Assembly (NCBI GenBank): GCA_015493495.1
Contig: WGDB01000108.1
Span: 1 to 43,394 of the forward strand
Source: Helicobacteraceae bacterium
GTDB taxonomy: Bacteria; Campylobacterota; Campylobacteria; Campylobacterales; Sulfurimonadaceae
Direction: 5' to 3'
Length of the DNA: 43,394 bases
Shown piece by piece: positions 1 to 43,394 of the stretch. Position 1 is the stretch's first letter. Each line of letters begins with the position of its first letter. Under the pieces are notes generated by a model. The model did no database searches. It was given only the letters and a program-made list of their open reading frames with translations, and was not told the origin of the DNA. Position numbers and translations under genes: made by a program.

Positions 1-27
1 CTCTATGGTTAGATGACTATATGACAT
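1..27 (-). CDS. IS30-family transposase, N-terminal nine residues only
   Basis: Only the first nine codons (MSYSHLTIE) lie inside the window; the gene runs off the left edge. The ATG sits five bases after AAGGAG on the minus strand, a strong ribosome binding site. IS30 transposases commonly begin M(S)Y-x-HLT-x-EER and continue into a helix-turn-helix; the SHLTIE fragment fits that pattern. The family call rests on this short motif plus the abrupt truncation of the neighbouring mcrB, so it is good but not decisive. The gene points away from mcrB. Confidence 0.6.
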
Positions 28-135
28 TTCTACTCCTTATCTTTGGTCGGATTTTGAAATAGAAGTCTATCATCTAGCCTATTTAATCCCCTTAACCACA
101 ATCTCTGATTCCTTAATTTTCAAAAATTGCACTTC
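1..135 (-). mobile_element. End of an IS30-family insertion sequence (continues left of the window)
   Basis: On the minus strand a ribosome binding site (AAGGAG) and an ATG at 27 open a frame reading MSYSHLTIE, the typical N-terminus of IS30-family transposases. The roughly 100 bases upstream of that ATG are non-coding and should hold the terminal inverted repeat of the element. mcrB homology on the plus strand starts abruptly near 135-150, so the outer end is placed near 135. The exact end, the target duplication and the other terminus cannot be seen. Confidence 0.6.
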
Positions 136-819
136 GGATTTAAATTCGGGACATTAATAGAACCAAATAAGCGATTTGGCTCGGATGAAGCAACAACAAT
201 TACATTAACCTACAGTAAAGATTCATTTACTGTACCAAACAACTTATATCTTGTTGGTACGATGAATACAGCTGACAGATCAATAGCCTTATTAGATACT
301 GCATTGCGCCGTCGTTTTGAGTTCATTGAAATGATGCCACAAACTACATTAGAGGGAATAAGCAGTAATGTAGAGAAAAGTGGTGTGAATTTACAAGAAA
401 TTTTAAGAGTGATCAATGAGCGTATAGAATATCTATATGATAGAGATCATATGATAGGCCATGCCTATTTTATGGGTATCAATACTATGCAAGACCTTTC
501 AAGTGTGATGAGTAATAAGATTATCCCTTTATTACAAGAGTACTTTTATGACGATTGGGAAAAAATTCAAATAGTATTGGGTGACCATTATAAACAGTTA
601 GGCTTGACCAAGGAACCAACTAGCTATATTAATGGAGCTAATAAGTATCGTTTTATCCAAAGCCAAAAGAAACTAGAGAAGGACGTTCTTGGGTTTAGTC
701 ATGAAGAAATTGAAGATGAGCAGATAGGCTATAAAGTCAACGATCGATTCTTAGTAGATTGTTACAAAAAAATATATTCTAAAATTGAAGTGCTAAATGA
801 ACAAGCAAATAACGCTTAG
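127..819 (+). pseudogene. mcrB: mcrB, 5'-truncated McrB GTPase of a type IV restriction system
   Basis: McrB is the AAA+ GTPase that drives DNA translocation in the McrBC type IV restriction system, which cuts methylated DNA. What remains is the C-terminal part of the motor: [12 protein letters not shown], then [10 protein letters not shown] (sensor 1) and the LRRRF arginine-finger region, then the C-terminal helical domain. The N-terminal DNA-recognition domain, Walker A and Walker B are absent. The frame is open only from a stop at 106-108; a TTG at 127 is the first possible start and has no good ribosome binding site. Bases 1-135 look like an insertion sequence end, so the break is probably an IS insertion. 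The stop overlaps the mcrC start by 23 bases. A protein of at most 230 aa without a P-loop cannot hydrolyse GTP. Confidence 0.85.
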
Positions 820-2077
820 CGAATATAGTTATGTCTTTGTTGGTACAAAAGACTTTGACAATCATAAAGCAGTAGACAAAAAGACATTTGAAGAGTTAGA
901 GTCTTTTGTGCTTCAAAACAGTGATACCGTTCAATACCTGAAGCTTGGGCAAAATAAACAGCATAAGTTTCTGCAAGCTCAAAATTATGTAGGTGTTATA
1001 CAGACTAAAAGTGGTGTGACGATCGAGATATTGCCAAAGATAGCAAAAGTACATGATGATGAAGAGACAAAGACAATGCTCATCAAAATGCTCAAAACAC
1101 TTAAAAAGTCTCCATTTAAAAACTTTAACATGGCGAACTTGAAATCAACAAACATGCCTTTGTTAGAAATCTTTATTACAATGTTCTTAACAGAGTTAGA
1201 AGTCCTTATCAAGAAAGGAATAAAGTCTGACTATGTCAATCAAGAAGAGAACCTTCGGTATTTAAAAGGAAAGTTACAGTTCAATAAGCATATAAAACAT
1301 AATCACATTCATAAAGAGCGTTTCTATGTCGAGTTTCAAGAATTTACTACTGATCGTGTTGAAAATAGTCTTATCAAAACTACATTAGAGTATTTGTATA
1401 AAGCTTCCAAATCAAATAGTAACCACAAGCGTATTAGAGAGTTTATGTTTGTGTTTGATGAACTTAAAGTGTCTCATAGAATAAAAGATGACTTTTCAAA
1501 AGTTAAGTTGAATCGACAGATGAAAGACTATGAATTGATCCTTCAGTGGGCAAAAATATTTTTACTCTCAAACAGTTTCTCACCGTATACGGGAAAGGAA
1601 GTAGCCTTCGCGTTGTTGTTTGATATGAATGTTCTATTTGAATCATATGTGGGGCACATTTTTAAAAAAGAAGGTTTCAACATCTCTTTGCAAGATCGTG
1701 AGCATCATCTCGCTTATCTCAATAGTGAAGGTAAATTCCAATTAAAACCAGATATTGTTATTCGACATAACGATGAAGTTATTATCGCGGATACAAAATG
1801 GAAGTTACTAAGTGATGACAAGACACATCAAGGTGTGAGTCAATCTGATATGTATCAACTGTTTGCATATGGACAAAAGTATAAAGAACCTCAATGTAAA
1901 GAGATGTTTCTAATTTATCCTAAAAGAGATGATCACTTAATACAACATCACTATTATTATGAACAAGACACAGACAGCCTACGATTGAAAGTACTATTCT
2001 TTGACCTTATGGAAGATGACCATGTAGAATTTATGAATTATTTTCAATCAAAAAAACTAGTATATATAAATGACTAA
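797..2077 (+). CDS. mcrC: McrC, nuclease subunit of the McrBC restriction system
   Basis: McrC is the endonuclease and GTPase-stimulating partner of McrB. The 426-aa product is full length for the family. It carries the McrC C-terminal PD-(D/E)xK nuclease: Asp319 in LKPDIVI, then Asp332 and Lys334 in ADTKWK, followed by the conserved [10 protein letters not shown] helix (349-358). The N-terminal part binds the McrB hexamer in characterised homologues. The start codon lies inside mcrB, the usual arrangement for translational coupling. Because mcrB has lost its P-loop, this McrC is probably non-functional unless another McrB-like motor exists elsewhere. No frameshift is seen. Confidence 0.9.
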
Positions 2078-2095
2078 AAGATACGAGGTATATAG

Positions 2096-2761
2096 ATGAA
2101 CAACATCTATCAACTCATTAAAGAGTACCGCTCTCAAAAAGATGATAAAGAGAAAAAACTTTTTTTGATGGCACTTGACCACAGCACGCGGACTTCTCTT
2201 AAAAAGTTTGTTATGTATCAAGATGACCAGAGCCGTTTTGACACCATCTATGAAGGGTGGATCTCTACTGTTAAAGAGGAGATGGTGCTTTTAGAGGCTT
2301 ACAGTTTTGCCTTAGAGGTGAGTGACTACCTTAATGGCTACTGTGTGGACAAAAAGGTTAAAAAAGCGTTTGATGATCAGCAAAAAGAGATGATAAAACT
2401 GCTTCTGAAAAATAGACAGTTCCATAGCGTGGCGCAACTGTTAAAAGTGCGTATGGAAGATGAAAGTTTTAAAGAGAGAAAGCTACAGGAACTCCAGCAG
2501 GTGGTCATAACGTTTTTAAAAAAGAGCGGTGTTAAAGTCCCAGATAAGTTTGCAGACCAACTGTTTATGTGGATAGAGAGCAGACGTTTTCCTCCTTATA
2601 TGTTGGCAGGTTATGGGGATGAACTTCACATGAACCTTTATGAAGAGCAACTTGACAAAAATGCCCTCGCCGTTAAAATCGTAAAAGCACTCCAACGCAC
2701 ACCGAGAAATACTCGTAAAGTCATCTTAGAGCTTATAAAATATAGAGATATCGTGAGTTAA
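2096..2761 (+). CDS. Hypothetical cytoplasmic protein, 221 aa
   Basis: I do not recognise this family. The product is soluble, strongly charged and predicted mostly helical, with no signal peptide or membrane segment. It has many Lys/Glu-rich heptad-like stretches (for example around residues 60-130) and a basic C-terminal segment (KIVKALQRTPRNTRKVI). A GAGG ribosome binding site lies before the ATG, 18 bases after mcrC stops. It is followed at 37 bases by an HD-domain gene on the same strand. It may be cotranscribed with that gene or with mcrC; the sequence does not say which. No catalytic motif is visible. Confidence 0.75.
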   Translation: MNNIYQLIKEYRSQKDDKEKKLFLMALDHSTRTSLKKFVMYQDDQSRFDTIYEGWISTVKEEMVLLEAYSFALEVSDYLNGYCVDKKVKKAFDDQQKEMIKLLLKNRQFHSVAQLLKVRMEDESFKERKLQELQQVVITFLKKSGVKVPDKFADQLFMWIESRRFPPYMLAGYGDELHMNLYEEQLDKNALAVKIVKALQRTPRNTRKVILELIKYRDIVS

Positions 2762-2798
2762 CATGGCGTATAGATGTACAACCGTTAGGAAAGGATAG

Positions 2799-3329
2799 AT
2801 GATACCAACTCAAGATATATTACTTCAAACCTTTATAAAAGAACACCGAGACCACGGTTTTGACTTGGAACTCTTGAAAACAGTCTCTGAACAGTTTGAC
2901 TTGGAGTTAGATGGAGACCATGGTGTGTACCATTGGCATCGTGTTTATAAAAACACTTTAATACTTGCTAAACACTACAACATAGCGTCTCAGGTCTTTA
3001 TGCTCTTTGCTCTGTTTCATGACTCACGTCGGGCGAATGAGGGGATAGACCCTATGCATGGAAAACGTGGTGCCAAATATGCACGCAGTTTACAAAAGTC
3101 CAACAAGATCTTAAATGCACTGAGTACTTCTGACTTTTCTCTTTTGGAATATGCGTGTTCTAGTCATACGAAGATAGACAGAGAGAACCCACTTGTAGAT
3201 GAACGTATCGCTCAAATATGTTGGGATGCTGATCGTTTGGATATCGGTAGGGTAGGGTTTGTTGTTGATCCTACTTATTTGAGCACTGGCTACGCTAAAG
3301 AGGTTTGTATGATGAGGAAGAAAATATGA
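2799..3329 (+). CDS. HD-domain phosphohydrolase-like protein
   Basis: The 176-aa protein carries the metal-binding pattern of HD-superfamily hydrolases: His45 and His47 (YHWHRV), the His74-Asp75 doublet (LFHDSRR), His123 (SSHTK) and Asp143 (CWDADRLD). These would bind one or two divalent metals and hydrolyse a phosphoester; the substrate cannot be predicted. The ATG follows an AAAGGA site. The C-terminus overlaps the next gene by ATGA, so the two are probably translationally coupled. The WDADRLD-x-GRVG motif resembles small stand-alone HD proteins sometimes annotated as hydrolases of unknown specificity. Confidence 0.8.
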   Translation: MIPTQDILLQTFIKEHRDHGFDLELLKTVSEQFDLELDGDHGVYHWHRVYKNTLILAKHYNIASQVFMLFALFHDSRRANEGIDPMHGKRGAKYARSLQKSNKILNALSTSDFSLLEYACSSHTKIDRENPLVDERIAQICWDADRLDIGRVGFVVDPTYLSTGYAKEVCMMRKKI

Positions 3330-4021
3330 TAGAAACAATGGAACAGATACTTCACTCCCAAGAGATCAGGAGTGAGGAGCAATTAATGATGGTACTCAAA
3401 AACGAGGGATTTATGAGCATATCAAAGCTTCCTGTCTCACTTGTCTCTCACCAATCTAAGTTAAAGTATGAAGCAGATGAAAACATCACACTTTTTGGTG
3501 AAGCAGGTGAGTCCAAAGAGGTGTACACACTAAGTGAACTTCAAAAGTACTCTCATGTAGAAGCAAAGCTCTTTCAAACGTTAGATTTGGCTTTAGTAGA
3601 GACACTTTCTGGGTTTGAACAGTTACACTTTAAAAGCAAACGTGTTAACGACTACTGGAAACGTCTTGTAAATATAGAAGGTCTTAGTAGTATGCTCTAC
3701 TTTAGAATGTTAGAGCCGTTAGAGTGTCTCACTAAGCAGATAGATAAAGAGTTACAGAGCAGTGCTCAAGGGCAATGGCATGTTGAACAGTCCCTTCGTG
3801 ATGATATGCGTAGTAAAAAAGAGAACCCTGAGTTGAGAGCGATACCTTACAGTGTACTTTTTTGTGTTGATACGCAAGAGGTCGAACATATAGAAGGGTT
3901 GCTTCAGCACTATTTTGGAAGCCAATACCTTGTGGTGTGTCATCTAAATCAAACACTTCTTTATGCCTACAGTAAGAGTTTAGATGCTATTTCATTGCGA
4001 GAGTTTTACAAAAAGCGGTAG
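3326..4021 (+). CDS. Hypothetical protein coupled to the HD hydrolase
   Basis: No family is recognised. I choose the ATG at 3326 because it overlaps the stop of the HD gene (ATGA) and has GAGGAAG seven to ten bases upstream; an upstream ATG at 3305 would lengthen the overlap without a better site. The product (231 aa) is soluble, acidic in the first half and helical, with no signal peptide. The close coupling suggests that the protein works with, or in the same process as, the HD hydrolase. A structured repeat begins about 60 bases after the stop and may end the transcript. Confidence 0.7.
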   Translation: MIETMEQILHSQEIRSEEQLMMVLKNEGFMSISKLPVSLVSHQSKLKYEADENITLFGEAGESKEVYTLSELQKYSHVEAKLFQTLDLALVETLSGFEQLHFKSKRVNDYWKRLVNIEGLSSMLYFRMLEPLECLTKQIDKELQSSAQGQWHVEQSLRDDMRSKKENPELRAIPYSVLFCVDTQEVEHIEGLLQHYFGSQYLVVCHLNQTLLYAYSKSLDAISLREFYKKR

Positions 4022-4080
4022 ACTGAGGTTGCAAGTCACTCTTATTCATATTTAATAATATGAAAAATTAGATAAGATTA

Positions 4081-4211
4081 TAGGGCACCTCTAAAAGCCC
4101 TAGCCATCCTCAGCGCTAGAAAGGAGTTCACAATCAAGGCGATCTTTTGCAGTCCTAGCCATAGCTAAGGCAAGAAAGGGCAACGCTGAGTGTGGGCTCC
4201 TCTTATTATAG
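4081..4211. repeat. Structured repeat, possible MITE or IS remnant
   Basis: The segment holds an imperfect inverted pair: AGCCCTAGCCATCCTCAGCG near 4097-4116 and, facing it, CAACGCTGAGTGTGGGCT near 4181-4198. It also has two copies of CCTAGCCAT (near 4099 and 4155), the second inside a near-palindrome ending GCTAAGG. The left edge has GGGCACCTCT, which resembles termini of some insertion sequences. There is no transposase. It could be a miniature element, an IS scar or simply a long hairpin that ends the upstream operon. Confidence 0.35.
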
Positions 4212-4347
4212 AAAAGAGGAGACGTCTGATGCTTTTTGGGACAAAGGTGTGTTTTACTATATTGTTCAAATCGTTTTAGGAACGATGGGTTTTATAGTGT
4301 TTTTCATATCTGCATTAAATCTTTTAGGAAGTCGTTCCAAACATTAG
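4192..4347 (+). CDS. Possible small single-pass membrane protein, 51 aa
   Basis: A GTG-initiated frame encodes a hydrophilic head (MGSSYYRKEETSDAFWDKG) followed by one strong membrane helix at about residues 20-44 and a short basic tail (SRSKH). The composition is that of a real membrane peptide, not of chance translation. The start is uncertain: the GTG has only a weak AAGGG-like site 12 or more bases upstream and lies inside the structured repeat, so the gene could instead be the tail of a larger one. A stem (GATCAAC/GTTGATC) follows near 4360-4395. Confidence 0.4.
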   Translation: MGSSYYRKEETSDAFWDKGVFYYIVQIVLGTMGFIVFFISALNLLGSRSKH

Positions 4348-4395
4348 AGATGCTCTTAGATCAACTGACATACACCAAGGTGGTTTTGTTGATCG

Positions 4396-4803
4396 TTAGA
4401 TATACATCAGTTGAGAGAGTGCGATAATGATGATGACTAAGGCAAATGGGAAGAGGTGGCTTTTAAAGAGCCATGGGTTAATCTTGAAGAACTTCTGGTT
4501 AAAACCTCTAATACCAAGCCATAAACCAAAAAAAGCTTTGATACTCAGCATGATCTGAAAACTGCTGAGTCCATCGGGCCCGATCTCTCCAAAGACCTGT
4601 GTAAACATATAGATACCCGTAGCAACGGCAATAAGCAGGGCATTGGGAACGATCTTGCGGACATGCATCATGATGGCTTCTCTGGCTTTGGTCGCTTCAT
4701 CAGGGCTAAGAGTCTGTTTCATTTTAGACATAAAGAGGTTGTCGGTGAAGAGAAAACCGCCATAGGTAAAGACAGCAAAAAGGTGGATGAGTTTAATGAT
4801 CAT
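4396..4803 (-). CDS. Four-helix membrane protein, CopD/HemJ-like
   Basis: The 135-aa product is almost entirely membrane: helices at about residues 2-24, 50-70, 83-100 and 115-134. An early His in LIHLFAVFTYGGFLF, a Gly-rich TGIYMF segment and a Lys in LSIKAFFGLW resemble the small CopD/HemJ-like superfamily, in which conserved His residues can bind copper or haem. The specific role is not recognised. It is divergent from the two-gene unit starting at 4939, separated by about 135 bases. A one-gene transcript seems likely, since the next gene on its strand lies far away. Confidence 0.75.
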   Translation of the reverse strand: MIIKLIHLFAVFTYGGFLFTDNLFMSKMKQTLSPDEATKAREAIMMHVRKIVPNALLIAVATGIYMFTQVFGEIGPDGLSSFQIMLSIKAFFGLWLGIRGFNQKFFKINPWLFKSHLFPFALVIIIIALSQLMYI

Positions 4804-4894
4804 AAAAGTGATGGGAGGTCCTTATATATTTTCGACATTATATCCACAGAAGTTACTACTAAAAATTGATTTTTCTCAACTCCTAAAGATATCT

Positions 4895-4903
4895 TGATAT
4901 AAT
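4895..4903 (+). promoter_or_regulatory. Extended -10 promoter for the Calx-beta/OmpA pair
   Basis: TGATATAAT is an extended -10 box. Transcription would begin near 4910, which falls after the TTG at 4906 and so supports the ATG at 4939 as the start of the first gene. No clear -35 hexamer is visible, which is normal for sigma-70 promoters in this phylum. Confidence 0.55.
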
Positions 4904-4938
4904 AATTGTCATACAATAAATCATCATACTGGGTCACA

Positions 4939-5376
4939 ATGAAACATACTACTATAGGTCTTGTCTCCGTTTTAATTTTGGGTTGGGGTATCTACTTCTT
5001 GATCTCCAGTAACTCTACTGCTTCTGACCTACAACAAATGGGTATTAAAACCATGGTTGTTGGCCTCTCTGGTGACCTTCAAAAGGCTATGCCGCTTATA
5101 CAAGAGGCCGGTTATGATATTAATGCGATCTCCGTCAAGACCTCTATCCCGCCTATGATGATCGCAAGCTTTGTTATGATCAAAAAGGTTCCTTTCAAAA
5201 AGCAAGACGCTATTTTGACGGCTCTTGAGGACAACGCTATAGGCAAGATGGCTTTAGAGAGTTTGATGCAGGCTTTTAAACTTGACGAAAGTATAGAGAT
5301 CAAAAACATGGATCTTAAAGGGATCAACCTTTATCTGACAGTTCCTCCGGCAGTACAGGTGGTATATAAAAAATGA
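4939..5376 (+). CDS. Membrane-anchored protein paired with the OmpA-type giant
   Basis: I start at the ATG of MKHTTIGLV instead of a TTG 33 bases upstream that lies at the predicted transcription start. The 145-aa product has one N-terminal membrane segment (about residues 5-24, signal anchor or uncleaved signal) and then a soluble periplasmic domain with a GLSGDLQKA and an AISVKTSIPP segment. No family is recognised. Its stop overlaps the start of the next gene (ATGA), so the two are coupled. It could help assemble or anchor the Calx-beta/OmpA protein, but that is inference from gene order only. Confidence 0.7.
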   Translation: MKHTTIGLVSVLILGWGIYFLISSNSTASDLQQMGIKTMVVGLSGDLQKAMPLIQEAGYDINAISVKTSIPPMMIASFVMIKKVPFKKQDAILTALEDNAIGKMALESLMQAFKLDESIEIKNMDLKGINLYLTVPPAVQVVYKK

Positions 5377-8300
5377 AAAAATATTTAAATCTTTATAAAA
5401 GTAAGTTTTGCAGTCTTTTGTGGTTGTTACTTGGCTTTGAAGCGCTTGTAGTCATCTACTTACTGTCACCTGCACCGATAGACCCACTTGTTGTCTTAGA
5501 GCCTGACTTTGCTTCCATTAAGGGTGATAACATCTTGTATGAAGAGGGCAAACCTGCTCGTTATACGGTTGCTGTAAGTAAAAACCTTGACAAAGAGTTG
5601 CATGTAACACTTGCTTATGGCGGAGGCGCTGTTCGTGGTGTGGATTATAAGGCACCAAGTGTTGTAGTGATCAAAAAAGGAGACATGAACACGACCTTTG
5701 AGATTACTTCGTTTGATGATAATGAACGTGAAGGTGAAGAGCTGTTCAGTGTTAAGATCAGTAAGATCGAGGGTACAAACTTTATGGAGCCGTTGCGTCC
5801 TCAAGATCTTGGTGGTGTTGTCTATACCAAGCTTTTAGATGAACCTAAACATGGACGTAAGGTACATAAGCCAGATTTTCTTTCTATATCGTGTGTAAAA
5901 ACACTGCGTGAAGACAATGCAACAGCACTCTGTCATATAAAGTCAACACAGACAAGTTATGAAGATCTTAATGTCAGTCTACAGTATGGCGGTAGCGCTA
6001 CATTAGGTGAAGATTATGATGCTCCAAGCAGTGTTCTCCTCGCTCAAGGTACAAACGAGGTCGTATTTAAGATATACGCTATTGACGATGCATACAAAGA
6101 AGGTATGGAGAGTATAGAGATCTCAGTAAACTCTGTAGAAGGTGGTGGTTTTGAAGAGAGCACTTTTGATGACAAGCTGGCAACTATAGACCTTAACGAT
6201 GAGGCTACGAGTACGCAAGTAACAACACTGAGTATTAATAACATTGATAAGATCGAAGAGGGTGGTGAAGGCACTTATACCTTAGAACTCTCTCGTGCGC
6301 CTATACACGATTTAACGGTTTATCTAAAGCGTAATGAAGGTGCCAAGAAGTTTGATATTCCTGAAAAAGTGGTCTTTAAAAAGGGCGAACAACAAAAGCA
6401 GTTTAAAGTAGTCAGTGTTGATGACAACATCAAAGAGAAAGATGACTTCATAGAGTTTTCTATTGCAAAAGTACAAAACAGCAGTTTTGAGCGTTTGAGT
6501 TATACCAACAGTGCGCTTAAGACCAAAGTGATAGACGAAGTTGTTCCTGTAGAACCAGACAACAATACAGCATTTATTACCGTGACTACAGAAAGTGCAG
6601 AACGTGTCTTTGATGAAACTTCGGGAGATGTTGTGATCCTGGTGAAGACAACGGCACCTTTAGAACAAGAGACTACCTTTAGGTTAAAACTACAAAAGAT
6701 AAGTTCTCAAGGTCGTGACTACAGGCTGGAAAAAAGTGTTACTATAAAAAAGGGTGAAAATAGTGGGCAGACGTTGTTACATGTAATAGACAACAATGTC
6801 AAACAGAGTGAAGATCGATTTAAGATATTTGTGGACAAACACAGTGATAGTGGCCTTGAAGACCTTCGCAGTAAAAAGCCTTTAGAATTAACTGTTTCTG
6901 ATGATACAAGTGGTGCAATGGGTGCTGAAATATCACTCTCATGTCCAGAGCAACTTTATGAAAACAATAAAACAGTACTTTGTATACTTAGTATGACGCA
7001 GCGATCATTTCAAGATGTTCATGTTACTTTGAATTACATGGGTAGTGCGACGTTTAGCGAAGACTATAATGGACCTAAAACGTTGACTCTTGCCAAAGGC
7101 AAAAAAAGGTTAAACTTTAAGATCACAAGTCGTGATGATGTAGAAAAAGAGGCGACGGAGAGTATTTTACCTACTATTGTCACTGCTACCGAGAACTATT
7201 TTGAGCGCCTTAATGTAGTAGAAAACAGTAAGAGTCTTCGCTTAGTAGATGAAAAGAGACCATCGCAAGTTGTTTACCTTACCTTGAGTGTTCACAAAGA
7301 GGTACAGGAGGGCAGTGCTACTCCAATGACGCTCTCTTTAAGTGTACCTGCTCTCAAAGATGTGACGGTCATGTTACATATGCCTAAGAGCAAAGATTAT
7401 GTTGCTGTTGAACAAGTCATCATACCTAAAGGTGCAAAAGAGATTACTTTTGATGTGACAAGTGTTAATGACAACATAAAAGAGCAACGTTCTTACCTAC
7501 CTGTCTCTATAAAAAAGGTAGAGCAAGAGGGCTTTGAAAAAGTAAGTTTTGATAAACGTACCCATCGTGTACTTATTGTTGATGATGGCAATGTTGAAGA
7601 AGCTGCAACACTGACCTTTAAAGTAGATAACAGTGATATCTATGAAGATGACAAACCTGTGTCAGTTCTGTTGCAACTCTCTCAACCTGCTCAAAAAGAT
7701 ATGAAAATATCTCTGAAAAGTTCAGGAGAGGCGAAACTTGGTGTTGATTATAAAATGCCATCTTCGGTTGTCCTGCAAAAAGGTAAAAAAGAGATCTCAT
7801 TTAAAATACGACCACTTAATGACAACGTCATAGAAAATCCTGAGACATTGAGTATAGTGGTAGGAAAACATCAAGATGGTGGTTTAGAGCGTATTGCTTC
7901 TGATGCGTCAGTCTCTATGATACTTCATGATGATCATAATGCTACACACTCTCCTGCAGCACAAGTGTCACTGAAGGGGCCTTCCAAGGTAGCAGAACCA
8001 AAACGCTCAAAGCCTTACACCCTCTCTTTAAGCCAAAAAGCTGCAGAAGATATGACGGTTTATTTGCGTTATGAGGGTGAAGCAACAGACAAGGACTATC
8101 TGCCGGTTAAAAGTGTGATAATTAAAAAAGGCAGTAAAACAGCCGGTTTTAGTATAGAGACACTTGACAATGATGAAGTACAACCCATACGTCATTTCAG
8201 TGTGTCGATAGAGCGTATAGAAGGTGGTGGTCTTGAAAATGCTCAGGTAGGTAAACGCAGTAGTGTTAAAACTAAAATCACTGACAATGCCGACATTGAT

Positions 8301-8651
8301 GCCGCCTTTAATTCAATAGTAAAAGAGCAAATTATTAAGTTTGAGGTTGGCAGTACTGAAGTGGGAGAAGATGCGAAAAAGACACTCGACAAGATCGCTG
8401 AACTCTTTAGAAAGTTCCCATCCGCACGTTTAACGGTAGAAGGACATACCAACAACTTAGGCTCTGCAGCATTCAACTTGGTGTTGAGCCAAAAACGTGC
8501 CAACAGTATTAAAAGGTACTTGGTCTCTAAGGATATTGAAGCCAAACGCATTCGTGCCATAGGGTATGGTGAGAGCAGACCACTGTTAAACAACAGCTCT
8601 AAAGAGGCGATGGAGTTTAACAAGCGTGTTGAGTTCAAGGTGGTCTATTAG
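5373..8651 (+). CDS. Large envelope protein: eight Calx-beta-like repeats plus OmpA domain
   Basis: The 1092-aa product begins with a membrane segment (about residues 13-31). Eight repeats of roughly 110-120 residues follow, each with the Calx-beta signature: an E-x-G/D opening, a ...VDY or EDY... strand, V-x-x-KG, F-x-I-x-x-x-DD-N-x-x-E, and an acidic D-D/E end. Calx-beta domains bind calcium in other proteins. The last ~115 residues are an OmpA/MotB peptidoglycan-binding domain (EGHTNNLGSAAFN and LSQKRANSIKRYL, ending KRVEFKVVY). The protein would therefore hang from the inner membrane or periplasm and grip peptidoglycan through its C-terminus. Repeats are divergent and not nucleotide-identical, so they are old. 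A role in envelope architecture or adhesion is possible but unproven. Confidence 0.85.
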   Translation: MKKYLNLYKSKFCSLLWLLLGFEALVVIYLLSPAPIDPLVVLEPDFASIKGDNILYEEGKPARYTVAVSKNLDKELHVTLAYGGGAVRGVDYKAPSVVVIKKGDMNTTFEITSFDDNEREGEELFSVKISKIEGTNFMEPLRPQDLGGVVYTKLLDEPKHGRKVHKPDFLSISCVKTLREDNATALCHIKSTQTSYEDLNVSLQYGGSATLGEDYDAPSSVLLAQGTNEVVFKIYAIDDAYKEGMESIEISVNSVEGGGFEESTFDDKLATIDLNDEATSTQVTTLSINNIDKIEEGGEGTYTLELSRAPIHDLTVYLKRNEGAKKFDIPEKVVFKKGEQQKQFKVVSVDDNIKEKDDFIEFSIAKVQNSSFERLSYTNSALKTKVIDEVVPVEPDNNTAFITVTTESAERVFDETSGDVVILVKTTAPLEQETTFRLKLQKISSQGRDYRLEKSVTIKKGENSGQTLLHVIDNNVKQSEDRFKIFVDKHSDSGLEDLRSKKPLELTVSDDTSGAMGAEISLSCPEQLYENNKTVLCILSMTQRSFQDVHVTLNYMGSATFSEDYNGPKTLTLAKGKKRLNFKITSRDDVEKEATESILPTIVTATENYFERLNVVENSKSLRLVDEKRPSQVVYLTLSVHKEVQEGSATPMTLSLSVPALKDVTVMLHMPKSKDYVAVEQVIIPKGAKEITFDVTSVNDNIKEQRSYLPVSIKKVEQEGFEKVSFDKRTHRVLIVDDGNVEEAATLTFKVDNSDIYEDDKPVSVLLQLSQPAQKDMKISLKSSGEAKLGVDYKMPSSVVLQKGKKEISFKIRPLNDNVIENPETLSIVVGKHQDGGLERIASDASVSMILHDDHNATHSPAAQVSLKGPSKVAEPKRSKPYTLSLSQKAAEDMTVYLRYEGEATDKDYLPVKSVIIKKGSKTAGFSIETLDNDEVQPIRHFSVSIERIEGGGLENAQVGKRSSVKTKITDNADIDAAFNSIVKEQIIKFEVGSTEVGEDAKKTLDKIAELFRKFPSARLTVEGHTNNLGSAAFNLVLSQKRANSIKRYLVSKDIEAKRIRAIGYGESRPLLNNSSKEAMEFNKRVEFKVVY

Positions 8652-8681
8652 AAATAGCAGGGCACTCTTTTAGAAATTTGG

Positions 8682-8843
8682 TTAGTCACACTCGCAGCTG
8701 ATAGATTCTTGAAGTCCTACTGCCTCAAAGTCTTCACACTCGTCTTGGTTCGCGGTGTACTTTGTGTCTAGCAGTTTACAATAAAAAGCCTCTTCTGACT
8801 TTGATTCATAATGCACACACTCTTTACAATCAATTGTTGACAT
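8682..8843 (-). CDS. Small Cys-rich protein, 53 aa
   Basis: An unrecognised 53-aa protein with six cysteines: Cys6 and Cys9 (CKEC), Cys22, Cys36, Cys50 and Cys52 (CEC). The spacing suggests metal (zinc or iron-sulfur) binding or a disulfide core. It is acidic and has no signal peptide. The ATG at 8843 is preceded at eight bases by AAAGG, a good ribosome binding site. It follows the 49-aa membrane peptide gene by 12 bases on the same strand, so the two are cotranscribed. It is convergent with the Calx-beta/OmpA gene. Confidence 0.65.
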   Translation of the reverse strand: MSTIDCKECVHYESKSEEAFYCKLLDTKYTANQDECEDFEAVGLQESISCECD

Positions 8844-8855
8844 GTTGTTTACCTT

Positions 8856-9005
8856 TTATACTTTTTGCGTGTTGTGGTGTTCTTGTGAGTAAGGACACTT
8901 GTCAACAACTACTTCATCATTTACACTGCACTTGGCGCGCATCTTAGTGGTTATGACACCTACAAGGTATGAGGCAACAATAATAATAATGAGTTCATAA
9001 TTCAT
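8856..9005 (-). CDS. Small single-pass membrane protein, 49 aa
   Basis: The product has a membrane helix at about residues 4-19 (ELIIIIVASYLVGVI), then a short soluble tail with Cys26 and Cys37 and a His-His pair (EHHN) near the end. An AAAGGA site lies before the ATG at 9005. The paired Cys and His residues could bind a metal, which would fit the Cys-rich protein encoded immediately downstream. A TATAAT on the minus strand at 9044-9049 just after the pepA stop may be its own promoter. No family is recognised. Confidence 0.6.
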   Translation of the reverse strand: MNYELIIIIVASYLVGVITTKMRAKCSVNDEVVVDKCPYSQEHHNTQKV

Positions 9006-9043
9006 AGTGTTCCTTTAGTGATAATACTTTAGAAATGCCCTTG

Positions 9044-9049
9044 ATTATA
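9044..9049 (-). promoter_or_regulatory. -10 box for the two small minus-strand genes
   Basis: TATAAT on the minus strand, directly after the pepA stop codon and about 39 bases before the first small-gene ATG. It would allow the small genes to be transcribed apart from pepA. No -35 match is obvious. Confidence 0.4.
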
Positions 9050-10492
9050 CTACTTTTTATCTTCGCTCAAAGACTCTAAAAACTTCACCGTCATACGAAC
9101 ACCTGCACCTGTACCGCCATGACCGTAAACATCCCAAGATGACTCTGTGTAAGCTGGACCTGCGATGTCAAAGTGCATCCATTTTTGTTTCATCTCATCG
9201 GTAATGAAGTTGTCTAAGAACATCGCTGCAGTAATCGCGCCGCCGTATGGCTTGGAAGCGATATTACAGACATCTGCGATCTCACTTTTGATGAGCTTTT
9301 TAAGATGGTCATTAAACGGAAGAGAACCTACCAACTCACCTGAGTGTGCTGTTGCTTTTAAGATCTTATGTTTTAGGTGGTTGGAGTGACCCATCATACC
9401 TGTTGTATATGGCCCTAGAGCAACCATACAAGCACCTGTAAGGGTCGCATAGTCAAAGATGAAGTCAGACGTTACGGTGTCCTGAGCGTAGGCGAGAACG
9501 TCTGCTAAGACCAAACGCCCTTCTGCATCTGTGTTACGCACTTCAATAGTCTTGCCATTACGAGCAGTCAAGACATCATCAGGCTTATAAGCAGAACCAT
9601 CTACCATGTTTTCAGCAGCACCGATGAAGCCATGAACTTCAACAGGAAGCTTAAGCTCACTGACGGCTTTCATCATTCCGAGTACAGCACAGGCACCGGC
9701 CTTGTCCATCTTCATTGTGACCATAGATGCAGCAGGTTTGAGACTTAACCCACCACTGTCATAAGTAAGACCCTTGCCAACGAGAGAGACAGTTTTAATA
9801 GCGTTGTCTGGCTTGTAAGTCAGGTGGATCAGCTTTGGTTTGTGAATCGAAGCGCGACCTACAGCTATCATAGCGTTCATGTTTTCAAATTCCAAGGCTT
9901 TTTCGTCCAGCACGTCACACTCTAAACCATTGGTCGTTGCCAAAGTCTCTGCGACCTCTGCCATGACCTCAGGGGTCATGTCTTGTGGGGTCATGTTAAC
10001 AAGTTCACGGGTAAAGTTGGTAGCGGTTGCAGTGATAAGTGCATCATCAAAACTTTTTTGTATAGCAGTGAAATCTGCACTTTCATTGTTGAAATCATCA
10101 CTGGAGAAGATTACCTCTTCTAAAGTACTCTCACTCTTTTCAGACTTATACATCTCAAAACTGTAAGCACCCATCACAAAGCCCTCAACAAGTGCCGCTA
10201 CATTTTTAAGATAGTACTGCTGTAGTTTCAGTGAGGTATAGTTAAAACCTTTGACCTTTTTAACAACCGTTGCTGCAGCAGAGCGTAGGGCAGTTGAGCC
10301 ATAGTTCTCTACACCACAAACTACCAAACCACTCTCATGTAAGATAGTAAAACTGTCTTGAGTCGGTTTAAAACCTGTTTTAGAGAGTATCTCTTTATGT
10401 TCACTGTTTTCAAAAGTCTCTTCTGTAAAAAAAATGACCGTTAAGTCAGCAGTGATGTCTGTAATAGGGGTGTTTAATAATGTAAGTTTCAT
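9050..10492 (-). CDS. pepA: Leucyl aminopeptidase (M17), PepA
   Basis: PepA removes N-terminal residues from peptides in the cytoplasm and can also bind DNA in some bacteria. The 480-aa product carries the M17 active site: the metal- and substrate-binding segment KGLTYDSGG (about 240-248) and the signature NTDAEGR (about 320-326), with Asp322 and Glu324 as metal ligands. I start at MKLTLLN (10492), which follows GGAG at a normal distance; the frame remains open upstream but that part reads as non-coding. A TATAAT lies at 10518-10523, so it can be transcribed separately from the barrel-protein gene 75 bases upstream. Confidence 0.95.
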   Translation of the reverse strand: MKLTLLNTPITDITADLTVIFFTEETFENSEHKEILSKTGFKPTQDSFTILHESGLVVCGVENYGSTALRSAAATVVKKVKGFNYTSLKLQQYYLKNVAALVEGFVMGAYSFEMYKSEKSESTLEEVIFSSDDFNNESADFTAIQKSFDDALITATATNFTRELVNMTPQDMTPEVMAEVAETLATTNGLECDVLDEKALEFENMNAMIAVGRASIHKPKLIHLTYKPDNAIKTVSLVGKGLTYDSGGLSLKPAASMVTMKMDKAGACAVLGMMKAVSELKLPVEVHGFIGAAENMVDGSAYKPDDVLTARNGKTIEVRNTDAEGRLVLADVLAYAQDTVTSDFIFDYATLTGACMVALGPYTTGMMGHSNHLKHKILKATAHSGELVGSLPFNDHLKKLIKSEIADVCNIASKPYGGAITAAMFLDNFITDEMKQKWMHFDIAGPAYTESSWDVYGHGGTGAGVRMTVKFLESLSEDKK

Positions 10493-10517
10493 TGTTTCTC
10501 CATAAACTATATAAAAA

Positions 10518-10523
10518 ATTATA
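10518..10523 (-). promoter_or_regulatory. -10 box for pepA
   Basis: TATAAT on the minus strand, 25 bases before the pepA ATG, inside the 75-base gap after the barrel-protein gene. The short leader that would result holds the GGAG site. The -35 region is not clear. Confidence 0.5.
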
Positions 10524-10567
10524 TGGCATTTTAGCGGAGAATATGAAATGAGAGAAGGCGATAACAC

Positions 10568-12154
10568 TTAAAAGCGGTAGGTAATCCCTAAAACAACATT
10601 TTTTCTGTCAACACCTTGTGAGTAGAGCAGGTTTGAACTCCAATTACGCGAAAAGCTGTAGTCTGTACCAATAACACCTGCCCACTCGTCAGAGCGCAGG
10701 CCGACGCTTCCACTAAGACTGTGTGGCTGGCCATTTTGATCATTAAAGTCTAAAGCAAAAGTGATCTCTTGTGCCAAACGTTGGTACTGGGCACCAATAA
10801 AGAGACGTGTGTCGTAATCGTTAAAAGTGTAGCCTACAATTGGTGTAATGATCATCATATCGAGTGTGACATCTTTGCTGGGTGTATAGGCAACCATGTA
10901 TTGAAAATCAATGGTTGTAAAATAGTTGTCAAAGCCACCCGCTATTGTTGCGCCAACACCATAAAGTACAGAGTTGGTATGCAGTGAACCGTTAAGTGCT
11001 CCACCAGGAGGAATAACGGTTATGGGAGGCAGGATGTTTGGAAGTATTGGATTGGGTATGCTAAGTCCTGAGTCACTGACAAGATGTACATCTGTATTAG
11101 TGTCTGTTCCACCTAAAATAAGACTAAGACTGACAAAAGGAAGAACCCACAGATCAGCACGAAGTAGAGGTGCATAGGTGAGGCTGCGATAGGTTGAGTC
11201 ACCATCAAGGATTTTGTTAAGGTCGATGCCCAACCCATCTATCTCAAAACTGGTCATATGCATGTTTGTGTCTTGAAACATGTTGACCAGAGTAATCCCA
11301 AATGGTTTGGGCAGCTCAAAACCGGCTTTACGTGCCTCTTTACCTAAAATAGGGAAAAAACGGTCTAGGTCCAAGGCAACTACTTCGTAAGAATCGTCAT
11401 CTATGACTACCCGCCTTTTTATCAATCCGTGTTCAAAAGTCACTTCTTCTCTGTTGGCATTCCAGTAAGAGACAACAGTACCCATAAGATGTTCCTCATA
11501 AGGAGAACCATCATAAGTACCAACAATATCCAAGGTAGAACCTGAGACAAGATAACCTCTCTCTTGTACAGGTTTAAAGTAAGTAGTCCTGTTAAACTTG
11601 TTGACTTCAATGCCACGCAGAGAAAAACGCTTGGAATTTTTAACAACGATTTTAGTTAACACACCATTTTCGATGTAAACATAACCTGTCATCTCTCCAA
11701 AGTGTTTAAGTTCTTTTGGTAGAGTGCTTTTATTAAATGTAAAACTGATAACACTCTCTTGATCTGTAGACTTGACAACAGTTAGTGAGTTGTTGTCATA
11801 AAGTACTCCGTGTTGTACATGAAGTTCAATACCCATAAGTGTATCGAGGCTGGATCTTATCTCACTCAGCTCAAGGTTGTCCAGCTCTTTTTTTGGCAGT
11901 TGGACTTTTAATTCAGAGCCATAGCTGGGAAATGGATCTACAATTAAAAAGTAATTTAGACGGCTTTGATGGCCATCTTTTAGAAGTTTGTGATCGAGTT
12001 GCATACGAAAGGCGACATTTTGACGGGTCTGTGAGATCACATTATTGATGATGTCTGGAGTGATACGATGAACAACTAGGGGGTTTGAATTGTAAAACTC
12101 TTGAGAAAATAAAAAAGTACTCTGTAGTAATAAAATCAATAACAGTTTATACAT
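10568..12154 (-). CDS. Predicted outer-membrane beta-barrel protein
   Basis: The 528-aa product starts with a cleavable signal peptide (MYKLLLILLLQSTFLFSQ) and ends VVLGITYRF, the aromatic C-terminal residue typical of outer-membrane barrels. The first half is soluble-looking and beta-rich; from about residue 310 alternating polar/hydrophobic strands suggest a transmembrane barrel, with a Pro-rich loop (about 370-385). No specific family is recognised. AAGGA precedes the ATG. It lies between a terminator-like hairpin behind trpB and pepA, so it is probably a separate transcript; a TATACT on the minus strand near 12177 is a candidate -10. Confidence 0.75.
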   Translation of the reverse strand: MYKLLLILLLQSTFLFSQEFYNSNPLVVHRITPDIINNVISQTRQNVAFRMQLDHKLLKDGHQSRLNYFLIVDPFPSYGSELKVQLPKKELDNLELSEIRSSLDTLMGIELHVQHGVLYDNNSLTVVKSTDQESVISFTFNKSTLPKELKHFGEMTGYVYIENGVLTKIVVKNSKRFSLRGIEVNKFNRTTYFKPVQERGYLVSGSTLDIVGTYDGSPYEEHLMGTVVSYWNANREEVTFEHGLIKRRVVIDDDSYEVVALDLDRFFPILGKEARKAGFELPKPFGITLVNMFQDTNMHMTSFEIDGLGIDLNKILDGDSTYRSLTYAPLLRADLWVLPFVSLSLILGGTDTNTDVHLVSDSGLSIPNPILPNILPPITVIPPGGALNGSLHTNSVLYGVGATIAGGFDNYFTTIDFQYMVAYTPSKDVTLDMMIITPIVGYTFNDYDTRLFIGAQYQRLAQEITFALDFNDQNGQPHSLSGSVGLRSDEWAGVIGTDYSFSRNWSSNLLYSQGVDRKNVVLGITYRF

Positions 12155-12222
12155 TGCAATCCTTCATTAACAGAAGTATACAATGTGAATTTTAAATATA
12201 AAACTTAAGGATAAATTATGAG

Positions 12223-12244
12223 ACGAGAAGCCGAGGCTGCTCGT
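12223..12244 (-). terminator. Hairpin after trpB, probable operon terminator
   Basis: ACGAG-A-AGCC-GA-GGCT-G-CTCGT forms a nine-pair stem with one A/G mismatch directly behind the trpB stop. Downstream on the minus strand is AT-rich but lacks a clean U-run, so termination may be partial. Confidence 0.45.
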
Positions 12245-12245
12245 A

Positions 12246-13445
12246 CTAGTCGAAGTTAAGCAGGTCTTTTGCCTGGATCATATCTTTATCACCACGTCCT
12301 GAGACGTTGACGATGATGAGCTTTCCCTCTATATCTTTTATCTTTTTCAAGTAAGCGATAGCGTGTGAACTTTCAAAGGCTGGGATGATCCCTTCTGCAC
12401 GAGAGAGCCATACAAAGGCATCGAGTGCCTCTTCATCAGTGATGTTGTCATAAGTGATGGAATCATTGTCTTTGTGGAAGGCGTGCTCTGGTCCAATACC
12501 TGGATAGTCAAGACCGGCAGAGATAGAGTGTGCCTCTAAGATCTGTCCGTCGTCATCTTGGAGTAGGTAGGACATCTGCCCGTGCAGTACGCCAGGACGT
12601 CCCATTAACAGTGAACAGCCATGTTTATCAGTACCGACACCATGACCCCCCGCCTCGATGCCGATACACTCCACTTTTTTGTCTTCCAAAAAGTGCTGGA
12701 ACATACCAATAGCGTTAGAGCCGCCACCAATACAAGCAATGACATGGTCAGGCAGACGGGACTCTTTCTCTAATATCTGAGCACGTGCCTCTTTACCGAT
12801 GATGGCTTGGAAGTCACGTACCATCATAGGATAGGGGTGAGGTCCTGCAACGGTACCGATGATGTAGAAGGTGTCACGTGCATGAGTCACCCAGTGACGG
12901 ATGGCATCGTTCATAGCATCCTTTAGAGTCCTAGAACCACTCTCTACCGCATGAACTTTAGCACCGAGAAGTTTCATCCTAAAGACATTAAGCTCTTGAC
13001 GCTCCACATCTTTAGCACCCATAAAGATCTGACACTCTAAACCAAGGAGGGCACAGATAGTCGCGGTAGCCACACCATGTTGACCTGCACCGGTCTCAGC
13101 GATGACTTTCTTTTTACCAAGACGTTTGGCCATAAGACCTTGGGCAATAACGTTGTTGACTTTATGTGCACCGGTGTGGTTAAGGTCTTCACGTTTAAGA
13201 TAGATCTTGGCACCTAACTCTTCAGAGATGTTGGCAGCATAGTAAAGCGGAGAAGGGCGACCCACATAGTCTTTGAGGTAGTAGTCTACTTCTGCCCAGA
13301 ACTCTTTGTCAAAACGGATCTTTTTATACTCTTCGTTGAGCTCAAGAAGTGCTGGCATAAGTGTCTCAGGAACATAACGTCCACCAAAAAGACCAAAGTG
13401 GCCATTTTCATCGGGGTCAAATTTGGAGGGAGAAGGGATGTACAT
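12246..13445 (-). CDS. trpB: Tryptophan synthase beta subunit, TrpB
   Basis: TrpB joins indole and serine to tryptophan with pyridoxal phosphate. The 399-aa length and the sequence are those of the classical TrpB1 type: Lys95 in HTGAHKVNN makes the Schiff base, GGGSNAIG (about 240) binds the phosphate, and the EAGGHG region and SGRGDKD end are present. The start overlaps the apt stop by one base (TAATG). It sits outside a trp operon, without trpA nearby; whether a second trpB exists elsewhere cannot be seen. It is the last gene of the folD-to-trpB operon. Confidence 0.95.
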
Positions 13446-13993
13446 TAGTTAACCTCTATCACACTGTAAACAGGTGTCTTTTCTTCTAGTTTTTTGATGC
13501 CATCAAGAAAGGTAAGTCCCATGATAAAACAAGACTCTACACAGTTGGCACCGACTTTGTCGATGAGTGATGCCGCTGCGTTGGCCGTACCGCCAGTAGC
13601 AATAAGGTCATCTATAAGAAGGACTCTTGCATTTTTAGTCTTATCAAAGGCATCGATGTGGATCTCTACTTCATCTACACCGTACTCTAAAGCATACTTT
13701 TCTGAGACCGTAGTGTAAGGAAGCTTCCCCTTTTTACGGATAGGAACGAAACCTACACCCAAATCACGTGCAAGTGCAGCTCCAAAGATAAAGCCACGTG
13801 CATCTATGCCAGCAACATAATCCAAGTTATATGAGGCATAACGATCACGTAGGTGGTCTTGAAGTGTTTTGTAAGCCTCTGGATTGTTGAGTATAGTGGT
13901 GATGTCTTTAAAAATAATTCCTGGTTTTGGAAAATCAGGTATGTCGCGAATGGCACCTTCTATAATAGTACGTTGTTCAGTTGAAAGTGTCAT
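13445..13993 (-). CDS. apt: Adenine phosphoribosyltransferase
   Basis: Apt salvages adenine to AMP with PRPP. The 182-aa product matches family length and has the PRPP-binding signature [14 protein letters not shown] (about 124-137), the FKDITT segment near residue 28 and the AGIDARGF loop near 61-68. The gene is three bases downstream of rpiB and overlaps trpB by one base, so it is within one transcript. No oddity is seen. Confidence 0.95.
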
Positions 13994-13995
13994 GA

Positions 13996-14433
13996 TTAAC
14001 CTTTAATCGCTTCGATCTTTTCAACACGACCTGCGTGACGTCCACCTTCAAAAGAGCCAGCGATCCATGAGTCTATAATAGACTCAGCAACACCAACACC
14101 AACAACACGCTCTCCAAAACAGAGGACATTGGCATTGTTGTGTGCACGTGCCATAGTTGCTGTGTAAGCATCATGACAAAGTGCTGCTCTGATACCGTGA
14201 AAACGGTTAGCAGACATACTCATACCGATGCCTGAACCACAGATCAAGATACCGTGTGCAGTCTCATCAGCTAGAACAGCCTCACATACTTTGACAGCAT
14301 AGTCAGGGTAATCAACACGGTCTTTCGAAAAAGGCCCAAGGTCTTCTACCTCATGTCCTTTAGAACGTAACATCTCTACCGTGATGTCTTTAAGATCGAT
14401 TCCGGCGTGGTCTGTTGCAACATAAAATTTCAT
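13996..14433 (-). CDS. rpiB: Ribose-5-phosphate isomerase B
   Basis: RpiB interconverts ribose-5-phosphate and ribulose-5-phosphate in the pentose phosphate pathway. The 145-aa product carries ATDHAG at residues 6-11, catalytic Cys65 followed by [12 protein letters not shown], and His98 in HNNAN, all characteristic of the RpiB/LacAB family. Having it next to apt links ribose phosphate with PRPP-dependent salvage, although that may be coincidence. It is flanked at nine bases by the protease gene upstream and three bases by apt. Confidence 0.95.
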
Positions 14434-14442
14434 TTTTTTCCT

Positions 14443-15120
14443 TTAAGAGAGAAGTAGGTGTAGTACAAACTGTACCGGCATAAAGAGAACGTATTGGTTT
14501 AGTGGAGAGACTAAAATGACCAAAACAATGATCATGCCATAACGTTCCATCTTGAAAAACCATTCAGCAATAGTATTGTAGTTGTACTTCAGTGCCAAGT
14601 AGCTAATAAAGTGTGCTCCGTCAAACTGCGGAATGGGAAGCAGGTTAAAGACACCTAGAACGACGTTGATGATGACAATCTGCATCACAAGAAGATAACC
14701 AAAAATATAAAACATAGAGTCAGAAACTACGGGTTGTGACATACTGAGTAGTACAACAGAAGCTAATGCTGCTACGATAAAGTTATAGGTTATACCTGCT
14801 AAACTGACCTGCATGGCTGCATTATAGCCACCGTTGTTGACAACAGTACGAATGTTGACAGGTACAGGTTTTGCCCAACCAAACAAAAAGCCACTGTCAC
14901 TTCCAAAAAGCATCGGGATAAAATACATCATAGCTGGAACCAAGAGTGAACCGACGGGATCGATGTGGGAGATAGGGTTAATAGTGAGACGTCCTGCATT
15001 CTTAGCGGTCATGTCCCCATATTTATAAGCAACCCAACCATGCATGATCTCATGACCAATAATGGCGATAAGTAGGGCGATAACAGCCGTAGCTATCTTT
15101 ATGAGATCAATAGAGTCCAT
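14443..15120 (-). CDS. Site-2-protease-like zinc metalloprotease (M50)
   Basis: A multi-pass inner-membrane protease of the compact rhomboid-like S2P group. From the ATG at 15120 (225 aa) it shows HEIMH at residues 23-27 (zinc His23, His27, catalytic Glu24), the NPISHIDPVG segment (48-57) and NLLPIPQFDG (159-168) with zinc ligand Asp167. An upstream in-frame start would add 44 residues lying over lepB and is unlikely. It overlaps the end of lepB by 14 bases. It lacks a PDZ domain, so it is not a canonical RseP. Substrates are unknown; the lepB neighbourhood hints at processing of membrane remnants. Confidence 0.88.
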   Translation of the reverse strand: MDSIDLIKIATAVIALLIAIIGHEIMHGWVAYKYGDMTAKNAGRLTINPISHIDPVGSLLVPAMMYFIPMLFGSDSGFLFGWAKPVPVNIRTVVNNGGYNAAMQVSLAGITYNFIVAALASVVLLSMSQPVVSDSMFYIFGYLLVMQIVIINVVLGVFNLLPIPQFDGAHFISYLALKYNYNTIAEWFFKMERYGMIIVLVILVSPLNQYVLFMPVQFVLHLLLS

Positions 15121-15925
15121 GATCGTTTTTGTCCTGTTTAATACGTTCTGCAACTGCTTTTTCAAGGTGCTCAGGTTGCTCAAGGTCAGTAGGTGTCTTA
15201 CCCATACGATCCCAACGGATAATATAGTCATCGTCCATACTAAAGTAGACAAACCAAGGGGTTCCTTCTACAAGACCATAGGGAACTGCACCCCAAAAGC
15301 GGCTGTCGTTGGAGTGGTCACGGTTGTCACCCATCATAAAGTAGTTGTCCTCTTCGACCTCTACTGGACCAAAGTTAAAGATAGCTTGTGGGTAACGGCC
15401 GTTGTTGAGTATTTTAGTATCGTGATGGATACCTGGATGTGCCTTTTGATAAGGGTTTTTAACCCATAACTCTCCACCAAAAACCATAATCTCAAAGTCG
15501 TTATAAAACATTTTGACATACGCATCACCCTCTTTAGGGTGGAGGTAGAGGTCTTTGTCTCTGACTGCTATTTTGTCGCCAGGCAGACCCACACAGCGTT
15601 TTACATAATGTAAGTCGGTGTTGTTCGGATAACGAAAGATGACAATGTCTCCACGCTCAGGCGTGTCTCCATCATAGATATGACCATCGGTTCCTGGGAT
15701 AACAGGGATCTCTAAAAATGGGATGTGTGGTGTTGGGATACCATAAGCGAACTTCTTGGCAAAGAGATGGTCACCTACAAGTAGAGAGTCTTTCATAGAA
15801 CCACTTGGAATCCTAAAAGCTTGCGCTATAAAAAAGATGATAAACAGTACGATAATAACCGTACCCGTCCATGAGTTAGAGAAGCGGTAGGCTTTACCTG
15901 CCGCTTTAAGTGCTTTCTCTTTCAT
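15107..15925 (-). CDS. lepB: Signal peptidase I, LepB
   Basis: LepB cleaves signal peptides on the periplasmic face of the inner membrane. The 272-aa protein has one N-terminal membrane segment (about 20-37), catalytic Ser43 in IPSGSM, general base Lys109 in HYVKRCVGLPGD, and the GDNRDHSNDSR box near residue 200. The start overlaps the folD stop by one base (TAATG). It has only one N-terminal membrane anchor, unlike the two in the E. coli enzyme. Confidence 0.96.
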   Translation of the reverse strand: MKEKALKAAGKAYRFSNSWTGTVIIVLFIIFFIAQAFRIPSGSMKDSLLVGDHLFAKKFAYGIPTPHIPFLEIPVIPGTDGHIYDGDTPERGDIVIFRYPNNTDLHYVKRCVGLPGDKIAVRDKDLYLHPKEGDAYVKMFYNDFEIMVFGGELWVKNPYQKAHPGIHHDTKILNNGRYPQAIFNFGPVEVEEDNYFMMGDNRDHSNDSRFWGAVPYGLVEGTPWFVYFSMDDDYIIRWDRMGKTPTDLEQPEHLEKAVAERIKQDKNDHGLY

Positions 15926-16779
15926 TAACGCTCTTTTGCATGTGCTTTGGCAGCACGTAGTGTGTTTTGCAGCAGCATAGCGATTGTCATGGGACCTACA
16001 CCACCGGGAACAGGGGTGATATATGAGCTTTTTGGTGCAACATTTTCGAAATCAACGTCACCTACCAGCTTGCCATTGTCCGCACGGTTGATACCGATGT
16101 CGATGATGATGGCACCATCTTTAACCATGTCCTCTTTTATGAGGTTGATCACACCTGCACCTACTAAGATAATGTCAGCATTAAGTGTACATGCTTTAAG
16201 ATCTTTAGTGTAGATGTGTGTGACTTGTACGGTAGCATCTGCATTAAGCAGCAGGGCAGCCATGGGTTTACCAACAATGTTGGAAGCTCCGACTACAACG
16301 GCATTCATCCCTTTAGGATCAATGTTGTACTCAGCGAGCAGTTCCATAACACCTAGGGGTGTACAAGGTACAAAACCATCAAGACCTGTAGTCAAACGAC
16401 CTACATTATAAGGATGGAAACCATCTACATCTTTGTTTGGAGCAACGAGTTCCAACAACTTGGTAGTGTCGATCTGTTCTGGTAGTGGCAGTTGGATCAA
16501 AATACCGTCGATACTGGGGTTTTGGTTCATCATCATAATAGTGTTTTCGATAGCATCTTGAGAGATGTCAGCAGGCATCTCATGCGTCACAGAGTAGAAA
16601 CCTACACGGTCACACGCTTTTTTCTTCATACCGACATAGGCATGAGAAGCGGGGTCACTACCCACTAAAATCACGGCAAGACCAGGTGTTCGCCCAGTCT
16701 CATCTTTAAGTGTTTTTACGCCTTCAGCGACCTGGTCTTCTATCTTTTTTGAAAGTGCTTTACCATCAAGTATCTGCAT
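15925..16779 (-). CDS. folD: Bifunctional methylenetetrahydrofolate dehydrogenase/cyclohydrolase
   Basis: FolD converts 5,10-methylene-THF to 10-formyl-THF using NADP. The 284-aa product matches the family: YVGMKKKAC near residues 48-56 with the catalytic Lys, QLPLP near 100, the VVGASNIVGKP nucleotide-binding loop near 162, and PGGVGPMT near 258. It leads the operon folD-lepB-M50-rpiB-apt-trpB. A -10 box lies 30 bases before its ATG, and GGACTCC forms the ribosome binding site. purU, which uses the product of this pathway, is in the same window but far away. Confidence 0.96.
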   Translation of the reverse strand: MQILDGKALSKKIEDQVAEGVKTLKDETGRTPGLAVILVGSDPASHAYVGMKKKACDRVGFYSVTHEMPADISQDAIENTIMMMNQNPSIDGILIQLPLPEQIDTTKLLELVAPNKDVDGFHPYNVGRLTTGLDGFVPCTPLGVMELLAEYNIDPKGMNAVVVGASNIVGKPMAALLLNADATVQVTHIYTKDLKACTLNADIILVGAGVINLIKEDMVKDGAIIIDIGINRADNGKLVGDVDFENVAPKSSYITPVPGGVGPMTIAMLLQNTLRAAKAHAKER

Positions 16780-16808
16780 TTAGAGGAGTCCTACATTAAA
16801 ATTGCGTT

Positions 16809-16814
16809 ATTATA
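16809..16814 (-). promoter_or_regulatory. -10 box for the folD operon
   Basis: TATAAT on the minus strand, 30 bases upstream of the folD ATG in the short gap between folD and the divergent cytochrome gene. It is the only good candidate promoter ahead of the six-gene operon. Confidence 0.55.
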
Positions 16815-16842
16815 TCGCCAAATGTATAACAAGGTGCTTTTG

Positions 16843-17196
16843 ATGAGAGTCATATCGGTTTTTACCCTGCTGTTTATTACTTTGAGTGCGTTTGGCGAAG
16901 AGGTCTCGTTCATTACTGAGTCCGAATATGCTTCTCAACTTTACCACAGTCCAAGAGGCATTGGTTGTAACAAGTGTCATGGAGAGAAGGGTGAAGGCAA
17001 GCTTATCGCCTCTTACAAAGAGAAGGGTGAGAAAAAGGAGTTTCGTCCTCCGGCTATTAACAGCTTGGACTATACTGCGTTTCAAGAAGCGATGAGAGGG
17101 AGACAAAAGGGAATGCCGCGATATTACCTCACCCAAGAGGAGATCAAGGCACTCTATATCTACTTACACCCTGAGGCTTTAGAAGATGTTGATTAA
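16843..17196 (+). CDS. Small periplasmic mono-haem cytochrome c
   Basis: I start at the second ATG (16843), eight bases after AAGG, giving a clean signal peptide (MRVISVFTLLFITLSAFGEE). The mature protein binds haem c through CNKCH (residues 42-46) and probably Met91 (KGMPRYY) as distal ligand. The 117-aa length and single haem suit a small electron carrier. It overlaps the CitE-like gene by 11 bases. Its electron partners are not evident from this locus. Confidence 0.85.
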   Translation: MRVISVFTLLFITLSAFGEEVSFITESEYASQLYHSPRGIGCNKCHGEKGEGKLIASYKEKGEKKEFRPPAINSLDYTAFQEAMRGRQKGMPRYYLTQEEIKALYIYLHPEALEDVD

Positions 17197-18115
17197 AGAG
17201 TCACCTCGTGTTGAAAAAGCACTTGAAAAAAGAGATCTAAAAGCACTAGAGCAGTTGATCTCACTCAAACCGCGTCAGATCAACACCAGAACAGACTACA
17301 GTGCACCCCTTATGCTCTCTGCCCATAAACTCAAACACATTAACAAGATCCCTGAACTTCAAACAGACGCCATCATCTTAAACCTGGAAGATGGTGTTTC
17401 AGAAGAGATGAAACCTTTTGCTCTTTGTATGGTCATGTTGACGCTAAGTGCTTTGACTCAGAGCGACAAAAAGATCATTGTGCGGGTCAATGCCTTAGAT
17501 GAGGGTGGGGCAGAAGAGATCGTAGCACTCAGCCCTTTTAGACCTGATGCCATACGTGTCCCTAAGATTAAAAACGCAGAGGATGTTCAAAAAGCTCTAG
17601 AATTGTGTGCCAATGAGATCGAGATCCATCTCTCCATAGAGACTAAAGAAGCTTGGTTGCAGTTGTCATCGTTAAAAGTAAGTAGTCGTATTACAGCATT
17701 TTATTTGGGGGTACTAGATCTCTTTGCAGATATTCATCTCTCTCAAGCTTTGATACAAGTAGACAACCCCTTGATGCATCAGATCCTTGCACGGTTTATA
17801 TTAATCTCAAAAGCCTTAGGTGTTAAACCGATCTCTTTTGTTTACCAAGAGTATCAGGATCATGAGGGCTTTCAAGCTTGGTTAACATTAGAAAAGCAGA
17901 TGGGTTTTGATGCTAAAGGGTGCCTCTCTCCACAACAAGCGCAACATACTCAAGAGACTTTTGCTCAAAAAAAGAGTGATATCACCCGTGCACTCTATAT
18001 TGTAGAACAGTTTGAGAAGTACAGGGCACAAGGCATAACGGGTTTTAGCGATGACAAATACGGTTTTATAGATGAGCCTGTATATAAAGGTGCCTTAGCG
18101 CTGTTAAAGGATTAA
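17186..18115 (+). CDS. CitE-like HpcH/HpaI aldolase/lyase family protein
   Basis: The 309-aa product resembles the beta subunit of citrate lyase and related acyl-CoA lyases: LNLEDGV near residues 65-71 (metal ligand region), RVNALD near 100, DAIRVPKIKNAED near 121 and LSIETKEAW near 148. No citD, citF or citX is nearby, so it is a stand-alone CitE-like enzyme; in other bacteria such proteins act on malyl-, citramalyl- or similar CoA thioesters. The substrate cannot be told here. It is coupled to the cytochrome upstream and lies two bases before the oxidoreductase downstream. Confidence 0.8.
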   Translation: MLIKESPRVEKALEKRDLKALEQLISLKPRQINTRTDYSAPLMLSAHKLKHINKIPELQTDAIILNLEDGVSEEMKPFALCMVMLTLSALTQSDKKIIVRVNALDEGGAEEIVALSPFRPDAIRVPKIKNAEDVQKALELCANEIEIHLSIETKEAWLQLSSLKVSSRITAFYLGVLDLFADIHLSQALIQVDNPLMHQILARFILISKALGVKPISFVYQEYQDHEGFQAWLTLEKQMGFDAKGCLSPQQAQHTQETFAQKKSDITRALYIVEQFEKYRAQGITGFSDDKYGFIDEPVYKGALALLKD

Positions 18116-18117
18116 AA

Positions 18118-19572
18118 ATGAAAAATATTGTCATTGTAGGTGCTGGGTTAGGTGGTCTGACTGCAGGTGCCATGCTTTCTAAAATGGGACATAAAGTGAC
18201 CTTGTTGGAGCAGCACAACATTGTAGGTGGTTCTGCAACAACCTTTAAAAGGCGCGGTGGCTTTACAGTAGAGGTCGGTCTGCATGAGATGGATGACCCT
18301 TTTGATGAGACCAAACAAGAGATCTTTGATTTTTTAGATGTTTATGAACATGTAGAGTTTGTGCAAGCTAAAGAGCTTTTCAAAGTAAAGACCTCCAAGG
18401 GTACATTTGTGATGCCTGAAGGTATTGATGCCGCAAAAAAAGCGCTTAAAGCATATTTTGACGATGCAAAAGGGATTGATGCCTATTTTACACTTATAAG
18501 TGATATCGCTCATGACTATGTATGTCTGCAATCGATAACATGGTGGCAAAAACTGCTTTTTCCTTTTGCTTTTAGATCACTCTTTAAAAACCGTAATAAA
18601 TCACTCAAAGAGGTACTTGACACACTGATGGACAATGAAGAGCTTAAACTGGTTTTGAGCACCAACATAAAGTACTATCATGACAGTACAAAAGACTTTA
18701 GTATCTTGTATCATGCGCTTGCCCAGTATAGCTATTATAATGGTGGCGGATGGTACATCAAAGGGGGCTCACAAAAACTCTCTAACCACCTTGCCTCTGT
18801 GATTACCGATCATGGCGGAGAGATCATTACAAAGGCCTATGTAAACAAGATCGAGCATACAGCAAAAAAAGTGACAGGTATCAGTTATAAGAAAAAAGGT
18901 GAGATCTATAGACTTAAAGCCGATGTTGTTGTCTCCAATGCCTCACCTATGCAGACCTATGAAATGGCTGATGTTGATTATGAAAACAATAAGACATTAG
19001 GTATCTCACTTTATACACTCTACCTTGGCTTTAGTAAAAACATTAAAACTGTTTACGGAGCAGGGGCATACTCTACATTTGACTTCAGCAAGTTGGACTC
19101 CTTGGATGCTTATGAAAATTCTCTATCTCAACCTATAGAGAAACGTACCAAAGTGTTTGTGGATTACTCTCAAGTGGATTCGGGGCTAACAGATGAAGAG
19201 AAGAGTTTAGGTGTTATCTGCGGTGGGGATGATATTAAAGATTGGCAGGGGCTTGATGATGAAGCCTATAAAACCAAAAAGGAAGCTGTAACAAAAGCAC
19301 TTATTGCTGACTTGGAGAAGGACTATCCGGGTATTAGTGAACTTATAGAGTATGCTGAACTCGCTACAGCTAAAACAGTGAAACGCTACCTTCAGACACC
19401 TGCTGGAACTGCTTATGGGTTCGCACCTACTGCATCACAGTTCTTTAGGCCACCAGAAAGTACTTCCGATAAACTTGATAATCTATTTTTTGTAGGTGCA
19501 TGGGTTATCGGTGGTGGGTTTACCCCTGCAATAATGTCAGGTGCTATGGTAGCAAGGCTGTTTAAACCTTAA
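18118..19572 (+). CDS. CrtI/RetSat-like FAD-dependent oxidoreductase
   Basis: The 484-aa protein starts with the dinucleotide-binding motif GAGLGG (residues 8-13), then HKVTLLEQ and GGSATTFKRRGG, and closes with FVGAWVIGGGFTPAIMSGA, the C-terminal FAD contact of phytoene desaturase and retinol saturase relatives. It would oxidise, reduce or isomerise a lipidic polyene; no carotenoid genes are nearby, so the substrate is open. AAAGGA precedes the ATG. The gene is convergent with the TolC-like gene and the two stop codons overlap by four bases (19569-19572), leaving no room for a terminator between them. Confidence 0.82.
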   Translation: MKNIVIVGAGLGGLTAGAMLSKMGHKVTLLEQHNIVGGSATTFKRRGGFTVEVGLHEMDDPFDETKQEIFDFLDVYEHVEFVQAKELFKVKTSKGTFVMPEGIDAAKKALKAYFDDAKGIDAYFTLISDIAHDYVCLQSITWWQKLLFPFAFRSLFKNRNKSLKEVLDTLMDNEELKLVLSTNIKYYHDSTKDFSILYHALAQYSYYNGGGWYIKGGSQKLSNHLASVITDHGGEIITKAYVNKIEHTAKKVTGISYKKKGEIYRLKADVVVSNASPMQTYEMADVDYENNKTLGISLYTLYLGFSKNIKTVYGAGAYSTFDFSKLDSLDAYENSLSQPIEKRTKVFVDYSQVDSGLTDEEKSLGVICGGDDIKDWQGLDDEAYKTKKEAVTKALIADLEKDYPGISELIEYAELATAKTVKRYLQTPAGTAYGFAPTASQFFRPPESTSDKLDNLFFVGAWVIGGGFTPAIMSGAMVARLFKP

Positions 19573-20846
19573 CGCCCAATAGCACGATCAAGAGAAGCGA
19601 GAGAGATGTAGTACTCATAAAAGTTTACTACCAGGTCAGCAGTAGCATTGACATAACCTTGACGTGCCTCTTGTAGCTCGATGTAGTCTGAAAGCCCATG
19701 TTCATAACGCTGCTGTGCCTGTCCAAACTTCTCTTTAGCTGCCGCAACCAACTCTTCTGAAAGTGCAACATTTGAATCAGTTTTAAGCAGTTTAATAAAA
19801 GCGTTGCTTGTCTCTTCAACAATTTGTAGTTTTGCATTCTCGTAACTGGCATTTTGTTGTAACAAGTTGAGTTTTGCTTCTTCAGTTTTAGCTTCTGTTC
19901 GAAATCCCCCAAAAAGATTCCATTTTACGTTGATGTTGGCATTCCATTGCTGTTCTGGCACATAAAGTTGTAACTCTGAATCCACACTGTTGTACTGATA
20001 GTCTCCACCAAGATAGATCCCAGGATAGTAGTCTCCACTCTCTTGACGCACCTTGCTCTGGGCACTTTTGATCTTATGCTTATAGCTTTTAAGTTCATGA
20101 CGGTGGGTAAAGGCATACTGCACCAATTCACGTCCATTCATGGTCTCAACAGGCAGTCTGTCATGCGAGCCATCAGAGGTGTTGATGTCAGGAACATAGA
20201 CGTTGTCATCTAAAGAGTCATCAAGATTACCTATGGTTTTACTGAGTGTTACATAAGAGAGTTTCAAGTCATACTTGGCATTTTCTAGTTCTATGTTGGC
20301 TTCAATAAGACGCACTTTAGCATCTATAACGTCGATCTTGGTTTTGATACCTGCTTCAAAGTAACGTTTGGCACGAGTGTATTGCTGCTCATTGAGTTTT
20401 ACATTCTCTTCATAGACTTTAATAAGCAGTGATTTTCTTGAGAGATCATAATAGTCACGTTTGACCTCATAGACCTTGTCAGAGATCTTTTGTTGATAGA
20501 TGGCGTAAGAGGCATTGGCCTCTTCAGCATAGACATCCATGTTCCCACCCGTCTTGCCAAAGTCATAGATGAGCTGGGAGGCAGTGACTTTTCCTGTGAT
20601 AAGAGAGCCTTTGGCATCTGTTGCATCACTGTTAATACTGACATAACCTGCACCACCATAGAGATCTACAGTTGGTAGATACTCAGCATCTGCTTGAGAA
20701 GACTGCTCTACAGAAATTTGGTAAGTACTGTGTGAGATGTTAAGGTCAGGACTGGAGGTAATGGCCTTTTCTATAAGTGTATCGATGTTGTACTGCTCAC
20801 CATAGAGTGAGAGACAGAACAGAGGTAATAGTAGTAGTTTTTGCAT
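19569..20846 (-). CDS. TolC-like outer-membrane channel of an RND pump
   Basis: The 425-aa product has a signal peptide (MQKLLLLPLFCLSLYGEQ) and two internally similar halves rich in coiled-coil helices, each with conserved NLEY/LY-like and ...F...Y... strand segments, typical of the outer-membrane efflux protein family. It forms the exit duct of the tripartite pump encoded upstream. Its ATG directly abuts the stop of the pump gene with no spacer, so translation must be coupled. It corresponds in position to CmeC of Campylobacter, although I cannot verify orthology. Confidence 0.9.
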   Translation of the reverse strand: MQKLLLLPLFCLSLYGEQYNIDTLIEKAITSSPDLNISHSTYQISVEQSSQADAEYLPTVDLYGGAGYVSINSDATDAKGSLITGKVTASQLIYDFGKTGGNMDVYAEEANASYAIYQQKISDKVYEVKRDYYDLSRKSLLIKVYEENVKLNEQQYTRAKRYFEAGIKTKIDVIDAKVRLIEANIELENAKYDLKLSYVTLSKTIGNLDDSLDDNVYVPDINTSDGSHDRLPVETMNGRELVQYAFTHRHELKSYKHKIKSAQSKVRQESGDYYPGIYLGGDYQYNSVDSELQLYVPEQQWNANINVKWNLFGGFRTEAKTEEAKLNLLQQNASYENAKLQIVEETSNAFIKLLKTDSNVALSEELVAAAKEKFGQAQQRYEHGLSDYIELQEARQGYVNATADLVVNFYEYYISLASLDRAIGR

Positions 20847-23800
20847 TTAAATAGACTCCCGTTTAGCGATCTCATCTTCGACGCTGACAAATTTTTCACG
20901 CATGGTCTCAAGTAGTACATAAAGTACAGGGACCAACATAGTAGAAACTATGGTCGCGGCAAGCATACCGCCAAGCAGACCAACACCAATAGATTTTTGT
21001 GTTATAGCACCTGCACCGCTTGCAAAGGCAAGAGGTAAGACACCAAAGACAAATGACAAAATAGTCATCATAATAGCTCTAAAGCGCAGTTTACCTGCCT
21101 GTATACCTGAGTCTATAATGCTCATGCCTTTTTCACGCTGCTCTTTGGCAAACTCGACGATCAAGATGGCATTTTTGGAGGCGAGGGCGATGAGCAGGAC
21201 CAAACCTACTTGTGCATAAACGTTAAGTGGTAATCCCGCCAGTTTCAAGGCTCCGATAGCGCCGATCATAACAACAGGTACAGAGAGCAGGATCATCAAT
21301 GGTAAGATCCATGACTCATACTGAGCAGCCAGTACCAAGAAAACAACCAATGCCACAAAAATAAAGACCAATATTTGACCATTACCTGCCAGTTTTTCCT
21401 GAAAACTCATACCTGACCAGTCATATCCATAAGTACTGGGAAGGACACGCTCTGCGATCTCTTCCATAGCTGCCATAGCTTCACCTGAACTGTGACCGGG
21501 TGCTGCAGCACCATTGATCTGAATAGCTCTGTAAAGGTTATAGTGTGGGATGTTCTGTGGTTCAAGCTGTTCACTGATCTTGATCAAAGCAGACATCGGC
21601 ACCATCTTGCCGTGGGCATTTTTGACATAGAGTTTTTGTATGTCGGATTGATCACTTCTAAACTCTTTTTCTGCTTGTACAAAGACCCTGAACACCTTAC
21701 CAAATTTTGTAAAGTCATTAACATAAAATGAACCTAAGTAGGTCTGCATCGTACCAAACAGTGTGGCAACATCCACACCCAAGGCATTAGCCTTTTTACG
21801 ATCGATATCTATAGCATAGGCAGGATAGCTCGGATTGTAAGTTGTAAAGGCACGACCGATTCTAGGGTCAGCGTTTGCCTGCTCAATGATCTCTTGTGCA
21901 TACATCATAAAAGTATCCATGTCACTTGAGAGGTAGTCTTGGAGTCTAAAGTCAAAACCACCTACGCTACCGAGACCGGAGATACCCGGCATGTTGAAGG
22001 CAACGACATTGGCATCGGAGATAGACGCGGTACGAACAAATACCTGCTTAATAATGCTTTTAACATCCATCCCCGGTTTGGTACGTTCATCCCAATGCTT
22101 TAGTGTGATAAACATCGTTGCTGCACTTCCATCAAGTGTTGATGTGATGGTGTTATAACCATCAATAGCAATGACATCTGAGACACCTGGGATCTGAGCA
22201 ACGATCTTCTCTACGTTTTTACGGACATCAACTGTTCTCTCTATCGAACTACCAGGCTTGAGGTTCATTGCAACGATGAAGACGCCTTTGTCCTCTTCTG
22301 GTACAAAACCTGTAGGTGTCGTAGCGAACATGAAATAGATCACGCCAAGAAGCCCAACAAAGCCTACCAATACGCCATAACGTGCTTTGACTAAAAAGGT
22401 TATAAGTGCCGTGTACTTGTCAGTAAGCCAAGTAAATCCTTTTTCAAACAGCTCAAAACCTTTAAAGACTTTTTCATCTTTGCCACGGCGTTTTATGATG
22501 ATCGCTGAGATAGCAGGAGAGAGTGTTAATGCGTTGAGTGAAGAGACCATAACGGCAAATGAGATGGTAAGTGCAAACTGTTGGTAAAGTGAACCTGTAA
22601 TACCTGGCATCATCGAGACAGGGATAAAGACGGCGACTAAAACAAGTGTTGTCGAGATAATCGGCCCGATGAGCTCTATCATAGACTTTTTAACAACCTG
22701 TGGCATAGTCAGTTCAGGCTCTTTATACATGATGACTTCAACATTTTCTACAACAAGGATAACATCATCGACAACAATACCAATAGCAAGTATGAGTCCA
22801 AAAAGGGTCAAAAAGTTTATGGAAAAACCGGGAGCCGCATACATTGCTGCAAAAGCGCCGATCAGTGAAACTGGAATAGCGACAGCAGCAATGACCGTAG
22901 GTCTCCATGACTGCAAAAAGATGTAGATGATGATGATAACCAGTAAAATGGCTGTAAAGAGGTTGACTACAACGTTGTCTATAGCCACATCGACATACTT
23001 GGTGGTGTCATAAGGAATAGAGTAAGAGATACCCTCCGGGAAACGTGACTTGACACGTTCCATCACCTTACCAACTGCTTCACGGATCTCAAGAGCGTTG
23101 GAACCTGGAAGCTGGAAAATACCTACCAGTCCCGTAGGTTTTTGGTTTAAGATAGCATTCCAGTCATACTGCTCAGCACCAAGTTCTATGCGTGCGACAT
23201 CACGTAAATACACCATAGAACCATCATTTTTATACTTAATAACGATCTCTTCAAACTCATCGACCTGAGTCAAGCGACCTTCAGCCGTTAAAACATACTC
23301 TATCTGCTGATCTCTGAACGTAGGAGTTGAACCGATCTTTCCTACAGCTGCTTGTTTGTTCTGAGACTTGATCGCATCGATGATGTCTTGAGGGGTTAAG
23401 TCCAGGGCCATAATACGATCAGGATTAAGCCAGATACGCATGGAGTATTTCTTCTCACCCATGTTCTCTGCTTTACCCACACCGGGAATACGCTTAAGTT
23501 CATCCAGAACATTGATATTAATAAAGTTAGAGAGAAAAGCGTCATCATAACGCTCATCTCCATTGACTGTGACCATACAGACCATTGAAGGGGAGCGTTT
23601 GTCAACAATGACACCTTGCTGCTTCACTTCTGCAGGAAGAGAGGCAGTTGCCATAGAGACCTTGTTCTGTACATCGACGGCGGCAATGTCCAAGTCATAA
23701 CCAGGTTCAAAATAGACAGTGATCTTAGACTGCCCTGTAGAAGTACTGGCAGACTCCATGTAGATCATACCCTGCACACCATTGAGCTTGTCTTCGAGTG

Positions 23801-23993
23801 GGCGGGTTACGGACTCTTCAACAGCATAAGCGTTGGCACCGGTATACGTAGCGCTGACTTGAACCGTTGGCGGAACAACATCAGGGAACTCCTGAATGGG
23901 TAGCACAACCATAGAGACCAAACCACCTATAATGATCAACAGTGAGATCACCATTGCCAGAATAGGGCGTTTAATAAATGTTACAGAAAACAT
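20847..23993 (-). CDS. RND efflux transporter, inner-membrane pump (AcrB/HAE1 type)
   Basis: The 1048-aa length and twelve-helix layout with two large periplasmic loops are those of HAE1 drug/proton antiporters. Proton-relay Asp409-Asp410 are visible in [17 protein letters not shown], and the N-terminal [10 protein letters not shown] and LPIQEFPDV motifs are standard. It exports hydrophobic compounds from the inner membrane and periplasm in exchange for protons. It abuts both neighbours with zero-base spacing. The likely substrates (bile-like amphiphiles, dyes, solvents) cannot be derived from sequence. Confidence 0.95.
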
Positions 23994-25184
23994 CTACTTC
24001 CCTTTGACATCAGGGATAAGGTCATGAGCTTTCATAACTGCCATGATCCCTTTTGTCTCAGACATATCTTTAGGGTCGAGTTTACGACCTGGCTTTACTT
24101 TCATCAAACCAGAGATCACGATCTGGTCTCCATCGTCAAGTCCGGAATCAATGCTTGTGTAGTAGCGTGAAGAGAGATTTGTTTTAACATCTTTACGTGT
24201 AGCGGTCTTGTTGTCATCAACAACATAGACATATTTACCGAGTTGATCTTCCAAAATACACTGTGGTGGTACCATGATGAAGTTAAACTTATCAGTAATG
24301 AAGACGTTAATGTAGACAAAAGTACCAGGATAGACGCTGTGGTCAGTGTTTTGTATGGTTGCACGCATAGAGATGGTCGAAGTCAATGGATCAACTGTGT
24401 TATTACTAAAATCTACGTAACCATCAAGACGTTTACGTTTTAAGACATCTTCACCTTGTCCACGTACCTCGATAAAGGCAGGCAGATCTTTTTGAGAACG
24501 AAACTTATAGATACGTTGTACATCAGACTCAGAAGGGCTGAAGTAAGTATAGATAGTGTCTGTCTGAACAATCGTTGTTAGTACAGTAGACTCACCATAA
24601 CCAACAAGGTTACCTACGTCAACACGACGCGTACTCACCTGACCGGAAACGGGTGCAATTACAGTAGTATAACTGAGTTCTAGTTCAGCATTTTTAATAG
24701 CCGCTTCATCTGAATGAACTGATGCTTCAAGCTCACCCTGTTTTGCCTCGTATTGTTCTAAAGTCGCACGTGGTGCAAGACCATCTTTAACCAGTGGACG
24801 GTAACGTTTGACATCAGCTTTTGCCAGTTTAAGTGCCGCTTGATCTTGGCGCTTTTTAGCCTTAGCTTTTTGAAGGTTACTTTTGTACTGAGACTGCTCA
24901 ATTAGAAAGAGTTTCTGTCCTTTTTTTACAGAATCACCATCTTTAAAGTAGATCTTCTGCAGACGTCCAGAGACGCGTGCACGGATCTCTTGATCACTAC
25001 TTGCCTTTGTCATACCTGTGTATTGCACCCATATAGGGTAATGTTTCTTAGCCACAGTCACTGTCTCAACGACCAATGGCGGCAGTGCTTTAGGTGCTGA
25101 TCTTTCAGGTGTATCACCACACGCACTGAAAAAAAATGCAGTTGCCAGTGTAGTAAAAAGGAGGACTTTTTTAGTCGAAATCAT
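23994..25184 (-). CDS. RND efflux membrane-fusion lipoprotein (AcrA type)
   Basis: The 396-aa product has a lipoprotein signal with lipobox FSAC (Cys22). It shows the hairpin-lipoyl-barrel layout: V-x-GRLQKIYFKDGDSVKKGQ (lipoyl half near 70-88), a Lys/Ala-rich coiled coil (about 100-165) and APVSGQVSTRRVDVG (second lipoyl half). It bridges the pump and the outer-membrane channel. It is first in the three-gene operon; a weak -10 candidate (TATTAT, 25214-25219) lies 30 bases before the ATG. No TetR-type repressor gene is adjacent, unlike many pump operons. Confidence 0.93.
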   Translation of the reverse strand: MISTKKVLLFTTLATAFFFSACGDTPERSAPKALPPLVVETVTVAKKHYPIWVQYTGMTKASSDQEIRARVSGRLQKIYFKDGDSVKKGQKLFLIEQSQYKSNLQKAKAKKRQDQAALKLAKADVKRYRPLVKDGLAPRATLEQYEAKQGELEASVHSDEAAIKNAELELSYTTVIAPVSGQVSTRRVDVGNLVGYGESTVLTTIVQTDTIYTYFSPSESDVQRIYKFRSQKDLPAFIEVRGQGEDVLKRKRLDGYVDFSNNTVDPLTSTISMRATIQNTDHSVYPGTFVYINVFITDKFNFIMVPPQCILEDQLGKYVYVVDDNKTATRKDVKTNLSSRYYTSIDSGLDDGDQIVISGLMKVKPGRKLDPKDMSETKGIMAVMKAHDLIPDVKGK

Positions 25185-25319
25185 TGTATGACCTTATGAG
25201 TTTAATAACTTAGATAATAGCTAAAATTGTGTTAAATGTGATTTGTAATATGTTGAAATGTGGTAGTTTATTACTGGTGGTACAAAAAATATTTTTATAG
25301 AAATGGCTTAAACAAAGGA

Positions 25320-26201
25320 TTAATATCCTCTGAGATAATAACCTACTTTATATCGTATACGTGTCTTCTGTTCCGGGCGTGGGTACTTGCTGTAGGCATA
25401 CTCTATGGTCTCTTTAGTTGTGTCATCTAAGATGTAGAAGTTACTTTTATCAATAAACTTTATGTCTGATATGTCGCCGTTGGGATAGAGGTAAAACTCA
25501 ACGATGTTAGAGCTGTTCACACGCATGTCTCTTGGTATGTTTACTCTTCCTACCCGGTTCAAAACCTGTTGTGTTATACGCCGCATTACCTCTTGGTTGT
25601 CCAAGATATATTTTTGTTCGCCAGGACTCAGCTCTCCAAAGCTTGCTCCATAAGCATCTTTAATGTTTGAAAGTAGTTTACTCTCTCGTTTACTTGATAG
25701 GCGTGATTGCTTTTGTGTTGGTTCTGTTGCGACCTTTTTGGAGAGAAATGAGTAGAGACGCTCGCTCTTTTTTTCTGTTGTTTTGGTCTTGTTTTCGTCA
25801 ACCTTGGCAATAGGCTTGTTCTTGACTGAAATATAAGGCTTTTTAGGGGGAAGTGGCGCAACTTTGGGCTTTTTGGGTTCAACTTTTTTAGGCTTTATCT
25901 CGGTCACTGGCTTTTGTGGTTTGAGAGGTGGCTTGGGTTTATGTTTGATAAAAGGCTGTTTCTGGATCTTTTTTAGTTGCTTACCCTTGGGCATTAGCTT
26001 CTGTTTGCTTTTGGAGTGGTTCTTCATTGCCGCATCTTTAGTGACCTTGGGTCTCTCTCTTAATGAGACCTTAATGCGGTGTTCTTCCTTTGGTTTGACT
26101 TTCTCGACTTTTGGTGTATAAAAGCCTAAAAGCAAAAAGAGCATGACCAGTATGAGATGGAACATCAAAGCAATAAGAAAAGCAGCAGTTGAACGATTCA
26201 T
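25320..26201 (-). CDS. TonB-like energy-transducing protein
   Basis: From MNRSTAAF (293 aa) the product has one N-terminal membrane helix (about 6-28) and a long Lys/Pro-rich periplasmic spacer (about 40-145, with many KP repeats). A C-terminal TonB/TolA-like domain follows (about 195-293), containing VEFYLYPNGDISDIKF and ending RYKVGYYLRGY. TonB proteins carry proton-motive force to outer-membrane receptors with ExbB and ExbD; neither is here. An upstream in-frame extension is hydrophobic and overlaps a probable promoter, so it is rejected. A KPY-rich region without ExbBD makes the TonB/TolA assignment general. Confidence 0.8.
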   Translation of the reverse strand: MNRSTAAFLIALMFHLILVMLFLLLGFYTPKVEKVKPKEEHRIKVSLRERPKVTKDAAMKNHSKSKQKLMPKGKQLKKIQKQPFIKHKPKPPLKPQKPVTEIKPKKVEPKKPKVAPLPPKKPYISVKNKPIAKVDENKTKTTEKKSERLYSFLSKKVATEPTQKQSRLSSKRESKLLSNIKDAYGASFGELSPGEQKYILDNQEVMRRITQQVLNRVGRVNIPRDMRVNSSNIVEFYLYPNGDISDIKFIDKSNFYILDDTTKETIEYAYSKYPRPEQKTRIRYKVGYYLRGY

Positions 26202-26297
26202 AAATACCCATAGTCTATAAATTTTTGTGATTATAGCACAAAGGTATTTGCTGTTTATTACGCTAAAATACTTGAAAATGACAAACATAGGATACTA

Positions 26298-27644
26298 ATG
26301 ACACGCTTAATACAGTTAATATTTATATTTACAATCTCACTTATATTTCAATCTTGCAGCTACATAGATGCCATGAAGCGTGCGGAACAAAACAAAGAGA
26401 TAAAAGGTACTAAAGCCTATTATGATAATAAATGTCTGATCGCTGATGAGTGTGCTCGAGTCTCTGCCAGACTTCTTCTTGCTGAAGAGAGTTCTATAGA
26501 GTCGATGATCATAGCTATTGTAGTAGATGACGGTAATGAAAGTAGGGTCATCGATCTTCAAACGGTAAGTTTTACAAAGGATCAAGGTGAAAAAGTCACT
26601 TATTTTTTCTTTGATCTTCCCGTAGGAAGCTATCATGCCTATGCTTTAAAGATACCTGAAAATATAGATGATTATAGTGATCTGCAAGTTTTGGGGCAAC
26701 TCTCTGGAAAAATCACTGCAAATAATCTTAAAGCTTATCAAAATGCCATTATACTTGATGATATTACCATAGACAAGGAGACAAGTTCCAAGAAATTTGC
26801 CTATTCTCTTCAGCATATGCAGAAAAAACTGATGATGCCCCACAACAAGCCTCAGGGCTACTTTGATGACAATGTGACGCTTGATGCCCCTGTATTTTCT
26901 CATGAAACTGCTTTACAAGGTCTCTATTATCCAAAAGCATTTGCTAAAAAGACACAAGGTCTTTATCGTTTGGCCCCCAAACACAAAGCAGGAAGTATTC
27001 CTCTGATCTTGGTACATGGTATGGCAGGCACACCGCGTGACTGGAAATATATGTTGGCACATCTTGATTTGACCCATTTTACGCCATATGTGGTCTACTA
27101 TCCATCAGGTGAGGACTTTACAAAACTCTCAGCGCAGTTTAATGCATGGATACTCTCTGACAAGATCTTCGACAAGGGACCTGGAGTCATCATCGCACAC
27201 AGTTTTGGAGGGATCATTGTACGTGATGCTTCTAATCTGCAACAAAACAGTAGTCGCCACAGCAGCGGACTCTTTATTTCGATTGCCACACCTTATGGCG
27301 GTGATGAAACAGCTTCTGAGGGTGTGAAGAATGCGCCCTATGTTATCCCTGCATGGCGCAGTATTGCTAGTGATAGTATCTTTATTAAAAATCTTTACAG
27401 AGAATCGCTTTCCAAGAATGTCGATTTTGAGTTGATCTTTGCCTATGACAATAATGAAGAAGGTCTCAGTGGAGATGGCAGGGTCCCTTTAAAGATGCAG
27501 TTACGTTCTGAAGCGCAAGCAGAGGCAACACATATGCATGGTTTTAATGAAGACCATATATCTATATTGCGATCCAAAGAGACTACGGATTATATCAATA
27601 CACTCCTACAACAGTTTGTAAAAGAACATATCGACCAAAAATAA
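26298..27644 (+). CDS. Lipoprotein of the alpha/beta-hydrolase (lipase-like) fold
   Basis: A 448-aa lipoprotein: lipobox FQSC with Cys20. Residues 50-200 form a beta-rich N-terminal domain without recognised family. The hydrolase domain follows: oxyanion segment VHGMAGTPRDW (239-249), nucleophile Ser302 in AHSFGG (Ala instead of the usual Gly before His), probable acid Asp393 (SGDGRVPL) and His420 (NEDHISIL). It would hydrolyse an ester or peptide-like bond at the envelope; the substrate is unknown. It is divergent from the TonB-like gene. hemL follows after 47 bases from its own promoter. Confidence 0.82.
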   Translation: MTRLIQLIFIFTISLIFQSCSYIDAMKRAEQNKEIKGTKAYYDNKCLIADECARVSARLLLAEESSIESMIIAIVVDDGNESRVIDLQTVSFTKDQGEKVTYFFFDLPVGSYHAYALKIPENIDDYSDLQVLGQLSGKITANNLKAYQNAIILDDITIDKETSSKKFAYSLQHMQKKLMMPHNKPQGYFDDNVTLDAPVFSHETALQGLYYPKAFAKKTQGLYRLAPKHKAGSIPLILVHGMAGTPRDWKYMLAHLDLTHFTPYVVYYPSGEDFTKLSAQFNAWILSDKIFDKGPGVIIAHSFGGIIVRDASNLQQNSSRHSSGLFISIATPYGGDETASEGVKNAPYVIPAWRSIASDSIFIKNLYRESLSKNVDFELIFAYDNNEEGLSGDGRVPLKMQLRSEAQAEATHMHGFNEDHISILRSKETTDYINTLLQQFVKEHIDQK

Positions 27645-27653
27645 CAAGCCCTT

Positions 27654-27662
27654 TGCTATAAT
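27654..27662 (+). promoter_or_regulatory. Extended -10 promoter of hemL
   Basis: TGCTATAAT, an extended -10 box, lies 30 bases before the hemL ATG. A short leader with GGAAT precedes the start codon. No clear -35 hexamer. Confidence 0.6.
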
Positions 27663-27691
27663 TGCACTATTAATTAAAAATAGGAATTTTT

Positions 27692-28978
27692 ATGAGTACA
27701 GAAGCATCAAGTAGAGCCTTTGACGAAGCACAAACATATATCCCCGGGGGTGTCAACTCACCTGTACGTGCCTTTAAAAGTGTAGGTGGTACACCACTGT
27801 TTATTAAAGAGGGGCAGGGTGGTATGATGACTGATATCGATGGCAACAACTATGTTGACTACGTTCAGTCTTGGGGACCACTTATATTTGGTCACCGTGA
27901 TGAAAGCATCGAGGCAGCAGTTATTGAAGCAGTTAAGCACGGTTTGAGTTTTGGTGCACCAACGGAAGCAGAGACAGAACTCGCACATGAAGTGGTCTCT
28001 CTTTTTGACTCTGTAGACAAGATCCGTTTTGTCTCTTCAGGTACGGAGGCTGTAATGAGTGCCATTCGTTTGGCACGCGGTTTTACAGGAAAAGATGACA
28101 TTGTCAAATTTGAGGGCTGTTACCATGGTCATAGTGACTCACTGCTTGTTCAGGCAGGTTCAGGTTTGGCTACCTTTGGCAACCCGTCATCTCCTGGTGT
28201 ACCTGCAGACTTTACCAAGCATACACTTTTAGCCAAATATAACGACATAGAGAGTGTTGAGAAGTGTTTTAAAGATTCTGATGATATTGCTTGTATCATC
28301 ATTGAACCTATCGCTGGAAATATGGGTCTTGTTCCTGCAGATAAAGAGTTTTTACATAGTCTGCGTAAGTTGTGTGACAATCATGGTGCACTATTGATCT
28401 TTGATGAAGTGATGAGTGGTTTTAGAGCGACACTTCATGGTGCAGAGAGCATCACAGGTGTTACTCCGGACATGATTACTCTTGGCAAGGTCATCGGTGG
28501 TGGTATGCCGGTAGGTGCCTTCGGTGGTCGCAAAGAGATTATGGCGATGTTATCTCCGGAAGGACCGGTCTATCAGGCTGGAACACTGAGTGGTAACCCT
28601 ATAGCGATGGCAGCGGGTCTTGCAGCTATTAAGAAATTGAAGAAAAATTCTAAGCTTTATCCTATTTTGCAAGAGCGTGCTACACGTCTTGTTGAAGGGA
28701 TGAAGACAGCAGCAGCAAAAAATGGTATTGCGATGGTCACTGACGTTCGTGGCTCGATGTTTGGCTTCTTTTTCAGTAAAGATGCTGTGAAGAATTTTGA
28801 TGACGCAGCTCAGGCTGACCATGCACTTTTTGCCAAGTTCCATGCTGCTATGTTAGCAGAAGGTTTTTACTTTGCCTGTTCTGGATATGAGACAGGTTTT
28901 GTCTCAACTGCAACGACTGATGAAATGGTAGATCAAACGATAACAGCAGCACAAAAGATCTTCACGGAGATCTGTTAA
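27692..28978 (+). CDS. hemL: Glutamate-1-semialdehyde 2,1-aminomutase
   Basis: HemL makes 5-aminolevulinate, the first committed haem precursor, from glutamate-1-semialdehyde. The 428-aa product is standard: [13 protein letters not shown] near residues 16-28, [15 protein letters not shown] near 115-129, and the PLP lysine Lys266 in [12 protein letters not shown]. Haem supply matters here, since at least four c-type cytochrome genes lie in the window. Its stop overlaps the start of the next gene by TAATG. Confidence 0.97.
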
Positions 28979-29310
28979 TGGCGTATCCGTCGGTAAACCC
29001 TGAAGAGGAGAAAGCACCACGTATTAAACCTATTATAGAAGGTGCTGATTCTCTCTCTTTGGGTATCTCTATTGTTGTGGCTGTTTTGATCGGTGTGGCT
29101 ATAGGTTTTGGACTCAAAAAGCTCACAGGTATTTCATGGACTTTATGGATCGGTGTTGCTATTGGTATATCAGCAGCTGTTTTAAATGTCTATAAAGCGT
29201 ACTCCAAGCAGTATAAAGAGTTTGAAGAGCTGCGAAAATCTGGGCGATATAAGATACAGCAGCAGCTTGAAGATGACGAAGATTGGGATGAGAGTGAAAA
29301 AAACTATTAA
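28978..29310 (+). CDS. AtpZ/AtpI-like two-helix membrane protein
   Basis: The 110-aa product has two membrane helices (about residues 30-45 and 50-72), with GISIVVAVLIGVAIGFGLKK then a charged KAYSKQYKEFEEL helix. This is the layout of the AtpZ/AtpI family, which aids F-ATPase assembly or cation uptake. It is not in an atp operon; it is coupled to hemL by TAATG. The acidic C-terminus (DDEDWDESE) overlaps the next gene by 23 bases. Confidence 0.75.
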   Translation: MAYPSVNPEEEKAPRIKPIIEGADSLSLGISIVVAVLIGVAIGFGLKKLTGISWTLWIGVAIGISAAVLNVYKAYSKQYKEFEELRKSGRYKIQQQLEDDEDWDESEKNY

Positions 29311-29827
29311 ACTATTTGCTATTAGCGAAGTAGCGATTTTTTCACTTTGGCTCTACTCGTATGCATTTTTTCTAAACTTCCAGATCGCTTTTTTAGCATC
29401 TGTCTTGATCTTGCTTGGTTCAACTTATAGCTACAAACGTCTTGTCGACTCTCGTGTAGAAGCAGAAGATAGACCAGATGACACTGATCTTATAGAAAAG
29501 ATCGATGATCCTTTTGATCTTTACAGTGAAGAGATCATTTCTGAGTTGAATGTTGAAGAAGATATGGATCTTAAGAGTGTAGTCAAAGAAGAGAAAGCAC
29601 GTCTGAAATCTCAGAAGAACACGCTAAAAAACACAGCTAAAAGTGCACCTGCTTTAGTCTCTATCTTTAGAGTTGTGCCGTACCTGTTTTTAGTGCTTGG
29701 TTTTATTGGACTTAAAAACAATGCCTTGTTGAGTTTACCACCATTTTTAGTGGGACTTGGTTTTGGGATAGTAGTGGGATTTTTTATGGGACGATCACTT
29801 TTTGTAAAAGAGGTTATCGAATCGTAG
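29288..29827 (+). CDS. Hypothetical membrane protein downstream of hemL
   Basis: I start at MRVKKTIKLF (29288) because the longer frame lies over the previous gene and carries no membrane logic. The 179-aa product has an N-terminal hairpin of helices (about 8-27 and 30-47), a long charged cytoplasmic or periplasmic middle (about 50-115) and a C-terminal helical pair (about 120-165) ending FFMGRSLFVKEVIES. No family is recognised. It is probably translated after the AtpZ-like protein from the hemL transcript. A weak stem (ATGATG/CATCAT, about 29839-29857) separates it from the convergent gene. Confidence 0.7.
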   Translation: MRVKKTIKLFAISEVAIFSLWLYSYAFFLNFQIAFLASVLILLGSTYSYKRLVDSRVEAEDRPDDTDLIEKIDDPFDLYSEEIISELNVEEDMDLKSVVKEEKARLKSQKNTLKNTAKSAPALVSIFRVVPYLFLVLGFIGLKNNALLSLPPFLVGLGFGIVVGFFMGRSLFVKEVIES

Positions 29828-29866
29828 GACTTTAGACGATGATGACAGAAACATCATACTCGTTAA

Positions 29867-30553
29867 TTAGTCGGTGATCATCGGAATGTTGATAGAGACA
29901 TTGCTATCGTTAAACGTAGCATAGAGGTTGTTCGCCTCTGCCAGGAGTTCGATCTCAGAGACAAAACGCTTTAGAAAAGTCTCCCCACTGATCTCAACAG
30001 TAAAAAGTGAGTATTTCTTCTCTCCAAACTTAATATGTTCTCCCACTCTGTAATAGAGCTTTGTTTTAATGACATCACTGCCTTTATAACTGTCATAGAT
30101 CTTGTTTAACAGTTTAATATAACTGTCAGGGTGCAGACGTATGTCTGGAATAGTAGGGTCCAACTCTTTTAAATACTCACTTTGAGTACCTATTGAGTTT
30201 GTACTGATACAGAGGTCTATAAGTGTATAGATGTTGGTCAGTTCACCAGTGGGCTTGGGTGCAGAGAAGTTGAGGGTAGGTTGTTGGTAAAAGCGAATAC
30301 CGATCTCTGTTTCGTTTTCATAGCCTATAGTAATGCCAAAAAAACGATAACGACCAAACTCCAGGTCTAAAAAAGTCGTCTTGAAACCAAAACTGGTACT
30401 GGCATGGGTTGTAGCGATCTCAAAAAGGGTATTTTTGTCAACACTACCAAGAAGATATTGTGCTTCGTTGTTAAGCGAGAGGATCTTACCGCTAGAGCTA
30501 AAGAGGATAAATGGATTATAATCGTACTCTATCCACTGTTGCTCAAAGGTCAT
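29867..30553 (-). CDS. PAS-like protein encoded next to rpoD
   Basis: The 228-aa product starts with a segment reading PFILFSSSGKILSLNNEAQYLLG, which resembles the opening of a PAS fold, but no haem, FAD or His-kinase motif follows. The C-terminal half is helical and ends IPMITD. I take it as a degenerate sensor or kinase-like protein of unknown role. It starts six bases after the rpoD stop on the same strand, so the two are cotranscribed and a link to sigma-factor function is possible but unproven. No signal peptide. Confidence 0.65.
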   Translation of the reverse strand: MTFEQQWIEYDYNPFILFSSSGKILSLNNEAQYLLGSVDKNTLFEIATTHASTSFGFKTTFLDLEFGRYRFFGITIGYENETEIGIRFYQQPTLNFSAPKPTGELTNIYTLIDLCISTNSIGTQSEYLKELDPTIPDIRLHPDSYIKLLNKIYDSYKGSDVIKTKLYYRVGEHIKFGEKKYSLFTVEISGETFLKRFVSEIELLAEANNLYATFNDSNVSINIPMITD

Positions 30554-30558
30554 GATAT

Positions 30559-32409
30559 TTACGCTTCTATATAGTTTTTAAGACGTCTACCCACTTTAGG
30601 GTGTTTAAGCTTTTTAATAGCAGATGATTCTATTTGACGGACACGTTCACGTGTAACGTTAAGCTCTTTACCAATCTCCTCAAGCGTACGGTCACTCTCA
30701 TCGTCCATAATTCCAAAACGCATTTTGATGACCGCTTTTTCACGTTCATTAAGCTGTTCAAGAACACCTTCGATCTGTAGACGCAGGTCATCTTTCAAGA
30801 TCGCATCAGCAGGTGCCAAAGAGGTCTTGTCTTCGATGAAGTCACCAAAACGGCCATCATCTTCATTACCAATAGGTGCTTCAAGTGAGATAGGCTCTTT
30901 AGTGATCTTAATAACGTTTTTGACCTTCTCAACAGAGAGCCCAACCTCTTCAGAGATTGTATCGACATCTGGCTCTTTACCATTTTCCTGGAGGTATTTA
31001 CGCATGATCTTGTTAATACGATTGATAGTCTCAATCATGTGGATCGGGATACGGATGGTACGTGCCTGATCAGCAATTGCACGGCTGATGGCTTGACGAA
31101 TCCACCAAGTTGCATAAGTCGAAAATTTGTAACCTTTTTTATACTCAAACTTGTCAACTGCCTTCATCAGACCAATATTACCTTCTTGGATAAGGTCTAG
31201 GAACGGAAGACCGCGGTTGGTATAACGTTTGGCGATAGAGACAACAAGGCGAAGATTAGACTTGGCCATACGTGTTTTAGAGATCTCAGAGATCTCTTTA
31301 CCACGCTTGATCTGCTCAAGGATCTCAAGTAGCTTATCTGGTTCCATGTCGAAACCACCTTTGGAAGCTTCTTTGGTCTGGATAAGTTTTTTGATCTCCA
31401 TATAGGTGCTGACCATAGTCGCTTCAGGAACACGTGCAGCAATGTCTTCTTTGGTCAACTCACAGATCTCTGAGACCATCTCTACGTGGTTATTACGTAA
31501 GGTGTCGTTGAAAAGTGGCAGTTTATACTCAAGACGTTTAAGTTCTTTGTCAAAACCGTCATCACTGTGAAGGGCAGTCTCCATGGACTTTACCAATTCA
31601 TTAATGAGTTTAGAAGTTGGTCCAAGGTCTAGTAGACGCTCTTTAAGCATCTTCTTTTTGAAACTTGCCGTTAAAAAGTACTGAACATACTCTTCCGTCA
31701 TCGCTTCACCCTCTTCAAGAATGATCTCTTTTTCTGTAACCTTTAACCAATCTTTTTTTGCTTTTTCAAGTGCTTTAAAGCTTGAGACAACAGCATCAAC
31801 ACGCTTTTTGTCTTTAGCAGTCAGTGCGACTTCAGACTTGTCCTCTTCGATATCGTTACCATCAGCATCTTGCTCTTTTTCATCTTCAAAACTTTTGAAA
31901 AGTTCTTTAACACGACGCTCGCGGTTGATCAGTGGATCTTTGTAGTCTAAAATAAAGTCTATAAGATAAGGTACAGAACAGATCGCATCGATGATGATAC
32001 TCTCACCATACTCGATCTTTTTAGAGATCTCGATCTCCTCTTCTTTTGTCAAAAGTGGAATCTGTCCCATCTCACGCAGATACATACGAACAGGAGAGTC
32101 TGAACGTGACCACTCCATAAGCTCATGCTGTTTTAAGATGTCGAAATCTTCACCCTTGGAATCTTCGATGAGTTTACGCTGTGCAGCCAAACGTGCAGCT
32201 GCTTCTTTGTTGTTAAGCATCTTGGCATGTTCTGATGCTGTAAACATACAGACTTTATGTTTTTGAGAGAGTTTGAGGATGTTTTTGGCTTGTGCCGCTG
32301 TAGGTTGTTTTTCAAAAATCTCTACAAGAGACTCATAGGTCAGACAATCATCAGACTTATGTGATGAAAATGTTTCATCTAGGTATTTGTTTAATTCTTT
32401 TGCGGTCAT
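30559..32409 (-). CDS. rpoD: Primary sigma factor RpoD (sigma-70)
   Basis: The 616-aa housekeeping sigma factor: region 1.2 at about 100-133, a long acidic non-conserved insert (about 134-370), regions 2.1-2.4 at about 380-455 ([28 protein letters not shown]), region 3 to about 540, and region 4 with the helix-turn-helix ([21 protein letters not shown]) before the end. Region 1.1 is short. The insert resembles other Campylobacterota. A TATAAT on the minus strand at 32454-32459 provides the promoter, with AGGAGC before the ATG. Confidence 0.97.
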
Positions 32410-32453
32410 ATTTTAATGCGCTCCTGAGCTGAGGGTAAATAAAAAGTAATAGG

Positions 32454-32459
32454 ATTATA
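32454..32459 (-). promoter_or_regulatory. -10 box for rpoD
   Basis: TATAAT on the minus strand (GGTATAATCC), about 45 bases upstream of the rpoD start. The -35 region shows no clear match. Confidence 0.55.
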
Positions 32460-32622
32460 CCCAGTTTTTTTAAACTTTTACTTGGAACTGTGTTGAATTT
32501 CTCTCTATTTCAAGTGAATAGATAATAAAATTTTAATCACAAGCTTACATATTTTACGTATCATACTAAATGATATGATATACTTTTTAGAGCTGTTTAA
32601 CTCCTTGTGACCCTTTTTTGGA

Positions 32623-32665
32623 TATAATCCCAAAAAAATAAAGGGCATCTGTTGAAAATCAACAG
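32623..32665 (+). promoter_or_regulatory. leuD promoter and leader hairpin
   Basis: TATAAT (32623-32628) sits inside a near-dyad TTTTTTGG-ATATAAT-CCCAAAAAA. The transcript would begin near 32635. A perfect seven-pair stem with an AAA loop, CTGTTGA-AAA-TCAACAG (32649-32665), then sits in the ~50-base leader ahead of the AGGA site of leuD. The hairpin has no U-run, so it is not a terminator by itself; it may stabilise the message or serve regulation. The rest of 32460-32620 is AT-rich with nothing else recognised. Confidence 0.5.
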
Positions 32666-32687
32666 GTTGTACCAAACAGGATTTTGA

Positions 32688-33191
32688 ATGCAAACTATTG
32701 AAGGAAAAGTCTGGACATTCGGTAAAGATATTGATACAGACCTTATTATAGCCGCAAGATATTTGAATACATCAGTGCCAGAAGAGTTGGCAAAACACGT
32801 TATGGAAGATGCTGATCCTACTTTTGTAGAGAAGATGACACCGGGTGACATCATTGTTGCTGATGAGAACTTTGGTTGTGGCTCATCTCGTGAACACGCA
32901 CCTATCGCACTCAAAGCGGCAGGTGTTGCTGCTGTTATCGCTCCGACATTTGCACGTATATTTTATCGCAATGCCTTTAATATGGGGCTGCCGATCTTTG
33001 AACTTCCAGAGAGTACTGAGATCAAGAAGGGTGATGTTGTCTCTGTAGACCTTGACAACGGAACGATCACTAACAAAACGTCAGGCAAGACTTATGACTT
33101 TACGCCGATCCCACCATTTATGCAAGAACTGATCAATGCTGGTGGACTGATGAACTATGCAGCACAAGAAGTCGCTCAAGGAGAAAAATAA
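32688..33191 (+). CDS. leuD: 3-Isopropylmalate dehydratase, small subunit
   Basis: LeuD completes the isopropylmalate isomerase of leucine biosynthesis with LeuC. The 167-aa product has the swivel-domain signature [12 protein letters not shown] (about 61-72) and the [15 protein letters not shown] stretch near 85-99. leuC is not in the window. It overlaps leuB by one base (TAATG). The archaeal-type short LeuD form (about 165 aa) is matched here, which is common in this phylum. Confidence 0.96.
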
Positions 33192-34258
33192 TGAAGAACT
33201 ATAAAATCGCACTGATCAAAGGTGATGGAATTGGTCCTGAGATCATTGATGAAGCGGTCAAAGTACTTGACGCAGTAGCCTCGACTTGTGACTTTGACTT
33301 CCAATACGAAGAGTTGTTGATGGGTGGTTGTGCTTATGATGTCACGAGTGATCCTCTACCACAAGAGACTATTAACGGTTCTATGAACTCTGACGCTGTA
33401 CTTTTTGGTGCTATCGGTGGTCAAAAATGGGACAATCTTCCACGTGAGAAACGTCCTGAGTCTGGACTGTTGCGGTTTAGAAAAGAGTTGGGTGTTTATG
33501 CCAACCTGCGTCCAGCAGTGGTTTATGACGAACTGGTCAATGCCTCTTCACTGAAGCCAGAGATCATCAACGGTGTTGATATTATGGTCGTACGTGAGCT
33601 TATTGGTGGTATCTACTTTGGTGAGCCTAAGGGACGTACGGAAGATAAAGGTTGGAACACTATGGTCTATACCCGTATGGAGATCGAGCGTATTGCACAT
33701 CAGGCCTTCAAGATCGCACAGAAGCGTTCAAAGCGTGTCTGTTCTATAGACAAGGCTAATGTCCTTGATGTATCACAGCTTTGGCGTGATGTGGTCACTG
33801 AGATCGCTGAGCAGTATCCAGATGTTGAGTTGACACACATGTATGTTGATAACGCTGCCATGCAACTGGTTTTAAATCCTAAGCAGTTTGACGTTATGTT
33901 GACAGGTAACATCTTCGGAGACATTCTCTCTGATGAAGCTTCGATGCTATGTGGCTCTATCGGTCTTTTACCTTCTGCTTCGGTAGGCGAGTCTATAGGT
34001 GTTTATGAGCCTATTCACGGTTCTGCTCCTGACATTGCGGGTCAAGGCATCGCTAACCCTATTGCGACTATAGCCAGTGCTTCTATGATGCTGCGTTTTG
34101 CCCTTAATGAAAATGAAGCGGCAGATCGCATTGACAACGCCATCAAAAAGGCACTTTCTGAAGGTTATCGTACCGGTGATCTGGCACAGTTTGATGCTAA
34201 AGAGATCTGTTCAACAAGTGAGATGGGTTCTATCATCGCTAATTACGCAGTAAAATAA
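33191..34258 (+). CDS. leuB: 3-Isopropylmalate dehydrogenase
   Basis: LeuB oxidises and decarboxylates isopropylmalate with NAD. The 355-aa product has [11 protein letters not shown] near residues 8-18, the substrate-binding YANLRPA and the [14 protein letters not shown] segment near 195, and [14 protein letters not shown] near 239 with the metal-binding Asp residues. It ends the leuD-leuB operon; a hairpin terminator follows 13 bases after the stop. No oddity. Confidence 0.97.
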
Positions 34259-34271
34259 ACTCTTTTTAGAG

Positions 34272-34295
34272 CTTGTAGCTTCTGCTACAGGTTTT
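34272..34295 (+). terminator. Rho-independent terminator after leuB
   Basis: CTTGTAGC-TTCT-GCTACAGG forms an eight-pair stem with one G-U pair and a TTCT loop, followed by TTTT. It closes the leuD-leuB operon ahead of purU. Confidence 0.65.
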
Positions 34296-34320
34296 ATAAA
34301 ACAGTTTAAAGAGGCCCTTT

Positions 34321-35157
34321 ATGAAGCAATATCGTGTACTGATCGATGCCAAAGATGAAAAAGGTCTGGTCTACAAGATCGCCAGTGTTTTTTACAAACA
34401 TGAACTTAACATCATGTCTAACAACGAATTTGTTGACAAAGACAATGACAAGTTCTTTATGCGCTCAGTCGTAGAAGGAATGGTCGATGCAGACCAACTT
34501 GAGGCTGAACTCGAAGCAGTACTCCCTGAAGACTCAAGTGTAGAGATCGTCAAAGCTGTTAAGAAAAACATTATCTTAATGGTGACCAAAGAATCCCACG
34601 CGCTAGGTGATATCTTGATCCGCTACGAAGCAGGGGAGTTGGATGCTAATATACTAGCAGTAGTCTCTAACTATGATCTGCTTGAGCCTCTTGTCAGTAA
34701 GTTTAACATCCCTTATATTACGGTCTCACATGAGGGACTTGAAAGAGAAGCCCATGAAGAGGCGATCTTGAAGGCATTGGGACAGTTCAAGGATGTCGAC
34801 TACATCGTACTTGCCAAATATATGCGCATTTTAACACCACGTTTTGTTGAAGCTTATGAAGACAAGATCATCAACATACACCACTCATTTTTACCGGCAT
34901 TTATAGGGGCAAATCCTTATAAACAAGCTTTTGAACGTGGTGTTAAGATCATTGGAGCAACAGCGCACTTTGTCAACAATAATCTGGATGAAGGTCCTAT
35001 CATCGCTCAGGAGATCAAGCACATCGACCATGCTTACGGTTGGAGAGATATGCAGCGTTCTGGTCGTGATGTGGAGAAGATCGTTCTCTCTCGCGCGCTT
35101 AAACTGGCTTTAGAAGATCGCATCTTTGTACATGCCAACAAAACGGTGATCTTTTAA
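34321..35157 (+). CDS. purU: Formyltetrahydrofolate deformylase, PurU
   Basis: PurU releases formate from 10-formyl-THF, balancing one-carbon units or supplying formate. The 278-aa product has an N-terminal ACT domain (about 1-80) and a formyltransferase-like domain with HHSFLPAF (187-194), GANPYKQA and Asp223 in NNNLDEGPII as catalytic elements. It overlaps trmL by one base (TAATG). It follows the leuB terminator directly, so its promoter must lie in the ~25-base gap or transcription must read through. Confidence 0.95.
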   Translation: MKQYRVLIDAKDEKGLVYKIASVFYKHELNIMSNNEFVDKDNDKFFMRSVVEGMVDADQLEAELEAVLPEDSSVEIVKAVKKNIILMVTKESHALGDILIRYEAGELDANILAVVSNYDLLEPLVSKFNIPYITVSHEGLEREAHEEAILKALGQFKDVDYIVLAKYMRILTPRFVEAYEDKIINIHHSFLPAFIGANPYKQAFERGVKIIGATAHFVNNNLDEGPIIAQEIKHIDHAYGWRDMQRSGRDVEKIVLSRALKLALEDRIFVHANKTVIF

Positions 35158-35627
35158 TGTTTAACATCGTCCTTCACAACCCCGTGATCCCTAACAACAC
35201 AGGAAGTATAGGCCGTCTCTGTGTCAACACTGGTTCTTCATTACATCTTATCAAGCCGTTAGGTTTTGACATTGATGAAAAGGCAGTACGTAGAGCAGGG
35301 CTGGACTATTGGCATAAGCTGGACCTTCATGTCTGGGATGACCTTGAGAGCTTTTTTAAGGCTCAAGATGAAAATGCGCGCTATTTTTACGGAACGACAA
35401 AGACAGATACCCCCTATTTTGAACAAACATTTCAAGAAAATGATTTTCTCTTTTTTGGTTCAGAGACAAAAGGGCTTCCGGCAGAGCTTTTAGAGGTACA
35501 TCCTGAACGCTGCATGACCATACCGATGACAAGAGAGGGCAGAAGTCTTAACTTGGCAGTAAGTACAGGTATCATACTTTACGAAGCTATTAAACAAAAC
35601 TTTACAAGTTATAAGGGGCTGATGTGA
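35157..35627 (+). CDS. trmL: tRNA (cytidine/uridine-34 2'-O)-methyltransferase, TrmL
   Basis: TrmL methylates the wobble ribose of leucine tRNAs. The 156-aa product is a minimal SPOUT (trefoil knot) enzyme without extra domains: NNTGSIGRLC (13-22), GSETKGLP (101-108) and RSLNLAVS (129-136) form the SAM-binding knot. It is coupled to purU and overlaps the next small gene (GTGA). Confidence 0.94.
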   Translation: MFNIVLHNPVIPNNTGSIGRLCVNTGSSLHLIKPLGFDIDEKAVRRAGLDYWHKLDLHVWDDLESFFKAQDENARYFYGTTKTDTPYFEQTFQENDFLFFGSETKGLPAELLEVHPERCMTIPMTREGRSLNLAVSTGIILYEAIKQNFTSYKGLM

Positions 35628-35785
35628 ACAATGTAATGGACTACATCATGTTAGGGCTTTTTGTGCTCTTTATGTTTTTTATCTTTGGCGGATACCATCA
35701 AAACAAGTTTGAAGAGAGAGAAAAGGGGCGTAAAGCAAAAGAAGAACGTGAAGCACAAGAAGAGAAAGATACCTCTTCACATTAA
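35624..35785 (+). CDS. Small single-pass membrane protein, 53 aa
   Basis: A GTG start at 35624 overlaps the trmL stop (GTGA) and follows AAGGGG at about five bases, making it a believable coupled gene. An ATG four codons later (35636) is the alternative. The product has one membrane helix (about residues 6-24, MLGLFVLFMFFIFGGY) and then a highly charged, coiled-coil-like tail rich in Lys, Glu and Arg. No family is recognised. It probably belongs to the purU-trmL transcript. Confidence 0.65.
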   Translation: MNNVMDYIMLGLFVLFMFFIFGGYHQNKFEEREKGRKAKEEREAQEEKDTSSH

Positions 35786-35846
35786 CAGATGCTTTTGATC
35801 AAAGTTACAACGATCTTTACATGCCGCATTGCTTTTTAAAGATACG

Positions 35847-35957
35847 CTATAGAGTTTGAAGTAACTTTATAAGACGACCGATATCGCCTACTGAGATGTC
35901 AGGGTTCTCTTTGATAACACGTTTAATGAGCAGATACTCTTTACTATTGATATTCAT
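35847..35957 (-). CDS. Micro-ORF 2 facing the S24 repressor, 36 aa
   Basis: The ATG at 35957 follows AAGGAG at six bases, a near-ideal ribosome binding site whose first bases are the stop codon of micro-ORF 1 (TTGTAAGGAG). The peptide reads MNINSKEYLLIKRVIKEN and continues with PDISVGDIGRLIKLLQTL: basic, amphipathic, with a possible short helix-turn-helix-like pattern. The tight coupling to micro-ORF 1 and the position opposite a repressor argue that it is real. No homologue is recalled. Confidence 0.55.
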   Translation of the reverse strand: MNINSKEYLLIKRVIKENPDISVGDIGRLIKLLQTL

Positions 35958-35967
35958 AACGATCTCC

Positions 35968-36051
35968 TTACAAGATTTTCTCAGCCCAACGGCTAAATGA
36001 GACTTCAACACTATCGAAGAACGCGTCTGCTTTTTTAATTATCTTTGCCAT
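35968..36051 (-). CDS. Micro-ORF 1 facing the S24 repressor, 27 aa
   Basis: The ATG at 36051 follows AAGGA at six bases. The peptide (MAKIIKKADAFFDSVEVSF and then SRWAEKIL) is short, basic at its start and amphipathic. It runs away from the S24 repressor gene, with about 150 bases of shared, operator-like sequence between them. It is coupled to micro-ORF 2. It is too short for domain recognition; the case rests on its ribosome binding site, its placement and the coupled partner. Confidence 0.5.
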   Translation of the reverse strand: MAKIIKKADAFFDSVEVSFSRWAEKIL

Positions 36052-36074
36052 CTGTCATCCTTTTTCGTTCTTAA

Positions 36075-36154
36075 TTAGACATATTCTAGGCTTAATTACT
36101 TTTTTTACTAATTTATATTGCAATTTGACATGTTATTTTGATAAAGTATGTCAA
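36075..36154. promoter_or_regulatory. Operator-like region between the repressor and micro-ORFs
   Basis: Three TT(A/G)GACAT-type half-sites occur: TTAGACAT at 36075-36082, TTGACAT at 36125-36131 and its inverse ATGTCAA at 36148-36154. The last two form a dyad with a 16-base spacer. The middle half-site doubles as a TTGACA -35-like hexamer. Such sites fit binding by a LexA/CI-type dimer, most simply the repressor encoded immediately to the right, and would control both directions. The remaining bases of the gap are AT-rich. Confidence 0.45.
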
Positions 36155-36203
36155 TCAATTAAGATAACAGTAATAAAAGTATATATAAAGAAAAGGGGCA
36201 GTT

Positions 36204-36866
36204 ATGAAAAGTTTCAGTGAGATCGTTGAAGAGATCAAAGACATCATCTCTTCAGATATTCCAGGGAAAAAAGTGTTTGACAAAGATGTTGCCAATGCAT
36301 TGGAGATCTCTCAGATGAATTTTGCAACAATGAAGAAGAGAGAGAAGATCCCTTATGAAGAGTTGTTGAACTTCTGTGCAAAACGCTCCATCGCAATAAA
36401 CTGGTTACTGTACGGTCAAAGTCCAGAATCTTTAGTTGAAGCGACCAACCAGTTTTACATGGTCCGTTATTTTGATGCGGTCAACGCTTCTGCAGGTGGT
36501 GGTGCAAATATAGAAGATGAGGCTTTTGACTCTTTAGCTATTGAACCTCACTTTTTAGCCACACTTGGTGGTGAAAGTGAACTCAAAAACATCGAAGCTA
36601 TTAATGTGACAGGTGACTCTATGGAACCAACATTTTTAAATGGCGATATTATATTTTTAAACCGTTCTAAGACGGATATCTCTCGTGGAGGTATTTTTGC
36701 CATACAAACTGAAGATATGCTCTTAGTTAAACGATTACAAAAGCGTATAGATGGTAAAATCGACATTATTTCAGACAATAAAGATTTCTACCTACCACAA
36801 ATAGCAGAACCGGGACAGATCAATGTCCTTGGACGTGTTGTTGGACGTTATGGTGGTGTAGAATAG
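36204..36866 (+). CDS. S24-family self-cleaving transcriptional repressor (LexA/CI-like)
   Basis: The 220-aa product has an N-terminal CI-type helix-turn-helix (about residues 20-65: KVFDKDVANALEISQMNFA, then ATMKKREKIPYEELL). A C-terminal S24 protease-like domain follows, with Ser139 in VTGDSMEP and Lys176 in LLVKRL. An Ala97-Gly98 pair in VNASAGGGA fits the autocleavage site. Such repressors lose function after DNA damage through RecA. The type is widely conserved in this phylum as a chromosomal regulator, not only in prophages. AAAAGGGG precedes the ATG. It is divergent from the two micro-ORFs and no prophage genes are near. Confidence 0.88.
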   Translation: MKSFSEIVEEIKDIISSDIPGKKVFDKDVANALEISQMNFATMKKREKIPYEELLNFCAKRSIAINWLLYGQSPESLVEATNQFYMVRYFDAVNASAGGGANIEDEAFDSLAIEPHFLATLGGESELKNIEAINVTGDSMEPTFLNGDIIFLNRSKTDISRGGIFAIQTEDMLLVKRLQKRIDGKIDIISDNKDFYLPQIAEPGQINVLGRVVGRYGGVE

Positions 36867-36916
36867 AGTGCCAAAAAAGGCCTCTCAATAGATAACACTT
36901 TATGTATTGGTGTTTT

Positions 36917-36942
36917 TACTCTTTTAAGAGTAGACTTTTTTA
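36917..36942 (+). terminator. Terminator-like palindrome after the repressor gene
   Basis: TACTCTTTTAAGAGTA is a perfect 16-base palindrome followed by GAC and a run of T. It fits a Rho-independent terminator for the repressor, although the stem is AT-rich. Confidence 0.45.
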
Positions 36943-36981
36943 CATAGATAATAGGCTATTGGTCTCATTAAGGAGATGCTT

Positions 36982-38499
36982 TTGCATCATAACTCTGTTT
37001 TCTTTTCTTTGGTTATCAAGGGGCTGTTTTTTACGCTTTTGTTCACAGCAGTTCATGCAGAGCAAACACCTCATGTTGACTTTAACCTCTCTATACCATC
37101 ACCATTGCTTCCTGCCGCAACAGTAGAATTAAAACCTTTCAAAGACCTCTCCACATTGGAGTCCAATAGCAGTAATAGTTTTTGTGTGACACCCGTCTAT
37201 CCTCATTTTGTAGAAGACCTTTACCGTTTTCCACAAGACATAGAGGTCTATGCTAAAAAAAATGCACTGACACATAAACGTCGTTACGCTATACAAAAAG
37301 CTTTTGATAGAAACTACTTCTCTGTATGGAGTTATAAGCGACCACCGGAAAAGGCATCTACAGCGCGTTGGCCGTTTCGTGTCTACACCAAAGGGTGTGC
37401 ATATGGTGAGAATCTTCAACTCATACAGCAGTCTTGGTATGATGAGATGTTAAAACAGGCGAACTTTAAACAGTTTGGCAAGGTAAGCCGTTATGGCATG
37501 ACCTTGCATTTCTCTTCGCTGCGTAACTTTCCAACCCATAAACCTCTTTTTAGAGATCCCAATCGTGCCGGTGAAGGTTTTCCTTTTGACTACCTGCAAA
37601 ACAGTGCGGTACATGCCAATGAGCCTGTTTTTATTTCACACTACTCCAAAGACAGGGCTTGGAGTTACGTCTATACCTCTTATGCATCAGGTTGGTTGCC
37701 AAGTTATACCATTGCCTATCTTAATAAAAAAGAGCGTAAAAAATGGAAAAAAGCAAAGCCTGTCTATTTATTAAAAGAGAAAGTGGCTTTAACAGATACT
37801 CAGGGACATTTTCTTTACTACTCTCGTATTGGAATGAGACTAAGCTTTATAAAGAAGAGAGGGCTTTACACTTACGCACGCGCTGTAGCACCAGGTGCTT
37901 TTAACAAACCTACCTTTGTCACTATACGATTTAAAAACAGTGATGTCACTACTAAGCCACTGTTAATAAACCAAAAAAACCTGACCAAGATCACACAGGG
38001 TGTCATGAAGAGTAATTATGGGTGGGGCGGTCTTTATGAAGAGCGTGACTGCTCCTCAACACTACGAGATATCTATACCCCTTTTGGTATTTGGGTTCCT
38101 CGTAACTCCAAACAGCAGTCTCGTGTAGGAAAGGTGATTTCACTGAAGGATTTAACACCTCAGCAAAAAGAGAAGAAGATCATTGCAAAAGCGATCCCTT
38201 TTGAGACCTTTTTACATCGAAAAGGTCACATCATGCTCTATCTTGGGACATACGAGGACAACATAATGATCTTGCACAACATGTGGGGGATCAAGACAGT
38301 TGATGACCAGGCAGAAGAGGGACGTGTTATCGTTGGAAAAGTAGTGATCAGTACACTTGACATAGGAAGTGAACAGCGTGGTTATGACTACAACAGTTCT
38401 CTGCTGCCAAGTCTTGATCGTATGAACATTTTTACCTATAAACCTGTCAAGAAAAAGCATAAAAAGCGTCGCAGACATAAGAAAAAAGCCAATGGCTAA
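36982..38499 (+). CDS. SH3/NlpC-P60 cell-wall hydrolase
   Basis: I choose the TTG at 36982: AAGGAG (36970-36975) is six bases before it, whereas the in-frame ATG at 36976 directly touches that site. The 505-aa product has a signal peptide ending VHAEQ, then SH3-like segments (about 200-330) and an NlpC/P60 domain with Cys357 in ERDCSS, His416 in KGHIMLYLG and His432 (LHNMWG). These enzymes cleave stem peptides in peptidoglycan. The tail is strongly basic (KKKHKKRRRHKKK). It is flanked by stems on both sides, so it is its own transcript. Confidence 0.85.
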   Translation: MHHNSVFFSLVIKGLFFTLLFTAVHAEQTPHVDFNLSIPSPLLPAATVELKPFKDLSTLESNSSNSFCVTPVYPHFVEDLYRFPQDIEVYAKKNALTHKRRYAIQKAFDRNYFSVWSYKRPPEKASTARWPFRVYTKGCAYGENLQLIQQSWYDEMLKQANFKQFGKVSRYGMTLHFSSLRNFPTHKPLFRDPNRAGEGFPFDYLQNSAVHANEPVFISHYSKDRAWSYVYTSYASGWLPSYTIAYLNKKERKKWKKAKPVYLLKEKVALTDTQGHFLYYSRIGMRLSFIKKRGLYTYARAVAPGAFNKPTFVTIRFKNSDVTTKPLLINQKNLTKITQGVMKSNYGWGGLYEERDCSSTLRDIYTPFGIWVPRNSKQQSRVGKVISLKDLTPQQKEKKIIAKAIPFETFLHRKGHIMLYLGTYEDNIMILHNMWGIKTVDDQAEEGRVIVGKVVISTLDIGSEQRGYDYNSSLLPSLDRMNIFTYKPVKKKHKKRRRHKKKANG

Positions 38500-38518
38500 T
38501 CCTGATGCAGGCATAGTA

Positions 38519-38538
38519 GATACTTCACTGGAAGTATC
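38519..38538 (+). terminator. Hairpin after the NlpC/P60 gene
   Basis: GATACTTC-ACTG-GAAGTATC is a perfect eight-pair stem twenty bases after the stop of the wall hydrolase gene. Only a weak T-run follows, so it may be a partial terminator or an RNA-end stabiliser. Confidence 0.45.
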
Positions 38539-38583
38539 CTTCAGCTACAATACAAACATTCTCTCAAACAAGGTAATACTATA

Positions 38584-39111
38584 ATGGACATTTTTATAAC
38601 GATCATCAGCTGGATCGGAGGCTTTGCTCTTTTTGGACTTATTGGACTCATATTTGTATTTTCAAGCACCGCACACAAACATCCTGGTGAATCAAGTGCA
38701 GACATTCTCTCTTTAGCCAGTTTGGCTTTGATATTGTGGCTACTTTGGATGGGTGCCTCTTCCATCTTTCATATGGCAGGATCAGCAGCCGATACCTATC
38801 TCAATGAAGCGCAGCCATCGTCTTCAGTTTCACATCCGGCAGTAACAGGATCGGATAAGGAAATAGTAACGGACACTGCAGATCAAAGCGAGCAGAAAGA
38901 GGACCTTAGAATGCAGATCTTGTTTATATTGGCAACCATACCTTTTCTGATTTGGATTTTTACACCGTCTACCCGACAAGATACAAGGAGAGATCTTATT
39001 AGGAAAAAGGTCATGGCAAGTATGGCTCTTGAAAAAGGTGAATACGGAACAAGACCGTGGAATCCGGACTGGAAGCCTGAAGATGATCACTCCGAAAATG
39101 ATGAAAAGTAA
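38584..39111 (+). CDS. Paralogous membrane protein A of a tandem pair
   Basis: The 175-aa product has helices at about residues 5-28, 42-62 and 108-125, a hydrophilic Ser/Glu-rich middle (about 70-105) and a C-terminal motif GTRPWNPDWKPEDD. It shares its first residues (MD-x-FITIISWI-x-GF) and its end (RPW-x-x-DW) with the next gene, and the first bases of both genes are very similar, so the two arose by tandem duplication. No family is recognised. A hydrophobic N-terminus without a clear cleavage site suggests a membrane anchor. Confidence 0.75.
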   Translation: MDIFITIISWIGGFALFGLIGLIFVFSSTAHKHPGESSADILSLASLALILWLLWMGASSIFHMAGSAADTYLNEAQPSSSVSHPAVTGSDKEIVTDTADQSEQKEDLRMQILFILATIPFLIWIFTPSTRQDTRRDLIRKKVMASMALEKGEYGTRPWNPDWKPEDDHSENDEK

Positions 39112-39223
39112 AGCAAAGCTTTATCTTTCGCAAGCCTGTAAATAATCTATCAACAATGCAGGCCCCACCCCTTTTAACAGCACTCTTTAGATAGACAACA
39201 TCACTTTTTACATAGGACTTTCA

Positions 39224-39715
39224 ATGGACACATTTATAACAATCATCAGCTGGATCGCCGGCTTTTTTCTTAGTTTTATATTACTCCTGAGTTTTCTGTT
39301 TTCATCAGCAGGTGCGGCACAGACTAACAAGTTAGACCTGAAAATCATCTCTTGGATCTCCATACTGTTATTTATATGGCTTGTCTGGAGTGGTGTCTCA
39401 TCTCTGTCTGTTTCAGATGAAGCCAATACTGCTGTAACCACTGCTCAGAGTGCTTCACTGCCAGAGACAAAAACGGCAGTGAGTACTGTTTTAGAAAACA
39501 CAATGGTTATGAATGGTTTATACGTTCTATTTGTTTTTGCAACACTTGCCTTTTTTTCTTGGCTCTTTACACCCTCAATAAGTAAAAAAAGCGGTAAAGA
39601 TATGGTAAGAAAAAAGTTTATAGCAACTGCAATACTTCAAGAAGATGAGGCAGGTCGAAAACCCTGGGATAAGGACTGGAATCCTGACACGACACCCGAA
39701 GGTGATACAAAGTAG
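39224..39715 (+). CDS. Paralogous membrane protein B of a tandem pair
   Basis: The 163-aa product repeats the layout of the previous gene: helices at about 5-28, 41-60 and 100-118, and a C-terminal segment GRKPWDKDWNPDT. Residues outside the two ends are diverged, so the duplication is not recent or has been selected apart. The 112-base gap holds a GCCTG/CAGGC inverted pair (loop about 20). AGGACTTTC lies before the ATG. The function is unknown. Confidence 0.75.
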   Translation: MDTFITIISWIAGFFLSFILLLSFLFSSAGAAQTNKLDLKIISWISILLFIWLVWSGVSSLSVSDEANTAVTTAQSASLPETKTAVSTVLENTMVMNGLYVLFVFATLAFFSWLFTPSISKKSGKDMVRKKFIATAILQEDEAGRKPWDKDWNPDTTPEGDTK

Positions 39716-39827
39716 TGTTTGGTGCAAACCTACGGATAAATATATGATCTTTTAAAGAAAATCAAGATTTTTCCTGTAACCAATAGCTGAATATACACAT
39801 CCTTTGTTATATGGTTCTGCTCACATT

Positions 39828-39928
39828 GGACATCTCACCAAAGATACTGGTAGTAAGTGAGACATCCATTTTTACCTTTTAAACCAATCTTCACACAATC
39901 TTGACAAACACCTCATAAACTCTATTTT
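39828..39928 (+). promoter_or_regulatory. Promoter and upstream dyad of the redox cluster
   Basis: TTGACA (39901-39906) and TATTTT (39923-39928) are separated by 16 bases, an unusually complete sigma-70 promoter for this organism. About 33 bases upstream, GGACATCTCAC (39828-39838) faces GTGAGACATCC (39857-39867) across an 18-base spacer, with nine of eleven bases pairing; GACATC is also present as a direct repeat about 32 bases (three helical turns) apart. This fits an activator or repressor site. The cluster encodes its own response regulator, which is one candidate to bind here. Confidence 0.5.
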
Positions 39929-39951
39929 GAAACTAATAAATGGAGAATACA

Positions 39952-41085
39952 ATGAAAAAGATATTAAACATAGCGGTTGCTTCAGCGACTACTTTAATGA
40001 TCATAGGGTGTAGTGACACTTATGATTCTGATGAAAAAACATATACGTCACAAACAGCAAAGAGTATGGGTTCTCTTCAAAGAGAAGTGGGTTATCTAAC
40101 AGATGCTACAGATGAGATGTCACTTTATACTTTTGATAAAGATACACTCTTCCCAACTACAACGAACTGCGATGCAGATTGTCAAAAGATCTGGCCTATC
40201 TTTACAGGTTCAAACACTGAAAACACAGACATAATGGTTTTTGATACAAACACAAGTCATTTAGCATATAGACAACATCCTATGTACTTCTTTAAAAATG
40301 ATACAACTATTGGTGATGTAAATGGAGACAATATAAAAGGTGTTTGGCATCTCATTTATGCTCCTACAGGCACTAACGATACTCAGACCAAGTTTTCTAG
40401 TGCTGCGAACAGTATGACTCAAACATATTTAACGGGGAAAGACGGTATGGCTCTTTATACATTTGACAAGGATGGTGATGATGAAAGTATTTGTTATGGT
40501 ATCCCTGATGCAAAGCCGTTAGGAAGTTGTGAAGCCAGATGGCCAGTGTATTATAGTGCAGATTTGAGTGGGCTCCCTGCAGGAACTACTGCCTCAGACT
40601 TTGCAACTATAGACAGAAATCTGACAAAAGCACTGAAAGATGACAATGGTGATGTGTTAGCAACAAAACAGACAACTTATAAGGGTCAACCTCTTTACTA
40701 CTGGTTTAAAGATGCAAAAGCAGGAGATACGACTGGTGACTGGGTAGGTGGTGTTTGGCACTTAATCGAACTCTCAGCTCAGAAAACTTCAACAATAACA
40801 CCTTCCCCATATACCCAAGAAGCTGCTGCTGCAGGTAAAGCGATCTTTACCGACCCTGCAAAATGTTCAAGCTGTCATGGTGCAGATGGGCAGACTAAAC
40901 CACTTGGAGTTGATAATATAATCGCAAAATATGGTGATGCCGCTCTAATAGAGCAAAAACTAAGAGATATGAGAGACAATGGCAACCCCAATAACCGTAA
41001 CTCAGCTATGGTCAATGTGGCAAGTGGTTTATCAGATACAGCTATCACAAACCTTAGTGCTTTTGTAGCTACTTTAAAAAAGTAA
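39952..41085 (+). CDS. Lipoprotein with two COG4315-like domains fused to cytochrome c
   Basis: I start at MKKILN (39952) with GGAG in front; an ATG four codons upstream is closer to the predicted transcript start and less likely. The lipobox is IIGC (Cys20). Two COG4315 (secreted repeat of unknown function) domains follow: YLTDATDEMSLYTFDKD and YLTGKDGMALYTFDKDGDD, each with a Cys pair near C-x-x-x-W/C-x-x-R-W and a GVWHLI end. A C-terminal cytochrome c domain binds haem via CSSCH (residues 305-309), with Met353 as possible sixth ligand. It sits on the outer side of a membrane and could pass electrons. The fusion is unusual; the substrate is unknown. Confidence 0.82.
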   Translation: MKKILNIAVASATTLMIIGCSDTYDSDEKTYTSQTAKSMGSLQREVGYLTDATDEMSLYTFDKDTLFPTTTNCDADCQKIWPIFTGSNTENTDIMVFDTNTSHLAYRQHPMYFFKNDTTIGDVNGDNIKGVWHLIYAPTGTNDTQTKFSSAANSMTQTYLTGKDGMALYTFDKDGDDESICYGIPDAKPLGSCEARWPVYYSADLSGLPAGTTASDFATIDRNLTKALKDDNGDVLATKQTTYKGQPLYYWFKDAKAGDTTGDWVGGVWHLIELSAQKTSTITPSPYTQEAAAAGKAIFTDPAKCSSCHGADGQTKPLGVDNIIAKYGDAALIEQKLRDMRDNGNPNNRNSAMVNVASGLSDTAITNLSAFVATLKK

Positions 41086-41091
41086 AACAAG

Positions 41092-41841
41092 ATGAAAAAG
41101 CAACTACTTCTTATTGCTGCTATCGCCCTTCTTGATAAAGGGCTGATGGCATTTGAAGCGGGACAATTGAGTTTAGATACACCTAATGTACTTAATAAAA
41201 GTGAAGGTTCTCTCGCAATTCGTCATCGTTTTTTTGGTGAGATGAGTGACTATGATAAATTTCTTGGTACTGATGATGGTGGCAATATGCACTTTATTCT
41301 TAAGTATGCGATTCTTGATAACTTAGTCATTGGAGTTGACCATACAAGAGATGAGAGCGCTTATGGTGCTGGAGTCGAGTATTCACACGATTTCAAGTGG
41401 ATTAAAGCGGGTGCAAGAGTAAATGGTTTTCGATTGAACAAAGGCTTGGATGTGTATGATTACAGCTACCAGGCTATAGTATCACTGCAAACACCAAACT
41501 ACTTTGAACACATAAACTTCACCGCGAATACAGGCTACGATGCTTACTACCAACATTATATAGCAGGTTTTGGAGTAGATGTAAATGCTGAGAACTTTCT
41601 CTCCTTTTTAACATTTACAGAACGTTTGTCTCTACTGGCAGAATACTATCCGCAAGTAGATAAGGTTACGGGAATTTCACAAGAGTATGACGCTTATGCC
41701 TTTGGTATAAAGTACCAGACGTATGGTCACCACTTTGAGATCATGGCTACAAACTCGACAAATATGGACCCTAGAACGATGTCTTTAGGGACTAATAGTG
41801 ACAAGTTGCATCTTGGTTTCAATATAAATAGAAAATTTTAA
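41092..41841 (+). CDS. Outer-membrane beta-barrel protein (DUF5777-like)
   Basis: The 249-aa product has a signal peptide (MKKQLLLIAAIALLDKGLMA) and an alternating beta pattern ending GFNINRKF with a terminal Phe, typical of an outer-membrane barrel. Conserved RHRFFGE near residue 45 resembles the DUF5777 family often found beside periplasmic cytochromes; I rank that as a likeness only. It is six bases after the cytochrome fusion and 12 bases before the P460 gene, so it is within the same operon. It may serve as an outer-membrane partner of the haem lipoprotein. Confidence 0.75.
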   Translation: MKKQLLLIAAIALLDKGLMAFEAGQLSLDTPNVLNKSEGSLAIRHRFFGEMSDYDKFLGTDDGGNMHFILKYAILDNLVIGVDHTRDESAYGAGVEYSHDFKWIKAGARVNGFRLNKGLDVYDYSYQAIVSLQTPNYFEHINFTANTGYDAYYQHYIAGFGVDVNAENFLSFLTFTERLSLLAEYYPQVDKVTGISQEYDAYAFGIKYQTYGHHFEIMATNSTNMDPRTMSLGTNSDKLHLGFNINRKF

Positions 41842-41852
41842 TCGGAGTAAAT

Positions 41853-42377
41853 ATGAAAACATTCATTATCATTAGTTTATTAGCAGCCTCACTCTTTGCG
41901 GATCATATGCATAGGGATTATGATACAAAACTACCTCAACTCAAAATGCCAGATAACAACTTGACATTTCAGATGATAGAGGGCTATAGAGACTACAAGA
42001 TAGTTGCCACACATTTTAGGACAGACAAAAAAGAACTACGTTATATCTTAGCAAATCCGATAGGGTATAATGCTTTAAAGTCAAAAGCAAAGGTGATGCC
42101 AGAGGGCAGTAAAATCGTAAAAATCGGCTGGTCTGTTAAAAAAATGCCCCTCTTTTCAGTCGCACTGGAAGCTGATAAAATTCAAAGAATAGAGTACATG
42201 ATCAAGGACTCTAAAAACTTTGATGCAAATGGAGACAACTGGGGTTATGCGAGGTTTATCAAAAAAGGAGACAAGTTTATGAGTTGGCAAAAGGGAACAC
42301 AAGGTTGTATTAGTTGTCATGCTACAGCAAAAGAGAGTGACTTCCTCTTCACTAGCTTGCAGTCGACTTTTAAATAG
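41853..42377 (+). CDS. Cytochrome P460-like haem protein
   Basis: The 174-aa product has a signal peptide (MKTFIIISLLAASLFA) and a haem c site CISCH at residues 152-156, near the C-terminus, which is the layout of the cytochrome P460/c'-beta family. The N-terminal region carries RDYKIV, YILANPIGYNAL and a WSVKK segment that fit the family fold. Family members oxidise hydroxylamine or bind nitric oxide; no other nitrogen-oxidation gene is here. Its stop directly abuts the response-regulator ATG (42378), so they are coupled. Confidence 0.8.
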   Translation: MKTFIIISLLAASLFADHMHRDYDTKLPQLKMPDNNLTFQMIEGYRDYKIVATHFRTDKKELRYILANPIGYNALKSKAKVMPEGSKIVKIGWSVKKMPLFSVALEADKIQRIEYMIKDSKNFDANGDNWGYARFIKKGDKFMSWQKGTQGCISCHATAKESDFLFTSLQSTFK

Positions 42378-43061
42378 ATGAAACATAAAATATTAATCGT
42401 TGAAGATGAAAGAGACATAGTAAACCTGATAATAAATCGTTTAGACAAAGAGAAGTATGATGTTACAGTAGCATTAAAGGGAGATGAAGCTCTTGCCTTA
42501 GTGAAAACTCAAGAGTTTGACTTAGTCTCGCTTGACATTATGCTCCCTAAGGTTGATGGCTTAACGATTTGTAAGGAACTCCGTCAAGCAAATAAAAAAA
42601 CGCTCATAATAATTGTGAGTGCTTTGGATCTGGACGAGAGTAGAGTTAATGCTTATAGTTTAGGGGCTGATGACTACATATCAAAACCTTTTTCTCCCAA
42701 GATACTCGCTCTAAAAATTGCATCTCTCCTTCAAAGACGATTTGAAATGGCAAATCTAAATATGCAATACAAAAAAATTGTACAACATGACGCCCCTTTG
42801 CAAAGATTTTTTATAAACAGTATACACTTACCCTTGACACCTAGTGAGTATATGATTTTTCAAACACTGTTTAGCAATCCTATAAAAATATTTTCAAAAG
42901 ATGAGTTGTCTCAAATACTCTACAATGAAGACCTTGGAAATATAGATAGAGAGGGAGTAAGAACACATATATACACCTTGCGAAAAAAAATATCGAATTT
43001 TACTGATAAAGAGATTATTAAAACGGTGAGGGGTACAGGTTTTACTCTCTATGAAAACTAA
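42378..43061 (+). CDS. OmpR/PhoB-family response regulator
   Basis: The 227-aa protein has a receiver domain (acidic pocket Glu9-Asp10-Glu11, phospho-acceptor Asp53 in SLDIMLP, Lys near 105 in SKPFSP) and a winged-helix DNA-binding domain (LTPSEYMIFQTL, then REGVRTHIYTLRKKI). It starts directly at the end of the P460 gene. No histidine kinase follows within the window; the next gene is a lipoprotein after a terminator-like stem, so the regulator is an orphan here. It probably controls its own operon through the upstream dyad, which is inference. Confidence 0.9.
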   Translation: MKHKILIVEDERDIVNLIINRLDKEKYDVTVALKGDEALALVKTQEFDLVSLDIMLPKVDGLTICKELRQANKKTLIIIVSALDLDESRVNAYSLGADDYISKPFSPKILALKIASLLQRRFEMANLNMQYKKIVQHDAPLQRFFINSIHLPLTPSEYMIFQTLFSNPIKIFSKDELSQILYNEDLGNIDREGVRTHIYTLRKKISNFTDKEIIKTVRGTGFTLYEN

Positions 43062-43190
43062 GGTAGAAGTAAGTCTTCAATATAAAGTATTTTCGTTAGT
43101 ACCGCTTATGTGTTAATCAGATGAAAATATATAAGAAAAATTTCATCTACTGAAAAACTCAAACTATTTGGACAAGTAATAAATGAAAGA

Positions 43191-43218
43191 CAAGGTGCTT
43201 TTTCACCCTTGACTTTTT
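43191..43218 (+). terminator. Terminator-like hairpin after the response regulator
   Basis: CAAGGTG-CTTTTT-CACCCTTG forms an imperfect stem followed by ACTTTTT. A second, weaker dyad, GATGAAA/TTTCATC, lies at 43120-43147. The rest of the 200-base gap is AT-rich and holds no gene I can support; a TATTATAA stretch near 43219-43226 could be the -10 of the next gene. Confidence 0.45.
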
Positions 43219-43262
43219 ATATTATAACGTCTCTAAAAAAATAATCAAAAAAGGAAATCAAA

Positions 43263-43394
43263 TTGAAACTTCAAAAATATATACTAAGCTTAATCTTATC
43301 AATATTTTTTATTAATTGTAGTACATCAACACAGCCAAAGGAGCCCAAAAAAATTACAAAAGGCGACTATACATATTTTACAGAATATATGAAT
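43263..43394 (+). CDS. Lipoprotein, 5' end only; possibly a serine hydrolase
   Basis: The frame starts at a TTG (43263) seven bases after AAGGA and runs off the window. It opens with a lipoprotein signal: hydrophobic stretch then lipobox FINC (Cys19), followed by STSTQPKEPKKITKGDYTYF. That early KGDY segment recalls beta-lactamase-fold serine hydrolases of this phylum, but the part with the catalytic SxxK is not included, so the family is only a guess. Its promoter lies near the TATTATAA stretch described above. Confidence 0.55.
   Translation, partial: MKLQKYILSLILSIFFINCSTSTQPKEPKKITKGDYTYFTEYMN

Follow-up and report, generated by a model that had tools for sequence, protein, structure and literature searches.

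Four plus-strand genes lying head to tail (Table 1) probably form a periplasmic module for the detoxification of hydroxylamine and nitric oxide (NO), placed under an OmpR-type switch of its own. This reading draws on gene content, the residues of a catalytic pocket, gene linkage, a repeated operator and the absence of a kinase at the locus. The window analysed here, 43,394 nt in length, corresponds to the whole of contig C108, one of 173 in a 2.57-Mb genome whose relatives are Campylobacterota, mostly metagenome-assembled. The gaps between the four ORFs are 6, 11 and 0 bp. Pfam domain assignments for P0001 to P0004 are all above the curated cut-offs and, together with the ORF positions, confirm that the four genes described in the initial annotation are real and correctly placed. 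They also form a unit of conserved order, as had been proposed: the arrangement lipoprotein, barrel, P460, regulator, kinase is found at five other Campylobacterota loci (L061, with one small ORF between, L062, L067, L068 and L071, the last being that of G183), and in part at a sixth (L069), where the barrel is present and the DNA upstream encodes a cytochrome c domain.

Table 1. Features of the four-gene locus and its flanks, with positions in the window.
Feature	Position	Strand	Basis
P0001, lipoprotein with two tandem COG4315/Lipoprotein_15 units and a C-terminal monohaem cytochrome c domain	39952-41085	+	PF03640, PF00034, lipobox IIGC
P0002, DUF5777 outer-membrane beta-barrel, 12 predicted strands, C-terminal Phe	41092-41841	+	PF19089; AlphaFold2 pLDDT 74
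P0003, periplasmic cytochrome P460, crosslink lysine K90, haem motif CISCH	41853-42377	+	PF16694; alignment with McP460 6hiu
P0004, OmpR/PhoB-type response regulator, phospho-acceptor D53, K103 kept	42378-43061	+	PF00072 + PF00486; conserved residues
Operator, 11-bp direct repeats TCTTCACACAA TCTTGACAAAC; predicted P0004 binding site	39888-39909	+	11-bp spacing in relatives; sole exact genome match
Weaker third repeat unit ACCTCATAAAC	after TCTTGACAAAC, to 39920	+	
Predicted -10 element TAAACT	39916-39921	+	TAWAMT, constant distance to repeats in relatives
21-codon ORF MKTKVEVSLQYKVFSLVPLMC, possible remnant of kinase start	43052-43117	+	protein-level match, p 0.007-0.015

By every sequence feature tested, P0003 is a cytochrome P460. 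It matches Cytochrome_P460 (PF16694, Pfam) with 101 bits against a cut-off of 27 (E 7.1e-29) and has a signal-peptide-like N-terminus. The nearest solved structures are those of Methylococcus capsulatus cytochrome P460 (McP460; 9hrk, E 5.5e-17, and 6hiu, E 7.3e-17), and the match to cytochrome c'-beta is weaker (E 2.7e-7). In the alignment with 6hiu, K90 corresponds to K78 of McP460, E114 to D102, and R56, R63 and R134 to R43, R50 and R121. None of these five columns varies among 13 aligned sequences, and the haem motif C152-C155-H156 is likewise invariant. The haem-crosslinking lysine is K90, with no sign there of the Phe that replaces it in c'-beta, and both the distal arginines (R56, R63, R134) and a proton-relay carboxylate (E114, a Glu as in NeP460) are present. 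The roles of these pocket residues, including that of the crosslink lysine, are as described for McP460 and for NeP460, the cytochrome P460 of Nitrosomonas europaea (PMC12352625, PMC6427953). P0003 has its fold family, CxxCH haem, crosslink lysine and distal arginines in common with McP460 (6hiu/9hrk) and NeP460 but, unlike them, shares an operon with an OmpR-type regulator, a lipoprotein and a barrel in a denitrifying member of the Campylobacterota. The retention of all McP460 pocket residues supports the earlier suggestion that the set may handle NO or hydroxylamine.

The DNA upstream of the operon (TCTTCACACAA TCTTGACAAAC ACCTCATAAAC) had been described as an unusually complete promoter, and the string concerned does exist (TTGACA-16-TATTTT at 39901-39928, 10 of 12 matches). 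In relatives, TTGACA varies (TTGATA, TTCACA, TCCACA, TCCATA) while an 11-bp spacing is constant, so a sigma-70 promoter was rejected as the main reading; the relatives point instead to an operator followed by the -10 element TAAACT. The words TTCA, TTGA and TCCA were counted upstream of regulator-linked operons at spacings of 5-24: in 31 Campylobacterota regions 1.4 pairs spaced by 11 bp were expected and 28 were counted, in 8 Aquificota regions the corresponding figures were 0.3 and 17, and no other spacing was comparable except the double spacing of 21-22 bp in Aquificota. A TAWAMT hexamer follows the repeats at a constant distance, often as TATACT or TATAAT in relatives. Repeats of 11 bp before a -10 element are the layout of a PhoB-type operator (Pho box), and the supposed -35 TTGACA is better read as the second unit of such an operator.

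Upstream of the P460 operon lies the sole exact match to the operator pattern in this genome, making it most likely that P0004 controls this operon through the predicted site. Matches with two mismatches were as frequent as in the reversed control and, two intergenic ones excepted, lay mostly within genes; a wide regulon in this genome was rejected on these grounds. A related pattern, TCTTSAYNNAATCTTSANA, gave 30 matches against 1 for the reversed control across 200 family genomes. Among the distinct genes starting behind it, 20 of 23 encode CxxCH proteins, compared with 3 of 83 background ORFs; leaving out the P460 clusters, the proportion is 15 of 18. The gene of a different OmpR-type regulator precedes several of these sites, which suggests that the operator type is common to a group of cytochrome-controlling regulators. 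Sites of the type TCTTSAYNN-AATCTTSANA (L152-L181 in the 200 family genomes; L131, C8:45006, and L149, C160:41448, in the genome studied here) are found mostly before c-type cytochrome lipoproteins with one to many haems, often directly behind another OmpR-type regulator, and possibly represent a family-wide cytochrome regulon.

P0004 consists of Response_reg and Trans_reg_C domains (Pfam) and retains D10, D53, S81 and K103, so the regulator is not visibly decayed. It scores far below the cut-offs of all named NCBIfam equivalogs, the best being PhoB with 155 of 296 bits. Like PhoB/OmpR-type two-component systems it joins a receiver to a winged helix and has an 11-bp direct-repeat operator before the -10 element; the HisKA/HATPase kinase of such systems is matched in relatives and missing in this genome. 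In the nearest relatives the kinase begins at or just past the regulator stop (611 aa in G183, 608 aa in G026), and a kinase lies directly behind the regulator at all 26 full-flank Campylobacterota loci that carry the regulator. The initial annotation was right that the window holds no kinase, the contig continuing past P0004 without one, but its orphan regulator appears to be so only secondarily: the ancestral kinase was most likely lost here, as judged from one metagenome-like assembly in which the contig, the whole window, stops 333 bp past the regulator.

The possibility that the kinase had moved elsewhere in the genome was rejected, as the sole find was the catalytic core of a paralogue on contig C70, with 42% over the core. 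For a decayed kinase behind the regulator, the search at the DNA level gave nothing above shuffles. The 21-codon ORF MKTKVEVSLQYKVFSLVPLMC resembles a kinase start (VSLQYKV against LSIKYKI), with shuffles reaching the score in 0.7 and 1.5% of cases, and this match, seen at the protein level alone, is only suggestive of a weak remnant. At the place of the kinase in relatives, the window carries the start of a lipoprotein ORF (MKLQKYILSLILSIFFINCS..., 43264-43394), cut by the contig end. A comparison of the contig tail with relatives, made for a common repeat or element, gave no long match. The C70 paralogue belongs to a second P460-regulator-kinase module of the same genome (L039, G000:C70:4079-5303, minus strand; P460 61%, regulator 45%, kinase 338 aa), which has a diverged operator (TCTTTAGACAA TCTCCACAACT) and lies about 15 kb from NapA on the same contig. 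P0004 and the C70 regulator resemble each other in the first receiver helix, and the C70 kinase could supply phosphate to P0004.

The kinases of relatives are of two kinds. Short kinases have two spans and a loop of about 10 residues, with PIGxxM in 33 of 33 aligned, and no periplasmic domain, while long kinases have a large periplasmic region, with HAMP, HisKA and HATPase above the Pfam cut-off. In the nearest relatives the kinase is a long one and brings a periplasmic region of its own, which in L055 is dCache-like at a score below the Pfam cut-off. Since the input domains differ, the input domain appears to have been exchanged while regulator, operator and P460 stayed, and this variation counts against the detoxification reading. 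L055 (G026:C295:1-1328) contains the closest relative of the regulator (82%); the readable P460 before it is a C-terminal part only, preceded by stop codons, reflecting either a broken gene or an assembly error, and the regulator and long kinase there are intact.

P460 neighbourhoods were scanned in one genome per species (GTDB 220), and a P460 ORF was present at 65 of the 70 loci obtained. Campylobacterota contributed 44 P460 loci, 36 with full flanks: regulator and histidine kinase stand beside P460 at 26 of these, a regulator without a kinase at none, and 10 have no regulator nearby, which also counts against a dedicated detoxification module. At most loci, P460, regulator and kinase occur without lipoprotein and barrel. 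In Aquificota, 8 of 9 P460 loci have a divergent regulator, six with the kinase as well (two contigs end first). The P460-linked regulators group by phylum, with one clade for Campylobacterota (100/99) and one for Aquificota (99/98); a common linked ancestor of the two was neither shown nor rejected (p-AU 0.374). In Bacteroidota, Lipoprotein_15 is near P460 at 6 of 9 loci, and a membrane protein with a LytTR DNA-binding domain is likewise near it at 6 of 9. The N-terminal region of that protein resembles Cache at a score that does not reach the Pfam cut-off, and by its domains it is a one-component transmembrane regulator. At L092, L101, L103, L106, L107 and L120 it lies beside P460, usually together with Lipoprotein_15.

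The other two genes encode envelope proteins. Pfam recognises Lipoprotein_15 in four stretches of P0001 (E 5.5e-29) plus Cytochrom_C (2.5e-8), and DUF5777 in P0002 (E 2.4e-20). The AlphaFold2 model of P0002 has 12 strands, and its sole Foldseek matches were generic porin-like barrels. For P0001, the model was poor (pLDDT 66) and matches by Foldseek and profile search were confined to the cytochrome c part, so a fold assignment for Lipoprotein_15 was dropped; a PHROGs search with P0001 gave no match, and literature on COG4315/PF03640 and DUF5777 yielded nothing useful. P0001 shares tandem Lipoprotein_15 repeats with the SCO0930-family/COG4315 lipoproteins but differs from them in scoring 92 bits against NF040526, below the curated cut-off of 275, and in its fused cytochrome c domain. 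Of 200 family genomes, 5 contain the lipoprotein and 7 the barrel. The barrel and a small cytochrome c adjoin a kinase-regulator-kinase-regulator set with no P460 in G013 and G153, and a Bacteroidota locus (L099) unites Lipoprotein_15, cytochrome c, barrel and P460, also with YceI. Judged by this distribution, lipoprotein and barrel are a separable module that was joined to P460 more than once, and their separability makes a role of this pair in hydroxylamine or NO turnover less certain. At L182, L183 and L184 (G013, G153, G056), a DUF5777 barrel, a small cytochrome c lipoprotein and/or Lipoprotein_15 adjoin the repeated set, which comprises a kinase of about 485 aa, a regulator of 220, a soluble kinase of about 220 and a regulator, plus a 340-aa porin-like protein.

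The genome encodes NapA and a candidate for NirS, the cd1-type nitrite reductase, making NO in the periplasm plausible. The module would most likely sense reactive nitrogen, or a correlate of it, and then induce P460. From the conserved operator we infer that P0004, once phosphorylated, switches on the four genes by binding the repeats at 39888-39909. P0003, given its complete catalytic pocket, would oxidise hydroxylamine and also react with NO in the periplasm. Its electrons would presumably be taken up by P0001, through the monohaem cytochrome c domain, and delivered to the respiratory chain; the outer-membrane part would consist of the 12-strand barrel together with the Lipoprotein_15 units. 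The ancestral operon would have ended in a histidine kinase, since lost in this genome, leaving P0004 to be phosphorylated by another donor, for which the C70 paralogue is the prime candidate, or to be active unphosphorylated.

The initial annotation had the regulator reporting the state of the cluster. The evidence favours a regulator that controls the operon, and the reporting idea is retained in a reading, itself unlikely, in which P460 is the sensor: its haem would bind NO or hydroxylamine, and the loaded protein would signal to the short kinase via the periplasmic loop, giving a three-component system. The lack of a periplasmic domain in the short kinases and their uniform PIGxxM loop are consistent with this, as is the position of the P460 gene, which in Campylobacterota and Aquificota directly precedes the regulator gene or diverges from it. 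However, the crosslink lysine, the proton-relay carboxylate and all the other catalytic residues are kept, and a pure sensor would not need them; P460 is also found without regulator and kinase, the long kinases of the nearest relatives have a periplasmic region of their own, and the operon in this genome has no kinase. It is also doubtful that P460 serves both as enzyme and as a periplasmic haem co-sensor that docks on the PIGxxM loop, the kinase driving the operon via the 11-bp operator; lineages would then have swapped the transducer (short kinase, long periplasmic-domain kinase or LytTR membrane factor) and kept the haem protein.

There is a slim chance that two unrelated modules merely lie side by side, the lipoprotein and barrel serving another envelope function (e.g., metal or haem handling) and P460 with its regulator and kinase alone dealing with reactive nitrogen. 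The P460-free loci of G013 and G153 and the many P460 loci without lipoprotein and barrel fit such a division, but Lipoprotein_15 stands beside P460 in Bacteroidota too, under a different regulator, L099 unites all the components, and the four genes here lie under one operator. An outer-membrane electron conduit, the other function first suggested, is very improbable. As in MtrCAB-type conduits, one operon holds a barrel and a lipoprotein cytochrome, here with a second cytochrome, and in relatives this type of operator also stands ahead of multihaem cytochrome lipoproteins. Known conduits consist of multihaem proteins inside much larger barrels, whereas none of the proteins here has more than one CxxCH, found in each of two, and the predicted 12-strand barrel is too narrow to sheath a cytochrome, which makes an Mtr-type conduit unlikely. 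The haem of P460 is moreover reactive towards substrate and no wire.

Work on cytochrome P460 has centred on ammonia- and methane-oxidising bacteria, where it is of interest as a source of N2O and NO. If the detoxification reading is true, hydroxylamine and NO turnover would extend to sulfur-oxidising, denitrifying Campylobacterota, where it is rarely considered, and the operator and the kinase loop would be direct handles for finding the signal. In three phyla P460 recurs next to dedicated signalling proteins (regulator and histidine kinase in Campylobacterota, a divergent two-component system in Aquificota, a LytTR membrane factor with Lipoprotein_15 in Bacteroidota), which suggests a coupling between the sensing of reactive nitrogen and its removal. 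Among the titles and abstracts covered by a non-exhaustive literature search, no report linked P460 to a dedicated regulator. Directly upstream of the operon (38584-39715), the window encodes two tandem paralogous small membrane proteins of 175 and 163 aa that carry the motif MDxFITIISWIxGF.
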